Shown: in pieces, positions 1 to 64,000 of the stretch
Numbering within the stretch: the stretch's first letter is position 1
How the letters are laid out: every line of letters starts with the position of its first letter
Assembly (NCBI RefSeq): GCF_016638705.1
Contig: NZ_CP067341.1
Location: 1,243,501-1,307,500 of the forward strand
Reading direction: 5' to 3'
Length of the DNA: 64,000 bases
DNA from: Lysinibacillus agricola
GTDB taxonomy: Bacteria > Bacillota > Bacilli > Bacillales_A > Planococcaceae
Translations under genes and position numbers: made by a program
The notes under the pieces: generated by a model
Databases searched by the model: none
Told to the model about the DNA's origin: nothing
What the model saw: the letters and a program-made list of their open reading frames with translations, nothing else

Positions 1-611
1 TTTTGAATCCATCTCCTGGCATGCGCGTCTTAGATATGTGTGCAGCTCCAGGTGGAAAAACAACACATATAGCTGAAATTATGAAAAATGAAGGATCGAT
101 TTTAGCGACTGACCTTCACCCTCATAAATTAGATTTAATCGACCATAATACGGATCGTCTAGGTATTGATATCGTAGAGACTGCTCCGATTGACGGACGT
201 AAAGCACCTGATTTTCTACAACCAGGATCATTCGACGCTATTTTAGTCGATGCACCTTGTAGTGGTTTAGGTGTTATGCGCCGCAAGCCAGATATTAAAT
301 ATACAAAACGAGAGGAAGATTTAGAAAACCTCCAAAAAATACAATTGGCGCTATTAGATGCTGCAACAAAAGTATTGAAAATAGATGGCAAGCTTGTGTA
401 CAGTACATGTACAGTCGATAAAAAGAAAAATGAAGGCACTGTAGAGGCCTTTTTATCAACGCATCCAGAAATGGAAGCTATACAACTAGAATCTTTACCA
501 ACAAAATTAGCGGAAAAGCAAGCAAATGGCATGCTTCAAGTCTTTCCACAAGACTTTGGCAGTGACGGTTTCTTCGTTGCCGCCTTTCGTAAAAAAGGAG
601 AATCCAACTAA
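1..611 (+). CDS. rsmB: 16S rRNA (cytosine967-C5)-methyltransferase RsmB, 3' part
   Basis: The 5' end lies outside the window; the reading frame is open from base 3, so only the last ~202 residues are seen. They form the SAM-dependent Rossmann methyltransferase domain of the RsmB/NOL1/NOP2/Sun family: a SAM-binding segment near [13 protein letters not shown], motif IV PCSGLG, and the catalytic-cysteine motif YSTCTV. The enzyme makes m5C967 in 16S rRNA. The stop TAA overlaps the rlmN start by one base, so the two rRNA methylases are probably translationally coupled. The N-terminal NusB-like RNA-binding domain should lie upstream of the window. Confidence 0.93.
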
Positions 612-1750
612 TGGTGGATCAAGAGAAATTTAATGAGCGTATAAGCGACTTAGTTGAAGAAGCAGAAGACAAGCCTGTTCGAGCTAAAAAAGAAAAACCA
701 AATTTAAAGGAATCGGTATACTCATTACAGCCGAAACAACTAGAAGAATGGTTAAAGGAAAATGGTGAAAAACCGTTCCGTGCAGCACAAATTTTTGATT
801 GGCTTTATAATAAACGAGTGAAAACATTTGAAGAAATGTCAAACCTTTCAAAAGGATTACGTGAAAAGCTAGAAGCAAGTTTTTCATTAACGACATTGTC
901 AACAATTATTAAGCAGGAATCTAAAGATGGTACGATCAAGTTTTTATTCCAATTACAAGACGGCTATTCTATTGAAACTGTATTAATGCGTCATGAATAT
1001 GGGAATTCTGTTTGTGTGACAACACAAGTAGGTTGCCGAATTGGCTGTACGTTTTGTGCATCAACTTTAGGTGGATTAAAACGTCATTTACTAGCAGGGG
1101 AAATCGTGGAGCAAGTTGTCAAAGTACAGCAGACTTTAGATGAAGTGGGCGAGCGTGTGTCACATATCGTCATTATGGGTATTGGAGAACCTTTCGATAA
1201 TTATGATGCAATGATGAGCTTCTTAAAAGTCATCAACCATGAAAAAGGATTAAATATTGGTGCTCGTCACATCACTGTATCAACATCAGGGATTGTTCCA
1301 AAAATTTATCAATTTGCTGATGAGCAGCTACAAATCAACTTTGCAGTATCCTTACACGCACCAAACCAAGAGGCTCGTCAAAAACTAATGCCGATTGCAC
1401 GTGCTTACAAATTGGATGAATTAATGGAAGCCGTCCGTTACTATACCGAAAAAACTGGTCGACGTGTTAGTTTTGAGTATGGTTTAATGTCTGGTGAAAA
1501 TGATTCAGTTGAAATTGCAGAAGAATTATCCGCATTAATAAAAGGAATTAAATGCCACGTGAACTTAATTCCTGTAAACTACGTACCAGAACGTGATTAT
1601 GTTCGCACATCTCGTAGTCAAATTTTTGCCTTTGAAAAAACTTTAAAGAAGAATGGTATTAACGTAACGATCCGCCGAGAGCAAGGTTCTGATATTGCAG
1701 CTGCGTGTGGTCAATTACGTGCGCAAGAGAGATCTGAAGAGACGAGGTGA
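611..1750 (+). CDS. rlmN: Dual-specificity RNA methyltransferase RlmN
   Basis: A radical-SAM enzyme that methylates C2 of A2503 in 23S rRNA and A37 in some tRNAs. The 379-residue protein has the Cx3Cx2C iron-sulfur motif CRIGCTFC (Cys142, 146, 149) and the late cysteine in AAACGQLR that forms the covalent RNA intermediate. A charged N-terminal tail of about 30 residues ([11 protein letters not shown]) precedes the conserved domain. ATG overlaps the rsmB stop. Cfr resistance methylases share the fold, but the housekeeping context beside rsmB, prpC and prkC matches RlmN. Confidence 0.96.
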
Positions 1751-1756
1751 CCAGTG

Positions 1757-2506
1757 TTGAAATACACAGTCGAAAGTGATATTGGGTTAAAACGAGCAAT
1801 TAATGAAGACCGTGCGGCGTTTTTTAAACGTCCAGACGGGCTTGCACTAGCACTTGTAGCGGACGGCATGGGTGGTCATAATGCTGGCGATGTAGCGAGT
1901 GATATGGCGATGAAACAGATAGAATCCGTTTTTTTACAGGCAGAGGCACATCAATTTGCATCAACAACATCAAAAAAAGAGTGGTTATTACAAGCAGTCA
2001 AGCAATTAAATAAAAATATATATGACTATTCTTTATCACATGAAGACTGTAAAGGAATGGGCACGACGTTTATTGCAGTGTTAATTGAAAAAAATCATTG
2101 CTTTATCTCACATGTTGGTGATAGTCGTGTGTATTATTTCTTTGAAGATGGTGCACAACAAATAACAAGAGATCACTCCTATGTAAATGTTCTGGTTGAA
2201 AATGGTGAAATAAGTGAAGAGGAAGCGTTGACACATCCGAAGAAAAATTTCATCTTGAAAGCTGTTGGTACAGAAGAAACGATTGAACCAGATTTTTATG
2301 AAGTTGATTTAGCATCAGAATCGTATTTACTCATTTGCTCTGACGGTTTAAGTAATAAACTAACCGTGTATGAAATGGCATCAATTATTACGTATCCAGA
2401 TTCAATAGAAGAAAAAGGACGAAAACTTGTGGAATTAGCAAATGCAAGCGGGGGGGAAGACAATATCTCCCTCGTGCTACTCACAAGGCAAGATGAGGAG
2501 GTGTAA
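1757..2506 (+). CDS. prpC: PP2C-type Ser/Thr protein phosphatase PrpC/Stp
   Basis: A metal-dependent protein phosphatase that reverses phosphorylation by the neighbouring PrkC kinase. Conserved PP2C metal-binding and core motifs are visible: VADGMGGHN near residue 37, MGTTF, ISHVGDSRVY near 119, CSDGLSN near 195 and GGEDNISLV near 232. Length ~249 residues is typical of the family. GTG at 1754 is possible, but TTG at 1757 sits six bases after GAGGTGA and is preferred. It lies between rlmN and prkC, three bases before prkC, as one operon. Confidence 0.95.
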   Translation: MKYTVESDIGLKRAINEDRAAFFKRPDGLALALVADGMGGHNAGDVASDMAMKQIESVFLQAEAHQFASTTSKKEWLLQAVKQLNKNIYDYSLSHEDCKGMGTTFIAVLIEKNHCFISHVGDSRVYYFFEDGAQQITRDHSYVNVLVENGEISEEEALTHPKKNFILKAVGTEETIEPDFYEVDLASESYLLICSDGLSNKLTVYEMASIITYPDSIEEKGRKLVELANASGGEDNISLVLLTRQDEEV

Positions 2507-2508
2507 GT

Positions 2509-4479
2509 ATGCTTGTAGGTAAACGAATTAGTGACCGCTATAAAATTATAGGGCTCATTGGTGGCGGGGGTATGTCCAATGTTTATTTAGCACATGACAT
2601 GATTTTAAACCGGGATGTAGCGATTAAAATATTACGCTATGATTTTACCAATGAGGATGAATTACATCGACGTTTCCAACGTGAGGCACTTTCTGCTACA
2701 AGCCTTACACATCCAAATATTGTTAGCGTTTATGATGTAGGGGATGATGGTGATCTACATTATATTGTAATGGAGTATGTTCAAGGAAAAACGTTAAAGC
2801 AGTACATACAGGAATTTGCACCAATTTCTCCTGCTAGAAGTGTGCATATTATGAAGCAGTTAACATCAGCCATTGCCAATGCTCATGAAAATCATATTAT
2901 CCATCGTGACATTAAGCCTCAAAATATTTTAATGGATGCTGAGGGTAATGTGAAAATAACTGACTTTGGCATCGCGATGACGCTTAGTGCAACGTCATTT
3001 ACACAAACAAACTCCGTGCTTGGAACTGTGCATTATTTGTCACCAGAGCAGGCTCGTGGCGGCACAGCAACAAATAAATCTGATATTTATGCACTTGGGA
3101 TTGTTTTATATGAATTATTAACAGGAGAATTGCCGTTTTCTGGCGAGTCAGCTGTTTCGATAGCCCTTAAGCATTTACAAGCTGAGACACCGTCAGTTCG
3201 TGCATTCGATGCTACTATTCCACAAAGCGTGGAAAATGTTGTGCTAAAAGCTACAGCAAAAGATGCTTCCCATCGTTATTCAACTGTAGAAGAAATGCAA
3301 GAAGATTTAGAGACAGTTTTATCGCCAAATCGTATGAATGAACCAAAATTTGTCATACCGGTAGATAATGATGTGACAAAGGCTATTCCGATTATAAAAG
3401 AACCAACTCTACGTAAAGACGAAGATTTAACGAAGACAAGAGCAATCGAACCAATTACGCAATCAAAGCCGAAACCCGAAGCTAAGAAGCCCGTTGAAAA
3501 GGCAGTACCTGTAAAGAAAAAGAAAAAGTGGCCATTATATGTTGCTGGGTTAGTAATAGCAGCCATCGCCATTTCCCTATTCTTGTTATTTGCAACTAGC
3601 CCGAAAAAGATATCTGTACCTGATGTGGCTAATCTAACAATTGTGGAAGCTACTAAGAAATTAGAGGCTGAAGGCTTTACTGTTGGTGAAGAACCTCAGG
3701 AGCGTTATGATGAGGACATAGAAAAGGATAAGGTCATTGAAACAAACCCTGCTGAGGGGACGGAGCGTGTAAAAGGTACGGAAGTAGACTTAGTCGTTAG
3801 TCTTGGAGTAGAAAAGACGAAAGTGGATGATTATAGAGGGCAGCAAATCAGCCAAGTTCAATCAATGTTAAAGGGTAAATTTTTAGAGCCAGAAATTAGC
3901 GACGTATATTCTACAGAGCCAGAAGGAACAATTATTGAACAAGAGCCGCTACCACCAGAAGAAGTAATCGCTAAAGATACATCAATGAAATTTAAAGTAA
4001 GCGCCGGTGTAAAAATGGTTACCGTAGATAATGTTGTGAATTACACGAAAGCTGAAATGGATGAGTACGTAAGTAGACAAGGCTTAAAATGGCGTATTTC
4101 TCGTGAAGACTATAATAATACAGTAGCGGCTGGAAGTGTTATTTCACAATTGACAAAAGCTGGAACTTCAGTTGAAGCAGGCTCTACAATAGCTGTTGTC
4201 ATCAGTAAAGGACCTGCCGAAAAACCTGTGAAAACTTATGTGACAACAGTGGTGATTCCATATGAACCAACAGAGGAAGGTATCGAACAACAAATTCGAA
4301 TTGAAGTTCAAGATAAAATCCATTCAATGGCAAAACCGTATGCTGAATTTCCTATTACAAGTGATAAGGAATACAAAATACAATTTGTCGTTGAAGAAGG
4401 TCAACAAGTAGCCTATAAAATTCTACGTGATTCGCAAATTATTGCTGAAGAAAGTTTCAATTATGATGATATTAAATAA
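2509..4479 (+). CDS. prkC: PASTA-domain Ser/Thr protein kinase PrkC
   Basis: A membrane Hanks-type kinase that senses muropeptides in relatives and acts in germination and cell-wall control. Residues 1-270 form the kinase domain: glycine loop GGGGMSNVY, Lys40, HRDIKPQN (Asp134), DFG at 152-154 and a Thr-rich activation loop. A Lys/Pro-rich linker leads to one transmembrane helix at about 341-361. Three extracytoplasmic PASTA repeats follow (about 366-433, 434-500, 501-568), then a C-terminal extracellular domain. Strong ribosome site GAGGAGGTG. Pairs with PrpC upstream and RsgA downstream, as in B. subtilis. Confidence 0.97.
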   Translation: MLVGKRISDRYKIIGLIGGGGMSNVYLAHDMILNRDVAIKILRYDFTNEDELHRRFQREALSATSLTHPNIVSVYDVGDDGDLHYIVMEYVQGKTLKQYIQEFAPISPARSVHIMKQLTSAIANAHENHIIHRDIKPQNILMDAEGNVKITDFGIAMTLSATSFTQTNSVLGTVHYLSPEQARGGTATNKSDIYALGIVLYELLTGELPFSGESAVSIALKHLQAETPSVRAFDATIPQSVENVVLKATAKDASHRYSTVEEMQEDLETVLSPNRMNEPKFVIPVDNDVTKAIPIIKEPTLRKDEDLTKTRAIEPITQSKPKPEAKKPVEKAVPVKKKKKWPLYVAGLVIAAIAISLFLLFATSPKKISVPDVANLTIVEATKKLEAEGFTVGEEPQERYDEDIEKDKVIETNPAEGTERVKGTEVDLVVSLGVEKTKVDDYRGQQISQVQSMLKGKFLEPEISDVYSTEPEGTIIEQEPLPPEEVIAKDTSMKFKVSAGVKMVTVDNVVNYTKAEMDEYVSRQGLKWRISREDYNNTVAAGSVISQLTKAGTSVEAGSTIAVVISKGPAEKPVKTYVTTVVIPYEPTEEGIEQQIRIEVQDKIHSMAKPYAEFPITSDKEYKIQFVVEEGQQVAYKILRDSQIIAEESFNYDDIK

Positions 4480-4490
4480 GGGGGAATTAG

Positions 4491-5375
4491 ATGGCGCAAG
4501 GCCAAATACGTAAAGCATTAAGTGGTTATTACTATGTATATGATGGAGAACAACTTATACAATGTCGAGGACGTGGGGTATTTCGCAATCGCGGGGAATC
4601 CCCACTCGTTGGCGACATTGTAGAATATACACTGGAAACAGAAGGATCTGACGGCACTATTCAAAAAATTATGGAACGTCAAAATGAATTAGTACGTCCT
4701 CCGATAGCCAATATTGATCAAGGTATTCTAGTGTTTTCCGTAAAAGAACCAAATTTTAATACAATTTTACTGGATCGTTTCTTAGTTGTTTTAGAGTCAT
4801 TTCATGTTCATCCGATTATTTGTTTAACAAAGATGGATTTGCTAGAAGATCATGAGCGTGAGGAATTGCAAAGCTATATAGGAGATTATGAAAGCATGGG
4901 TTATACCGTGCTACAAACTTATAAGGGTGAGGAAGAATTAGTGGATCGTCTACAGCCTATTTTAAAGGAAAAAACTTCTGTATTAGCAGGGCAATCTGGG
5001 GTTGGGAAATCCACATTACTAAATACATTAATTCCAGATTTAAATTTAAAAACAGGCATTATTTCACAAAGCTTAGGGCGTGGAAAACATACGACTCGCC
5101 ATGTCGAATTAATCGAGGTGTGTGACGGCTTAATAGCAGATACTCCAGGATTTAGTTCATTTGATTTTGATGAAATAGAAAAAGAAGAATTAGGCGCATG
5201 CTTCCCTGAGATGGCCCGTATTGCAGATAATTGTAAATTTAGAGGCTGTCTACACTTAAAGGAACCTAAATGTGCAGTAAAGGTAGCAGTTGAGGCGGGA
5301 GAAATTCGTGACTACCGTTATAAACACTACGAACAATTTATGCAAGAAATTATGGATCGAAAGCCGAGGTATTAA
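4491..5375 (+). CDS. rsgA: Ribosome small subunit-dependent GTPase RsgA
   Basis: A late 30S assembly GTPase with circularly permuted G motifs: G4 TKMD comes first, then G1 GQSGVGKST, then G3 DTPG. An N-terminal OB fold and a C-terminal zinc site (CKFRGCLHLKEPKC) complete the architecture. At 294 residues it is the usual size. In B. subtilis the homologue (CpgA/YloQ) sits in the same place and is a PrkC substrate. Its stop overlaps the rpe start by one base. Confidence 0.97.
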   Translation: MAQGQIRKALSGYYYVYDGEQLIQCRGRGVFRNRGESPLVGDIVEYTLETEGSDGTIQKIMERQNELVRPPIANIDQGILVFSVKEPNFNTILLDRFLVVLESFHVHPIICLTKMDLLEDHEREELQSYIGDYESMGYTVLQTYKGEEELVDRLQPILKEKTSVLAGQSGVGKSTLLNTLIPDLNLKTGIISQSLGRGKHTTRHVELIEVCDGLIADTPGFSSFDFDEIEKEELGACFPEMARIADNCKFRGCLHLKEPKCAVKVAVEAGEIRDYRYKHYEQFMQEIMDRKPRY

Positions 5376-6046
5376 TGATGATACAAATAGCACCATCAAT
5401 TTTAGCAGCCGATTTTGCTAAATTAGGAGAAGAAGTAAAGGCAGTAGAAAAAGCGGGGGCACAGCTTATTCATATCGATGTTATGGATGGTCATTTTGTG
5501 CCGAATATTTCATTTGGCTCTATCGTATTAGACGCCATTCGTCCTTTAACAGATTTACCGCTAGACGTTCATTTAATGATTGAAAATCCTGATCAGTATA
5601 TTGAACAATTCGCCAAAGCAGGAGCAGACTATATTACGGTGCATGTAGAGGCTTGCCGCCATTTACACCGTACAATTCAATTAATTCGCTCATACGGGGT
5701 CAAACCTGGTGTTGTATTAAATCCACATACACCAATAGAATCTATTCAACACGTTTTAGAGGATATTGATATGGTGTTGTTCATGACTGTGAATCCAGGC
5801 TTTGGTGGACAAAAATTCATTCATTCTGTAGTACCAAAAATTGAAGCATTAGCAGCTATTATTAAAGAACGTAATCTTGATATTGCTATAGAAATCGACG
5901 GTGGAATTAATGCTGAGACTATTATTCCATGTGCAAAAGCAGGGGCAACAATTTTTGTAGCTGGTTCAGCAATTTATAGTAAAGAAGATCGTTCTGCGGC
6001 ACTTCAGGAAATTTTAGCTGCTGGTGAGGCAGCGATTCAAGGATGA
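5375..6046 (+). CDS. rpe: Ribulose-phosphate 3-epimerase
   Basis: Interconverts ribulose 5-phosphate and xylulose 5-phosphate in the pentose phosphate pathway. TIM-barrel protein of 223 residues with the family signatures HIDVMDGHFVPN (metal-binding His and catalytic Asp), MTVNPGFGGQKF (phosphate grip) and EIDGGI. Two adjacent ATG codons (5375, 5378); the second has better spacing from CCGAGGT. The stop overlaps the thiN start (ATGA), so the two are coupled. Confidence 0.97.
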   Translation: MMIQIAPSILAADFAKLGEEVKAVEKAGAQLIHIDVMDGHFVPNISFGSIVLDAIRPLTDLPLDVHLMIENPDQYIEQFAKAGADYITVHVEACRHLHRTIQLIRSYGVKPGVVLNPHTPIESIQHVLEDIDMVLFMTVNPGFGGQKFIHSVVPKIEALAAIIKERNLDIAIEIDGGINAETIIPCAKAGATIFVAGSAIYSKEDRSAALQEILAAGEAAIQG

Positions 6047-6696
6047 CAGTAGTCGTTGTTTGTGCAGGTGGACCAAAAGAGGAACTCTGCTCATTTCATC
6101 CGTTTAAAGAGCAAAGTGATGTATTATTTATCGGAGCTGATCGAGGAGCGCTATATTTAATCGAGCAAGGAATCACACCACATGCCATAGTAGGAGATTT
6201 TGACTCACTATCAAAAGAGGAATACGAACTGGTGATGGCACATACAAATGATAGACAACGATTCCAAGAAGAAAAAGATGAAACAGATACGGACTTAGCG
6301 TTATTGAAAGCCCTGACCTATACACCGCTAGAAATTGTACTTACAGGTGTGACAGGTGGACGCTTAGATCATTATGAGGCAGCAGTCCGTTCAATTTATC
6401 GTTTACAAAAAGAGCATCCACAGATAGTATTGAAGATTATTAATCATGCAAATATGTTGCAATTTTTAATGCCAGGCACACACAACATTGAAGCAAACGA
6501 GCAATATCGTTATTTATCTTTTTTTGCACATGAAGAGCCGATTAAAGATGTTACACTAAGGCAAGTAAAGTATGAAACAACAAATGAAGAAATCTCTCTC
6601 GGTACATCCCGCTTTACAAGTAATGAAATAATAGGTAATTCAGGGTCTATATCTTTCACGCAAGGCATATGTTTAATGATAAGAAGCATAGATTAG
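6043..6696 (+). CDS. thiN: Thiamine pyrophosphokinase
   Basis: Transfers pyrophosphate from ATP to thiamine, giving thiamine diphosphate. The 217-residue protein shows the TPK catalytic-domain motifs VGDFDS near residue 50, KDETDTDLALLKAL near 80 and GVTGGRLDH near 107, followed by the beta-rich TPK C-terminal domain. Starts on an ATG overlapping the rpe stop. The order rsgA-rpe-thiN-spoVM-rpmB is the same as in B. subtilis. Confidence 0.95.
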   Translation: MTVVVVCAGGPKEELCSFHPFKEQSDVLFIGADRGALYLIEQGITPHAIVGDFDSLSKEEYELVMAHTNDRQRFQEEKDETDTDLALLKALTYTPLEIVLTGVTGGRLDHYEAAVRSIYRLQKEHPQIVLKIINHANMLQFLMPGTHNIEANEQYRYLSFFAHEEPIKDVTLRQVKYETTNEEISLGTSRFTSNEIIGNSGSISFTQGICLMIRSID

Positions 6697-6714
6697 CGTA
6701 AGGGGGAGAGAGTC

Positions 6715-6822
6715 CTGAAAGTATATACGTTCCAGCTACCAAAATTTGTGAGTAGTATTACGCGTACGTGTATCAACATTTTTAAAAAAGAAAAGAAAGT
6801 AAAAAAATCCGACAAACTCTAG
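6715..6822 (+). CDS. spoVM: Stage V sporulation protein SpoVM (CTG start)
   Basis: Short frame of 35 codons that reads (L/M)KVYTFQLPKFVSSITRTC then a Lys-rich tail. It resembles the 26-residue amphipathic SpoVM helix (MKFYTIKLPKF in B. subtilis), which recognises convex forespore membrane and anchors SpoIVA coat assembly. Position between thiN and rpmB matches B. subtilis. The only start placed by the ribosome site (GGGGGAG at 6702-6708, six bases upstream) is CTG; no in-frame ATG, GTG or TTG lies between that site and the coding part. The tail is longer than in B. subtilis and runs into the terminator stem. Identification rests on motif plus synteny. Confidence 0.8.
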   Translation: MKVYTFQLPKFVSSITRTCINIFKKEKKVKKSDKL

Positions 6823-6832
6823 TCGGATTTTT
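6803..6832 (+). terminator. Rho-independent terminator of the prpC-spoVM operon
   Basis: Inverted repeat AAAAATCCGAC / GTCGGATTTTT with an eight-base loop and a U-run. The 5' arm encodes the last residues of SpoVM and the stop TAG is in the loop. Confidence 0.88.
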
Positions 6833-6837
6833 CTAAT

Positions 6838-6948
6838 TGTTGAAAAACTATTATGTCAATGAAATGAAGGTGTCGTATTAAATAAAGTATGGCTCTTCGG
6901 CAAAACGAGGGGGTGATTTCCGTTGCGACAGCAACACGATGTTGATTG
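6838..6948 (+). repeat. Degenerate family 1 repeat remnant plus shared flank
   Basis: A stretch from GTTGAAAAACTATT to TAAAGTATGG recurs at about 13960-14010 with roughly 80 percent identity by eye. It leads into GGCTCTTCGGCAAAACG and GTGATTTCCGTTGCGAC, which resemble the left terminus and subterminal part of the family 1 element (compare GTTGATTTCCGTTCCGAC). No right half or target duplication is seen. Confidence 0.55.
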
Positions 6949-7000
6949 TTCCGATAAAAGCTAAAATTGTTCCGATAAAATGAGATTTTGTTCCGATAAA
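6948..7000 (+). repeat. Three 21-bp-spaced GTTCCGATAAA direct repeats
   Basis: GTTCCGATAAA occurs at 6948, 6969 and 6990, exactly 21 bp apart, separated by AT-rich sequence. On the minus strand they encode a repeated FYRNN peptide in a 62-codon frame with no ribosome site, so coding is unlikely. The rest of the 6823-7418 gap contains no gene I can support. Confidence 0.7.
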
Positions 7001-7216
7001 TCTTCAAAATATTCGTATGAAAATGAATTCATCTGAAAGCGAAGCGGCAGCAACAACAGATGCACTATCGTATCACTGTTAGAGGTTATTCTGTTCAAAT
7101 AAAGTGAGTAGCCATAACGCTCATTTTTGACATACAAAAAATTGATAAAAGTAGAAGATTCTAAATACTACAGATAATAGGCGATTTGCCGTGCCGGATT
7201 GCTATTGATAAAGAAA

Positions 7217-7254
7217 GCCACTAGCAATTACGTGTCCTTGTAATTGCTAGCGGC
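7217..7254 (-). terminator. Inverted repeat, possible terminator
   Basis: GCCACTAGCAATTAC and GTAATTGCTAGCGGC form a 14-15 bp stem with an eight-base loop. On the minus strand it is followed by TTTCTTTATC, a weak U-tract. It may be a backup terminator for rpmB or a leftover of a repeat. Confidence 0.5.
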
Positions 7255-7368
7255 TTAATCATTTTATTGTATTTATGGTCGCCCACTAGAACGATGATTA
7301 AATACAAATGATACTTTTATCTAAATATTCACTAAGGCGGTTGGTAGTCTGCCCAGTTAATAAGAAAG

Positions 7369-7407
7369 AAAAAAATCGATTTGCGCCAAATGCCAAATCG
7401 ATTTTTT
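7369..7407 (-). terminator. Terminator of rpmB
   Basis: AAAAAATCGATTTG and CAAATCGATTTTTT form a 14-bp stem; A-runs and T-runs on both sides make it bidirectional. It lies just 3' of rpmB on the minus strand. Confidence 0.85.
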
Positions 7408-7418
7408 GGAAGCGACGA

Positions 7419-7607
7419 TTAAACGCGCTCGATTTTACCTGATTTTAATGCACGAGCAGAAACCCATACACGTTTTGGTTTACCGTCTACTAAGATACGA
7501 ACTTTTTGAAGGTTAGCACCCCAAGTACGTTTGTTAGCGTTCATAGCGTGGGAACGGTTGTTACCAGTACGAGCTTTACGTCCAGTGATTACACATTGTT
7601 TTGGCAT
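7419..7607 (-). CDS. rpmB: 50S ribosomal protein L28
   Basis: 62-residue L28 with the signatures [19 protein letters not shown] and [13 protein letters not shown]. Only one cysteine is present, so this is the zinc-free form. Minus-strand orientation against plus-strand neighbours is the same as in B. subtilis. A GGAGGG ribosome site precedes the ATG on the minus strand. Confidence 0.97.
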
Positions 7608-7770
7608 GTTGTATTCCCTCCTTACTGTTGATGCTGAAAGATTATTATTTCAGTCCGGTATTTCACATACCATAATAATTTAACATACGATGACGCTCAG
7701 TGCAATAGTTTTCACATAACCTTTCAAGAAAAAAACCTTTACAGACAAAAAATACTTGTTAAAAAAGTGG

Positions 7771-7977
7771 TATTAATTGGCTCATACCAAAAGTTTTGGA
7801 TGACATTTTTAAAACGTCTGCCATTTATATAAGTTGATTGGAGTGGAGACTGGACGCAAAAAAACATCCTGCCGCTGCCGCTTCGCTTTCGCGCAAAAAA
7901 AACTGTTGCCCCGATGCCCCCAGGAACCCAGTCGGAACGGAAATCAACCACACGTTATGGTGATGAGTTTATTAATT
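7771..7977. mobile_element. Family 1 MITE-like element A with 8-bp target duplication
   Basis: Element spans 7779-7969, flanked by TATTAATT at 7771-7778 and 7970-7977. Left end GGCTCATACCAAAAG, right end CACGTTATGGTGATGAGTT (the final GCC has changed to TT). Inside are ATATAAGTTGATTGGAGTGG, one GCGAAAGC-type cassette (on the complementary strand) at about 7861-7900, and the CCCAGTCGGAACGGAAATCA right subterminal block. No reading frame is supported. The remainder of the 7608-8098 gap holds only the presumed rpmB promoter region on the minus strand. Confidence 0.82.
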
Positions 7978-8098
7978 CCTAGATAAAACAATTATCGGTA
8001 TAAGATGATTGAAGTTTTTTAATCTCCGCGTTAACTTTCAGCATGATGGAGAAGATTCTGTAGGGAATGAAGCAAACCCTATTGATTAAAGCTTCACT

Positions 8099-8839
8099 TT
8101 ATTTTCCACGGTAGCCAAGCTTCATAGAAACACGTTTACCAGTTTCCACTAAACGCTCCGTAAGGGTATTAATATGTTCCGTTGAGACGTTAAAGCTAAC
8201 AAAACCTATACTTACGGCACCGACTACTTCATTAAAACCATTTAAAATGGAAACTGCCATTGAGGATGTTCCTGCTGTTCTTTCCCCATGACTAATGGCA
8301 AATCCCTGTAGTCTTATTTGATCAAGCTGTGCCTCTAATTCAGCGATTTCTTCATCCGGAATGAGCTGTTCAATAATTTCCTTTGCTTGAGAAACGGGCA
8401 TTGCGGCTAAAATTGCTTTATTTGCAGCACCAATATGCATCGGTATACGAATTCCTAACTGATCGTAAATACGAATTGGATTAGCTGCACTGTCTATTCT
8501 TTCAATAATGATCGTATCTAAACCCGCAGGCTTACTTAAATAGACGCTTTCCTCGACCTCTCTTGCTAAACGCTCTAATTCAGGCCTAATTTTACTAATG
8601 TAGTCCATCGTATCATACACTTGTAAGCCAAGTTCCATCCATATTGTACCAAGTTGATATTGTTTAGTTTGTTCGTCTTGTTCAATCATTCCTTCTTTAA
8701 TCATCGCTTTTAAAATTCTATGTAATGTACTAAGTGGCAAATTGCATTTTGCCGAAAGCTCTGAAATGGACAAGCTGCTTTCGCCTGCTTCAGAAGCTAA
8801 AACTTTAGCAATTGTCATAGCTCGTTCTAATAATTGCAT
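8099..8839 (-). CDS. IclR-family transcriptional regulator
   Basis: 246 residues: an N-terminal winged helix (SISELSAKCNLPLSTLHRIL near residues 22-41) and a C-terminal IclR effector domain (from the LGLQVYDTMDYISKIRPEL segment on). Members bind small carbon metabolites and usually regulate an adjacent catabolic operon. It is divergent from the guanidine-hydrolase/permease/M20 genes, with a 221-bp shared promoter region, so it is the likely local regulator. The effector is unknown. Ribosome site GGAGAGGTGGG lies upstream on the minus strand. Confidence 0.9.
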   Translation of the reverse strand: MQLLERAMTIAKVLASEAGESSLSISELSAKCNLPLSTLHRILKAMIKEGMIEQDEQTKQYQLGTIWMELGLQVYDTMDYISKIRPELERLAREVEESVYLSKPAGLDTIIIERIDSAANPIRIYDQLGIRIPMHIGAANKAILAAMPVSQAKEIIEQLIPDEEIAELEAQLDQIRLQGFAISHGERTAGTSSMAVSILNGFNEVVGAVSIGFVSFNVSTEHINTLTERLVETGKRVSMKLGYRGK

Positions 8840-8969
8840 TTATGTCCCACCTCTCCTTCATTTATTTTATTTTTAATCCTTGTTTACGTCTAGTTACATA
8901 ATCGTGGATATGTATTTCATTTCGTTTCCTATCTGAAAAAGAATGAATATAGAAATTTTTCTAAATATA

Positions 8970-8998
8970 TTGACAGTATACCGCAAAACACATATATT
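8970..8998 (+). promoter_or_regulatory. Sigma-A promoter of the guanidine-hydrolase operon
   Basis: Consensus -35 TTGACA at 8970-8975, 17-bp spacer, -10 TATATT at 8993-8998. Confidence 0.75.
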
Positions 8999-9010
8999 TT
9001 ACATATAAAC

Positions 9011-9048
9011 TTTCCTTTTAACGGAAACGTTTTCCACTACACGGAAAA
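9011..9048. promoter_or_regulatory. Candidate operator downstream of the promoter
   Basis: Alternating TTTCC (9011), GGAAA (9023), TTTTCC (9030) and GGAAAA (9043) make overlapping inverted repeats, with GGAAACGTTTTCC at the centre. They lie between the predicted start of transcription and the first gene, partly over its ribosome site. The IclR regulator next door is the obvious candidate; the centre also resembles a weak CcpA cre site. Confidence 0.45.
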
Positions 9049-9060
9049 GGGGTGAAAGGA

Positions 9061-9933
9061 ATGCATTATTGTTCATCAATGTATGCACCTTTGAAACACG
9101 TAATCGTAAAACGTCCAAAAGATGCTTTCCGAAGCCAAGAGCATCTTAGTGATGAATGGGAAACATTTAACTACTTATCGGAACCAAACTATAATGAGGC
9201 TCTTAGAGAATATGCTGAATTTATTAGTATTCTCGAAAAGTACGTTGAAAAAATTGATTTTTTACCAGAATCAGATGAAGTAGGGTTGGATTCGCTATAT
9301 GCACATGACCCTGTCAAATTCACGTCAAAAGGGGCTATTATCTTAAAATCTGGCAAAAAATTAAGACAATCAGAAGCAGCTGTTTATAAAGCGTTTTTAC
9401 AAGAAAAGGGCATTCCGATAATCGGAGAATTGACGGGAGATGCTGTTGCGGATGGTGGCGATATTGTTTGGCTTGCTGACCGTACACTCGTTGTAGGTCG
9501 AGGCTATCGAACGAATGATGAAGCTATTCGTCAGCTACAGGACATGACGGAGAATATTGTCGATGAATTCATTGTTGTACAGCTACCACATGATTTGGGT
9601 GAAGCAGAATGTTTACACTTAATGTCCTTTATTAGTATGGTGGACAAGGATTTAGCGGTTGTACATTCACGATTAATGCCAGTTTTTTTCCGTCAGCTTC
9701 TAATCGAACGAGGAATTCAGCTAATTGAAGTACCGAAAGATGAATATGATGCGCTAGGCTGTAACGTCTTAGCACTTGCACCTAGAGTATGTATTATGCC
9801 AAACGGAAATCCAATAACAAAGCAACAATTACTAGATGCAGGCGCAAAAGTTTATGAATATAAAGGAAATGAAATTACGGTAAAAGGAACAGGTGGACCT
9901 ACATGTCTAACTTGTCCAGTAATAAGAGGATAA
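9061..9933 (+). CDS. Arginine deiminase/DDAH-superfamily guanidine hydrolase
   Basis: A 290-residue pentein-fold protein. Visible are the acidic motif DGGD (131-134), the histidine in EAECLHLMSF (His186) and a C-terminal cysteine segment GGPTCLTCP (Cys282/Cys285), the arrangement of the Cys-His-Glu/Asp hydrolases acting on guanidino groups. The exact substrate (arginine, methylarginine or a related guanidine) cannot be read from sequence. GTG at 9052 is open too, but ATG 9061 sits six bases after GGGGTG. It leads the operon and is followed 15 bp later by a second family member. Confidence 0.82.
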   Translation: MHYCSSMYAPLKHVIVKRPKDAFRSQEHLSDEWETFNYLSEPNYNEALREYAEFISILEKYVEKIDFLPESDEVGLDSLYAHDPVKFTSKGAIILKSGKKLRQSEAAVYKAFLQEKGIPIIGELTGDAVADGGDIVWLADRTLVVGRGYRTNDEAIRQLQDMTENIVDEFIVVQLPHDLGEAECLHLMSFISMVDKDLAVVHSRLMPVFFRQLLIERGIQLIEVPKDEYDALGCNVLALAPRVCIMPNGNPITKQQLLDAGAKVYEYKGNEITVKGTGGPTCLTCPVIRG

Positions 9934-9948
9934 AAGGAGACGAAGCAA

Positions 9949-10710
9949 ATGTTTAAAAATGTAATAGTAAAAAATCCAGGAAATAGTTATGTAAACGGTT
10001 TAACGACTAGTGATTTAGGAAAACCAATTGTAGAAAAATTATATGAGCAACACGAAAAATATGTAGAAGCTTTAAAGCAATGTGGCGTAGAGGTTACAAA
10101 GCTTCCAGCGAATGAAGATTTCCCAGATTCAACATTCGTAGAGGATGCAGCTGTTTTAACACCTGAGTTTGCCATTATTTCAAACCCTGGGGCAGAAGCT
10201 CGTAATCGTGAGATTGAGGAAATCGAACCGGCTGTTAAAAAGTTCTATGAAAAATTGTATTATATCGAAGGCCCAGGAACACTTGATGGCGGAGATGTAT
10301 TGCAGGCAGAAAAGAAATTTTATGTCGGCATCTCTGACCGTACGAATGAAGAAGGAGCTCGTCAATTCAAAGAAATCGTTGAAAAAGAAGGCTATGAGGC
10401 AACGATTATTCCGTTAAAAGAATTTTTCCATTTAAAAACAGGCATCGCATATGTTGGTGAAAATCGTATGGTGCTAGCAGGGGAGTTTATCGATCATCCT
10501 GCGTTCGAATCCTATGAAAAAATTATTATTCCAAAAGAGGATGAGTACTCGGCAAACTGTATCCAAGTAAATGATTATGTCATTATTCCAGCGGGCTATC
10601 CAGAAACAAATCGTAAATTAAATGATTTAGGCTATCAAACAATTGAGCTTGAAATGTCTGAATTTAGAAAACATGATGGTGGGTTAAGCTGCTTGTCATT
10701 ACGTTTTTAG
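9949..10710 (+). CDS. ddaH: N(G),N(G)-dimethylarginine dimethylaminohydrolase
   Basis: 253 residues, colinear with Pseudomonas aeruginosa DDAH as I remember it: start MFKN(V/I)I, FPDSTFVEDAAV, GTLDGGDVL, HLKTG (His161) and a C-terminal GGLSCLSLRF with nucleophilic Cys248. DDAH hydrolyses methylated arginines to citrulline and methylamines. The acidic catalytic position is Asp113 in LDGGD, as in animal DDAH, rather than the Glu of the Pseudomonas enzyme. Good ribosome site AAAGGAG. Cotranscribed with the preceding paralogue; the two share little sequence. Confidence 0.88.
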   Translation: MFKNVIVKNPGNSYVNGLTTSDLGKPIVEKLYEQHEKYVEALKQCGVEVTKLPANEDFPDSTFVEDAAVLTPEFAIISNPGAEARNREIEEIEPAVKKFYEKLYYIEGPGTLDGGDVLQAEKKFYVGISDRTNEEGARQFKEIVEKEGYEATIIPLKEFFHLKTGIAYVGENRMVLAGEFIDHPAFESYEKIIIPKEDEYSANCIQVNDYVIIPAGYPETNRKLNDLGYQTIELEMSEFRKHDGGLSCLSLRF

Positions 10711-10723
10711 TTCAATGTAAAAA

Positions 10724-10760
10724 TACCCAATCAATTTAAATGGGAAAAATTGATTGGGTA
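10724..10760 (+). terminator. Hairpin between ddaH and the permease gene
   Basis: A perfect 14-bp inverted repeat TACCCAATCAATTT / AAATTGATTGGGTA, with an A-run before and CTTTAG after. It could be a partial terminator or an mRNA-processing/stability hairpin separating the hydrolases from the permease. Confidence 0.65.
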
Positions 10761-10821
10761 CTTTAGTAGAGTAAAAATCAGAATATTGAATATATTTATA
10801 ACAACTAGAGAGTGGTGATGG

Positions 10822-12255
10822 ATGTTGAGTAAAGGGGAACAACGGCAAGATTATCAATTAAACCGTTCAATGAAGAGTCGTCATTTATTAATGCTATCGC
10901 TTGGTGGAGTTATTGGAACAGGCCTATTTTTAAATGTTGGCTACACAATTAATCAAGCAGGTGCTGGAGGCGCATTAATTGGTTATTTATTTGGTGGCTT
11001 AATATTGTACATGGTAATGAATTGTCTTGGAGAATTAGCGGTTTATATGCCTGTAACTGGTTCTTTCCAAACCTATGCAACGCGTTTTATCAGTCCTTCT
11101 GCAGGATTTTCTTTAGGATGGATGTATTTTGTCGGGTCAGCCGCCACAGCTGGGGTAGAATTTACAGCAGCGGGAATTTTGATGCAACATTGGTTCCCAA
11201 ATGTCCCTATTTGGATTTGGTGTGCCGTATTTATGGCTCTTCTGTTTATATTAAATGCGTTAACAACGAAAGGTTTTGCAGAAGCGGAGTTCTGGTTTGC
11301 AAGCATCAAAGTAATTGCAGTGATTGCATTTATCGTCATAGGAGCTGCGGCAATTTTTGGTTTGATGCCATTAGCTGATCGCCCTACGCCACATCTAACA
11401 AATTTAGCACCGTCTGGTTTATTCCCAGCAGGTATAACGATTATATTTGTGACAATGATGAATGTTATCTTTTCTTATCAAGGATCTGAACTTGTCGGTA
11501 TTGCAGCAGGGGAAACTGAAAATCCAGAAAAAAATATTCCACGGGCAATACGGACAATTCTTTTTAGAATAATTGTTTTCTATATTGCTTCTATTATTGT
11601 TTTATCTGCCATATTTCCGTCATCGGAGCTTGGACTACTGGAAAGTCCATTTGTCACATTGATGGATTTAGCTGGCGTTCCATATGCTGCTGGTATCATG
11701 AATTTTGTAATTCTAACTGCGATATTATCGGTAGGTAACTCGTGTCTATATGCTTCAACGCGTTTATTATGGTCGATGTCAAAAGAGGGAATGGCTCCTA
11801 AATTATTTGGCCGTCTCACGAAAAATAAAGTGCCATTAAATGCACTTATTTTCACGATGCTTTTCTCACTGCTTTCTTTATTAACGAGTGTGATGGAAGC
11901 AGATGCAGTATTTGTTTTACTCATGTCTGTTGCGGGAATTTCTGTAACAATTTCATGGATGGGAATTTGTGCATCTCAATTGATGTTCCGATATCGCTAT
12001 GTGAAAGCTGGAGGGGATGTGGCTGATTTAAAATTTAAAACGCCATTTTATCCATTGATTCCAGTGTTCTGTATTAGTTTTTGTATGCTAATTCTTGTCT
12101 TTTTAGCATTCGACCCAACACAAAGAATTGGTTTACTATATGGTATTGGATTCTTTATTGCTTGCATGATCTTCTATAAATTGAAATTGAGTAAAACAAA
12201 TACAGTTTCTTCTGAGATTGAAATAAAAAATGAGGAATCACTTGATATACACTGA
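10822..12255 (+). CDS. rocE: Amino-acid permease, RocE/RocC-like
   Basis: 477-residue APC-superfamily transporter (AAT branch) with about 12 hydrophobic segments. The opening (NRSMKSRHLLMLSLGGVIGTG), the LGELAVYMPVTGSFQTYATR region and QGSELVGIAAGE closely follow B. subtilis RocE, the arginine/ornithine permease. Cationic amino acid or methylarginine uptake is therefore likely, which fits the DDAH and RocB-like neighbours. The symbol reflects family resemblance, not proven orthology. Confidence 0.8.
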   Translation: MLSKGEQRQDYQLNRSMKSRHLLMLSLGGVIGTGLFLNVGYTINQAGAGGALIGYLFGGLILYMVMNCLGELAVYMPVTGSFQTYATRFISPSAGFSLGWMYFVGSAATAGVEFTAAGILMQHWFPNVPIWIWCAVFMALLFILNALTTKGFAEAEFWFASIKVIAVIAFIVIGAAAIFGLMPLADRPTPHLTNLAPSGLFPAGITIIFVTMMNVIFSYQGSELVGIAAGETENPEKNIPRAIRTILFRIIVFYIASIIVLSAIFPSSELGLLESPFVTLMDLAGVPYAAGIMNFVILTAILSVGNSCLYASTRLLWSMSKEGMAPKLFGRLTKNKVPLNALIFTMLFSLLSLLTSVMEADAVFVLLMSVAGISVTISWMGICASQLMFRYRYVKAGGDVADLKFKTPFYPLIPVFCISFCMLILVFLAFDPTQRIGLLYGIGFFIACMIFYKLKLSKTNTVSSEIEIKNEESLDIH

Positions 12256-12293
12256 TATGTATTCTGTTGAAGATCGGATAAAGGAGAATTTTT

Positions 12294-13898
12294 ATGAATA
12301 ATTATCTTTGGAATACACCTGAAAAACTTCGTGCATTATTATGTGAAATTGTCAGTTTGGAAAGTAGGACATTAACAAAAGGTGAACATGAATTTGCCTA
12401 TAAATTAAAAAATAAATTGCAAACGCTTTCTTATTTTCTGGAAAACCCGGAATTTATTGAATTACATGATGCGGGCCTTGAACGCAATGCTGTGACTGCC
12501 TTGTATAAGCACCCATCTGCAACAGAAACGGTTGTGTTAATTAGTCATTTTGATACGGTCCATACGGAAGAATATGGCGAGCTGGAACCATTAGCCTTCT
12601 ACCCTGAAGAGCTGACAAAAAAGCTAATGGAACCTAAATACAAAAAGGATTTACCTGAAGCGGCAAGGATTGATTTAGAATCAGGCAACTATTTATTTGG
12701 TCGAGGGACGATGGATATGAAAATGGGGCTCGCTTTGCATATGCAGTTGATTGAAAAGGCAAGTATCGAAGAATGGCCCATCAATCTTATTTTAACGGCT
12801 GTGCCAGACGAAGAAGTGAACTCTGCTGGGATGCGTGCAGCAGTTGTAGAGCTTGTCAGACTCCGTGAACAGCATGGGCTCTCTTATAAACTATTTTTAA
12901 ATAGTGAGCCTTCTTTTTCACAAGGCCCAGCTGATACCAATGAATATATTTATTCAGGAACTATCGGTAAAATTATGCCAGCTACCTTATTTTACGGAAA
13001 AGAGACACATGTGGGTGAGCCATTAAAAGGAATGACCGCAAATTTTATTGCTTCATACATGACGCAGCATATGGAGTGGAATCCGATTTTCAGTGAAACA
13101 GATCTTGGTGAAAGTACGCCATTACCTGTATCCTTACAATTAAAAGATTTGAAAATGGAGTATTCTACACAAACACCATATCGTGCAGCAGCTCTTTACA
13201 ATGTGTTTTTATTAAAGCGTACAGCATCGCAAGTAATGGATATTTTTGAACAAGTTGCAATGGAAGCAATGTCAGCTTGTAATGAGCAATATAAGCGAAT
13301 TTGTGAGCGAGAAAAGGTACAAGGTGTAGGTGAAGTAAAGGTACTTCGTTATGAGGCGCTTTTAGAGTATGCGATTAATAAATTAGGGGCCGAGGAAGTG
13401 GATTTAATAAAAAGTCATGTTCTTGAAAAAAGCGCATGGGATGATCGAGAGAAATCAATTCGTATCGTGGATCAGCTAATGCTTCGTTGCCAGGAACTTT
13501 CACCAGCGACAGTGTTGTTATATGCACCACCTTACTATCCGGCAATCAATTCATCCAATCATCCTCTTGTCATCCAATCGATTGAATTAATGAAGAAAAC
13601 AGCCAAAACATTTAATATTGAAGTGGAGCAAATTCACTATTTTAATGGTATTTGTGATTTGAGCTATGTCAATTATTCGGACGACTCAAACGAATGGACA
13701 GCATTCGAGCGCAATACACCGGTATGGGGAGACACGTATAGTATTCCGTTTGAAGCAATGTCTGCATTACAGGGCCCTGTTTTAAACGTTGGACCTTTTG
13801 GCAAGGATGCCCATCAAAAGACGGAAAGATTACATGTGGATAGCGCATTTAAGGAAATGCCGGTGATGATTGATACGCTTATAAAAAGCCTATTTTAA
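12294..13898 (+). CDS. rocB: M20-family metallohydrolase, RocB-like
   Basis: 534-residue M20/M25/M40 hydrolase. Metal-binding motifs are visible: ISHFDTVH near residue 83, FGRGTMDMKMG near 138 (Asp ligand) and VPDEEVNSAGM near 168 (Glu-Glu). Length and an oversized C-terminal part resemble B. subtilis RocB, an arginine-utilisation protein of uncertain reaction. Ribosome site AAAGGAG upstream. It ends the putative arginine/methylarginine operon. Symbol is by family resemblance. Confidence 0.78.
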   Translation: MNNYLWNTPEKLRALLCEIVSLESRTLTKGEHEFAYKLKNKLQTLSYFLENPEFIELHDAGLERNAVTALYKHPSATETVVLISHFDTVHTEEYGELEPLAFYPEELTKKLMEPKYKKDLPEAARIDLESGNYLFGRGTMDMKMGLALHMQLIEKASIEEWPINLILTAVPDEEVNSAGMRAAVVELVRLREQHGLSYKLFLNSEPSFSQGPADTNEYIYSGTIGKIMPATLFYGKETHVGEPLKGMTANFIASYMTQHMEWNPIFSETDLGESTPLPVSLQLKDLKMEYSTQTPYRAAALYNVFLLKRTASQVMDIFEQVAMEAMSACNEQYKRICEREKVQGVGEVKVLRYEALLEYAINKLGAEEVDLIKSHVLEKSAWDDREKSIRIVDQLMLRCQELSPATVLLYAPPYYPAINSSNHPLVIQSIELMKKTAKTFNIEVEQIHYFNGICDLSYVNYSDDSNEWTAFERNTPVWGDTYSIPFEAMSALQGPVLNVGPFGKDAHQKTERLHVDSAFKEMPVMIDTLIKSLF

Positions 13899-13921
13899 AT
13901 TAAATTTATAAAGAAAAATGT

Positions 13922-13953
13922 AAAAGCTGATACTAAAAAAAGTATCAGCTTTT
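13922..13953 (+). terminator. Terminator of the rocB-like gene
   Basis: AAAAGCTGATACT / AGTATCAGCTTTT, a perfect 13-bp stem with an A6 loop and a T-run. Confidence 0.9.
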
Positions 13954-13956
13954 ATG

Positions 13957-14110
13957 CTGTTGAAAAACTATTGTTTCAATGAGATTATGGTGTCATTAAT
14001 TAAAGTATGGTCTTAGGCAAAACGAAGGGTTGATTTCCGTTCCGACTGGACGACTCCTTGGGGATTAGCGATAGAGGATCGAAGGCTAAAACCATCATCC
14101 TGTCATTTCA
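13957..14110 (+). repeat. Family 1 remnant B
   Basis: Shares the GTTGAAAAACTATT flank with 6838. It then has GTTGATTTCCGTTCCGACTG, GACTCCTTGGGGAT and a decayed copy of the core hairpin (GATCGAAGGCTAAAA). No right terminus or target duplication. It resembles the left half of elements E and F. Confidence 0.65.
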
Positions 14111-14339
14111 AAAGTTAGTGTTATGATATAAGTATCAACTTTTTTATTTTTTCAGAGATTATTTTATGCAACGAAATGCATTTTATAGAAGTTTAGAAGT
14201 TTTGTTTTTGACTAGTGAAGTAAATGGTGTTTTTTGAGTTTTAGTAAAAAGGTGGAGCTAATTTCGTTCGTTTATCAACAATTTTTGCAAAGACTACTTG
14301 TATTTTTCGTTATCTAGACGATAAAAATAGGACAAATTA

Positions 14340-14420
14340 TCTTCATTCAGCAATTTTGTAACGACAGCGGCATTGTTTATCTGGCGAAAGCTACAATTAC
14401 GCCAAGGCGAAATGAATTTG
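14340..14420 (+). repeat. Family 2 repeat remnant
   Basis: CTTCATTCAGC, a GTAACGACAGCGGC cassette trace, GGCGAAAGC and CAATTACGCCAAGGCGAAAT match, in order, the left end, cassette and right end of the family 2 elements at 24.7, 40.6 and 45.2 kb. Nothing else is supported in the 13899-14448 gap. Confidence 0.5.
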
Positions 14421-14448
14421 CAAGACTGTTTTATTAGGAGCGGACGTT

Positions 14449-15639
14449 ATGGAAAATCAAGAAAAGCTAGTTCTCTCTATACAGAAAGAAATGATTCAAT
14501 TTAATTTGAAACGTATGCGAACAGTAGCGTGGACATTAATGTATGTATCAGTCATCATTATAATAATTCATTATGGTGAGGTCTTTTTTTCGAAAACAGA
14601 ACGAGCGATGGTGCCAGCTTATATAGCTATACACACTATATTGTTTTATATAGATTTAGCGGTGTTATTATTTGTAAAAGAAAAGAGAATTCAGGTTACA
14701 TCTCTTAATTTCCGAAAATACGAATCTATTTTACTCAGTTATATTTATACTATATTGGTATTAATTACTGTTATCACCGTGATGGATGTTTATTTCTTTA
14801 AACATGCGGCTCTTTATGAGGTGCTATTTTTATTGATTTGCGTTATTTTTTCTATCCCTTTCCTGAAAATTTTTTGGATTGCATTAATAACAGTGCCACC
14901 AATTTTAATAAGTGCTTATCTGAGTGTTGGGGTATCAAGTGAAAGTATTAAAATACTTTTACCGATGTCCCTTATTATTCCCATAGGGCTAGTTATTCAA
15001 CGACATAATTATAAAGTTCAAAGACAATTTACGAAACAACATATTTTATTACAAGAAGAAATGATAAGATCCAAGAATTTGTCAAAATTGTTAGCTGAGA
15101 AAAATAATGAGCTATCAGAGCAAGCGCTTCGGGATACGTTGACAAATTTGCCTAATCGACGAGCTTTTAATAATAAATTAACGCAAATAGGGCAACAACT
15201 TAGTAAACCAAAATCTATATCAGTCATGATGATTGATATAGATTTTTAAAAAAATTTCAATGATTATTATGGTCATTTACAGGGTGATGAAGCATTAATA
15301 AAAGTGGCAGCTCTGTTAGATGAAATTGCTGAAAAGTATAATGCATTTGCTGCACGCTGGGGAGGCGAAGAATTCGTCATCGTTAGCCAACATGCCGCAA
15401 AATTTTCAGAGCATGTTTGTGAGGAAATTTTAGAGGAAGTCCGCAATTTAAACATTCGTCACGAGCGTTCAAAAGTAGCTGATATTGTCACAGTCAGTAT
15501 CGGGATGTGCCATGTCAAAATCTCAAATATCGAGCATTTGAAAACATGCTGTAAATTAGCCGATCAAGCATTATACACAGCAAAACAAAACGGTCGTAAC
15601 AACTTTTACAGCAAAAATGAAAATTTCGATGAAGGTTAA
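14449..15639 (+). pseudogene. Membrane GGDEF diguanylate cyclase interrupted by an in-frame TAA
   Basis: The first 266 codons encode six or so hydrophobic segments (about residues 25-190), a coiled linker and the start of a GGDEF domain (RDTLTNLPNRRAFN, MMIDIDF). A TAA at 15247-15249 stops the frame. The same frame then resumes with KNFNDYYGHLQGDEAL and RWGGEEF (codons 305-309) to the end of the domain at 15639. With any amino acid at codon 267 the domain would be complete, with a functional-looking GGEEF and no RxxD inhibitory site. The split falls inside the metal/substrate-binding part, so each half alone should be inactive. A GTG at 15304 could start a 111-residue fragment, but no good ribosome site is seen. 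Confidence 0.85.
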
Positions 15640-15697
15640 TTTTATCTATATAATGACAGTAAAACGTTGATACAGAGCGTTTTCATGCCCTCCTAGG

Positions 15698-15727
15698 TTG
15701 ATTAATGTATAACGAAAGTGTTACAAT
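15698..15727 (+). promoter_or_regulatory. Sigma-A promoter of the gls24-fakA operon
   Basis: TTGATT at 15698-15703, 18-bp spacer, TACAAT at 15722-15727, 35 bp before the ATG. Confidence 0.6.
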
Positions 15728-15762
15728 ATACTTTAGTCAAAAAGAGCCAAGGGGGCATTTCT

Positions 15763-16125
15763 ATGTCAATTGAGTTAAACAATGAATTCGGCCAAATTGA
15801 TATTTCAACAGATGTACTTGCGCAAATTGCTGGTGGCGCTGCTGTAGAATGCTACGGTATTGTAGGCATGGCATCTAAACATCAAATTCGTGATGGTCTA
15901 ACTGATATTTTACGTAAAGAAAACTTTGCAAAAGGTGTTGTTATTCGAAAACAGGACGACGATTTACATATTGATATGTACATTATTGTTAGTTACGGGA
16001 CAAAGATTTCGGAAGTTGCTTATCAAGTACAATCGAAAGTGAAATATACAGTGGATAAAACATTAGGTATGAGCGTAAAATCTGTCAATATCTTTGTGCA
16101 GGGCGTTCGTGTAGCGAATGATTAA
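15763..16125 (+). CDS. yloU: Asp23/Gls24 family envelope stress protein (YloU)
   Basis: 120-residue Asp23/Gls24-domain protein (DUF322). The family is cytoplasmic and often membrane-associated, and is linked to envelope stress and fatty-acid kinase. ATG 15763 follows AAGGGGGC; the upstream extension to 15718 lacks a ribosome site. 18 bp before the fakA homologue, as in B. subtilis (yloU-yloV). Confidence 0.9.
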   Translation: MSIELNNEFGQIDISTDVLAQIAGGAAVECYGIVGMASKHQIRDGLTDILRKENFAKGVVIRKQDDDLHIDMYIIVSYGTKISEVAYQVQSKVKYTVDKTLGMSVKSVNIFVQGVRVAND

Positions 16126-16143
16126 GAGGAGGAACTAAATCGA

Positions 16144-17790
16144 ATGCAGTCTTTAGACGGAATAAAGTTTGCAGAAATGGTGCAAATGGGTGCCCATCAC
16201 CTATTCCAAAATGCAAATTATGTTGATTCATTAAATGTATTTCCAGTACCAGATGGTGATACTGGAACGAATATGAACTTATCGATGACATCTGGCGCAA
16301 AGGAGACAGAGCTCTCTGCTTCAGAACATATCGGTAAAACAGCACAGGCTTTATCAAAAGGTTTACTTATGGGAGCGCGCGGAAATTCTGGCGTTATTTT
16401 ATCGCAATTATTCCGTGGCTTTGGTAAATTTATTGAAAAAGATGCGACAATTGATGCCAAGGGCTTTGCAGGTGCTTTCCAAGCAGGCGTTGATACAGCC
16501 TATAAAGCGGTAATGAAGCCAGTTGAAGGAACGATTTTAACGGTAGCACGTGAAGCGGCAAAAAAAGGCGTGGAAGTGGCAGAAACTGAAACCGATATCA
16601 TTGCAGTGATGGAAGCATTTACTGCTGAAGCACAAGCTTCGTTGGAACGTACACCTGAGCTTCTACCTGTTCTTAAAGAAGTAGGTGTTGTAGATAGCGG
16701 TGGTCAGGGTCTTCAATTTGTTTATGAAGGGTTCTTAGCATCTTTAAAAGGTGAACCATTACCGCAGAAAAATGAAGCAACTTTAGATGATTTGATCAAT
16801 GCAGAGCATCATCGAGCACAAGATTTCATGAATACTGCGGATATTGAGTTTGGTTATTGTACTGAAATAATGGTACGTTTGGAAGAAGGGAAAGAGCCCT
16901 TTAGTGAAGAACAATTCCGCAATGAATTAAACCCTCTAGGTGATTCTTTACTCGTTATTTCGGATGAAGAGATTGCTAAAGTTCATATTCATTCTGAGCA
17001 ACCAGGTGCTGTTTTGGCTATGGGTCAAAAATATGGTAATCTCATTAAAATTAAGGTCGACAATATGCGTGAACAGCATTCAGCTATCGTTGGGGAGGAT
17101 CATAAAGTGTCTTCAGCTAAAAAAGTAGAAAAGCATCCATATGCAATTGTAACGATTGCAATGGGCGAGGGAGTTGCTGAATTACTTCGTTCAATTGGTG
17201 CTTCTTATGTTATTGAAGGCGGTCAAACAATGAACCCTTCAACTGAAGATATTGTTAAGGCAGTACAAGAAATTGGTGCTGAAAAAGTGTTAATTTTACC
17301 GAATAACAAAAATATCGTCATGGCAGCAGAACAAGCAGTAGAGCTTTTAGATATTGAAGCAGCAGTAGTTCCAACGAAAACAATCCCTCAAGGTATGGCA
17401 GCGATTCTATCGTTTAATCCAGAGGCGGCAGTTGAAATAAACCAAGCAACAATGACAGAGGCTTTTGCAAATGTTAAAACAGGCCAAGTAACCTATGCAG
17501 TTCGAGATACATCTATTGATGGCGTAGAAATCCATAAGGACGATTTCATGGCTCTTGCAGAAGGAAAAATTGTATTATCTACCCCAGCATTAAAAGATGC
17601 TGCTGAGAAGGTGATTACTGATTTAGTAGATGAAGATGCTGAAATTGTAACAGTTATTTATGGTGAGGATACTACAGAAGAAAATGCCTCGGAGCTAGTA
17701 AAATTTATTGAAGAGAACTATCCTGAGGTGGAAGTTGAGTTATTTAATGGAAAGCAAGGATTATATCCATATATTATTTCAGTAGAATAA
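16144..17790 (+). CDS. fakA: Fatty acid kinase catalytic subunit FakA (YloV, DAK2 domain)
   Basis: 548 residues: an N-terminal DAK2/Dha kinase-like ATP-binding domain (VFPVPDGDTGTNM near residue 34, ARGNSGVILSQ near 79), a middle domain and a C-terminal DegV-like/DAK1 domain. FakA phosphorylates fatty acids presented by a FakB (DegV) partner so that they enter phospholipids through PlsX/PlsY. plsX occurs 6 kb downstream. Ribosome site AGAGGAGG. Confidence 0.93.
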   Translation: MQSLDGIKFAEMVQMGAHHLFQNANYVDSLNVFPVPDGDTGTNMNLSMTSGAKETELSASEHIGKTAQALSKGLLMGARGNSGVILSQLFRGFGKFIEKDATIDAKGFAGAFQAGVDTAYKAVMKPVEGTILTVAREAAKKGVEVAETETDIIAVMEAFTAEAQASLERTPELLPVLKEVGVVDSGGQGLQFVYEGFLASLKGEPLPQKNEATLDDLINAEHHRAQDFMNTADIEFGYCTEIMVRLEEGKEPFSEEQFRNELNPLGDSLLVISDEEIAKVHIHSEQPGAVLAMGQKYGNLIKIKVDNMREQHSAIVGEDHKVSSAKKVEKHPYAIVTIAMGEGVAELLRSIGASYVIEGGQTMNPSTEDIVKAVQEIGAEKVLILPNNKNIVMAAEQAVELLDIEAAVVPTKTIPQGMAAILSFNPEAAVEINQATMTEAFANVKTGQVTYAVRDTSIDGVEIHKDDFMALAEGKIVLSTPALKDAAEKVITDLVDEDAEIVTVIYGEDTTEENASELVKFIEENYPEVEVELFNGKQGLYPYIISVE

Positions 17791-17818
17791 TTCAATGCTA
17801 CTTTGCAAGGAAGTAGAC

Positions 17819-17848
17819 AAAGCAGTGCACAGACCGTGTACTGCTTTT
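17819..17848 (+). terminator. Terminator of yloU-fakA
   Basis: AAAGCAGTGCAC / GTGTACTGCTTT with one wobble pair, a five-base loop and a T-run. The rest of the 17791-18147 gap is AT-rich leader for sdaAB; I see no gene or clear riboswitch. Confidence 0.82.
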
Positions 17849-18147
17849 GTTTATGGTACAAGAAGAATAGGGGATAATAAATTATATAAATTAGCTAAAA
17901 ATAAGTGATTTGATGTATGTACCCGTAGGACAATGTACTTGAAAATGCTGGAATATCAGCCTTTTGAAATTATTGTGTATATGGAGTGGACAAAAGTTAA
18001 ACAATATTTCCACTTGTATATTATAGTAGTGTAAATTTTCTGAAAGTTGATAAAGAAGTGCTTTACTTTTATAGTGACTATCAAGCATGATACATGATAT
18101 AAGTAAAAATAAATATTATTATATGGATAGAATAGAGGGGTGTTTTT

Positions 18148-18810
18148 ATGAAGTTTACTTCAGTATTTGATATTATTGGACCAGTGATGATTGGGCCTTC
18201 TTCCTCTCATACGGCAGGTGCCGCACGAATTGGACGCGTTGCCAGAGATTTATTTGGGAGACAACCAAAGTGGGCGAAAATTCACTTATATGGTTCGTTT
18301 GCTGAAACGTATAAAGGACATGGAACAGATGTAGCATTGATAGGGGGCCTATTAAATTACGATACATTTGATGAACGAATTAAAACAGCTTTTGCCGATG
18401 CAGAAAAGGCAGGATTAGATTATGAATTTATCCCAGAAACAGCTAATATGGAACATCCGAATACTGCTCGCCTTGTGATTGGCGATGATGAAGGACAGAT
18501 GTCTGTTGTTGGGATTTCTATCGGTGGCGGTAAAATTGAAGTGAGTGAGGTTAATGGCTTCAAGTTACGGTTAACAGGTGGCATGCCAGCTATTCTTGTT
18601 GTACATGATGATCGTGCTGGCTGTATTGCCAATGTAGCAAATTGCTTAGCGATGCATGCAGTCAACATTGGGCATATGGAGGTTTCGCGTATTGAACGTG
18701 GTTTAACGGCACTTATGGTGATAGAAGTCGATCAAAACATCGAGGAAAAAGTACTACAACAAATTTCTTTAATACCACATATTTCAAAGGTTTCTAAAAT
18801 TAATAACTAA
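18148..18810 (+). CDS. sdaAB: L-serine dehydratase, beta subunit
   Basis: 220 residues with the serine dehydratase beta domain (VFDIIGPVMIGPSSSHTAGA at the start) and a C-terminal ACT domain beginning near GGMPAILVVHDDRAG. Together with SdaAA it forms the iron-sulfur enzyme that deaminates serine to pyruvate. Located 14 bp before sdaAA. Confidence 0.96.
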   Translation: MKFTSVFDIIGPVMIGPSSSHTAGAARIGRVARDLFGRQPKWAKIHLYGSFAETYKGHGTDVALIGGLLNYDTFDERIKTAFADAEKAGLDYEFIPETANMEHPNTARLVIGDDEGQMSVVGISIGGGKIEVSEVNGFKLRLTGGMPAILVVHDDRAGCIANVANCLAMHAVNIGHMEVSRIERGLTALMVIEVDQNIEEKVLQQISLIPHISKVSKINN

Positions 18811-18824
18811 GGAGGTGTCCCAGT

Positions 18825-19736
18825 ATGGACGTATTGTTTCATAATGTTCGTGAACTAGTTGAACGGGCAGATCAAGAAGGAAAACTAATTTCTGAAATTA
18901 TGATTGAACAGGAAATGTTAATAACTGGACGTACAAGAGAAGAAATTATGCAGCAAATGGACCGTAATTTAACGGTGATGGAGGAAGCTGTTGAAAGAGG
19001 CTTGAAGGGTGTGCAATCTGTAACGGGTTTAACTGGTGGAGACGCAGTATTGCTTCAAAATTACATTGCGCAAGGAAAATCATTGTCTGGGGATTTATTA
19101 TTAGACGCGGTGAGTAAAGCGGTTGCAACAAATGAGGTTAATGCGGCAATGGGTACAATATGTGCAACACCAACTGCAGGATCAGCTGGTGTTGTACCAG
19201 GGACACTGTTTGCAGTGAAAAACAAGCTAAATCCAACACGTGAGCAAATGATTCGTTATTTATTCACATCAGGTGCTTTCGGCTTCGTTGTTGCCAATAA
19301 TGCTTCGATTTCAGGTGCTGCTGGTGGCTGTCAAGCAGAGGTTGGCTCAGCTGCTGGTATGGCAGCGGCGGCGATTGTAGAGATGGCTGGTGGTACCCCG
19401 CAGCAATGTTCAGAAGCATTTGCCATTACACTCAAAAATATGCTTGGGCTTGTTTGTGACCCAGTAGCTGGATTAGTGGAGGTTCCTTGTGTAAAACGAA
19501 ATGCTATGGGTGCGTCAAATTCGCTTGTAGCTGCGGATATGGCACTCGCGGGTGTCACAAGTCGCATCCCGTGTGATGAAGTGATTGGTGCGATGTATCG
19601 AATTGGACAATCTATGAGTCCGAATTTAAAAGAAACTGCACGTGGAGGCCTAGCTGCAACACCAACAGGTAAAGCGATTAGTAAAGCTATATTTGATAAC
19701 GGCAATTTAGAGAGTATCAAATCACTGCAAAAATAA
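18825..19736 (+). CDS. sdaAA: L-serine dehydratase, alpha subunit (iron-sulfur)
   Basis: 303-residue alpha subunit with the catalytic cleft segment GTICATPTAGSAGVVPG and conserved cysteines in AAGGCQAEVG, GLVCDP and VEVPCVKRN that hold the 4Fe-4S cluster. Strong ribosome site AAGGAGGTG. Precedes recG as in B. subtilis, but here more than 1.2 kb of repeats separates them. Confidence 0.96.
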   Translation: MDVLFHNVRELVERADQEGKLISEIMIEQEMLITGRTREEIMQQMDRNLTVMEEAVERGLKGVQSVTGLTGGDAVLLQNYIAQGKSLSGDLLLDAVSKAVATNEVNAAMGTICATPTAGSAGVVPGTLFAVKNKLNPTREQMIRYLFTSGAFGFVVANNASISGAAGGCQAEVGSAAGMAAAAIVEMAGGTPQQCSEAFAITLKNMLGLVCDPVAGLVEVPCVKRNAMGASNSLVAADMALAGVTSRIPCDEVIGAMYRIGQSMSPNLKETARGGLAATPTGKAISKAIFDNGNLESIKSLQK

Positions 19737-19743
19737 AAATATG

Positions 19744-19777
19744 AAACACGCTATTCCTAAGGGAGGCGTGTTTTTTT
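19744..19777 (+). terminator. Terminator of sdaAB-sdaAA
   Basis: AAACACGC and GCGTGTTT flank a small inner stem (TCC/GGA) and are followed by seven Ts. Confidence 0.82.
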
Positions 19778-19895
19778 GAGGTTCCACATGGTATAGGTGT
19801 TTTATAGGTGAAAATGAAAAACATAATGGTGAAATAGTACGGGAGGGTAGTTTAGACAAAGAGGATACATTCTCTTGGTGATACTCCCTATTCTA

Positions 19896-20473
19896 GGCTC
19901 ATCACCATTACGTGTGGTTGATTTCCGTTCCGGCTGGGCGCTTTGTTGCTGCCGCTACGCTTTCGCACAGATAAAACATTTGCCGCTGACGCTTCGCTTT
20001 CGCGCAGATAAAACATTTGTAGCTGCCGCTTTGCTTTCGCACAGATAAAACATTTGTTGCTGTCGCTTCGCTTTCGCACAGATAAAACATTTGTAGCTGC
20101 CGCTTTGCTTTCGCTACAGAAAACATTTGTTGTTGCTGTCGCTTCGCTTTCGCACAGATAAAACATTTGTAGCTGCCGCTTCGCTTTCGCACAGAGCAAA
20201 GCTTCCTGGGGGCGTCCGATGAGCCGCTTGGGCCAACAGATGTTTTTTGCGCGAAAGCGTAGTGCTAACGTAGCGGCAGCAGAGGGTTTTGTATGTGCGA
20301 AAGCGTAGCGACAGCAACAGCACGACGTTGGTCACGAAGGCGTTATCACAGGACGTGATGCTCTTAGCCTTCGTTCCCCTACTTGCTCGCTCCAGGGTCT
20401 CATCTGTGACGCTGATCCCCAAGGAGTCGCCCAGCCCCCACTCCAATCAACTTATATACATGGCGTACGTTTT
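19896..20473. mobile_element. Family 1 element C (inverted, expanded, truncated at its far end)
   Basis: Left terminus GGCTCATCACCATTACGTG at 19896 is the reverse complement of the right end of elements A, E and F, so C lies in opposite orientation. It carries a tandem array of seven cassette units, then a 234-bp core that matches 40269-40502 in reverse. The core includes the covarying hairpin and ends in CCACTCCAATCAACTTATAT. The expected far terminus is missing: at about 20473 the sequence switches to a family 2 left end. CTATTCTA precedes the element but no second copy is seen. Frames running through it are not considered genes. Confidence 0.75.
19942..20195. repeat. Seven tandem 37-bp cassette units
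   Basis: Units of the type TTTGTAGCTGCCGCTTTGCT followed by TTCGCACAGATAAAACA recur head to tail about every 37 bp (some 36 or 40). They alternate GCTGCCGC and GCTGTCGC variants. Each contains GCTTTCGC (complement GCGAAAGC). There are no unique spacers, so this is a minisatellite-like array and not CRISPR. Confidence 0.85.
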
Positions 20474-20625
20474 AGCTTCTTTCAGCGAATGTTTTCGTAG
20501 CGAAAATGAAACGTCAGCTACAGATGTTTTTTGTAGCGAAAGCGTAGCGACAGGTACAAAAGTCCCCTACCTTTATAAGTGGTGAGGATGAATGCGAGTT
20601 TAAGTTACTTTTTATTGAGTGTCCA
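20474..20625 (+). repeat. Family 2 repeat, left half
   Basis: GCTTCTTTCAGC, then two cassette traces (GTAGCGAAAATGAAACGTCAGC, GTAGCGAAAGCGTAGCGACA), then CCCCTACCTTTATAAGTGGT and GATGAATGCGAGTTTAAGTTAC. The same blocks without cassettes occur at 45198-45260. Its right half is absent. Confidence 0.65.
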
Positions 20626-20647
20626 AAAATTAAAGTTACAATCACTT

Positions 20648-20678
20648 AAAAAAATGACCCAATATGAAGAGGGTCATT
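20648..20678 (-). terminator. Orphan terminator on the minus strand
   Basis: AATGACCC / GGGTCATT stem; read on the minus strand it is followed by seven Ts. No minus-strand gene lies upstream of it. Confidence 0.55.
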
Positions 20679-20902
20679 GATTGTTGTAAATCGTGAACTA
20701 GAACAATTGAAAATTATAGGGAATTAGGATGAAAAAGTGATAATTCATTCGATATAATTAACTATCAATCAATTATTAATGAATTGAATTGAATTGCTAT
20801 CTTACTGAAAAAAAAAAGTTATATAATAATATTGAGAATAATAATACGTGTGTTCAGATGTGTTAAACGCTAAGAGTAATCGTAAGAAAGGGGAAAACTC
20901 AT

Positions 20903-20992
20903 ATGCTGAAAAAACGTATGGTTAAACGAATGACTATGGGTAAAGTACTTGTGGTGGAAATATTTGGAGGAGTTGTCGTGCAAGGTGACTGA
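20903..20992 (+). CDS. Small ORF overlapping the recG start
   Basis: 29 codons (MLKKRMVKRMTMGKVLVVEI...) with a good ribosome site AGAAAGGGG seven to ten bases upstream. Its TGA overlaps the GTG proposed for recG, and the recG ribosome site GGAGGAG is inside it. The layout suggests a translated leader coupled to recG. I do not recognise the peptide, and coding is supported only by the ribosome site and position. Confidence 0.35.
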   Translation: MLKKRMVKRMTMGKVLVVEIFGGVVVQGD

Positions 20993-23030
20993 TTTAACGA
21001 GTCCCGTTACCGATTTAAAGGGAATCGGGAAAGAAACAGCAGGGCATTTAGAGGCATTAGGCATCGAGACGATAGCGAATTTATTATGGACGTTTCCGCA
21101 TCGACATGAGGATTTTCGTTTAAAGGATTTAGCACAAACACCACATAATGAACGTGTCACTGTTGAGTGTAAAGTTGAACGTGAACCGACAATGTTGTTT
21201 TTAGGTCGCAATAAATCTCGATTGCAAGTGACGGTGCTGGCAGGTCGACATTTGGTGAAGGTTGTTTTTTTTAATCAAGGCTATTTGAAGCAGAAGCTTG
21301 TACCAGGAGCTATTATTACCGTCACAGGTAAATGGGACAGAGGCAGACAAGTTATCAATGGAACGTCTGTTACGTTTGGTCCGAAAACAGATCAGGTCGA
21401 CTTCGAACCTGTTTATAGTCTAAAAGGGTTGATTCAACAAAAGCGTTTTCGTAAATATATGAGACAAGCGCTAGATGAGTTTGGTGCAGAGATACCGGAT
21501 GCAATTCCACAGCGTTTACAAGCGGATTATAAGCTTGTTTCAATGCGTGAGGGACTTGAAGGCATTCATTTCCCTCTTGATGCGGGGCATGCAAAGCAGG
21601 CAAGAAGGCGATTTGCCTATGAAGAGTTACTAAACTTTCAGCTACGTATTCAAGCGTTACGTAAAATTCGAAAGGACAGTGAGCACGGTACAGTTATACA
21701 GTTTGATTTGCAAAAACTACGTGCCTTTATTGCATCGTTACCGTATGAATTAACAGGTGCACAAAAACGCGTCGTCAATGAAATTTGCAAGGATTTGAAA
21801 GAACCGCATCGTATGAACCGCTTACTTCAAGGTGATGTAGGGTCAGGGAAAACCGTTGTTGCGGCGATATGTTTATATGCAGCTGTAACTGCTGGTTTTC
21901 AGGGAGCATTAATGGCGCCAACAGAAATTTTAGCTGAGCAGCATGCTGAAAACTTGAAGGAATGGTTTGAGCCATTTAGCGTACGTGTGGCTTTACTATC
22001 AGGATCGACGAAAGCAAAGGAGCGTCGGTTACTTTTAGAAGAACTAGTAAATGGGGATATAGATATTTTAATTGGTACGCATGCGCTTATTCAGCCTGAT
22101 GTCGTTTTTTGCAAGCTTGGTTTTGTCATAACGGATGAACAGCATCGTTTTGGGGTTGAGCAGCGTAGAATATTGCGTGATAAAGGGGAGAATCCAGATG
22201 TGCTCTTTATGACGGCGACACCTATTCCGCGTACACTTGCGATTACAGCATTTGGAGAGATGGATGTTTCAATGATTGATGAAATGCCAGCGGGGCGTAA
22301 ACAAATTGAAACACATTGGATGAAAAAAGAGCAATTTGGCTCTGTTATGTCAAAGCTAGAATTAGAGCTTGCTGCTGGAAGGCAGGCATATGCTATTTGT
22401 CCTCTTATCGAGGAATCAGACAAGCTTGATGTACAAAATGCAGTAGAAATCTACGAGCAGCTTGCAACGTATTTTAACGGGCGATACAATGTTGGGTTAA
22501 TGCATGGTCGCCTAACTGCGGATGAAAAAGACGCTGTTATGCGAGCCTTTAGTGAAGGGACTATTCATGTGCTCGTGTCTACAACAGTTGTTGAGGTTGG
22601 GGTTAACGTACCAAATGCAACTTTTATGATTGTTTATGACGCTGAACGCTTCGGCTTAGCTCAATTGCATCAGCTGCGTGGACGTGTTGGACGAGGCGAA
22701 CATCAGTCATACTGTGTGTTGCTTGCCGATCCAAAATCTGATGAAGGCAAAGAGCGAATGCAGTCGATGACGGAAACGAATGATGGTTTCCGCCTAGCTG
22801 AAAAGGATTTGGAACTACGTGGTCCAGGTGATTTCTTTGGACGTAAACAAAGTGGCTTGCCTGATTTTAAAGTAGCGGATTTAGTGCATGATTATCGAAT
22901 ACTTGAGACTGCAAGAAAAGATGCAACGGACATACTTGAGACTGATGCTTTTTGGCGTGATGATGAATACAAAAAATTACGTGAAATGCTTGAAAATTCA
23001 GGCGTTTTACAAGGGGATCGCTTCGATTAA
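20985..23030 (+). CDS. recG: ATP-dependent DNA helicase RecG
   Basis: Branch-migration helicase that remodels stalled forks and Holliday junctions. N-terminal wedge/OB domain begins at VTDLKGIGKETAGHLEALGI. The SF2 motor has Walker A GDVGSGKTVVA, the DExx box as DEQHRFGVEQ, TATPIPRTLA and the QLRGRVGRG motif VI, plus the C-terminal TRG region. About 681 residues, usual length. GTG 20985 is preferred; the frame is open to TTG 20949, but that extension has no family match that I recognise. Confidence 0.95.
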   Translation: MTDLTSPVTDLKGIGKETAGHLEALGIETIANLLWTFPHRHEDFRLKDLAQTPHNERVTVECKVEREPTMLFLGRNKSRLQVTVLAGRHLVKVVFFNQGYLKQKLVPGAIITVTGKWDRGRQVINGTSVTFGPKTDQVDFEPVYSLKGLIQQKRFRKYMRQALDEFGAEIPDAIPQRLQADYKLVSMREGLEGIHFPLDAGHAKQARRRFAYEELLNFQLRIQALRKIRKDSEHGTVIQFDLQKLRAFIASLPYELTGAQKRVVNEICKDLKEPHRMNRLLQGDVGSGKTVVAAICLYAAVTAGFQGALMAPTEILAEQHAENLKEWFEPFSVRVALLSGSTKAKERRLLLEELVNGDIDILIGTHALIQPDVVFCKLGFVITDEQHRFGVEQRRILRDKGENPDVLFMTATPIPRTLAITAFGEMDVSMIDEMPAGRKQIETHWMKKEQFGSVMSKLELELAAGRQAYAICPLIEESDKLDVQNAVEIYEQLATYFNGRYNVGLMHGRLTADEKDAVMRAFSEGTIHVLVSTTVVEVGVNVPNATFMIVYDAERFGLAQLHQLRGRVGRGEHQSYCVLLADPKSDEGKERMQSMTETNDGFRLAEKDLELRGPGDFFGRKQSGLPDFKVADLVHDYRILETARKDATDILETDAFWRDDEYKKLREMLENSGVLQGDRFD

Positions 23031-23053
23031 CTGAATATTTGATACTCTATTAG

Positions 23054-23096
23054 GAATGTGGGAACTTGTTTCTAAACAAGTCTTGCATTCTTTTTT
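23054..23096 (+). terminator. Terminator of recG
   Basis: Nested stem GAATG...CATTC around ACTTGTTT / AAACAAGT, followed by six Ts. Confidence 0.78.
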
Positions 23097-23113
23097 AATA
23101 CTCTATATACTGA

Positions 23114-23134
23114 TATTAGTACCAAGTGCTAATA
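23114..23134. promoter_or_regulatory. FapR operator upstream of fapR
   Basis: TATTAGTACCAAGTGCTAAT(A), an inverted repeat TATTAG-N9-CTAATA. It matches the known FapR box (TTAGTACC...TAAT type) from memory. Located 20-40 bp before fapR, so it implies autoregulation of the operon, relieved by malonyl-CoA. Confidence 0.85.
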
Positions 23135-23153
23135 ACAACTAAAAAGGTGGCGA

Positions 23154-23738
23154 ATGATGTTGAGACGAACGAAAAAAGAGCGACAGCGACTATTATCCGA
23201 AACGATAGCTGAAAATCCATTCGTCACAGATGAACAGCTAGCAACACAGTTTCAGGTTAGTGTCCAAACGATTCGTTTAGATCGTATGGAATTAGCGATT
23301 CCAGAATTACGAGAACGAATTAAAGATGTTGCTTCGAAAACTTATGAAAATGAAGTAAAATCACTACCGATTGATGAAGTAATCGGAGAAATAATTGATA
23401 TTGAATTGGATAATCGTGCACTATCTATTTTTGACGTAAAAGAAGAACATGTTTTTCAGCGCAATGGCATCGCGCGTGGACATCATTTGTTTGCACAGGC
23501 AAATTCATTGGCGGTAGCAGTTATTGACGACGAACTAGCATTAACAGTACATTCTAATATTACTTTTGTGAAACCTGTTAGAGCTGGAGATCGTGTTATT
23601 ACAAAAGCTATTGTTATTGGACGTGATGAAAAAAATCATCGTACAAAAGTAGAGTTGACGTCCACTGTTAACGGCGAAACAGTTTTTGTTGGTGAATTTG
23701 ATATGTATCGCACGAAAGGTGAAGGTGAACAACAATGA
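23154..23738 (+). CDS. fapR: Transcription factor FapR, lipid synthesis repressor
   Basis: 194 residues: an N-terminal DeoR-like helix-turn-helix ([20 protein letters not shown]), then a hot-dog fold effector domain with [20 protein letters not shown], nearly identical to B. subtilis FapR. Binds malonyl-CoA and represses fatty acid and phospholipid genes. ATG at 23154, ATG 23157 or TTG 23160 are all possible after AAGGTGG. Overlaps plsX by four bases. Confidence 0.97.
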
Positions 23739-24727
23739 AATTAGCGCTTGATGGAATGGGTGGCGACAACGCACCAAAATCAGTTGTTGAAGGTGCTTTA
23801 TTAGCATTAGAGCAAATTCCAAATTTAGAAATACAACTATATGGTCAGCAGGAAAAGCTTGAACCATTTATTAAAATACATGATCGATTAACTGTAGTAC
23901 ATTGTGAGGAAGTTGTGGAAGGAACAGACGATCCAGCACGCGCTGTTCGCCGTAAAAAGGATTCATCGATGGCAAGAATGATGGATGCAGTTGAAGAAGG
24001 AAAGGCAGATGCTTGTCTTTCAGCAGGTAATACGGGTGCTTTAATGGCAGGTGGCTTATTTAAAGTAGGACGTATTGAAGGGATTGCTAGACCTGCTTTA
24101 GCCACTACACTACCAACATTGGATGGTAAGGGCTTTTTAATGCTTGATTTAGGGGCAAATGCAGATGCGCGACCTGAGCATTTATTGCAATATGCGATTA
24201 TGGGCGATATTTATGCGAAAAAGGTAGGCAGCTTACAAAAGCCACGTATTGGTTTGCTAAATATCGGTACTGAGGATAAAAAAGGAAATGAATTAACGAA
24301 GGCTGCTTTCGAATTATTAAAAGAAGCAGATTTGAACTTTATCGGCAATGTAGAAGCTCGAGATTTACTTGAAGGGGTAGCTGACGTTGTAGTAACAGAT
24401 GGTTTTACAGGTAATATGGTGCTGAAATCGATAGAAGGAACAGCAGGCGCATTATTTTCAATGCTGAAAGAGGCGTTTATGTCTTCAACAAAAACAAAAA
24501 TTTCGGCAGCACTTATGAAAAATAATTTACGTGATTTGAAAAATAAAATGGACTACACAGAGTATGGTGGTGCAGGTTTGTTTGGTTTACAAGCACCTGT
24601 AATAAAGGCACATGGATCTTCCAACGCCAAAGCAATATACAGTGCGATTCGCCAAGCAAATACGATGGTAGAGCATACAGTCATCTCGACGATTACAGAT
24701 ACAGTACGTCACTTAGAAATTGATTAA
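23735..24727 (+). CDS. plsX: Phosphate acyltransferase PlsX
   Basis: Converts acyl-ACP to acyl-phosphate, the donor for PlsY in phosphatidic acid synthesis. 330 residues with [15 protein letters not shown] at the start, [14 protein letters not shown] near residue 93 and VVTDGFTGN near 222. Its last residues (LEID) are encoded by ATTGATTAA, and the same nonamer recurs at the far side of the repeat that follows. Confidence 0.97.
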
Positions 24728-24962
24728 CTTCTTTCAGCGGGTGTCCAAACACCCACTGATATAGAGGAACTCAGTCTAAGAACGCCACGTCCTGTGGCAA
24801 CGACTGAGTGACCAACATCATGTTGCTGTCGCTACGTTAGCACTACGCTTTCGCACAGAAAACATTTGTTGGCCTAAAGCCTCCGGCGGATGTCACGGAA
24901 TCGGAAAGGAGTTCTTTGTGCAAGCACAAAGCCGATTCCAGACGCAATTATGCCGAGGCATT
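24728..24962 (+). repeat. Family 2 structured repeat between plsX and fabD
   Basis: Starts CTTCTTTCAGC directly after the plsX stop and ends GCCGAGGCATT. ATTGATTAA lies at both edges (24719-24727 and 24963-24971). It contains the covarying core hairpin (24769-24809), a GCGAAAGC-type cassette (about 24821-24869) in the loop of the CCAAC/GTTGG stem, and a long hairpin CGGAATCGG...GCCGATTCC with inner TTTGTGC/GCACAAA (24896-24939). No T-run follows these hairpins. A copy without the cassette is at 45198-45442. Confidence 0.78.
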
Positions 24963-24989
24963 ATTGATTAAAAAGGGGATGAATGAAAA

Positions 24990-25943
24990 ATGACGAAAAT
25001 AGCATTTGTTTTTCCAGGACAAGGTTCTCAAGTAGTTGGAATGGGGCAAGAATTTATTGAGAATGCGGCAGAAAGTAAAGCGTTTTATGACAGTGCAGAT
25101 CAATCACTTGGCTTTGAGCTATCTAAACTTATGTTAGAGGGGCCAGCTGAGGAGCTAACATTGACTTACCATGCACAGCCGGCGCTTTTAACTACTGGTG
25201 TGATGGTAGCAGAAAAATTACGTGCAGCAGGTATTACGCCAAACTATGCAGCAGGGCATTCACTTGGAGAGTACAGTGCATTAGTAATCGCTGGTGTGCT
25301 ATCGTTCGAGGATGCAGTTTCTGTCGTACATAAGCGTGGGCTTTATATGAATGAAGCTGTACCTGCAGGGCAAGGCGCTATGGCAGCCATTCTAGGGATG
25401 GAGCTTGAGGCACTGCATGAGGTAACTGAAAAAGTATCTGCAGCAGGTGACCCGGTTCAGGTAGCGAATGTAAACTGTCCAGGGCAAATCGTTATTTCTG
25501 GTACAAAGGAAGGCGTTGACAAGGCTTCTTTAGCAGCGAAGGAAGCAGGCGCCAAACGAGCAATACCTTTAGTTGTTAGTGGCCCATTCCATTCAGAGCT
25601 AATGCGCCCATCATCTGGAAAATTAAAAGAAGCATTGGCTGCTATATCATTGTCAGCCCCAAAAATCCCTGTAATCGGCAACGTCATGGCGAAAGAATTA
25701 GAGGATGTTGCTACTATTCAACATGAGTTAGTAGAACAAGTATTTAGCGCTGTGCAATGGGAAGCATCTGTGCGTGAAATGATTGCACAAGGTGTCGATG
25801 TCTTTATTGAGTGTGGACCAGGTAAAGTATTAAGCGGATTAGTGAAAAAAATCGATCGAACTGTTGCGACATATTGTGTTTATGATGAAGCATCATTAGA
25901 GACTGTGCTAGAAGCGGCGAAGGAGTGGACAATTAATGCGTAA
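24990..25943 (+). CDS. fabD: Malonyl-CoA:ACP transacylase
   Basis: Loads malonate from CoA onto acyl carrier protein. 317 residues with FPGQGSQ at the start, nucleophile serine in [11 protein letters not shown], the conserved histidine in GPFHSELM and [10 protein letters not shown] near the C-terminus. Ribosome site AAAAGGGG. Separated from plsX by the family 2 repeat and overlaps fabG by eight bases. Confidence 0.97.
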
Positions 25944-26682
25944 ATTAGATGGTAAAGTAGCTGTTGTAACTGGTGCTTCGCGTGGAATAGGGCGATCTAT
26001 TGCATTAAAGCTTGCTGATGAGGGCGCTAAAGTTGTCGTTAACTACAGCGGCTCACAGGCAAAGGCAGAAGAAGTTGTCGCGATGATTCAAGAGAATGGT
26101 GGCGAGGCTATTGCCGTACAAGCGAGTGTTTCCAAAACAGAGGAAGTTACAGCATTAATGAATGCAGCTGTGAAAACATTCGGCTCGCTTGATATTTTAG
26201 TAAATAATGCAGGTATTACACGTGATAACTTGTTAATGCGTATGAAAGAAGATGAATGGGACGATGTTTTAGACACGAACCTTAAAGGTGTTTTCCTTTG
26301 TACAAAAGCAGTAACTCGTCAAATGATGAAGCAACGTGCGGGCCGTATCATCAATATTTCATCGATTGTCGGTGTAGCTGGTAATGCGGGGCAGGCTAAC
26401 TATGTAGCTGCAAAAGCAGGTGTTATTGGACTAACTAAAACGACTGCAAAGGAGTTAGCTTCACGAAATATTCTAGTGAATGCAATTGCACCGGGCTTTA
26501 TCGAAACTGAAATGACTGAACAACTACCAGAAGATCTAAAACAAGGCATGCTTACGCAAATTCCTCTTGCTAAACTTGGGCAGCCTGAGGATATCGCAAA
26601 GGCAGTAGCTTTCCTAGCTTCAGATGATGCTAACTATATGACGGGTCAGACGTTACATATAGATGGCGGCATGGTGATGTAA
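25936..26682 (+). CDS. fabG: 3-oxoacyl-ACP reductase FabG
   Basis: NADPH-dependent SDR that reduces beta-ketoacyl-ACP. 248 residues with TGASRGIGR (cofactor), NNAGITRDN, catalytic Ser in NISSIVG, YVAAKAG (Tyr/Lys) and [10 protein letters not shown]. Overlaps the fabD end; acpP follows. Confidence 0.97.
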
Positions 26683-26689
26683 TTTCAAT

Positions 26690-26718
26690 TAGTCATAGAT
26701 AATGATTTTTTGTATAAT
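26690..26718 (+). promoter_or_regulatory. Possible internal promoter for acpP
   Basis: TAGTCA at 26690-26695, 17-bp spacer and perfect TATAAT at 26713-26718, just upstream of the acpP ribosome site. It would give the abundant ACP extra transcription. Confidence 0.5.
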
Positions 26719-26740
26719 CATTTGAGGGGAGGTGAATGAT

Positions 26741-26977
26741 TTGTCTACAGTATTAGAACGCGTAACAAAAGTAATCGTGGACCGTTTAGGTGTTGAAGAA
26801 AGTGAAGTAACTCTAGAAGCTTCTTTCCGTGATGATTTAGGTGCTGACTCATTAGACGTAGTTGAGCTTGTAATGGAGCTTGAAGACGAATTCGATATGG
26901 AAATTTCTGATGAAGATGCTGAAAAAATCTCAACGGTTGGTTCTGCAATTTCATACATTGAAAGTAAATTAAACTAA
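26741..26977 (+). CDS. acpP: Acyl carrier protein
   Basis: 78-residue acidic ACP with the 4'-phosphopantetheine serine in [23 protein letters not shown] 26741 follows AGGGGAGGTG at good spacing and gives STVLERVTK, matching B. subtilis AcpA (ADTLERVTK). GTG 26732 would overlap the ribosome site. Confidence 0.96.
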
Positions 26978-27058
26978 TTTCGTTTAACGTTATTCAGCAG
27001 AAATTACTACTGTTTTTGCTTGAATGTGAAGAGCGGATATAATAGGCTAAGATGTATT

Positions 27059-27109
27059 TAAAAGGGTACGAAATGGTTCGTTTTTCGAATTATGAACGTC
27101 CCTTTTTTT
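27059..27109 (+). terminator. Terminator of the fapR-acpP operon
   Basis: AAAAGGG ... CCCTTTTTTT with inner complementary ACG/CGT segments and a long U-run. Confidence 0.7.
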
Positions 27110-27168
27110 GTTTTAGAAAATAAATTACGAAAAAATTTCCAAAACATTGTATTTAAGCCGAAATACTT

Positions 27169-27197
27169 TTGCATAAATGTCTTGAAAAAGGTACACT
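27169..27197 (+). promoter_or_regulatory. Sigma-A promoter of rnc-smc-ftsY
   Basis: TTGCAT at 27169-27174, 17-bp spacer, TACACT at 27192-27197. Confidence 0.65.
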
Positions 27198-27233
27198 AAA
27201 ACGGTAGAAACTATTAGGAAGGCAGATTGTTCA

Positions 27234-27998
27234 ATGGCTATGAAAAGAAAAGGAACTATGCAGAAATCTGGCGTACTTCCTGAAAAAGTACGCAATCAAT
27301 TCGAGCTGTTACAGCATGAATTAACTATCACATTTATTAATAAAAATTTATTGTATCAAGCATTCACGCATTCATCTTATGTGAATGAGCATCGCCGTAA
27401 ATTGTTTACGGATAATGAGCGTCTTGAATTTTTAGGAGACGCAGTACTTGAACTGTCTGTTTCTAAATACCTTTTTGAGAAATACCCTCATATGAGTGAG
27501 GGTGAGCTGACGAAGCTACGAGCATCCATAGTATGTGAGCCATCACTTGTGGTCTTTGCAAATGAATTAGGCTTTGGTCGCTTTGTATTACTCGGAAAAG
27601 GTGAGGAATTAACAGGTGGACGGGAACGCCCAGCGCTGCTTGCAGATGTATTTGAATCATTTGTAGGTGCCCTTTATTTAGATCAGGACTTACAAACGGT
27701 CGTGTCCTTTTTAGAACGAATCGTATTCCCGAAAGTAGAAGTCGGTGCTTTTTCGCATGTGATGGATTTTAAAAGCCAATTGCAAGAAATGGTACAGCAA
27801 ACGAATAATGGCCTTCTTCATTATGAAATTATTGATGAAAAGGGTCCTGCACATAACCGTACCTTTGTATCGAGCGTACTATTAAATGGACAGGAGCTTG
27901 GTATTGGTCGTGGGAAATCAAAAAAAGAAGCCGAGCAGCAAGCTGCGCAATGTGCGATGCGTGCAATGCGTGAGCAATCTGCAAAAGAGGAGGCTTAA
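27234..27998 (+). CDS. rnc: Ribonuclease III
   Basis: Double-strand-specific endonuclease for rRNA and mRNA processing. 254 residues: RNase III domain with [14 protein letters not shown] and the metal Glu region [11 protein letters not shown], then a C-terminal dsRBD ([14 protein letters not shown] to [14 protein letters not shown]). ATG after AGGAAGG. smc starts four bases after the stop. Confidence 0.97.
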
Positions 27999-28001
27999 TA
28001 G

Positions 28002-31000
28002 ATGTTCCTAAAACGACTCGAAGTGATTGGCTTTAAATCTTTTGCGGAGCGCATTGGAATTGATTTTGTGCCCGGCGTTACAGCGGTTGTTGGGCCAAAT
28101 GGCAGTGGAAAAAGTAATGTCACTGATGCTATTCGTTGGGTACTTGGGGAGCAATCGGCAAAGTCGTTACGTGGGGCAAAGATGGAGGATGTTATTTTTG
28201 CTGGGAGTGACTCACGTAAGCCACTAAACTTTGCAGAGGTAACATTAATTTTAGATAACACAGATGAACAGCTTGCTTTTTCCTATACAGAAGTCAGCGT
28301 AACAAGACGCGTATACCGTTCAGGAGATAGTGAATATTTATTAAATAACCAGCAGTGTCGCCTGAAGGATATTACGGACTTGTTTATGGACTCAGGACTT
28401 GGGAAAGAAGCCTTCTCCATTATTTCACAAGGCCGTGTCGATGAAATTTTAAATAGCCGACCTGATGACCGTCGTTCGATTTTTGAAGAGGCAGCTGGCG
28501 TGTTAAAGTATAAATTAAGAAAGAAAAAAGCAGAGCATAAGCTTGTTGAAACAGATGAAAATTTGTATCGTGTTTTAGATATTTTACATGAACTAGACAG
28601 TCGTCTGGAGCCGCTAGAAATTCAAGCATCAAGTGCAAGAGATTATGTGCAAATGTCAACAGAGTTAAAGGATTTTGATATCGCCATCCTTGTGCACGAT
28701 TTAAAAAATTGTGCACAATCTTTGCATGCACTGAAAGCTGAGTACACAGAGCTATATGAAACAGAGCAAAAACAAGCGCATAATATCTCTTCAATAGAAA
28801 AGCAAACTGCAAGCATTCGTAAGCTTTTAAAAGAGCTAGATGACTATTTGGATACTACTCAGGCTGAGTTTGTTAATGCGACGATGGAGGTAGAGCGTTG
28901 GGATGGTCGTAAAGCATTAATGGCTGAAAAGCGACAAAATGCTTCTAATCAACTACTTCAATTGAATACAGCATTACAAGAAGCAAAAGATGAGGTCGAG
29001 GCTCTCATAGTTCAAGAGCAAGAGAAAAAAGAAGTGTTCGCTGAAAAACAGCAAGAGGTATCAGAGCTAAAACAAAGCATCAAGCAATTAGAACAATCTT
29101 TAAATCGCTCTGTTTCTGAAATTGAACAAGAAATTGAAGAACAAAAAAACCACTATATCGACTCCTTAAACGAAGAAGCAACAGTTAAAAATGAATTGAA
29201 AAATATTGAACAACAATTAGCACAACAAAAAGCGATGGCGACACGAATGTCAGACCAAACTGATGAATTTGGTCAGGAGCTTGCACAAATTCTTGTGGAA
29301 AAAGAAAAGCTAGTTGTTGCTCACACTACAACAACTAACGAATTGCAGGGAAAACTTGAGCAATACGAAACATTGCAAATACAGCTTAAGAACGTCAATG
29401 CATCGTTTAATGAAAAGCAAGACATGCTTTATAAGGCTTATCAGCATCAGCAGCAACTGAAGGCTAGAAAAGATACGCTAGCTGAGCTTGAAGCAGATTT
29501 CTCTGGGTTCTTCCATGGAGTAAAAGAAGTATTATTAGCGCGTGATAAAGGTGAATTAGCTGGAATTGAAGGAGCTGTTGCTGAGTTAATCCAAGTAGAT
29601 GGAAAATATTCCCAGGCTATTGAAACAGCATTAGGGGCAGCCTCTCAACATATTGTGACAACCGATGAACGATATGCTCAACAGGCAATTCATTGGTTAA
29701 AACAAAAGAGAGCTGGACGCGCGACGTTTTTACCCAAATCAGTCATGAAGTCACGTAAAATCAATCTATCTATGATTCAACTAGCTACTGAGCATCCAGC
29801 ATTTGTCCAAATGGCTGATGCACTTGTTACGTTCGATGAAAACAACCGCACAATTGTCGAAAACCTTCTTGGCAATGTAATCGTTGCATCAAGTTTAGAA
29901 GGTGCAAGCCAAATTGCTCGATTATGTGGTTTTCGATATCGTGTCGTAACACTTGAAGGTGATATCGTCAATGCAGGCGGTTCGTTAACAGGTGGTTCTG
30001 TGAAGCAACAATCTTCACTCTTTACTAGAAAAGCGGAATTAGATGGTTTAATAGTAAAGCTAGAATCGTTAGAAGCATCCATTTATAGTGCTGAACAGGC
30101 TGTCACAACTGAAAAAGAGAAGCTTGCAATATTGCGAGACAAAGTAGAGCAATTGAAGCTTGATGGAGAGCAACTACGAAAAGATGAAATGCAGCAGGCG
30201 AGTCGTATTCGCGAGCTAGAGGTTGTCGAGAAAAGCTTATCTGCACGAGTATCTTTTGCTTCTAATGAAACACAAGATGTAAAAACACGCGAAGAAGCAT
30301 TGTTAGCTCAAAGGGAAGCGGCTACAGAGCGTTTAACGGCACTAGCAACAGAACTGTTAGAAATTAATGAAACAGTGGAACAACTAAGTAAGGTGAAGTT
30401 ACAAAGCGAAACAGAGAAGGATGTACTTCGTGAGCAATCCGCAGAAAAACGCTCGCAGTTAGCAGTTATGCAGGAGCAAATGTCACAAGTGCAAATTGCT
30501 ACTGCAGAGTTAGCCCTACAATTGAACAAAGCTCGTCAAAAAGTTGACAATATTTCTCAGGAAATAATCTGGCTTCAATCTGATGAATCGACAAAACTTT
30601 TAAGTGATGAAGAAGTTGATGAGCAGGTTGCTACGTGGAAAGCGAGAAGAGATTCACTGCAGGATACTATTTCACAGAAAAAAGATGAAAAAGTAGCACA
30701 ACAACAAGAGCTTACTACTTTAGAAGAACAGCTGAAGGAATTGCAACGTACACATAAAGGCTATCTTGAAGCAATACGTGCAAATGAATTGAAGCGAAGT
30801 CGCGTAGAATTTGAGATAAATAATTTCAATGAACAGCTAGAAGAAAACTATCAGCTAGCATTTGATGAGGCTGAGGAGTTAGCCCTTGCAATTGAAGATG
30901 AAGAGCATATGCGACGTCGAGTGAAACTGCTGAAGAAATCGATAGAGGAGCTAGGTCCTGTTAATTTGAGTTCCATTGAGGAATACGATCGTGTACTTGA

Positions 31001-31583
31001 ACGCCATTCATTCTTAACTGAGCAGCGGGAGGATTTACTTGCTGCACAGGAAACATTGCATGAGGCTATTAAAGAGATGGATGAGGAAATGACGCTTCGA
31101 TTTAGCGAAACCTTCTATGCTATTCGAGAGCAATTTAAACGTGTATTCCGTGAATTGTTTGGTGGAGGACAGGCAGATTTAGTGTTATTGGACCCTCAAA
31201 ATCTGCTAGAAACGGGTATAGAAATCGTAGCACAACCACCAGGGAAAAAATTACAAAACCTAAGTTTACTTTCAGGTGGTGAACGTGCACTTACTGCAAT
31301 CGCTTTATTATTCTCCATCTTAAATATACGACCTGTACCATTTTGTATTCTCGATGAGGTAGAGGCGGCTTTAGATGAGGCAAATGTCGTTCGATATAGC
31401 CAATATTTGAAGAAATTTAGCCGTAATACGCAATTTATTGTGATCACACATCGTAAAGGGACGATGGAGGGAGCGGATGTCTTGTATGGTATTACAATGC
31501 AGGAATCAGGCGTGTCTAAACTTGTATCAGTAAAATTAGAAGATGAACCCGTACTTGCGGAGCAAAGGAGCGAACAAGCATGA
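28002..31583 (+). CDS. smc: Chromosome segregation protein SMC
   Basis: 1193 residues. N-terminal ATPase half with Walker A GPNGSGKSN near residue 31, long coiled coil, a glycine-containing hinge around 500-670 (GVKEVLLARD to VNAGGSLTGGS), returning coiled coil, then the C-terminal half with signature LLSGGERALTAIAL and Walker B FCILDEVEAALDEAN. Works with ScpA/ScpB in chromosome compaction. Overlaps ftsY by four bases. Confidence 0.98.
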   Translation: MFLKRLEVIGFKSFAERIGIDFVPGVTAVVGPNGSGKSNVTDAIRWVLGEQSAKSLRGAKMEDVIFAGSDSRKPLNFAEVTLILDNTDEQLAFSYTEVSVTRRVYRSGDSEYLLNNQQCRLKDITDLFMDSGLGKEAFSIISQGRVDEILNSRPDDRRSIFEEAAGVLKYKLRKKKAEHKLVETDENLYRVLDILHELDSRLEPLEIQASSARDYVQMSTELKDFDIAILVHDLKNCAQSLHALKAEYTELYETEQKQAHNISSIEKQTASIRKLLKELDDYLDTTQAEFVNATMEVERWDGRKALMAEKRQNASNQLLQLNTALQEAKDEVEALIVQEQEKKEVFAEKQQEVSELKQSIKQLEQSLNRSVSEIEQEIEEQKNHYIDSLNEEATVKNELKNIEQQLAQQKAMATRMSDQTDEFGQELAQILVEKEKLVVAHTTTTNELQGKLEQYETLQIQLKNVNASFNEKQDMLYKAYQHQQQLKARKDTLAELEADFSGFFHGVKEVLLARDKGELAGIEGAVAELIQVDGKYSQAIETALGAASQHIVTTDERYAQQAIHWLKQKRAGRATFLPKSVMKSRKINLSMIQLATEHPAFVQMADALVTFDENNRTIVENLLGNVIVASSLEGASQIARLCGFRYRVVTLEGDIVNAGGSLTGGSVKQQSSLFTRKAELDGLIVKLESLEASIYSAEQAVTTEKEKLAILRDKVEQLKLDGEQLRKDEMQQASRIRELEVVEKSLSARVSFASNETQDVKTREEALLAQREAATERLTALATELLEINETVEQLSKVKLQSETEKDVLREQSAEKRSQLAVMQEQMSQVQIATAELALQLNKARQKVDNISQEIIWLQSDESTKLLSDEEVDEQVATWKARRDSLQDTISQKKDEKVAQQQELTTLEEQLKELQRTHKGYLEAIRANELKRSRVEFEINNFNEQLEENYQLAFDEAEELALAIEDEEHMRRRVKLLKKSIEELGPVNLSSIEEYDRVLERHSFLTEQREDLLAAQETLHEAIKEMDEEMTLRFSETFYAIREQFKRVFRELFGGGQADLVLLDPQNLLETGIEIVAQPPGKKLQNLSLLSGGERALTAIALLFSILNIRPVPFCILDEVEAALDEANVVRYSQYLKKFSRNTQFIVITHRKGTMEGADVLYGITMQESGVSKLVSVKLEDEPVLAEQRSEQA

Positions 31584-32845
31584 GTTTTTTTAAACGTTTA
31601 AAAGATAAGTTGGTAGGCAACCCGGTCGAGGAAGAAAAAGTAGTAGAGAGTACGGAAGAAGAAGCTGCTGAACAGAAGCAAGACGAAGCAACAGAGCCTG
31701 CTCAAATTGAAGAAATTGAAGAAATTGTAGATGAAGTTGAAAAAGTAGAGGAAGTTTCTGTAACGGAAAGTTCAATTGAAACCGAAATTCCTGAAGAAAA
31801 AGAAGATCAAGAACAACTAGAGCAACAAGAAGTGCAAGAGGTTGCGATAGCAGAAGAACCAGTAGAGGAGAAAAAACCTTCTGCATGGTCTATTACACAA
31901 AAGTTCAAGGCTGGACTGGAAAAAACGCGTAATTCATTTACTTCAAAAGTGAATGATCTAGTTGCTCGCTATCGAAAAGTGGACGAAGATTTCTTTGAAG
32001 AATTAGAAGACTTATTATTACAGGCAGACGTTGGCTTTGAAACAGTAATGGAGCTAATGGACAAATTACGCTTCGAGGTTCAGCGTAAAAATATAAAAGA
32101 TACAAACGGAATTCAAACGCTTATTTCTGAAAAACTTGTGGAAATTTATGAGCAAGGAGAAGAAGATTTAATCGAACTGAATATGCAACCTGAAGGTGAG
32201 CTTACTGTCATTTTATTCGTTGGGGTAAACGGTGTTGGGAAAACGACTACCATCGGTAAACTTGCTCATCGTCTAAAATCACAAGGTAAAACAGTTGTTT
32301 TAGCGGCAGGTGATACTTTCCGTGCTGGTGCCATCGACCAATTACAAGTTTGGGGAGACCGTGTTGGTTGTGAAGTGATTAAACAATCAGAAGGCTCTGA
32401 TCCAGCAGCGGTTATGTATGATGCAATTCGCGCGGCGAAAAACCGTAAAGCGGATGTGTTAATTTGTGATACAGCAGGACGTCTACAAAACAAAGTGAAC
32501 TTAATGAATGAACTTGAAAAAGTTCATCGTGTAATTTCTCGAGAGATACCAAATGCTCCGCATGAAGTACTATTAGCATTAGATGCAACAACAGGTCAAA
32601 ATGCACTTGTTCAAGCACAAACATTTAAAGAGGTTACAAATGTAACAGGAATTGTCTTAACAAAACTTGACGGTACTGCAAAAGGTGGTATTGTCCTTGC
32701 CATTCGCAACAAACTACACATTCCAGTGAAGTTTATTGGTCTTGGTGAAAAAATGGACGATTTACAGCCATTTGATGCAGAGCGTTATGTGTATGGATTA
32801 TTTGCGGATGGTTTAGATAAAGAATTACAAAATAATGAGGATTAG
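31580..32845 (+). CDS. ftsY: Signal recognition particle receptor FtsY
   Basis: 421-residue SRP receptor GTPase. An acidic Glu-rich A domain fills about residues 15-95, followed by the N domain and a G domain with [24 protein letters not shown] and [10 protein letters not shown]. The TAG stop (32843-32845) uses the first base of a MITE inserted here; the target duplication GAGGATTA followed by A downstream shows that the ancestral stop was TAA with the same last residues. Confidence 0.97.
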
Positions 32846-32947
32846 GTTCATCATCAAGAGTTGTAGATGACTTTTGTTAAAACGTATACTATGTAAATAA
32901 GTCGGAACGGAAATCAACAACACGTTTTGGTGGTGGTCCGAGGATTA
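32837..32947. mobile_element. Family 1 MITE-like element D in the ftsY stop codon
   Basis: A short internally deleted copy at 32845-32939, flanked by GAGGATTA at 32837-32844 and 32940-32947. Left end GGTTCATCATCAAGAG continues to ACGTATACTATGTAAATAAG and jumps straight to GTCGGAACGGAAATCAAC and CACGTTTTGGTGGTGGTCC. The core hairpin and cassettes are gone, leaving a 95-bp two-ended derivative. Confidence 0.85.
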
Positions 32948-33079
32948 ACATTTGAGGAAGTAAATTTGTAATTGCGCTCGTTTGTGCAGGGAAACGCATT
33001 GTTTAAAAGGGAAATACTAGCTATAGGTGAAAAACGCCTGAAAAGCAGTTAATTAAAGCTTTTAGACAAGGAGATTACC

Positions 33080-33109
33080 TTGACACGGACGGGCGCTTTT
33101 CGTTATGAT
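33080..33109 (+). promoter_or_regulatory. Sigma-A promoter of ylxM-ffh
   Basis: Consensus TTGACA at 33080-33085, 18-bp spacer, TATGAT at 33104-33109. Confidence 0.75.
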
Positions 33110-33142
33110 ACAAATGACTAATAACGGGAGGAGAAATATTCG

Positions 33143-33478
33143 ATGCTACTTGAAAAAACAACACGCATGAACTTTCTCTTCGACTTTTATCAAGCATTAT
33201 TAACAGATAAGCAACGAAGTTATATGGAGCTATATTATTTAGATGATCACTCGCTTGGAGAGATTGCTGAATCATATGGAGTTTCACGCCAAGCTGTTTA
33301 TGATAATATCCGTCGAACAGAAGCGATGCTTGAAGAATATGAAGAAAAACTATGTTTATTGGAAAAATTTCAACAACGTACACAAATGCTTGCGCAGCTA
33401 ACAACAGGGATCACGGAACAAAGTATGACAGTTGAAGTGCAATTGGCGCTTATAGAACAGTTGAAAGAATGGGATTAG
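33143..33478 (+). CDS. ylxM: YlxM/p13 family SRP-associated protein
   Basis: 111 residues with a sigma-70 region-4-like helix-turn-helix ([20 protein letters not shown] near residues 37-56) and a coiled C-terminal part. The family is genetically linked to ffh and modulates the SRP GTPase cycle in some Firmicutes. Ribosome site GGGAGGAG; ffh starts 12 bp downstream. Confidence 0.94.
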
Positions 33479-33490
33479 GAGGCGAAAGCA

Positions 33491-34849
33491 ATGGCTTTTG
33501 AAGGATTAGCGGAGCGACTCCAAGGAACGATCCAAAAGATTAAAGGTAAAGGAAAAGTATCGGAACAAGACGTTAAAGAAATGATGCGAGAGGTCCGATT
33601 TGCTTTAATCGAGGCGGATGTTAACTTAAAAGTAGTCAAAGAATTCGTTAAAAAGGTCAGTGAACGTGCTGTCGGTGTAGAAGTTATGCAAAGCTTAACA
33701 CCCGGTCAGCAGGTTATTAAAATCGTACAAGACGAATTAACAGAATTAATGGGTGGCGAGCAAAGCCCAATCAAATTTAATACAAAGCCACCAACTGTTA
33801 TTATGATGGTCGGCTTACAAGGTGCAGGGAAAACGACAACTACAGGTAAATTGGCAAATGTGCTACGTAAAAAATATAATCGTAAGCCATTACTAGTTGC
33901 TGCAGACGTTTATCGTCCAGCGGCTGTTCAGCAGTTACAAACGTTAGGAAAGCAGTTATCCTTACCTGTTTTTGCGTTAGGAACGGATGTATCTCCAGTA
34001 GAAATTGCACGTCAGGCAATTGAATTGGCGAAAGAAGAGCATCATGATGTCGTTATTATCGATACAGCTGGTCGCTTGCATATCGATGAAGATTTAATGC
34101 AAGAATTAAAAGATATTCGTGCACTAAAAGAGCCGGATGAAGTGTTCCTAGTTGTAGATGCTATGACAGGTCAGGATGCTGTCAACGTGGCAGAAAGCTT
34201 TAATGAAGCAATCGGCATTACAGGGGTTGTTTTAACAAAGCTTGATGGTGATACACGTGGTGGTGCTGCATTATCAATTCGTTCAGTAACACAGAAGCCG
34301 ATTAAGTTTGTCGGGATGGGCGAAAAATTGGATGCACTCGAACCATTCCATCCAGAGCGTATGGCGTCTCGTATATTAGGGATGGGCGACGTTCTATCGC
34401 TTATTGAAAAGGCTCAGGCAAACGTTGATGAAGCAAAGGCTAAAGAACTAGAGGAAAAATTTAAAACTCAGAGCTTTACATTTGATGATTTTGTTGAGCA
34501 ATTGCAGCAAGTAAAGAAAATGGGTCCGCTTGAGGATATTTTAAAAATGTTACCAGGTGCTGGCAAAATCAAAGGCTTAGACAATGTTAAAGTGGATGAT
34601 AAGCAAATGGGTCGCGTAGAAGCGATTATTTACTCGATGACACCTGCTGAAAAGACGAATCCAGAAATTATTAACGGTAGCCGTAAAAAGCGCATAGCGA
34701 ATGGTTCTGGGACTTCGATTCAAGAGGTGAATCGTCTATTAAAACAATTTGATGAAATGAAGAAAATGATGAAGCAAATGACAGGCATGGCGAGTGGTAA
34801 AGGAAAGAAAAAGATGAAAATGCCAGGCTTTGATTCATTGTTTAAATAA
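33491..34849 (+). CDS. ffh: Signal recognition particle protein Ffh
   Basis: SRP54 homologue of 452 residues that binds 4.5S/6S scRNA and signal sequences. N domain, then G domain with GLQGAGKTTTTGKL, IDTAGRLHID, TKLDGDTRGG, then a methionine-rich M domain from about residue 300 ending in KMMKQMTGMASGKGKKKMKM. Pairs with FtsY upstream. Confidence 0.98.
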   Translation: MAFEGLAERLQGTIQKIKGKGKVSEQDVKEMMREVRFALIEADVNLKVVKEFVKKVSERAVGVEVMQSLTPGQQVIKIVQDELTELMGGEQSPIKFNTKPPTVIMMVGLQGAGKTTTTGKLANVLRKKYNRKPLLVAADVYRPAAVQQLQTLGKQLSLPVFALGTDVSPVEIARQAIELAKEEHHDVVIIDTAGRLHIDEDLMQELKDIRALKEPDEVFLVVDAMTGQDAVNVAESFNEAIGITGVVLTKLDGDTRGGAALSIRSVTQKPIKFVGMGEKLDALEPFHPERMASRILGMGDVLSLIEKAQANVDEAKAKELEEKFKTQSFTFDDFVEQLQQVKKMGPLEDILKMLPGAGKIKGLDNVKVDDKQMGRVEAIIYSMTPAEKTNPEIINGSRKKRIANGSGTSIQEVNRLLKQFDEMKKMMKQMTGMASGKGKKKMKMPGFDSLFK

Positions 34850-34876
34850 TAATTTATAGGTGTTAAGAAAAAACAC

Positions 34877-34905
34877 TTTACAAACAACATAAACATTGAT
34901 AATAT
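34877..34905 (+). promoter_or_regulatory. Sigma-A promoter of rpsP-khpA
   Basis: TTTACA at 34877-34882, exact 17-bp spacer, TAATAT at 34900-34905. Confidence 0.7.
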
Positions 34906-34943
34906 ACTATCTTGTGTGAAACTTATTCGGAGGTGCTATTAAA

Positions 34944-35216
34944 ATGGCAGTTAAAATTCGCTTAAAACGTATGGGAGCTAAAAAATCTCCTTTCTATCGT
35001 ATCGTAGTTGCAGACGCTCGTTCACCACGTGACGGTCGTCAAATCGAAACAGTTGGTACTTACAACCCACTAACTCAACCAGCTACTGTAAACATCGATG
35101 AAGAGAAAGCTCTTAAATGGTTAGCTGACGGTGCAAAACCATCAGATACAGTGCGTAACTTGTTCTCAGAACAAGGTATCATGGAAAAATTCCATAACCA
35201 AAAATTCAGTAAATAA
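34944..35216 (+). CDS. rpsP: 30S ribosomal protein S16
   Basis: 90 residues with the S16 signature [20 protein letters not shown] at the start and the usual length. Ribosome site CGGAGGTG. First gene of the rpsP-khpA pair; rimM, trmD and rplS follow, as in most Bacilli. Confidence 0.98.
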
Positions 35217-35231
35217 TCGGGGGCGACGTCT

Positions 35232-35465
35232 TTGAAGCAGCTGATTGAAGCAATCGTTTTACCGTTAGTCGATTATCCAGAAGAAGTTCGTATAGAGACG
35301 GATGAAAATGCAAATCGAATTGTTTATAAACTTTTTGTTCATCCAGAGGATCGAGGGAAAGTCATAGGCAAACAAGGGCGAGTAGCGAAAGCGATTCGTA
35401 CAATTGTTTATTCAGCGGCGGGTAGTCACCATCAAAAAAAGACCTACGTCGATATATTGGATTGA
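35232..35465 (+). CDS. khpA: KH-domain RNA-binding protein KhpA (YlqC)
   Basis: 77-residue single KH domain with the RNA-binding loop VIGKQGRVAKAIR. KhpA partners with KhpB/Jag in RNA binding and cell-division control in relatives. TTG start after GGGGGCG. The ylqD gene that follows khpA in B. subtilis is not present here. Confidence 0.95.
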   Translation: MKQLIEAIVLPLVDYPEEVRIETDENANRIVYKLFVHPEDRGKVIGKQGRVAKAIRTIVYSAAGSHHQKKTYVDILD

Positions 35466-35583
35466 TAGAAAAGATTTTCACGCTCTTTTACATGCAACAA
35501 GCACTGGAGAGTCCTGATCGGTATGTTTAAATGCGCTTAGGAATTCAAAGTGGCTCTGAGGTAAAGCGTAAAATCTGGACTAA

Positions 35584-35615
35584 AAGGAAGGAGCTTGCCG
35601 GTTCCTTCCTTTTTT
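35584..35615 (+). terminator. Terminator after khpA
   Basis: AAGGAAGGA / TCCTTCCTT stem and T-run. Apart from this, the 35466-35817 gap contains no supported gene. Confidence 0.85.
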
Positions 35616-35817
35616 CATTATCATAATTATTTTGAGAGGTAATTGAACATAATGACATTGAGGAAGACTGGTCAACGTCTTAGCTATAACACCGTCCACC
35701 AAAAGTTAAACTGCTTTTGTAGGTGAAAGGTGAGAGAAAGGTTACTTTTTGATCTGGCTAGCTAGTAGCTTGACGGGGATGAGCTTGTTTAGCATTTTTA
35801 TACGAGGTGAGATTTGA

Positions 35818-36333
35818 ATGGAATGGTTTAATGTAGGTCGTATTGTCAATACGCATGGTATTCGTGGTGAGGTGCGTATATTATCAACAACAGATTTTGA
35901 AGAAGAGCGCTTCGCAGTAGGAAATAAGCTTGCGGCGTTTAAAAAAGACGATAAAAAGCCAACGTGGGTAACAATTGAATCAGTGCGTCGTCATAAAAAC
36001 TTTATTTTATTAACTTTTGAAGGAATGCATAACATCAACTTGGTTGAGCCTTTCAAAGAAGGCATGCTCAAAGTTACGAAAGATCAAATGTCAGATAATT
36101 TATTAGAGGAAAATGAATTTTTCTTCCATGAAATAATTGGCTGTACAATTGTTTCTGAAGAAGGCGAAACAATCGGAGCAGTGACCGACATTCTTCAAAC
36201 AGGAGCAAATGATGTTTGGGTAGTCAAGGGCGCTAAAAAAGAACATTATATCCCGTATATCGAAGACATCGTCAAGGAAATTGATGTTGATGAGAAGAAA
36301 ATTGTGATACACGTAATGGAAGGCCTGCTATGA
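35818..36333 (+). CDS. rimM: Ribosome maturation factor RimM
   Basis: 171 residues: an N-terminal beta-barrel ([18 protein letters not shown]) and a C-terminal PRC-barrel ([19 protein letters not shown]). Assists 30S head assembly and binds S19. Ribosome site CGAGGTGAG. Overlaps trmD by four bases. Confidence 0.97.
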
Positions 36334-37061
36334 TGAATATTCATGTGTTAAGTTTATTTCCTGATATGTTTGCAGGCGTCTTTGGTGCATCCATATTAAA
36401 GAAAGCACAGGAAAAAGGTGCTGTAAAGCTAGAAGTAACTGATATTCGTGGATTTTCGGGTAACAAGCATAATCAAGTAGACGATTATCCGTATGGTGGT
36501 GGCGCGGGAATGGTATTAAAACCAGAGCCGATGTTTAGCGCTGTCGAGTCCATTACTGAAGGAAGAAATCCTCGTATCATTTTGATGTGTCCACAAGGTG
36601 AGCGTTTTACTCAAAAAAAGGCAGAAGAGCTAGCGCAAGAAAAAGAACTAGTATTTTTATGTGGTCATTATGAAGGTTATGATGAACGCATTCGTCAGCA
36701 TCTTGTTACAGACGAGATTTCAATTGGAGATTTCGTATTAACTGGTGGAGAGCTAGGGGCTATGACGGTTATAGATAGCGTTGTACGACTTCTGCCGGGG
36801 GTTTTAGGACAAGAGGATTCCCATATACAAGATTCGTTCTCAACAGGTCTTTTAGAGCACCCACATTATACACGACCTGCTGAATTTCGTGGAATGAAAG
36901 TACCTGATATTTTACTATCGGGTAATCATGCAAAGATTGAGCAATGGCGTGAGGAAGAATCTTTGAAAAGAACATTCGAACGTCGTCCAGATCTACTCGA
37001 GAATTATCCGTTAACCGATAAGCAAAAATTGTATGTAGAAAAACTTGAAAAACAACAATAA
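36330..37061 (+). CDS. trmD: tRNA (guanine37-N1)-methyltransferase TrmD
   Basis: SPOUT-class methyltransferase, 243 residues, with a deep trefoil knot. Signatures: [42 protein letters not shown]. Makes m1G37 in tRNAs and prevents frameshifting. Its stop abuts the rplS leader. Confidence 0.98.
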
Positions 37062-37170
37062 AGATGCTTGATTGCTATCTACATTTGTGATAACATCTAT
37101 TCTGTACTTCTATGTGAAGTACTGAATTACGATGTTCCGCTGTGGCATAGATTGCGTGCAAGAGCATCTG
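37062..37170 (+). ncRNA. L19 leader-type structured 5' UTR of rplS
   Basis: Between trmD and rplS. Outer arms AGATGCTTG (37062-37070) and CAAGAGCATCT (37159-37169) can pair. Inside is GTACTTC / GAAGTAC and a CCGCTGTGGCATAGATTGCG segment resembling the Bacilli L19 leader, proposed to bind L19 for autoregulation. Assigned from position and layout; a covariance search is not possible here. Confidence 0.65.
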
Positions 37171-37187
37171 TCTAAGGAGAGAAAACA

Positions 37188-37532
37188 ATGTCAAACATTA
37201 TTGCAGAAATTACAAAAGCTCAGCTTCGCACTGATCTACCAACTTTCCGTCCTGGTGATACTGTTAAGGTACACGTGAAAGTAGTAGAGGGTACTCGTGA
37301 ACGTATCCAAGTATACGAAGGTGTAGTAATTAAACGTCGTGGTGGCGGAATTAGCGAAACTTTCACAGTTCGTAAAATTTCTTATGGTGTAGGTGTTGAA
37401 CGTACATTCCCTGTACACACACCAAAAATCGCTAACTTAGAAGTTGTACGTCGTGGTAAAGTACGTCGTGCTAAACTTTACTACCTACGTAACTTACGTG
37501 GTAAAGCTGCTCGTATTAAAGAAATTCGATAA
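37188..37532 (+). CDS. rplS: 50S ribosomal protein L19
   Basis: 114-residue L19 with [32 protein letters not shown] and [17 protein letters not shown]. Ribosome site TAAGGAGAG. Preceded by the L19 leader and closed by its own terminator. Confidence 0.98.
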
Positions 37533-37548
37533 TTATGATTTAAAAGTG

Positions 37549-37580
37549 AGGGGCTTGTGCAACAAGCTCCTTTTCTTTTT
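37549..37580 (+). terminator. Terminator of rplS
   Basis: AGGGGCTTGT / ACAAGCTCCT with a three-base loop, then a T-rich tail. Confidence 0.85.
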
Positions 37581-37582
37581 GC

Positions 37583-37612
37583 TTGTCATCTTAAATAACT
37601 ATCATCTAAAAT
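37583..37612 (+). promoter_or_regulatory. Sigma-A promoter of lepB
   Basis: TTGTCA at 37583-37588, 18-bp spacer, TAAAAT at 37607-37612. Confidence 0.6.
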
Positions 37613-37638
37613 GAGGATAGACAAGGGGGCAAATCTCG

Positions 37639-38202
37639 ATGGAAAAACAAGTGAAGGAAAAGAATGAACTATGGGAATGGACTAAGGCACTTCTAATTGC
37701 ATTTGCGATTGCAGCAATTATTCGTTATTTTTTATTTACACCCATTGCAGTAGATGGCGAGTCCATGATGCCAACCCTTGAAGATGGTGACCGTATGATC
37801 GTGAATAAAATTGGTTATAAAATAGGTGAACCAAAACGCTTTGATATTGTTGTGTTTCACGCTCCAGAGCAGAAAAACTATATTAAACGTGTTATTGGAC
37901 TACCAGGAGATACATTGGAATATAAAAATGATCAATTATACATTAACGGTGAACCGCTAGATGAGCCTTATTTAGATGCCTACAAATCACAAATTACAGA
38001 AGGTACATTAACAGAGGATTTTACATTAAAAGACATTGATGTAAAACTCGATGTAATTCCAGAGGGCTATGTTTTCGTTATGGGAGACAATCGTCGATAC
38101 AGTAGGGACAGTCGTGATATTGGTATCGTCGATCAAAAAGAGATTATTGGTAATACAAGTCTGATTTTCTGGCCGTTTAGTGATATTAAAATTGTAAAGT
38201 AA
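37639..38202 (+). CDS. lepB: Type I signal peptidase (S26A)
   Basis: 187 residues: one N-terminal membrane helix (LLIAFAIAAIIRYFLF), then the Ser-Lys dyad: serine in DGESMMPTL and lysine in NYIKRVIGLPGD. A MGDNRRYSRDSRDIG box follows. Length matches the Gram-positive P-type SipS/SipT enzymes. Cleaves signal peptides outside the membrane. Placed between rplS and rbgA, unlike B. subtilis, where this slot is empty. Confidence 0.96.
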   Translation: MEKQVKEKNELWEWTKALLIAFAIAAIIRYFLFTPIAVDGESMMPTLEDGDRMIVNKIGYKIGEPKRFDIVVFHAPEQKNYIKRVIGLPGDTLEYKNDQLYINGEPLDEPYLDAYKSQITEGTLTEDFTLKDIDVKLDVIPEGYVFVMGDNRRYSRDSRDIGIVDQKEIIGNTSLIFWPFSDIKIVK

Positions 38203-38208
38203 TACTTG

Positions 38209-38239
38209 AAAGGGAGGGCTAACACTCCCTTTTTCTTTT
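38209..38239 (+). terminator. Terminator of lepB
   Basis: AAAGGGAG / CTCCCTTT stem and a T-rich tail. Confidence 0.82.
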
Positions 38240-38257
38240 AGTTTAGGAGGTATAGAT

Positions 38258-39133
38258 ATGACTATACAATGGTTTCCAGGGCATATGGCGAAGGCCCGAA
38301 GAGAAGTAACAGAAAAATTAAAGCTCGTTGATATTATTTTTGAATTAATAGATGCACGTTTACCTCTATCTTCGCGTAATCCGATGATAGACGAAGTGAT
38401 CAATCAAAAACCGCGTCTCCTTATCTTAAATAAGGCAGATATGGCAGATGAGCAGGAAACACGTAAGTGGGTAGAGTACTTTGCACAACGTGGTCATAAG
38501 GCAGTAGCAATTAATTCTCTTGAAGGTAAAGGATTACAGCAGGTTACAAAGGCTGCCCAAGAAATATTAAAAGAAAAATTTGAGCGTATGAAGGCGCGTG
38601 GGATGAAGCCAAGAGCCATTCGCGCAATGATTGTTGGAATTCCAAACGTAGGGAAATCAACGCTGATTAACCGACTAGCGAAGAAAAATATCGCAAAAAC
38701 AGGGAATACTCCAGGGGTAACTAAGGCTCAGCAATGGATAAAGGTTGGTAAGGAGCTTGAATTACTCGATACACCAGGTATTTTATGGCCGAAGTTTGAA
38801 GATCAGGAAGTAGGTTACAAATTAGCCTTAACAGGAGCTATAAAGGATACTATAACAAATATGGAGGATTTAGCTGTATATGGTCTACGCTTTTTATCCA
38901 TTCATTATCCGGCACGAATGGAAGAACGCTATGGCTTCCAGTTTGTACATGAAGATTTAGTTGAGACTTTCGACCATATCGGTAAACTTCGTCGTGTGTT
39001 CGGTCCTGGTGGAGAAATCGATTATGATCAAGTAGCTCAACTAATCGTTCGAGATATTCGTGGTTTACAATTAGGTAAACTAACATTTGATTTTGTTGAC
39101 GAACAACTTGAAAAAGAAACAGAGCAGCAATAA
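38258..39133 (+). CDS. rbgA: Ribosome biogenesis GTPase RbgA (YlqF)
   Basis: 291-residue circularly permuted GTPase needed for late 50S assembly. Begins with the family motif [14 protein letters not shown]4 (NKADMAD) precedes G1 ([14 protein letters not shown]) and G3 (DTPGILWP), with the ANTAR-like C-terminal domain after residue 200. Ribosome site TAGGAGG. Confidence 0.97.
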
Positions 39134-39135
39134 TG

Positions 39136-39184
39136 AAAACTGTCATACTCACGTCATAAATCGTGAGCGTGACAGTTTTTCTTT
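39136..39184 (+). terminator. Terminator of rbgA
   Basis: Outer AAAACTGTCA / TGACAGTTTT and inner CTCACG / CGTGAG stems, followed by a T-run. Confidence 0.88.
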
Positions 39185-39383
39185 TAGGAATACGTCTTCT
39201 TGCCGATATAGGATATAGAGCATGAAAAAGAAGTTATAATTATTTTGGGATTAGCGTCCTTCTGAAATGAATGTGCATTCAAGTACATATTGTGGAAAGC
39301 GCAAAAGCGTTAAGGTGAATCCTTAGCTTGAAAGAAACGAAAAACGTACTAGAACTTAAAATTAACGATTTGGGAGTAAATAG

Positions 39384-40142
39384 ATGAAAACGATTAAAGA
39401 AATCACTACAGCTTTGAAGGAAGCGGAGGAATGGCAGGACTGGATGGTAGGAGTAGAGAGTGATGAACGTGCGGGTGTGCAAAAGGCTTGGCTAAGCTGG
39501 AAAAAGCGCCAAGATAAAAAACAACAGCTACTGCAGGAACATCAAACGAAAGTTGATTTCGATCAAAGCTACGGAGGAAAAGAAGTCTTCATTGCAGGGG
39601 TAGATGAAGCAGGACGTGGACCTTTAGCAGGACCAGTAGTAACTGCTGCTGTTATTTTACCCTCAAACTGCGAGGTTCTTGTCGGATTAAATGATTCAAA
39701 GCAATTATCAAAGGATAAACGCAATGCCTATGCTGCTTTAATAAAAGAACATGCATTAAGTTATTTTATCCATTTCCAATCAGCGCAACAAATTGATGAA
39801 TTAAATATCTACGAAGCGACAAAACAATCGATGAAGACAAGTGTAGAATCGTTATCTATTAAGCCTAATTATGTGCTAGTTGATGCTATGACACTGCCAA
39901 TCTCTATTCCACAGGATTCAATTATTAAAGGGGATGCGAAAAGCTTAGCTATTGCAGCTGCATCGATATTAGCGAAAACGGCTCGAGATGATTATATGGA
40001 TCAATTGGACAACGAATTCCCTATGTATGGTTTTGCTCAGCATGCAGGATATGGTACAAAGCAACATTTAAAAGCACTTGAAGAATTCGGCCCAACGAGC
40101 CATCATCGCAAGTCGTTTGAGCCGATAAAGTCAATGCTTTAA
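39384..40142 (+). CDS. rnhB: Ribonuclease HII
   Basis: Removes ribonucleotides from DNA. 252 residues with the catalytic GVDEAGRGPLAGPV near residue 73, LNDSKQLSK, and the later acidic residues in VDAMTLP and TARDDYMDQL. An N-terminal helical extension of about 70 residues is usual in Bacilli. The stop is followed directly by a family 2 left end (CTTCTTTCA). Confidence 0.97.
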   Translation: MKTIKEITTALKEAEEWQDWMVGVESDERAGVQKAWLSWKKRQDKKQQLLQEHQTKVDFDQSYGGKEVFIAGVDEAGRGPLAGPVVTAAVILPSNCEVLVGLNDSKQLSKDKRNAYAALIKEHALSYFIHFQSAQQIDELNIYEATKQSMKTSVESLSIKPNYVLVDAMTLPISIPQDSIIKGDAKSLAIAAASILAKTARDDYMDQLDNEFPMYGFAQHAGYGTKQHLKALEEFGPTSHHRKSFEPIKSML

Positions 40143-40188
40143 CTTCTTTCACAAATGTTTTATGTAGCGACAGCAAATAGCATACTAA
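40143..40188 (+). repeat. Family 2 repeat split by element E, left part
   Basis: CTTCTTTCA right after the rnhB stop plus a GTAGCGACAGCAAA cassette trace. The matching right end (AGACGCCAATTACGCCAAGG, then AGTAATTGAT) lies beyond element E at 40593-40623. Together they form one family 2 element into which E inserted. Confidence 0.55.
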
Positions 40189-40589
40189 AAATAAAAGGCT
40201 CTCCGCCAAAGTTAGGAATGGCATTAGTTAAAACGTATATCATGTGGTTAAGTTGATCTTCGTTCCGACTGGGCGACTCCTTGGGGATCAGCGTCACAGA
40301 TGAGACCCTGGAGCGAGCCATCAGAGGAACGAAGGCTAAAAGCATCACGTCCTGTGATAACGCCTTCGTGACCAACATCGTGCTGTTGCTGTCGCTACGC
40401 TTTCGCACATACAAAACCCTCTGCTGCCGCTACGTTAGCACTACGCTTTCGCGCAAAAAACATCTGTTGGCCCAAGCGGCTCATCGGACGCCCCTAGGAA
40501 GCTCTGCTCTGCGCGAAAGCGAAACGTCAGCGGCAAAGGCCCAGGCGGAACGGAAATCACCCCACGTGATGGTGGTGAGCCAAATAAAA
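40189..40589. mobile_element. Family 1 MITE-like element E with 8-bp target duplication
   Basis: Element spans 40197-40581 with AAATAAAA at 40189-40196 and 40582-40589. Left end GGCTCTCCGCCAAAG, right end CACGTGATGGTGGTGAGCC. It contains the core hairpin (40329-40369), two cassettes between CCAAC (40372) and GTTGG (about 40466), and one more cassette near 40505-40540. A plus-strand frame is open through it into ylqG. 40269-40502 matches 20201-20434 in reverse over 234 bp. Confidence 0.84.
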
Positions 40590-40637
40590 AATAGACGCCA
40601 ATTACGCCAAGGAGTAATTGATGAAAGGAGTACGTAT

Positions 40638-42530
40638 ATGACAGCCACATCTTTTAATCCGATTCAAATGCAACAAGCTGCGGTAACCTCAACTAATCAG
40701 CCACTTGCTTTAAAACAAGGACAAGTATTTCATGGAACGATTAAACAATTATATCCAGATCAAACGGCAGAGATACAAGTTGGTCATCAGAAGTTTATTG
40801 CTAAACTCGAAGTGCCACTAAAAGCAGGTGACGCCCATTTCTTTCAAGTAACTGGTATAAACCCACAAACAGAACTAAAAGTTGTTACGGGTCCTATGGC
40901 GCAAACGGCATCCCAGAGTCAACAAATTAATCAGTTACTTGAATCGATGAATTTACCAAAGACGGCTGAAATGCAACAGCTTCTTGCCCATTTTATGAAA
41001 GCACAGCTACCGATTTCAAAGGAGCAACTGACGCAGGCAGAAATGTGGATGAAGGCATTACCAGATGGCATTACTAAACTAGATGCTCTACAAGCCATTC
41101 AAAAAATGGTGGAGCTTAAAATGCCTATGACAAATGACGTTTTTCAAGCGCTTATTAGTGGACAAAAAACTAGCGGCATGATTTCCGTGATGGAAAACTT
41201 CGCACAGCTTTTAGCTAAAGATACAGCTTTACCAGAGAACCTCAAGCAAAACCTAATGCAACAAATACAGGCAATTGCAAAGCCTTTTGAAGCAGAAACA
41301 GGTGGTTTAGTGCTTGCCAAGTCCGTACAAATATTAACTAATAATATGGCTTCTATGAGTGATAAGATTCAGGCCATGAATATGTTAAAGGATGCAGGGG
41401 TATTACCTCAGCAGGCAACCCTACAAAACTGGTCAAGTCTCAATGGTGTAAAGCCTGTCCAGCCAAATCAACTTCAACAGGCAGGAGAGGTTATACAAAC
41501 AATTCTATCGACAAAATCTGACAATACAAATCAGCTTGTTGACCAGCTTAAAACATGGACAGCAAATCAAAGCCTGTTAACCAATGAACAAAAACAGCCA
41601 TTAAATCAACTAATCGATAGATTTAATCAGCTACCAGCAACTAAACAAACGCTAGAGGTTTTTGCTAAACAGATGCAAGAACAACTTATAAAAGCGTTTG
41701 CAGAAAATTCTTCGGAGCGTTTGTTTACACAAGACGCCAATGCTCTTTCAGTGAAGGACCATTTATTATCGCTTTTAAAGCATGAAGCAACTTCTCCAAT
41801 ACAAAACGAAGCATTCATGCGAAGTCTTATGAAAAATAGTGTTGAATCCCCGCTATCAATGATTCAGCAGATTGTTACGCAAGCAGATGCTCATGTACAA
41901 AATTCTATGGACAGTAAAGCAATGGAACATGCACTTAAAACGGTATTAAAAAATCTAGGAGTTAGCTATGAAGCGACACTTAGTAATAAGTCAGCAGATT
42001 TACAGCAGATTGCACATCAAATAAAACCTCAGCTACATACATTATTGCAGGAAACACATGTTACTCCGCAGCTGAAGGAAGCTGCCGAAATGTTAATGGC
42101 GCGTATGAACGGCATGCAGCTAGCATCAGGGGAGAATGGCCATCAGCATCAGCTTATTATGCAAGTACCATTGGAATTCTTCGGCAAGAAAATGGATGCA
42201 ACATTACAGTGGAATGGACGCATGAAGGAAGACGGTAAAATTGATGCCAATTACGCGCGTATATTATTTTATTTACAAATGGAATCTATGAAAGAAACGG
42301 TTATTGATATGCAGGTTCAAAATCGTGTAGTTTCTGTGACAGTATTTAACGAAAATAATGATATTATTCCGCTTGCAGAACCACTAAAAGCGGCATTAAA
42401 AATAGGCCTAGCTGAAAAAGAGTATCAACTTTCAGGCGTTTTTATTAAACAATTTGAAAAATCCCAACCTGAAAAAACCCCTGTAGTAGAACAGCAGGAG
42501 GAACATAGTGGGGTGGATTTTCGCATATGA
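40638..42530 (+). CDS. ylqG: YlqG-like protein with FliK-like C-terminus
   Basis: About 630 residues, Gln/Met-rich, mostly helical. The C-terminal segment (LIMQVPLEFFGKKMDATLQW onward) resembles flagellar hook-length-control-type C-terminal domains. Position between rnhB and the FlhB-like ylqH matches B. subtilis ylqG, of unknown function. ATG 40638 follows AAAGGAG; the frame is also open for 119 codons upstream through element E, but that is repeat sequence. Overlaps ylqH by four bases. A role with the FlhB-like partner is inference. Confidence 0.75.
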   Translation: MTATSFNPIQMQQAAVTSTNQPLALKQGQVFHGTIKQLYPDQTAEIQVGHQKFIAKLEVPLKAGDAHFFQVTGINPQTELKVVTGPMAQTASQSQQINQLLESMNLPKTAEMQQLLAHFMKAQLPISKEQLTQAEMWMKALPDGITKLDALQAIQKMVELKMPMTNDVFQALISGQKTSGMISVMENFAQLLAKDTALPENLKQNLMQQIQAIAKPFEAETGGLVLAKSVQILTNNMASMSDKIQAMNMLKDAGVLPQQATLQNWSSLNGVKPVQPNQLQQAGEVIQTILSTKSDNTNQLVDQLKTWTANQSLLTNEQKQPLNQLIDRFNQLPATKQTLEVFAKQMQEQLIKAFAENSSERLFTQDANALSVKDHLLSLLKHEATSPIQNEAFMRSLMKNSVESPLSMIQQIVTQADAHVQNSMDSKAMEHALKTVLKNLGVSYEATLSNKSADLQQIAHQIKPQLHTLLQETHVTPQLKEAAEMLMARMNGMQLASGENGHQHQLIMQVPLEFFGKKMDATLQWNGRMKEDGKIDANYARILFYLQMESMKETVIDMQVQNRVVSVTVFNENNDIIPLAEPLKAALKIGLAEKEYQLSGVFIKQFEKSQPEKTPVVEQQEEHSGVDFRI

Positions 42531-42829
42531 GTGAAGAAAAATTTACTCGAAAAGAGGCTATCGCTCTCACGTATAAGTTAGGACGTTTTGATAGTCCAAC
42601 AGTCGTAGCAAAAGGAAAAGGGAAAATAGCAGAAAATATATTAGCACGCGCGAATGAGCACGATGTCCCGATTTATGAGGATCCTAACCTTGTTCAATTA
42701 CTTGGACAATTAGATTTAAATGAGTCAATTCCAGAAGAATTGTACGAAGCTGTCGCTGAGGTTTTTGCATTTATATATCGATTAGATCAACAACATGCGC
42801 AAAAATATAGAAAAAACAAAGAATTCTGA
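42527..42829 (+). CDS. ylqH: FlhB C-terminal domain homologue (YlqH)
   Basis: 100 residues matching only the cytoplasmic C-terminal domain of FlhB/YscU: ALTYK, SPTVVAKGKGKIAEN, VPIYEDP and SIPEELYEAVAEVFAFIYRL. Membrane helices are absent, and the NPTH autocleavage motif is replaced by TRKE just before ALTY. It cannot undergo FlhB-type self-cleavage. Coupled to ylqG. Related stand-alone FlhB-like proteins can substitute for the FlhB C-terminal part in some bacteria; that role here is inference. Confidence 0.85.
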   Translation: MSEEKFTRKEAIALTYKLGRFDSPTVVAKGKGKIAENILARANEHDVPIYEDPNLVQLLGQLDLNESIPEELYEAVAEVFAFIYRLDQQHAQKYRKNKEF

Positions 42830-42991
42830 TTTTCGTAAAACTCTGTTTTTAGTACACGAAGTAGAAGAAAGTGTCATATAAAAAGATAAAAAATGAACAA
42901 AAGACAAAGTGTAGACTTTATCAGAATCTTTAGTTAGAATAGATTATGTTAGTAAAACAATTTATGCAAATGTTTGATGGGAGGATGTATT

Positions 42992-44152
42992 ATGAATATC
43001 CATGAATATCAAGGGAAAGAGATTCTTAAAAAGTATGGTGTAGCTGTACCAAATGGAAAAGTTGCTTTTTCCCCTGATGAAGCAGTGAAAGTAGCGAAGG
43101 AACTTGGCTCTAATGTAACAGTAGTCAAGGCGCAAATTCATGCAGGTGGACGCGGTAAAGCAGGTGGTGTAAAAATCGCTAAAAACCTTGACGAGGTGCG
43201 TACATATGCAAAAGAATTATTAGGTAAAATTTTAGTGACTCATCAAACAGGTCCTGAGGGAAAAGAAGTAAAACGCTTATATATTGAAGAGGGTTCTGAT
43301 ATTCAAAAAGAATACTATTTAAGCTTAGTATTAGACCGCGCAACATCCCGTGTAACAATGATGGGATCTGAAGAGGGCGGCATGGATATTGAAGAAGTAG
43401 CAGAAGCACATCCAGAAAAAATCTTCAAAGAAGTTGTGGATCCTGTTGTTGGGTTAACAGGCTTCCAGGCACGTCGCATGGCGTTTAATATGAATATTCC
43501 AGCAAACCTAGTAGGGAAAGCTGTTAAATTAATGTTAGGCTTATATCAAGCGTTTATCGACAAAGATGCTTCGATTGTAGAAATTAATCCACTTGTTGTA
43601 ACTGGACAAGGCGAAGTTTTAGCATTAGATGCTAAATTTAATTTCGATGCAAATGGGTTGTATCGTCATAAAGATATTGTCGAATTACGTGATTTTGATG
43701 AAGAAGATCCAAAGGAAATCGAAGCATCAAAATATGACCTTAGCTATATTTCACTAGATGGCAACATTGGCTGTATGGTTAATGGAGCTGGTCTTGCTAT
43801 GGCTACAATGGACACAATTAGCTATTATGGCGGAAGCCCCGCTAACTTCCTAGATGTAGGTGGCGGTGCAACAGCTGAAAAAGTAACAGAAGCTTTCAAA
43901 ATTATCCTTTCTGATCCACATGTAAAAGGCATTTTTGTTAACATTTTTGGCGGAATTATGAAATGTAACATTATCGCTGAGGGTGTTGTAACAGCTGCCA
44001 AAGAAATCGGCTTAGCTGTGCCGTTAGTTGTACGTTTAGAAGGTACAAATGTAGAACTTGGAAAAGAAATTTTAAATGCATCTGGTTTAAACATCGTTGC
44101 AGCAGATTCAATGGCTGACGGTGCACAAAAAATTGTGGGACTAGTAGGCTAA
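42992..44152 (+). CDS. sucC: Succinyl-CoA synthetase, beta subunit
   Basis: TCA-cycle enzyme. 386 residues with the ATP-grasp start [17 protein letters not shown], the nucleotide-binding [16 protein letters not shown] segment and the C-terminal [13 protein letters not shown] / [11 protein letters not shown] 42992 follows GGGAGGATG. sucD starts 17 bp later. Confidence 0.98.
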
Positions 44153-44169
44153 GGAAGGCAGGGAGAACA

Positions 44170-45072
44170 ATGGCTGTATTTATTAACAAAGATACGAAGG
44201 TAATTGTACAAGGGATTACGGGCGAAACAGCGCTTTTCCATACGAAGCAAATGCTTGAGTATGGTACTAAAATTGTAGCAGGTGTTACACCGGGTAAAGG
44301 TGGTCTTGAAATCGAAGGAGTACCTGTGTTCAATACTGTAGCAGAAGCTGTAGCTGCGACAGGCGCGACAACTTCAGTTATTTATGTACCTGCTCCATTT
44401 GCTGCAGACGCTATTTTAGAGGCTGTTGATGCTGAATTAGAATTAACAATCTGTATTACTGAGCATATTCCTGTCCTTGATATGGTTAAGGTTAAACGTT
44501 ATATGGAAGGTAAAAAGACGCGCCTAGTAGGTCCAAACTGTCCAGGTGTCATTACGGCAGATGAATGTAAGATTGGTATTATGCCTGGTTATATTCATAC
44601 AAAAGGACATGTAGGAGTTGTTTCTCGCTCTGGTACATTAACATATGAAGCTGTGCACCAATTAACACAAGCTGGTATTGGTCAAACTACAGCTGTTGGT
44701 ATCGGTGGAGACCCTGTCAATGGTACAAACTTTATCGATGTTTTGGAAGCGTTTAACAACGATCCAGAAACATATGCAGTTGTTATGATTGGGGAAATTG
44801 GAGGTACAGCTGAAGAAGAAGCGGCTGAGTGGATTAAAGCGAATATGACGAAACCTGTCGTTGGCTTTATCGGTGGGCAAACAGCGCCTCCAGGTAAACG
44901 TATGGGTCACGCTGGTGCTATTATTTCTGGTGGTAAAGGGACAGCAACAGAGAAAATTAAGGCAATGAATGCTGCTGGTATTGAAGTAGCAGAGACGCCA
45001 TCTGTTATTGGTGAAACGCTTATTAAAGTAATCAAAGAAAAAGGGCTGTACGAAAAGTGTAAAACCCATTAA
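44170..45072 (+). CDS. sucD: Succinyl-CoA synthetase, alpha subunit
   Basis: 300 residues: CoA-binding Rossmann N-terminus ([19 protein letters not shown]), VGPNCPGVI, and the active-site histidine in [16 protein letters not shown] that is phosphorylated in catalysis. Pairs with SucC. Ribosome site GGGAG and own terminator downstream. Confidence 0.98.
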
Positions 45073-45078
45073 AATGGA

Positions 45079-45113
45079 AGATGTAGCACATTGTGGCTAC
45101 ATCTTTTTCTTTT
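45079..45113 (+). terminator. Terminator of sucCD
   Basis: AGATGTAGC / GCTACATCT stem followed by TTTTTCTTTT. Confidence 0.88.
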
Positions 45114-45197
45114 CCCTTATTTAGACACTGCTTAACTTGCTTCTAATAGAAGTATGTTCAAGCAAATGTGATTTCTTACTTCCTACTTCTTCAGTTT

Positions 45198-45442
45198 AAC
45201 TTATTTCAGCAGAAGTCTCCCACCTCTATAGGTGGTGAGATGAATGCGGATTTAAGTTACTTTTCAAACATCCGTTTAAATAGAGGAACTCAGTCTAAGA
45301 GCGCCACGTCCTGTGGCAACGACTGAGTGACCAACATCACGTTGGCCCAAAGCCTCCTGCGGATGTCACGGAATCGGAAAGGAGTTCTTTGTGCAGGCAC
45401 AAAGCCGATTCCGGACGCAATTTTGCCGAGGCATAATTGATA
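45198..45442 (+). repeat. Family 2 structured repeat, full-length cassette-free copy
   Basis: Begins AACTTATTTCAGC and ends TTTTGCCGAGGCATAATTGA. It includes hairpin CCCACCTCTATAGGTGGTGAG, the core hairpin ACTCAGTC-GCCAC-GTGGC-GACTGAGT (45288-45328), then CCAACatcacGTTGG, then CGGAATCGG / CCGATTCCG (45369-45413) with inner TTTGTGC / GCACAAA. No cassette. No terminal inverted repeat and no clear target duplication. It fills most of the sucD-dprA gap. Confidence 0.75.
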
Positions 45443-45488
45443 AGGAATGCGGTCATTTAATTTCTTCTATATAAAAGGAGGCTTTTAA

Positions 45489-46385
45489 ATGATTTTTTCA
45501 GTCGATACACAGAGATTACTAGCTTTACATTATGTATACCCATTACCACTTCAGAAACTTCAGCAACTGTTGTCCCCTGTGGATGTATTCAGTTATTTTG
45601 AAGAAGCGCCCCCTTATGAAATTGCAAAAGCACTGCAAATATCATCGCAGAGAGCCTTGCGAATTTCTAGGAGTTTTCGACAAATTATGACATTGTCGTT
45701 TGAAGAGGCCTATGAACGGGCCCTTATTTTCCCCATACCTTTTCATCATCCTTTTTATCCGGCGCAATTATTTGAAATATCCAGTCCACCTACTGTATTG
45801 TATGTGAAAGGTCAGCGTTCTATATTAACGAAAGAAAAACAAGTAGCCATTATAGGCTCTAGAAAGGCTACGGCTTATACAAAGACTGCGATGGATCTAA
45901 TCGTTCCACCTCTTGTAGAACATGGATATACAGTTGTGAGCGGGCTTGCAAGAGGGGCAGATACGATAGCTCATGAGACAACTTTAAAAGTTGGTGGTTC
46001 CACAATTGCAGTACTTGGTCACGGTTTTAATTATATATACCCTAAGGAAAACCAGTCTCTCGCTGAGCATATGGCGGAGCATCAGTTACTTGTCACAGAG
46101 TATCCTCCATATATGAAGCCTGAGAAATGGCATTTTCCAATGCGTAACCGAATAATTAGTGGACTGTCCAAGGCTTTAGTTGTAACAGAAGCTGCGTTAA
46201 GAAGTGGAACGCTTATCACAACAGAATACGCATTAGAGCAAGGTAAAGATGTATTTGTTGTACCAGGACCAATTGATGCGGAGCAATCAAAAGGCACAAA
46301 TAAATTACTATTAGAAGGCGCTATTCCAGTGTGTAATGGTCACGATATCGTTGAAACACTTGCGCTCTTTTCTAACAAAAATTGA
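45489..46385 (+). CDS. dprA: DNA-processing protein DprA
   Basis: Loads RecA on incoming single-stranded DNA in transformation. 298 residues: an N-terminal SAM-like region and a Rossmann-type DprA domain with AIIGSRKATAYT, VSGLARGADTIAHE, IAVLGHGFNYIYP and SEYPP-like TEYPP. Family 2 repeat upstream; ribosome site AAAGGAGG. Confidence 0.96.
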   Translation: MIFSVDTQRLLALHYVYPLPLQKLQQLLSPVDVFSYFEEAPPYEIAKALQISSQRALRISRSFRQIMTLSFEEAYERALIFPIPFHHPFYPAQLFEISSPPTVLYVKGQRSILTKEKQVAIIGSRKATAYTKTAMDLIVPPLVEHGYTVVSGLARGADTIAHETTLKVGGSTIAVLGHGFNYIYPKENQSLAEHMAEHQLLVTEYPPYMKPEKWHFPMRNRIISGLSKALVVTEAALRSGTLITTEYALEQGKDVFVVPGPIDAEQSKGTNKLLLEGAIPVCNGHDIVETLALFSNKN

Positions 46386-46392
46386 AAAAAAG

Positions 46393-46421
46393 TTGCATTA
46401 TCTTAAAATCTGTTATACATT
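46393..46421 (+). promoter_or_regulatory. Sigma-A promoter of topA-trmFO
   Basis: TTGCAT at 46393-46398, 17-bp spacer, TACATT at 46416-46421. Confidence 0.6.
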
Positions 46422-46477
46422 TTGCAACAGGTAACTTAAAAAAATTAGCAATAGACCTCGCTAAGGGGGAGACATAG

Positions 46478-48556
46478 ATGGCGGATTATTTAGTGATTGT
46501 AGAATCACCAGCAAAAGCAAAAACAATTGAACGATATTTAGGGAAAAAATATAAGGTGAAAGCGTCAATCGGGCATGTTCGTGATTTACCACGTAGCCAA
46601 ATGGGCGTTAGTTCTGAAAATAATTACGAACCTAAATATATTACTATTCGTGGTAAAGGGCCTGTTTTACAGGATCTAAAGTCTGCGGCTAAAAAAGTGA
46701 AGAAAGTCTTTCTAGCGGCCGATCCAGACCGCGAGGGAGAGGCAATTGCTTGGCACCTTGCGACTGCGTTAAATATTGATATTAATTCAGATTGTCGTGT
46801 CGTTTTTAACGAAATTACAAAAGATGCGATTGTAGAATCCTTTAAAAATCCACGTCCTATTAACATGGATTTAGTAGATGCGCAGCAAACAAGACGTATA
46901 TTGGACAGACTTGTTGGTTATAACATTAGCCCGATTTTATGGAAAAAAGTTAAAAAGGGATTATCAGCAGGACGGGTTCAATCTGTAGCACTACGCATGA
47001 TTATTGATCGTGAAAATGAAATTAAAAACTTCCAGCCAGAAGAATATTGGACAATAGAAGGATCTTTTGAAAAAGGTAAAAAAACGTTCGATGCACTATA
47101 CTATGGTGATGGTAAAGAAAAAATTAAATTAACAAATGAAGAACAAGTAAAATCTATTTTAAAAAATGTTAAAGGTACAAACTTTGACGTTGTGAATGTA
47201 TCAAAAAAAGAACGTAAACGAAATGCAGCACCTGCTTTTACTACATCTTCTTTACAGCAAGAGGCTGCACGTAAGTTAAATTTCCGTGCTAAGAAAACGA
47301 TGATGCTTGCACAACAATTATATGAAGGTATTGATATTGGTAAAAAAGAGGGTACAGTCGGTTTAATCACTTATATGCGTACCGATTCAACACGTATTTC
47401 GGATACAGCGAAAACAGAGGCAATGGCATACATTGAATCGAAATACGGTAAAGAATACATTTCCACAGAGACGAAGCAGACTAAAAAAGCATCGAATGCA
47501 CAAGACGCCCATGAGGCCATTCGTCCAACTAGTACAATGCGAGCTCCAGAAGAATTAAAAGCGGTGCTTAGTCGTGACCAATTGCGCTTATACCGCTTAA
47601 TATGGGAGCGCTTTATCGCAAGTCAGATGGCACCAGCTGTACTTGATACAGTTGCTGTAGACCTTCAAAATGGTGATGTTTTATTCCGTGCAAACGGCTC
47701 GCAAGTTAAATTTGCAGGCTTTATGAAGCTATATATTGAGGGTACCGATGATCAAACAGAAGAAACAACAAAGCTTCTACCGGATATGGCAGTTGGCGAT
47801 CAAGTAAAATCCCTTGAAATCGAACCTAAGCAACATTTTACACAGCCACCACCACGTTATTCAGAGGCGCGTCTTGTAAAAACAATGGAAGAGTTAGGTA
47901 TAGGGCGCCCGTCCACATATGCACCGACCCTCGATACAATTCAGCGCCGTGGCTATGTCGTATTAGATGCAAAACGATTTATGCCGACAGAGCTAGGAGA
48001 AATCGTACACCAACTCGTACTAGAGTTTTTCCCTGATATCATAAATATCGAATTCACAGCACAAATGGAGCAAGATTTGGATGATATTGAAGAAGGTGGT
48101 CGTCAGTGGAAAGAAGTTGTGCATGAGTTTTATAAGGACTTTGAGGTTCATGTGAAATATGCAGATGAGGCTATGGAAAAGGTTGTTATAAAAGATGAAC
48201 CGGCTGGCGAGGATTGTGAGCTTTGTGGATCTCCGATGGTCTTTAAGCTTGGACGATATGGGAAATTTATGGCTTGTTCAAACTTCCCAGATTGCCGCAA
48301 TACAAAAGCTATTATGAAACCTATTGGCGTAAAATGTCCTTCTTGTGAAACAGGCGAAATTGTAGAACGAAAGAGTAAAACAAAGCGTTTATTCTATGGC
48401 TGCAATCAGTACCCTGAGTGTGAATTTGTCTCATGGGACAAGCCAATCAGCAGACCGTGTCCGAAATGTAGTGCATTATTAGTAGAGAAAAAAATAAAAA
48501 AAGGTGTGCAAATTCAGTGTACGAAATGTGACTATGAAGAAGCACCTATTCAATGA
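46478..48556 (+). CDS. topA: DNA topoisomerase I
   Basis: Type IA topoisomerase that relaxes negative supercoils. 692 residues: Toprim domain with [15 protein letters not shown] and [13 protein letters not shown], catalytic tyrosine in [13 protein letters not shown], and three C-terminal four-cysteine zinc ribbons (CELCGSP..., CPSCETG..., CPKCSAL...). Ribosome site AAGGGGGAG. trmFO starts 18 bp downstream. Confidence 0.98.
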
Positions 48557-48574
48557 TAGAAAGATGGTAAGAAC

Positions 48575-49888
48575 ATGACTGAACAAGTAGTAAATGTAAT
48601 AGGCGCAGGTCTTGCAGGCAGTGAAGCAGCTTGGCAAATTGCTAAGCGTGGAGTAAAGGTTAGACTGTATGAAATGAGACCAGTTAAACAAACTCCTGCA
48701 CACCATACTGATAAATTTGCAGAGCTTGTTTGTTCAAACTCACTACGAGCTAATGGGTTAACAAATGCAGTGGGTGTCATTAAAGAAGAAATGCGGATGT
48801 TAGATTCGGTAATTATAAAAGCAGCAGATGCTTGCTCAGTGCCAGCAGGTGGAGCTTTAGCTGTAGATCGTCATGAATTTGCAGGTTATGTAACAGATGC
48901 TGTGAAAAATCATCCTCTTGTGGAAGTTATTCATGAAGAGGTTACAGAAATTCCAGCAGGTATTACAGTTATTGCTACAGGACCATTAACATCAAAAGCT
49001 TTAGCTGAAAAAATTCAGAGCTTAACAGGTTTAGATTATCTATATTTCTATGATGCAGCAGCACCAATTATCGAAAAAGATAGCATTGATATGGATAAAG
49101 TTTATTTAAAATCTCGTTATGATAAAGGGGAAGCGGCTTATTTAAACTGTCCTATGACAAAGGAAGAATTTGATCGTTTCCGTCAAGCGTTAATTGAAGC
49201 AGAGGTTGTGCCATTAAAAGAATTTGAAAAGGAAATTTACTTTGAGGGCTGTATGCCTATAGAAGTAATGGCTGCTCGTGGGGAGAAAACAATGTTATTT
49301 GGACCGATGAAGCCAGTAGGTCTAGAAGATCCGAAAACAGGGAAACGCCCTTATGCTGTTGTTCAATTACGTCAAGACGATGCAGCGGGTACTCTTTACA
49401 ATATTGTTGGCTTCCAAACACATCTAAAGTGGGGGCCACAGAAAGAAGTATTGCAACTAATCCCGGGATTAGAGAATGTTGAAATCGTTCGTTATGGAGT
49501 AATGCATAGAAATACGTTCATTAATTCTCCAAAAGTTCTAGAGAAAACTTATCAGCTTCGTGAGCAAAAAAATATTTTCTTTGCTGGTCAAATGACAGGT
49601 GTCGAAGGATATGTTGAGTCCGCTGGTAGTGGATTAATTGCTGGCATTAATGCAGCTCGATTAGTCTTAGGACAAGAACCGATTATCTTCCCATTTGAAA
49701 CGGCGTTGGGAAGTATGGCGCGTTATATAACAGAAGCGCAATCGAAAAACTTCCAGCCAATGAACGTTAACTTCGGAATTTTCCCAGATTTACCACCAGG
49801 TCGTCGTTCGAAACCAGAGCGTGCAGAGATGCATGCTACACGTGCAATGGATACAATTCGTAATTTTGTGAATTCACAAACAATTTGA
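48575..49888 (+). CDS. trmFO: tRNA (uracil54-C5)-methyltransferase TrmFO, folate-dependent
   Basis: FAD/folate enzyme that makes ribothymidine at tRNA position 54. 437 residues with the FAD fold [19 protein letters not shown] at the start, catalytic cysteines in [10 protein letters not shown] and [10 protein letters not shown], and [14 protein letters not shown] near the C-terminus. Followed by a clear terminator and then a MITE before xerC. Confidence 0.97.
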
Positions 49889-49892
49889 TTGC

Positions 49893-49939
49893 AAAAAGCC
49901 TCTAAAAGTTGATATACTCTTAGAGGCTTTTTCTTTTTT
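49893..49939 (+). terminator. Terminator of topA-trmFO
   Basis: AAAAAGCCTCTAA / TTAGAGGCTTTTT, 13-bp stem with T-rich tail. Confidence 0.92.
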
Positions 49940-50130
49940 GTAGACAAAATGCTTATTCACACGTATTTTATTATTTTATATGGAGATTTTCTCAAAATAT
50001 AAACATTTTCACTTGCCATATGATGAAGATAGGTATAGTGTCAATATGTATGTTTATGTTCATTAACGATACCAAAGCGACAAACTAAAGAGGATAAACG
50101 AAATAGTACATCCTTTAATAGCAAGTGTAA

Positions 50131-50413
50131 GTAATTTGGGCTCATCGCCAAACGTTGGGGATGACATTAAAAACGTATGCTATGTATATAAGTTGGTTGG
50201 AGTGGAGACTGGGCGACTCCTTGGGGAATCAGTGTCACAGATGAGACCCTGGAGCGAGCCGGTAGGGGAACGAAGGCTAAAAGCATCACATCCTGTGATA
50301 ATGGCTTCGTGACCAACATCCTTTTTGGCCCAAGCGGCTCATCGGACACCCTCAAGTAAGCGCCCAGTCGGAGCGGAAATCAACCCCACATTATGGTGAT
50401 GAGCCGTAATTTG
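50131..50413. mobile_element. Family 1 MITE-like element F, best-preserved copy
   Basis: Element spans 50139-50405 (267 bp) with GTAATTTG at 50131-50138 and 50406-50413. Termini GGCTCATCGCCAAACG and ATTATGGTGATGAGCC are inverted repeats over about 12 bp. The interior has AAGTTGGTTGGAGTGG, CTGGGCGACTCCTTGGGGA, the core hairpin (from 50270) and CGCCCAGTCGG near the right end, so subterminal parts also pair. No cassette. It separates trmFO from xerC; the rest of the 49889-50451 gap is AT-rich, with no gene seen. Confidence 0.88.
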
Positions 50414-50451
50414 AGAAGGTTATCAATAATTCGTTGGTGGTGAATCTTTTA

Positions 50452-51351
50452 ATGTTAGTTTCGTCCCAAGATGCACTTGAACAGTTCATGCTTTACATCC
50501 AGGTTGAAAAGAACTTCTCTGTTCATACAGTGCGAGAATATGAATCAGATCTACTAGATTTTTTAGCGTTTTTACAGGCGGAGGGCATAAATGATTTAGC
50601 TAGTGTTGAGTATATACATGCACGTCTCTATGTAACAAAGTTGTACGATGAAAAAAGAGCGAGATCATCTGTATCAAGAAAAATTTCCTCTATACGCTCC
50701 TTTTTTCGTTTTCTAAATAGACAGTACGGATTAGATGATGGAGCGTTTCGATCGTTATATCATCCAAAAAAAGAATCACGCTTACCTAGCTTTTTCTACG
50801 AAGAAGAATTGAAGCAGCTATTTGATGCGAATGTTGGAGATGATTTGAAATCATTAAGAAATACGGCTTTATTAGAGCTGTTATATGCGACAGGTATTCG
50901 TGTAAGTGAGCTTACCTCGATTCAAGTAGAAGATGTAGATTTCCACTATTCAATTATTAGGGTAATGGGAAAAGGGCGAAAAGAACGTATTATTCCATTC
51001 GGTCAATTTGCGAGTCTAGCCATGCAGGACTACATAGAGCAAGCTCGTCCGAGATTGATGAAAAAAACAAGTCATCAGCAATTGTTTGTCAACATGCGCG
51101 GTGGGGAACTTACTCCTCGAGGTGTACGTCATATTTTAACTGAAATGATTGACAAGGCCTCACTCCATACGAAAATATATCCACATATGCTTCGCCATAC
51201 TTTTGCCACACATTTATTGAATAATGGCGCAGATTTACGTACGGTGCAGGAGTTATTAGGCCACGCACATTTATCTTCTACACAAGTTTACACACATGTA
51301 ACAAAAGAGCATCTTCGTCAAACATATATGAATGCTCATCCAAGGGCATAA
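50452..51351 (+). CDS. xerC: Tyrosine recombinase XerC
   Basis: 299 residues; resolves chromosome dimers at dif with XerD. SAM-like N-terminal domain, then the catalytic residues: Arg in ATGIRVSEL, Lys in MGKGRKERI, HMLRHTFATHLL (His-x-x-Arg), LGHAHLSST and nucleophile Tyr in QVYTHV. ATG 50452 follows GGTGGTGA; the frame opens at TTG 50434. B. subtilis calls it CodV, first gene of the codV-clpQ-clpY-codY operon, the same order as here. Confidence 0.95.
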   Translation: MLVSSQDALEQFMLYIQVEKNFSVHTVREYESDLLDFLAFLQAEGINDLASVEYIHARLYVTKLYDEKRARSSVSRKISSIRSFFRFLNRQYGLDDGAFRSLYHPKKESRLPSFFYEEELKQLFDANVGDDLKSLRNTALLELLYATGIRVSELTSIQVEDVDFHYSIIRVMGKGRKERIIPFGQFASLAMQDYIEQARPRLMKKTSHQQLFVNMRGGELTPRGVRHILTEMIDKASLHTKIYPHMLRHTFATHLLNNGADLRTVQELLGHAHLSSTQVYTHVTKEHLRQTYMNAHPRA

Positions 51352-51372
51352 TAAAGCTAAGGAGGAAGGCGA

Positions 51373-51918
51373 ATGGGACAAATTCATGCAACAACAATAT
51401 TTGCAGTTCATCATAATGGAGGTTGCGCCATGGCTGGTGACGGCCAAGTGACCCTAGGGAATGCAGTTGTGATGAAGGGTACAGCAAGGAAGGTCAGACG
51501 TCTGTTTAATGGGCAGGTGCTTGCTGGATTTGCAGGATCAGTTGCCGATGCTTTTACACTTTTTGAGATGTTTGAAGGAAAGTTAAATGAATACAATGGT
51601 AACTTACAACGTGCGGCAGTAGAAGTGGCAAAACAGTGGCGCGGTGATAAAATGCTACGCCAATTAGAGGCTATGCTACTTGTAATGGATAAAAATACGC
51701 TCCTTCTCGTTTCGGGTACAGGAGAAGTGATTGAACCAGATGATGGTATTTTGGCAATTGGTTCTGGAGGTAACTATGCATTATCTGCAGGCCGTGCTCT
51801 AAAAAAATATGCAGGTGATACAATGTCTGCGCGTGAAATTGCAGAAGCGGCATTAGGAACTGCTGCTGAGATCTGTGTATTTACGAATCATAATATTATC
51901 GTGGAGGCGCTTAACTAA
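51373..51918 (+). CDS. hslV: ATP-dependent protease subunit HslV (ClpQ)
   Basis: 181-residue Ntn-hydrolase peptidase of the HslUV protease. Begins [12 protein letters not shown], carrying the Bacillus-type N-terminal extension before the TT that is the N-terminus in E. coli HslV. Family motifs [41 protein letters not shown] are intact. Residue 2 is Gly, not the Ser reported as nucleophile in B. subtilis ClpQ. Ribosome site AAGGAGG; the stop overlaps hslU. Confidence 0.95.
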
Positions 51919-53318
51919 TGACACAAAATAATTTAACGCCAAGACAAATTACTGAGCATTTGGATCGTTATATCGTTGGACAAAATGAAGCAAAGCGAGC
52001 AGTAGCTATTGCACTACGTAATCGTTATCGTCGCTCACTATTAAGTGATGAGATGAAGGCTGAAGTAATTCCGAAGAATATTCTGATGATCGGACCTACA
52101 GGTGTCGGAAAAACAGAAATTGCTCGAAGAATTGCGAAGCTAACGAATGCGCCATTTGTGAAAGTGGAAGCAACGAAGTTTACAGAAGTAGGGTATGTTG
52201 GTCGCGACGTAGAGTCAATGGTACGTGATGTAGTAGAAGCTTCACATCGTCTTGTAAAGGAAGAAATGATGGAGTCTGTGAAGGAGCAAGCGGAACAGTT
52301 AGCAAACGAAGCAATCGTTAAGCTATTAGTTCCTTCCTTACGAAAAAAACAATCCATGCAAAATCCGTTTGAAATGTTATTTGGTGGTAAAGAACAGCAA
52401 TCCAATGACGATACTTCTACTGAAGAAACTGAGGTACGTTCCAAACGTGCGCAAATCGCTATCGATTTACGTAACGGTAAATTAGAAAATGAATGGATTA
52501 CAGTTGAAGTGACGGAACAAAATCCTTCTATTTTTGATGCATTACAAGGAACGGGCATGGATATGTCTGCAAACAGTGGTATGCAGGATATGCTATCTAG
52601 TTTGATGCCTAAAAAGCAAAAAAAACGCCGTGTACAAGTGAAAGATGCACGACGCATTTTAACTATCGAGGAAGCGAATAAGCTGATAGATGCAGACGAA
52701 GTTGCGCAAGAAGCCATTTCAAGAGCTGAACAGTCAGGCATTATTTTTATTGATGAAATTGATAAAATCGCTAGTAAGGAAGGTAACACTTCTGCGAATG
52801 TATCACGTGAGGGTGTACAACGTGATATTCTGCCAATCGTTGAAGGTTCTACTGTAACAACGAAGTACGGTGCTGTAAAAACAGACTTTATGCTTTTCAT
52901 TGCAGCTGGAGCATTTCATATGTCGAAGCCGTCAGACTTAATTCCTGAATTGCAAGGTCGATTCCCGATTCGAGTAGAACTTGAAAAATTAACGAAGCAA
53001 GATTTTGTACGTATTTTGCAAGAGCCAGACCAATCGCTTATTCTACAATACAAGGCGTTGTTAGAAACAGAGGGTGTGGAAATAAACTTTACAGAAGATG
53101 CGATTGAACGAATTGCAGAAATTGCAACAGAGGTCAATCAGGAAACTGATAATATCGGAGCTCGACGTTTGCACACGATTTTAGAACGTTTGCTGGAAGA
53201 ATTATCGTTTGAAGCAGCTGAAATTGCACCTGCAAATATTCCAATCACTGCAGCGTATGTAAATCAAAAACTTGCAGGTATAGTAAAGAACAAAGATTTG
53301 TCACAGTTTATATTGTAA
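51918..53318 (+). CDS. hslU: HslUV protease ATPase subunit HslU (ClpY)
   Basis: AAA+ unfoldase, 466 residues: [14 protein letters not shown] (Walker A, near residue 54), an I-domain insertion about 110-245, [10 protein letters not shown] (Walker B), sensor motifs and the C-terminal docking end (LSQFIL) that inserts into HslV. Overlaps hslV by one base. Confidence 0.97.
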
Positions 53319-53405
53319 GATAAGGCTGAATAGTACCATTCAGTTGTAAAAACCTTTAGAATATTAAGCAAATACTCTTCGGATTATTTATAGGAGGAAC
53401 ATATA

Positions 53406-54185
53406 ATGAATTTATTAGAAAAAACACGTAAAATTAACTCGATGCTCCAAGCATCTGCTGGTAAACCGGTAAACTTTAAAGAAATGGCAGATACATTAGG
53501 AGATATTATAGACAGTAATGTTTATATTGTAAGCCGTAAAGGGAAGCTTTTAGGCATTTCAATTCACCAACAAATTGAAAACGAACGCATGAAAAAGATG
53601 TTCGAAGAGCGTCAATTCCCAGAAGAATACACACATAGCTTGTTTACAATTTCTGAGACATCTTCAAATCTAGATATTCATGACGAACATACTGCTTTCC
53701 CAATTGAAAACAAAGAGTTATTCCAAAACGCATTAACAACTATCGTACCGATTGTTGGTGGTGGTGAGCGTCTTGGTACATTAATTCTTGCTCGTTTATC
53801 TGCACAATTCGAGGATGATGATTTAATCTTAGCTGAGTATGGTGCAACAGTAGTTGGTATGGAAATTTTACGTGAAAAATCTGAGGAAATTGAAGAGGAA
53901 GCTCGTAGTAAAGCTGTTGTACAAATGGCGATTAATTCTCTTTCATACAGTGAATTAGAGGCTATTGAACATATCTTTGAAGAACTTGACGGACATGAAG
54001 GCTTACTTGTTGCTTCAAAAATTGCAGACCGAGTGGGTATTACACGTTCAGTAATCGTAAACGCATTACGTAAACTAGAATCTGCAGGTGTAATCGAATC
54101 TCGCTCTCTAGGTATGAAGGGTACTTATATTAAAGTACTAAACGATAAATTCTTAAATGCATTAGCTGAAATTAAAATGAAATAA
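53406..54185 (+). CDS. codY: GTP- and BCAA-sensing transcriptional repressor CodY
   Basis: 259 residues: an N-terminal GAF domain (branched-chain amino acids) and a C-terminal winged helix with [20 protein letters not shown] that reads AATTTTCWGAAAATT boxes. Global nutrient regulator in Firmicutes, affecting amino-acid catabolism, competence and motility. Ribosome site TAGGAGG; own terminator. Confidence 0.98.
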
Positions 54186-54212
54186 TAATAAAGCGTCCTT
54201 TGGGAACGTTAC

Positions 54213-54249
54213 AAGGCATCTGGAATGATTTTTTCCGGATGCCTTTTTG
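54213..54249 (+). terminator. Terminator of xerC-hslVU-codY
   Basis: AAGGCATCTGGAA / TTCCGGATGCCTT with one G-T pair, then TTTTT. Confidence 0.88.
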
Positions 54250-54868
54250 AATTTTTTCGTAATTCGACAAAAATTTGAGGAAATTTATAGATGATTTACA
54301 ATGCTTCAATTAAGTCAGACTATGATATAGTACTAAATGGGGGGGAGGAATCATCTATGTTTTAATCCTTTTTCGTATTTCCTATAGGTATGTTTTTATT
54401 CCTCTTAGACGCTGATGTCGTTGCTTTTTCCCTAAATCAGATTCCAATGATACACACAACTTTTAGCATAAAAATAAAAAAACAATGCTCCTATTGTTAC
54501 TAGTAAGATGGTTATGGAATCTTCTTTAAACATTTTTTGAATATTCCGAGTTTAGGTTAGAATAGTAAAAAAGAACCCAAATTTAGACAGTGTGTTTACT
54601 ACTAAAAGTAAAAAAAAGGGAAATATTTAATCCCAAAACCGTAAACACTGTCGAAATAGTGTAAAATAACTAGAAACAAGTTGAACCACAACGAAAGCAG
54701 GTGGCGCAAGGGGTGCAGAAGTTTTGTCCTGGTTATACATGTTAAAAAATAGGGCGTATATACTATTAAAAAGTGACAAAAGACAATAGACACTAGGTAG
54801 CATCTTAATTACAATTGTATTATTGGATAAAATAAGAAATAGAAATACATAAAATGAGGTGAATGGTT
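54250..54868 (+). other. Long leader region of the fla/che operon
   Basis: About 620 bp without a supported gene. It holds a strong ribosome-site-like run (GGGGGGGAGGAA) before ATG TTT TAA at 54357-54365, an interrupted inverted repeat GACAGTGTGTTTAC / GTAAACACTGTC (54586-54653) and a structured stretch at about 54680-54760 with partial resemblance to a c-di-GMP-I aptamer. No confident sigma-D promoter is seen. Confidence 0.5.
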
Positions 54869-55261
54869 TTGAATTTATTCGGAGGAACTATTAGTAGCCT
54901 GGAAAACGGACTTTCCTATGCAACTTTAAATCATAAAACAATCGCCAATAACATTGCGAATGTCGATACGCCAAATTATAAAGCGAAAAATGTAAGTTTT
55001 AAGGATATGTTGGAGAAAGAACAGCAACTATCAATTTCGGCATATCGTACAGATAATAGACATTATGATTTTGCGATTCGACAATCTACGCCTGGTGTGA
55101 ATAATATTGATGGCTTACGTTATCGAAATAATGGTAATGCTGTAGATATGGACGCTGAACAGGCGAAATTGGCAGAAAATCAAATCTACTACAATGCATT
55201 AACTGACCGTATGAACGGTAAGTTAAATACATTAAATACTGTTATTAAAGGAGGTAAGTAA
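54869..55261 (+). CDS. flgB: Flagellar basal-body rod protein FlgB
   Basis: Proximal rod protein, 130 residues. N-terminal helix with NNIANVDTPNYKAKNVSF, the rod-family signature, and a C-terminal amphipathic helix NQIYYNALTDRMNGKLN. TTG 54869 is seven bases after GAGGTG; ATG 54863 is too close to it. First gene of the fla/che operon. Confidence 0.95.
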   Translation: MNLFGGTISSLENGLSYATLNHKTIANNIANVDTPNYKAKNVSFKDMLEKEQQLSISAYRTDNRHYDFAIRQSTPGVNNIDGLRYRNNGNAVDMDAEQAKLAENQIYYNALTDRMNGKLNTLNTVIKGGK

Positions 55262-55264
55262 TAG

Positions 55265-55726
55265 ATGTCTATTTTTCATGGAATGAATACCACTGCCTCA
55301 GCTTTAACATCACAGCGTTTACGAATGGATGTCATTTCTTCTAATATGGCAAATGTGGATACAACGCGTGCTAGACAAGTGAATGGGGAGTGGGAACCAT
55401 ACCGCCGGAAGTCTGTGACATTTACAGCTCAAGAGGGACAGTTTTCAAAGTTCTTTAATGTTGCACTTGGTAAAAACGCAAAAAGTGGCGTTGGCAACGG
55501 CGTAAAAGTTACACAAATAAAAGAAGATAGAGAAACACCTTTCAAACTTGTGTATGATCCAACTCATCCAGATGCAAACGCAGATGGCTATGTAAATATG
55601 CCAAATGTAGATCCATTAAAAGAAATGGTAGATTTAATGTCAGCCACTCGTTCCTACGAGGCAAACGTAACTGTATTGAATGCAAATAAATCCATGCTGA
55701 CAAAGGCGTTAGAGATTGGTAAATAA
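55265..55726 (+). CDS. flgC: Flagellar basal-body rod protein FlgC
   Basis: 153 residues. SSNMANVDTTRA near the N-terminus (rod signature) and the C-terminal MVDLMSATRSYEANVTVLNA. Proximal rod component exported by the flagellar type III apparatus. Located three bases after flgB. Confidence 0.96.
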   Translation: MSIFHGMNTTASALTSQRLRMDVISSNMANVDTTRARQVNGEWEPYRRKSVTFTAQEGQFSKFFNVALGKNAKSGVGNGVKVTQIKEDRETPFKLVYDPTHPDANADGYVNMPNVDPLKEMVDLMSATRSYEANVTVLNANKSMLTKALEIGK

Positions 55727-55749
55727 ATAAGAAGAAAGGAAGATACATA

Positions 55750-56055
55750 ATGACAATTTCGTCCGTTTCACTAATGACACCTACGCAGGTTGTAAATGAA
55801 ACAAATAAACTTAATACAACACCTTATGAAGCACAGCAAAACTTTGCGAACTCATTAAAAGAAGCAATAGCGAAAGTTAATGATCAACAAATTACTTCTG
55901 ATAATCTTACTCAAAAGCTAATTACTGGTGGAGATGTAGAGTTGCACGAAGTGATGATTGCATCACAAAAAGCGAGCATTACATTAAATGCAACAATGGA
56001 AGTTCGCAATAAGGTGATTGAAGCTTACCAAGAAATAATGCGAATGAGTGTCTAA
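55750..56055 (+). CDS. fliE: Flagellar hook-basal body complex protein FliE
   Basis: 101 residues with LHEVMIASQKASITLNATMEVRNKVIEAYQEIMRM at the C-terminus typical of FliE (quoted segment positions about 60-98). Links the MS ring to the rod. Ribosome site AAAGGAAG. A MITE remnant follows before fliF. Confidence 0.95.
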   Translation: MTISSVSLMTPTQVVNETNKLNTTPYEAQQNFANSLKEAIAKVNDQQITSDNLTQKLITGGDVELHEVMIASQKASITLNATMEVRNKVIEAYQEIMRMSV

Positions 56056-56094
56056 CTTTATTGAACAAGTGATACATTCACTATTGAAGTAAAG

Positions 56095-56217
56095 GATATA
56101 TCCCATAATTTAAACTTTTTTGAATGAATGATGGAAGGTTGGACGCCCCCAGGAAAGCGCCCAGCCGGAACGGAAATCAACCCATTATGTAATAATGATT
56201 GAATGTTATGGGATATC
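56095..56217. repeat. Family 1 remnant G inside an inverted repeat
   Basis: GATATATCCCATAA (56095-56108) and TTATGGGATATC (56206-56217) are inverted around a family 1 right end: GGACGCCCCCAGGAAAGCGC then CCAGCCGGAACGGAAATCAA at about 56141-56180. The left half and termini of the element are missing. Confidence 0.65.
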
Positions 56218-56274
56218 ACTGTTTTCGCGAATTATTAGATGGATAGGTTATTCACTATAACCGGAGGATTCATA

Positions 56275-57867
56275 ATGAATGAACGATTGACGAAAATAAA
56301 AAACGACACCAGCCAATTTTGGACAAGTCGTAGTAAAAAACAAAAAATTGTAATGATTGGCTCAGTATTAGGAGTTCTATTGCTTGCTACCGTAATAACA
56401 ATTTTTGCTACAAAAACTACATATGTACCACTTTATAAGGATTTATCGACAAGAGAAATCGGTCAAGTGAAGGAAGCGTTGGATTCCCAAGGTGTAAAAT
56501 ATGAAATTGCACCAGGAGGGACATCAATTTTAGTACCTGAAGAACAAGTAGATGCATTGTTAGTGCAATTGGCATCGGAAGGATATCCGCAAACAGGCAC
56601 GATTGATTACTCTTTTGCAAACAGCTCTGGATTTGGTATGACAGATAATGAGTTTAACCTATTAAAAAAAGCAGCAACTGAAACAGAAATAGCAAAACTC
56701 ATTAAAAATCTAGAAGGTGTAAAAGATGCAAAGGTAATGATTAACGTTCCTGAAGAGGGAGTTTTCTTAAAAGATGTAAAAGAAGAAGCGACAGCATCTA
56801 TTGTTTTGAACACAGACCCTGGCTATAAATTTACAGAGCAACAAATTGCCACTATGTACAACTTAGTAGCAAAAAGTATTCCGAATTTAAACACAGATAA
56901 CATTGTTATTTCTAACCAATTCTCCGAGTACTTTGATCTGCACGCTGCAACTGCTGATGGTACTTCAACAACGACAGCTGAAGGTCAGTTACAAGCGAAG
57001 AAATTGGTTGAGCGTGATCTACAACGTCAAGTGCAAAGTATGCTAGGTACGTTAATGGGACAAGACAAAGTAATAGTTTCTGTGACAACAGACATTGATT
57101 TCAAAAAAGAAAATCGTGAAGAAAACCTAGTTACGCCGGTTGACGAAGAGAATATGGAAGGTATTGCTATTAGTGCTCAACGTATTACAGAGCAATATTC
57201 TGGTACAGGAGCAGCAGCCACTGGTACACCTGAAGCTGAAACGACGACAGATAACTTCACAACTTATAACGAAGGTGCAACGGGTAATGGAGATTACGAA
57301 CGTACTGAAGAAACAATTAATAATGACGTAAACCGTATTCGCAAAGATATTCAAGAGGCACCATATAAAGTTCAAGATATTGGTATCCAGGTAATTGTTG
57401 AACCACCGACAGCAGCTGATGCGGCATCATTACCAGATGGGGTTCGTGAGGATATTGAGAAAATATTAAGTACTATTGTTCGTACGACGATTTCTAAAGA
57501 CGTAGCAGCTGAGCTTACTCAAGACCAAATTGATGAAAAAGTAGCTGTTTCAGTACAACCTTTAAATGGTAAGGCAACAGATGTAGCGAACGAAAAATCT
57601 GTTATTCCATGGTGGGTTTGGGTAATCGGCGGAATATTACTAGCTGTAATATTATTGCTTGCATTCTTTATTATCCGTTCACGTAAACGTGAGCAGGAAG
57701 AAGAAGAGCTTAGCATCCTAGAAGAACAAGAAGAACTAATGATTGAAGATATTAATGAAGAAATTGAAACGGAAGCTACAATGCGTCGTAAGCAGCTAGA
57801 AAAAATGGCAAAAGAGAAGCCAGACGATTTTGCGAAGTTACTGCGTAGTTGGATTGCGGAAGACTAA
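56275..57867 (+). CDS. fliF: Flagellar MS-ring protein FliF
   Basis: 530 residues with two membrane helices (about 25-45 and 443-465), a ring-building YscJ/FliF periplasmic-side region with YVPLYKDLSTREIGQVKEAL and a C-terminal cytoplasmic tail that binds FliG. ATG 56275 follows CCGGAGGA; the frame opens 12 codons earlier in the repeat-containing gap. Confidence 0.97.
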   Translation: MNERLTKIKNDTSQFWTSRSKKQKIVMIGSVLGVLLLATVITIFATKTTYVPLYKDLSTREIGQVKEALDSQGVKYEIAPGGTSILVPEEQVDALLVQLASEGYPQTGTIDYSFANSSGFGMTDNEFNLLKKAATETEIAKLIKNLEGVKDAKVMINVPEEGVFLKDVKEEATASIVLNTDPGYKFTEQQIATMYNLVAKSIPNLNTDNIVISNQFSEYFDLHAATADGTSTTTAEGQLQAKKLVERDLQRQVQSMLGTLMGQDKVIVSVTTDIDFKKENREENLVTPVDEENMEGIAISAQRITEQYSGTGAAATGTPEAETTTDNFTTYNEGATGNGDYERTEETINNDVNRIRKDIQEAPYKVQDIGIQVIVEPPTAADAASLPDGVREDIEKILSTIVRTTISKDVAAELTQDQIDEKVAVSVQPLNGKATDVANEKSVIPWWVWVIGGILLAVILLLAFFIIRSRKREQEEEELSILEEQEELMIEDINEEIETEATMRRKQLEKMAKEKPDDFAKLLRSWIAED

Positions 57868-57882
57868 CTAGGAGGTTCGGAT

Positions 57883-58896
57883 GTGTCCAAGAAAGATAAG
57901 GAATTAACCGGAAAACAAAAGGCCGCTCTCTTGTTAATTTCATTAGGGCCTGAGGTTTCAGCTTCTGTCTATAAACATTTAACAGAGGAAGAAATTGAAC
58001 GTTTAACATTAGAAATTTCAAGTGTTAAAAAAGTAGAAGCAAATGTTAAAGAGGAAATTATTGAAGAATTCCACAATATTGCACTTGCGCAAGATTATAT
58101 TACACAGGGTGGTATTGGTTACGCGAAGACAGTATTGGAGAAGGCGCTTGGTGTAGAGCAGGCACAAACGATTATTAATCGCCTAACATCTTCTTTACAA
58201 GTGCGTCCCTTTGACTTTGCACGTAGAGCTGATCCAGCACAAATTTTTAACTTTATTCAAAATGAACATCCACAAACAATTGCCCTTATTCTATCTTATT
58301 TAGAAGCAGGGCAAGCGGGTGTTATTTTATCTTCATTGCCGCAGGAAGTACAGGCTGATATTGCGAAACGTATAGCCGTAATGGAATCAACATCACCAGA
58401 GGTTATTAGTGAAATTGAATCTGTATTAGAGCGTAAATTATCATCGACTGTTACACAGGATTACACAGAAACAGGTGGCATTGATGCAGTTGTTGAAGTG
58501 TTAAATGGTGTAGACCGACAAACGGAAAAAACGATTCTCGATGCACTCGAAATTCAAGATCCAGAGCTTGCAGAAGAAATCAAAAAACGTATGTTTGTAT
58601 TCGAGGATATTGTTACGCTTGACAACCGTTCGATTCAACGTGTTATTCGTGATTGTGAAAATGAAGACTTACTGCTTTCAATGAAAGTTTCAAGTGAAGA
58701 AGTAAAAGACATTATTTTCCGCAATATGTCACAACGTATGGCTGAGACATTTAAAGAAGAAATGGAAATTATGGGACCTGTACGTTTACGTGACGTAGAG
58801 GAGGCGCAATCTCGAATTGTTGCGGTTATTCGTCGCTTAGAGGATGCTGGTGAGATTATTATTGCACGTGGTGGAGGAGATGACGTCATTGTCTAG
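57883..58896 (+). CDS. fliG: Flagellar motor switch protein FliG
   Basis: 337 residues of armadillo-type helices: KQKAALLLISLGPEVSASVY at the start, the middle EHPQTIALILSYL motif, and a C-terminal torque domain with charged residues near VLRD-type IQRVIRDCENEDLLLS. GTG start after TAGGAGG. Overlaps fliH by eight bases. Confidence 0.97.
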   Translation: MSKKDKELTGKQKAALLLISLGPEVSASVYKHLTEEEIERLTLEISSVKKVEANVKEEIIEEFHNIALAQDYITQGGIGYAKTVLEKALGVEQAQTIINRLTSSLQVRPFDFARRADPAQIFNFIQNEHPQTIALILSYLEAGQAGVILSSLPQEVQADIAKRIAVMESTSPEVISEIESVLERKLSSTVTQDYTETGGIDAVVEVLNGVDRQTEKTILDALEIQDPELAEEIKKRMFVFEDIVTLDNRSIQRVIRDCENEDLLLSMKVSSEEVKDIIFRNMSQRMAETFKEEMEIMGPVRLRDVEEAQSRIVAVIRRLEDAGEIIIARGGGDDVIV

Positions 58897-59677
58897 AATC
58901 ATCCGTTCTATACACACACAGTCCAATGGCGATAATGTAAAAAATATTCAAATTCGTGACATGTTTGAAATGCATGAGGGAGAAAATGAAGAAATTTCAC
59001 CTCAAAAACAAATTTCTATGGAAGAAGTGCTGGGAGAACGTGATCGTTTATTTGCAGAGGCTAGAGCTACTTTACAGGCTGAACGTGAAGCTTTTGAACA
59101 AGAGAAGCAAATGTTCTTTCAGGAAATTGAACATTTAAAGCAAGGTTGGGAAGAAGAGCGACCTAATCGAGTGCAAGCGGCTTATGATGAAGGATTTGGT
59201 CAGGGCTATGAGGATGGGACAAACAAAGCGAATGAAGCGATGGCACAATCTCTCCAAACGGCCAATGAGGTAATCATTCAGTCGAGGGAAAACGCTCAGA
59301 AATATATTGAAGATCAGGAAGCGATTATTTTAGAGCTAGGCTTAACTGCAGCAGAGCGAATTATTGATGCATCTTTAGAGCGAGCCAATGAATTATTTAT
59401 TTCAATCGTTCGCAGAGGACTTAAGGAAGCGAGAGAAATGAAGGAAATAAAAATTTATGTTTCACCTACATACTATGCATTAATTACTTCTAATCGGGAT
59501 GAACTAGCTGAAATGTTCCCAACTGACGTACCATTTATGATTTTCGTAAATGAGGATTTAGAAAATGAAACAGATTGCTATATCGAAACAAATCATGGCC
59601 GTATTGTTGTAAGTATTGATGAGCAATTAAATGAACTAAGATTGAAGCTACATGAAATATTAGAAAGTAAGGAATGA
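58889..59677 (+). CDS. fliH: Flagellar assembly protein FliH
   Basis: About 262 residues: Glu/Gln-rich helical N-terminal half and a C-terminal domain (ILELGLTAAERIIDASLERA onward) like the peripheral stalk of V-type ATPases. Regulates FliI. TTG 58889 lies nine bases after GGAGGAG; ATG 58880 is adjacent to that site. The start is therefore uncertain by a few codons. Confidence 0.9.
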   Translation: MSRIIRSIHTQSNGDNVKNIQIRDMFEMHEGENEEISPQKQISMEEVLGERDRLFAEARATLQAEREAFEQEKQMFFQEIEHLKQGWEEERPNRVQAAYDEGFGQGYEDGTNKANEAMAQSLQTANEVIIQSRENAQKYIEDQEAIILELGLTAAERIIDASLERANELFISIVRRGLKEAREMKEIKIYVSPTYYALITSNRDELAEMFPTDVPFMIFVNEDLENETDCYIETNHGRIVVSIDEQLNELRLKLHEILESKE

Positions 59678-59682
59678 TCTAG

Positions 59683-61008
59683 ATGAAAACGGCTCAATTA
59701 ATCGAACAAATTCCTCAAATACCAACCTTTAAAAAATTTGGTAGAGTAACTAGAGTTGTCGGCTTGATGATTGAGTCGCAAGGTCCAGATAGTTCCATCG
59801 GTGATGTCTGCAAAATTCATGTGGAAACTTCAAAAAACGGCCATCAAATCATCTTAGCAGAGGTTGTAGGCTTCAAAGATGAAATTGTCATCTTAATGCC
59901 ATTTACCTCTCTTCGGGAAATATCGATTGGCTGCCTAGTTGAAGGTACAGGGGCACCGCTAGAAGTGAAAGTGGGCCCCGAGCTAATCGGTAAGGTACTT
60001 GATTCTATGGGAAATCCAATAGATGGAACTATTTTACCAAAAGGATTAATGTCAGTTCCGACAGAGCAGGATCCACCAAACCCACTAACACGCCCACCTA
60101 TTGATGAAAGACTTGAAGTAGGTGTTAAAGCAATTGATGGCATGCTAACAGTTGGTAATGGACAACGTGTAGGTATTTTCGCTGGTTCTGGGGTCGGGAA
60201 AAGTACATTGCTCGGTATGATTGCGCGAAATACCCAAGCTGATTTAAACGTCATCGCACTAATTGGAGAGCGTGGTCGTGAGGTCCGTGAGTTTATAGAG
60301 CGTGATTTAGGGCCAGAGGGTTTAAGCCGATCAATAGTAGTAGCTGCCACTTCTGATCAGCCTGCACTAATGCGGATTAAAGGGGCCTTTACCGCAACAG
60401 CAATTGCCGAATATTTTAGAAATCGCGGTTTAAATGTCATGTTGATGATGGACTCTGTGACTCGTGTTGCAATGGCACAGCGTGAGATTGGCCTTGCGAC
60501 AGGTGAACCACCAGCTCAAAAAGGATATACACCCTCTGTATTTGCGATTTTACCAAAGCTTTTAGAGCGCACAGGTACTAATGAGAAGGGTTCTATTACT
60601 GCCTTTTATACAGTTTTAGTAGATGGTGATGATATGAACGAGCCAATTGCAGATACTGTGCGAGGGATTTTAGATGGTCATATTGTTCTTGATCGAAACC
60701 TTGCTAATAAAGGTCAATATCCAGCTATTAATGTCTTGAAAAGCGTCAGCCGTTTGATGAATCATGTGGCTGAGCCAGAGCACAAAAAGGCGGCAGAACG
60801 ATTAAGGGAGCTCTATTATACATATGACAAGTCGGAGGATCTAATTAACATCGGTGCCTATAAGCGAGGAACATCAAAAGAAATTGATGAAGCGATTTAC
60901 TATGAACCTCTCATTACCGCTTATTTAAAGCAAGGTTATTTAGATAAAGTGACTCTTGAGGAAAGTATGAATGAGTTAATTACATTATCGAACGGTGGTG
61001 GAAATTAG
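59683..61008 (+). CDS. fliI: Flagellum-specific ATPase FliI
   Basis: 441 residues, related to F1 beta/alpha. Walker A FAGSGVGKSTLLG near residue 166, IGERGREVREF, Walker B VMLMMDSVTR and ATGEPPAQKGYTPSVFA. Powers or times type III export of rod, hook and filament proteins, with FliH and FliJ encoded on either side. Confidence 0.98.
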   Translation: MKTAQLIEQIPQIPTFKKFGRVTRVVGLMIESQGPDSSIGDVCKIHVETSKNGHQIILAEVVGFKDEIVILMPFTSLREISIGCLVEGTGAPLEVKVGPELIGKVLDSMGNPIDGTILPKGLMSVPTEQDPPNPLTRPPIDERLEVGVKAIDGMLTVGNGQRVGIFAGSGVGKSTLLGMIARNTQADLNVIALIGERGREVREFIERDLGPEGLSRSIVVAATSDQPALMRIKGAFTATAIAEYFRNRGLNVMLMMDSVTRVAMAQREIGLATGEPPAQKGYTPSVFAILPKLLERTGTNEKGSITAFYTVLVDGDDMNEPIADTVRGILDGHIVLDRNLANKGQYPAINVLKSVSRLMNHVAEPEHKKAAERLRELYYTYDKSEDLINIGAYKRGTSKEIDEAIYYEPLITAYLKQGYLDKVTLEESMNELITLSNGGGN

Positions 61009-61458
61009 ATGGTAAGTTATACTTATCGTTTTGAAAAAGTGTTAACCATTCGAGAGCAGGAAAAAAATGAAACTGAAATGGCTTATAAAGAATCTGTACG
61101 TTCTTTTGAAGAAATAGCAACAAAGCTATACGACTTGCTGAAAAAGAAAGAAGATTTATTAGAGTTTCAACAGGAACGTTTAGCTGTAGGTTCATCAATA
61201 GAGGAGATTCATCACTACGCCCGATTTATTGATAGCCTCGAAAAAACAATTGCTGATGTACAGCAGAAAGTTGTACAAGCCCGTGCAAAAATGAATTGGC
61301 ACGAAGAAAAATTATTAGAAAAAAACTTGGAAGTACGTAAATTTGAAAAAATGCGAGAAAAAGATTTTAAGATATTCCAGCAGGAACAGGATCGTATCGA
61401 AGGCATTTTTTTAGATGAGATTTCATCGCTTACGTATAACAAGAGAGAAATCAGGTGA
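61009..61458 (+). CDS. fliJ: Flagellar export protein FliJ
   Basis: 149 residues, almost entirely coiled coil, starting YTYRFEKVLTIREQEKNETE. Acts as the central stalk of the FliI hexamer. The ATG directly follows the fliI stop. Confidence 0.93.
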   Translation: MVSYTYRFEKVLTIREQEKNETEMAYKESVRSFEEIATKLYDLLKKKEDLLEFQQERLAVGSSIEEIHHYARFIDSLEKTIADVQQKVVQARAKMNWHEEKLLEKNLEVRKFEKMREKDFKIFQQEQDRIEGIFLDEISSLTYNKREIR

Positions 61459-61462
61459 TTTC

Positions 61463-62077
61463 ATGGCAAAAAAAGATAATCGACTTAAAGCGGAGTTAGC
61501 GGAACAACCACAACCACCCAAACGTAAATCAGGTGGCTTTCGAAAGTTTTTTATGTGGTTTGTAATACCTATTATGTTTGTAGTAGCAGTTCTACTTGTT
61601 GTGGCAACCTTAATGAATACGAATGTCTTTGATTTAGGTAAGAAGGCATATGAAAGCTTACCGTTCGTTCCTTCAGAAGAACAACAAGCAAAAGAGGCTG
61701 TGGTTAATAATGATTCGAAGGTTGTAAAATTACAGGCTGATGTACAAGAAAAAGAAGCGGAAATCGCACAGCTGCAAAAGAAATTGGATACGGCAACAAC
61801 TGAGAAAGAAAAGCTAACGACAGAAAATGAGCAGTTACAATTTGAAGTTGAAAAATTAAATAGGGAGCAAGATGACGTAAAGCGTGACTACAATGACATT
61901 TTAAAAACATTTGATAAGATGTCCCCTAAAGCAGCAGCGCCAGTCCTTATTAAAATGAGTGATACGGAAGCACTTCGTATTTTAACAAACTTAAAGCCGG
62001 ATAAATTAGCAGCGATTCTAGAAAAAATGGATCCACAAGATGCAGCGAAATATACGGAAATGATGGCTAAACAATAA
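61463..62077 (+). CDS. ylxF: MotE-like flagellar protein (YlxF)
   Basis: 204 residues: a cytoplasmic N-terminus, one membrane helix (about 25-47, FFMWFVIPIMFVVAVLLVVA), a long coiled coil, and a C-terminal MgtE N-domain-like module (MSPKAAAPVLIKMSDTEALR). Like MotE proteins it may support motor stability; function in Bacilli is not settled. ATG 61463 is preferred over the upstream frame that overlaps fliJ. Confidence 0.88.
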   Translation: MAKKDNRLKAELAEQPQPPKRKSGGFRKFFMWFVIPIMFVVAVLLVVATLMNTNVFDLGKKAYESLPFVPSEEQQAKEAVVNNDSKVVKLQADVQEKEAEIAQLQKKLDTATTEKEKLTTENEQLQFEVEKLNREQDDVKRDYNDILKTFDKMSPKAAAPVLIKMSDTEALRILTNLKPDKLAAILEKMDPQDAAKYTEMMAKQ

Positions 62078-62098
62078 GGAATTCTGAAAGGAGGTGAA

Positions 62099-63373
62099 AT
62101 GATGGATGTGGCAATGATGCAAATGATATCCAAATCTGTACCAACTAAAACTGCAGCTACAAAACCTACAACAGTTGGAAATTCCGATGTTAAAGCAAGT
62201 GGAACGTCGAACAAAGAAAAATCATCGACGTTTGGTTCTGTTTTTGGACAAATTATTTCTTCAAATCAAACACCGCAGTCTACACAGTCAACAGAAACAA
62301 AAGATATAGCAGGATTAGCAGAAGTTTTAAATGCTGAATCTATTGAAGACGTACTAGACTTACTAGATATTCCACACGACGATGGCTTATTAATGCTTCA
62401 AATTGGTGAAGAGGGCAAAGCTGTTGCGATAGATGAAATGCTGAATCTTGAAAATTTAATGGATGCATTAGGAATTGATTCCGAGCAACTTCAAAAATTA
62501 GTTCGACAGTTGCTAGGGGAGGATAAGGAAGCGAAAGATGTATGGGAGCTTTTAGTGCTAGTAGACGCACAGGCACCAATGCTTCAAGCACAAGTTGTAG
62601 CAGCTTTACAAGGTGAAGGACAAGTAACACCGAACGAAGCAACACAATTACTCCAAGTATTAAAGTTAGCCCAATTAGTTGGACAGAAAACGGACTTAAC
62701 AGCTCAACAAGAAAGCTTACTAACTAACATTAAGAGTCTTTTAACAACGATGCAAACACAAGTAGAGACGGGTGCACAGCAGGTAACAACCAAAACAACA
62801 GTAACACTTCCGTTACAAGGCTTTCAGAAAGTAGTTCAGCAAGTACAGGTTACCAAACAGGCAGATACAAGTGCTAATGAAATGGTGACATCTAATACGG
62901 TCCAAACAAAAGCAGATACATTCCAAGTAACTCTGCCAGCAGCAAAACCAGCACAATCTGAGGCATTATTGAAAGAGATGCAAGCAATCATCAATAGAGC
63001 CCAAATCTCTAATGCGCAAGGTATTACCCGCTTAACATTGAAATTGTATCCAGAAAATCTAGGGACAATTCGTATCGAGCTAGTACAAAATGACGGTGTC
63101 CTCACTGCTCGACTACTTGCTTCAACAGCTCATGGACGTGAATTACTTGATAGTCAGGCACATCAATTAAAGCAAGCCTTTGTACAGCAAAATATTCAAG
63201 TTGATCGTCTCGATATTGCTCAGTCATTGCAAGATGCAGATCGCCAACAACGCGACCAAAGTTTCTTCAATAATTTCTTTAAGCAACAACAGGAAGATGA
63301 GCAGGAGCAAAAAAGTGACGATGATGATGAAGGTAAATCATTTAGTGAATATTTAATAAGTGAGGAGGTGTAG
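62099..63373 (+). CDS. fliK: Flagellar hook-length control protein FliK
   Basis: 424 residues: a Gln/Thr-rich, low-complexity ruler region and the conserved C-terminal domain beginning near ITRLTLKLYPENLGTIRIEL. Measures hook length and triggers the FlhB substrate switch. Ribosome site AAAGGAGGTG. flgD follows two bases after the stop. Confidence 0.92.
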   Translation: MMDVAMMQMISKSVPTKTAATKPTTVGNSDVKASGTSNKEKSSTFGSVFGQIISSNQTPQSTQSTETKDIAGLAEVLNAESIEDVLDLLDIPHDDGLLMLQIGEEGKAVAIDEMLNLENLMDALGIDSEQLQKLVRQLLGEDKEAKDVWELLVLVDAQAPMLQAQVVAALQGEGQVTPNEATQLLQVLKLAQLVGQKTDLTAQQESLLTNIKSLLTTMQTQVETGAQQVTTKTTVTLPLQGFQKVVQQVQVTKQADTSANEMVTSNTVQTKADTFQVTLPAAKPAQSEALLKEMQAIINRAQISNAQGITRLTLKLYPENLGTIRIELVQNDGVLTARLLASTAHGRELLDSQAHQLKQAFVQQNIQVDRLDIAQSLQDADRQQRDQSFFNNFFKQQQEDEQEQKSDDDDEGKSFSEYLISEEV

Positions 63374-63375
63374 GA

Positions 63376-64000
63376 GTGGCGGATACAAAGACTGATAAAA
63401 TGACTGGAAAAATAACGGATGACTTTTACTATTCGAACTATAAGAAACCAGTTAGGCAAACTGGTAATAGCGAACTCGGTAAGGATGCTTTCCTGCAATT
63501 ATTAATTACGCAATTGCAACATCAGGATCCAACAAATCCTATGGACGACCGAGAATTCATTTCTCAAATGGCACAATTCTCTTCTTTAGAGCAAATGCAA
63601 AATATGACAAAAACGATGGAATCATTACTAGCCTCACAGCAACAAACACAGCTTATGAGTTATACAACATTTGTTGGTAAAGAAGTAAAATGGCATGAGA
63701 TAACAGATGAGTTGGATGAAGACAAGAAGCCTATTATCAATGAAGGAACAGGCATTATTGAATCGTTGAAATTTGTAGACGGAGATGTAGTATTCGTATT
63801 AGCTGATGGTAAGGAAATAACGCCTGGCAATATCTCAGCTATTTTAGGTGGTTCAGGAGATAACAATACTGAAACAGAATCTCCTCTTGTACAAGCAAGC
63901 AAGCTAATTGGTAAAAAAGTTACCTATAAAGACGGCGAGCAAGAACTACAAGGACGTATCGTTTCTGTAACGAGTAAAGATGGCGTTATTTATTACTTAT
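63376..64000 (+). CDS. flgD: Flagellar hook capping protein FlgD, cut by the window end
   Basis: GTG at 63376 after GAGGAGGTG opens a frame that is still open at the window edge (208 codons seen). Conserved FlgD start region: LGKDAFLQLLITQLQHQDPT, NPMDDREFISQMAQFSSLEQ and MSYTTFVGKEVKW. Caps the growing hook during assembly. Confidence 0.95.
   Translation, partial: MADTKTDKMTGKITDDFYYSNYKKPVRQTGNSELGKDAFLQLLITQLQHQDPTNPMDDREFISQMAQFSSLEQMQNMTKTMESLLASQQQTQLMSYTTFVGKEVKWHEITDELDEDKKPIINEGTGIIESLKFVDGDVVFVLADGKEITPGNISAILGGSGDNNTETESPLVQASKLIGKKVTYKDGEQELQGRIVSVTSKDGVIYYL

Follow-up and report, generated by a model that had tools for sequence, protein, structure and literature searches.

Bacillaceae-1 hairpins of Lysinibacillus agricola are mostly nested in small, probably mobile repeats

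Introduction

Bacillaceae-1 RNA (Rfam RF01690) is a family of 67 nt whose function is unknown. Its discovery table lists it as an RNA of Bacillaceae that is not cis-regulatory (PMC2864571). Gardner and colleagues (2015) noted that its reverse complement matches CsrA-binding motifs and that its discoverers were unsure of the strand (PMC4333381). BSGatlas counts eight newly annotated copies in Bacillus subtilis (PMC8208703). Bhal-1, a Bacillus halodurans family with 36 copies of 74 bp (PMC2267715), could be the same family. Covariation, such as this family displays, is commonly treated as proving that an RNA is structured. In the portions of the literature on Bacillaceae-1, RF01690 and Lysinibacillus MITEs available to us, we found no account of Bacillaceae-1 being carried in mobile DNA.

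Several described systems resemble what we report here. The pneumococcal BOX, RUP and SPRITE repeats are likewise composite, with inner modules that vary in number and with mutual insertion; however, their sequences are different, and the sections of that work available to us describe no catalogued RNA family with cross-genus covariation (PMC3049150). REP/REPIN and IS200/IS605 elements are also hairpins in intergenic positions, but the Y1 transposase is absent from the genome studied here. Among them, IS608 and ISDra2 target the lagging-strand template (PMC6006769). Mitochondrial double-hairpin and RHE elements are small mobile hairpins that occupy spacers and insert in tandem; they are organellar, however, and keep their stems while their loops vary, the reverse of Bacillaceae-1 (PMC2800124).

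Here we analyse Bacillaceae-1 in a 64,000-nucleotide stretch of Lysinibacillus agricola DNA (NZ_CP067341.1, positions 1,243,501 to 1,307,500; hereafter the window), in the rest of that genome and in relatives.

Results

The window hairpins are members of a known family. The original prediction, made from the letters of the window, described hairpins at 24769, 45288 and 40329 and an inverted copy, which lies at 20383-20317 on the minus strand. Letters and spacing are as claimed, and the five stem pairs that differ between the hairpins (three in the outer stem, two in the inner) are compensated in every case. A cmscan comparison with Rfam identifies all four as Bacillaceae-1, a family of which the prediction was unaware, and gives five matches in the window (Table 1). 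The matches are full length, with the same three helices and RUCCU loop as RF01690; scores are 46-75 bits for the window and reach 82 bits genome-wide, the gathering cut-off being 35. The 14-base core GTCCTGTGRYAACG occurs exactly four times in the window and seven times with at most two mismatches, compared with a mean of 0.64 and a maximum of 4 in 100 shuffled windows. Genome-wide there are 77 exact occurrences versus none for the reversed control.

Table 1. Bacillaceae-1 modules, host elements and nested repeats of the window (TIR, terminal inverted repeat)
Feature	Position	Strand	Remarks
Bacillaceae-1 module in host I, plsX-fabD spacer	24760..24826	+	74.2 bits; third hairpin split by small hairpin module
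Bacillaceae-1 module in host I, sucD-dprA spacer	45279..45345	+	74.6 bits
Bacillaceae-1 module at site b of host II, in the spacer that follows rnhB	40320..40386	+	68.5 bits
Bacillaceae-1 module in host II; sdaAA-recG spacer, antisense to the two genes	20317..20383	-	67.1 bits
Bacillaceae-1 module, decayed, in host II of the trmFO-xerC spacer	50261..50328	+	46.2 bits
Truncated remnant of Bacillaceae-1 module, after host II arm	14070..14104	+	by eye; absent from cmscan matches
Host I composite, made up of a 5' hairpin, Bacillaceae-1, a structured 3' domain and an end palindrome closing in TTGAT	24726..24968	+	
Host I composite	45198..45441	+	
3' domain of host I, itself covarying	24877..24967	+	
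Small hairpin module inside third hairpin of Bacillaceae-1	24826..24867	.	by eye; ends approximate
Host II miniature transposon	40197..40581	+	TIR mismatches 3 and 1; flanked both sides by AAATAAAA
Host II miniature transposon	50139..50405	+	TIR mismatches 1 and 0; flanked both sides by GTAATTTG
Host II miniature transposon without Bacillaceae-1 match	7779..7969	+	TIR mismatches 3 and 2; flanked both sides by TATTAATT
Host II core around 20317 module	19897..20450	-	by eye; one TIR kept, other end replaced by other repeats
Array of 37-bp hairpin modules inside host II	19942..20195	.	6.8 copies

The family is abundant and unevenly spread. At least 142 matches lie above the gathering score in this genome, a lower bound because 150 of 620 candidates were scored. 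Bacillaceae-1 is present in 24 of 32 Lysinibacillus genomes: none was found in 8, while 13 hold 1-19 copies, 4 hold 55-91 and 7 hold at least 109 (counted among the matches listed, 112 at most). Under stricter filters it appears in 67 of 299 sampled Bacilli genomes and 31 of 118 genera. The surroundings of the module vary by genus outside Lysinibacillus, where an exact inverted flank match of at least 10 accompanies 4 of 19 copies versus 2% in the control, a weak signal that we count against carriage by mobile repeats. We also observed head-to-tail copies 88 bp apart in the window's own genome (G000:4406633-4406875) and a similar arrangement in three relatives (G017, G030 and G031).

Covariation of Bacillaceae-1 is real across the family. 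In 191 distinct sequences chosen by a motif of unpaired positions only, 98.4% of outer-stem and 99.1% of inner-stem cells are paired, compared with 84% and 90% when the arms are shuffled, although the loci behind them are not a neutral sample (many are best matches of the Rfam model, or matches of a database pattern that fixes some invariant stem positions). We also aligned 57 sequences: three from the window and 54 chosen so that no stem type contributed more than two. Both members change in 12 of the 17 pairs (126 cells, versus 38 after shuffling), and none of 500 shuffles does as well; structures slid along the same alignment are 29-36% paired. The third helix is weaker (83.5% paired). Selection on base pairing, as the original prediction had proposed, is supported family-wide. 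Folded as single strands together with their hosts, three copies are more stable than shuffled sequences (z -5.6, -3.3 and -3.5). We considered a pseudoknot in which the 5' AGGA would pair with the UCCU loop and set it aside: both sides are all but invariant, partly through the search motif, so covariation is uninformative.

Within this genome, covariation mainly separates a few fixed lineages. The 119 copies that can be placed without gaps fall into three main stem sets of 62, 16 and 10, and the remainder differ singly, mostly on one side; 22 further copies that could not be so placed were left out of this count (in 12 of these the first loop was seen by eye to be altered). Fixed sub-lineages with uncompensated changes elsewhere, which the prediction had named as grounds for abandoning it, are therefore found in part, in this genome.

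That the pairing marks an RNA is not supported. On the Rfam strand we counted 12 G-U pairs and 21 A-C mismatches (9 and 15 over 42 distinct haplotypes), whereas an RNA kept on that strand would be expected to favour G-U. In addition, 23 of 99 copies in spacers between tandem genes are antisense to both neighbours. Rfam files Bacillaceae-1 as a small RNA, and the multiplication of a gene for a trans-acting small RNA would accord with the rating in the discovery table (PMC2864571), the strong covariation, an invariant loop (an invariance partly built in by the search motif) and the breadth of genera given above. We consider that explanation quite unlikely, given at least 142 copies in one genome when 8 of 32 congeneric genomes yield none, the position of most copies inside other repeats, the lack of a G-U excess and the uncompensated departures of single copies.

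Reading the putative RNA from the reverse strand would turn the same counts into 21 G-U versus 12 A-C. This would agree with the proposal, for which the published motif match and strand doubt (PMC4333381) also speak, that GGA loops on that strand bind CsrA as a CsrB-like sponge. However, the second loop often lacks the motif, its fourth base being G in 54% of the 119 placed copies, and the first loop is altered in the 12 of 22 unplaceable copies noted by eye. We regard a sponge as most improbable.

Most copies lie inside one of two host elements. Of 141 copies, 94 were assigned to host II and 35 to host I, 4 have a loose third motif only and 8 were left unassigned (some of these are visibly host II); the assignment of the 129 rests on fuzzy motifs. 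These two hosts correspond to the two families with unrelated ends that the original prediction had distinguished.

Host II has the features of an ISL3-type miniature transposon. Its terminal repeat is GGCTCATCACC, it is flanked by 8-bp target duplications, and its ends match two full-length ISL3-family insertion sequences (IS) in the genome. An 8-bp target duplication is a feature of the ISL3 family. We examined 77 TIR pairs with the host II hallmark, a set that includes overlapping false pairings and counts orthologous copies separately: 19 have flanks equal at 8 of 8 positions and 11 at 7 of 8, and shuffling predicts about one for the two classes together. The other 47 fall below 7 of 8; some are overlapping false pairings, and we count them against carriage by mobile repeats. 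Elements with 7-8 matching flank positions are 79 to 681 bp long. In the window there are four host II-type pairs with 8/8 flanks, one of them doubtful: a 95-bp stretch (32845-32939) flanked on each side by GAGGATTA, whose ends resemble those of host II weakly (2 and 3 mismatches) and which may be a minimal element or a chance occurrence.

The putative source of mobility can be seen in the same genome. Sixty exact TIR copies include two facing pairs at IS length (1324 and 1317 bp), which agree with the end consensus of 37 miniature elements at 23 and 24 of 27 positions. Both contain pieces of PF01610; PF13542 exceeds its cut-off in one of them and falls short of it in the second. One is flanked twice by CGAAAAAT (an 8/8 duplication) and the other has no matching flanks. 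The reading frames of both are interrupted, so that any current activity is putative; we count this, and the unmatched flanks, against carriage by mobile repeats. In Lysinibacillus sp. FJAT-14745 the ends of a third copy carry exact 11-base TIRs, and its flanks form an 8/8 duplication. From these shared ends and duplications we infer that host II has been moved by an ISL3-family transposase. Like ISL3-family IS and MITEs, host II has 8-bp duplications and ends in common with the two PF01610-bearing copies; unlike ISL3-family MITEs, its interior is a stack of hairpin modules and not a deleted IS. A host II query found no match in plasmids.

Host I is a different kind of element, a palindromic composite. 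We saw no terminal inverted repeats in it. Its 28 delimited elements (116 to 445 bp) mostly run from AACTT(C/A)TTTCAGC to ATAATTGAT, an agreement largely built into the search motif, with only the last T of TTGAT (28 of 28) being independent. Its 3' domain is also folded and covarying, so that the Rfam model accounts for no more than one portion of the longer folded composite that is host I. In 18 sequences from Lysinibacillus, Fredinandcohnia and one assembly each of Bacillus and Ureibacillus, 10 of 27 pairs of this domain change on both sides, in a structure predicted from the same alignment that tests it; 7 of 500 shuffles reach the observed number of both-side changes and 452 of 500 the number of further pair types. 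An RNA function would predict this covariation too, and we count it against carriage by mobile repeats. Queries with host I matched neither plasmids nor phages. Horizontal carriage was set aside on these results and on the plasmid result for host II, all of which we also count against carriage by mobile repeats.

Insertions can be followed at orthologous spacers. Thirty of 32 genomes were retrieved at each of four loci. The plsX-fabD spacer is empty (17-19 bp) in 20 genomes and filled (134-426 bp) in 10, mostly with differing module stacks. The rnhB spacer is short (12-74 bp) in 23 and filled in 7: host II lacks the module in three genomes (L408, L411 and L412), one of which has a host I unit elsewhere in the spacer with a chimaeric module in it, and contains the module in three relatives and the window's genome, where the module occupies another place in host II than in those three relatives. 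At trmFO-xerC, Bacillaceae-1 is found in two genomes and host II alone in three, and one relative (L450) has a single GTAATTTG and no host II. At sucD-dprA, one genome has Bacillaceae-1 and two have the host I base unit alone. Together with the TIRs and 8-bp duplications around host II, these presences and absences support the proposal that the hairpin module is mobilised. Overall, the original interpretation of the hairpin is partly supported.

Could the module move by itself? It occupies two places in host II, both filled in one element (L049, at 940929 and 941031, by eye), it also occurs in host I, its surroundings differ again in other genera, and hairpins sit inside its own third hairpin. 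These observations would suit a hairpin that moves independently, by its own means, into the loops of hairpins, as opposed to passive cargo. We hold this to be possible though doubtful: we found no target duplication or enzyme for the module alone, and the spread of its hosts can account for the copy number in this genome.

Orientation tracks replication more than transcription. With the terminus taken as the midpoint, 2.64 Mb (gene strands agree), the Rfam strand is the leading strand in 108 of 142 copies, and the bias is 31:4 in host I and 67:27 in host II (difference p 0.06). Of the 99 copies in tandem spacers, 76 are sense to both neighbours. This sense excess, and the proximity of all five window copies to housekeeping genes, would be expected of a cis-acting mRNA element that serves stability or attenuation in operon spacers. 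However, the excess holds for leading-strand genes (72 sense, 16 antisense) and not for lagging-strand genes (4 and 7; Fisher p 0.003, the lagging numbers being small), convergent and divergent spacers are leading-biased too (28 versus 13, p 0.03), and most relatives lack the element at the four compared loci. A cis-acting role is accordingly very unlikely in our estimation.

None of the 140 copies with flanks lies inside a called gene, under a caller that leans toward intergenic placement because frames mostly over the element were dropped and starts trimmed. A superseded unfiltered run (n=190), in which short frames over repeats counted as genes, gave 76 sense-sense, 20 antisense-antisense, 35 mixed, 22 edge and 37 in-frame copies; the 37, in called frames of at least 100 aa, were taken as spurious.

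Around the presumed terminus the copies are several times scarcer than close to the origin. There are 2-5 per 500 kb between 2 and 3.5 Mb, compared with 10-26 elsewhere up to 5 Mb.

Discussion

Bacillaceae-1 in this genome is probably a nested, non-autonomous mobile hairpin module that mostly rides an ISL3-type MITE, with host I as its other carrier. More than 100 copies are nested mostly in small mobile elements, and both the spread of the family and its conserved fold may therefore stem from mobile DNA and not from an RNA gene. The family is known and the context is new: carriage inside mobile elements is the new part. Whereas Rfam catalogues RF01690 as an sRNA, here it appears as cargo nested in mobile repeats and surrounded by a longer host that covaries as well.

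We propose the following mechanism. A folded DNA module of about 70 nt would be carried as nested cargo in two kinds of small non-autonomous repeat. An ISL3-family transposase would cut host II at its GGCTCATCACC ends and duplicate 8 bp of target. Host I, with ends AACTT...TTGAT, would be spread by a mobiliser acting on single-stranded DNA at the replication fork. The pairing would be kept because propagating lineages keep the fold while single copies decay, as the pattern of changes suggests. Recombination or a template switch from one palindrome to another could have brought the module into its hosts, as could transposition of the module itself.

A single-strand mobiliser for host I is suggested by the geometry of the element and its leading-strand bias. 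IS200/IS605-like PATEs are recognized by an orientation tied to the replication strand, which host I displays (31 leading, 4 lagging), and by fixed ends with subterminal hairpins and no TIRs; the 28 host I elements share both ends, mostly as prescribed by the search motif. A Y1 transposase (RAYT or IS200) was rejected as a general mobiliser, PF01797 being absent here and, in the six other genomes with at least 109 copies, either absent or fragmentary. The reverse transcriptase domain RVT_1 is present in all 11 genomes with at least 55 copies and in 12 of 21 others; we draw nothing from this distribution, since the genomes are related and such genes common.

A bolder version of our proposal is that Bacillaceae-1 is a parasite at the DNA level, a hairpin of about 70 nt and not an RNA gene, which enters the loops of palindromic repeats and rides along, its covariation reflecting selection on single-stranded DNA folding during movement. 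We put this forward tentatively and think it rather unlikely. If it were true, other high-copy orphan Rfam families may be alike.

The carriage that we favour has consequences of its own. A catalogued covarying RNA family that sits inside mobile DNA with target duplications indicates that covariation alone need not mean RNA function. It also gives a family of unknown function a concrete hypothesis, with an ISL3-type transposase as candidate mobiliser of its commonest carrier here. Moreover, the orthologous insertion series offer material for studying how nested hairpins grow.

Other small modules are nested as well. A 35-37 bp hairpin module with the core GCGAAAGCGAAGCGACAGC (at 19942-20195, 40388 and 7874) forms arrays, occupies loops of other repeats and splits the third Bacillaceae-1 hairpin at about 24826-24867, and its short stem seems, by eye, to be compensated between copies (GTAGC/GCTAC, GTACC/GGTAC). 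At three loci of the window's own genome (L014, L015 and L023) a second Bacillaceae-1-like module (GGATGTTAGCC...) is nested in host I, and in two of these (L015 and L023) a further module lies inside its end hairpin (all by eye). The window also holds an ordinary cis element, the ribosomal protein L19 leader (RF00556; 37129-37170, 42.8 bits).
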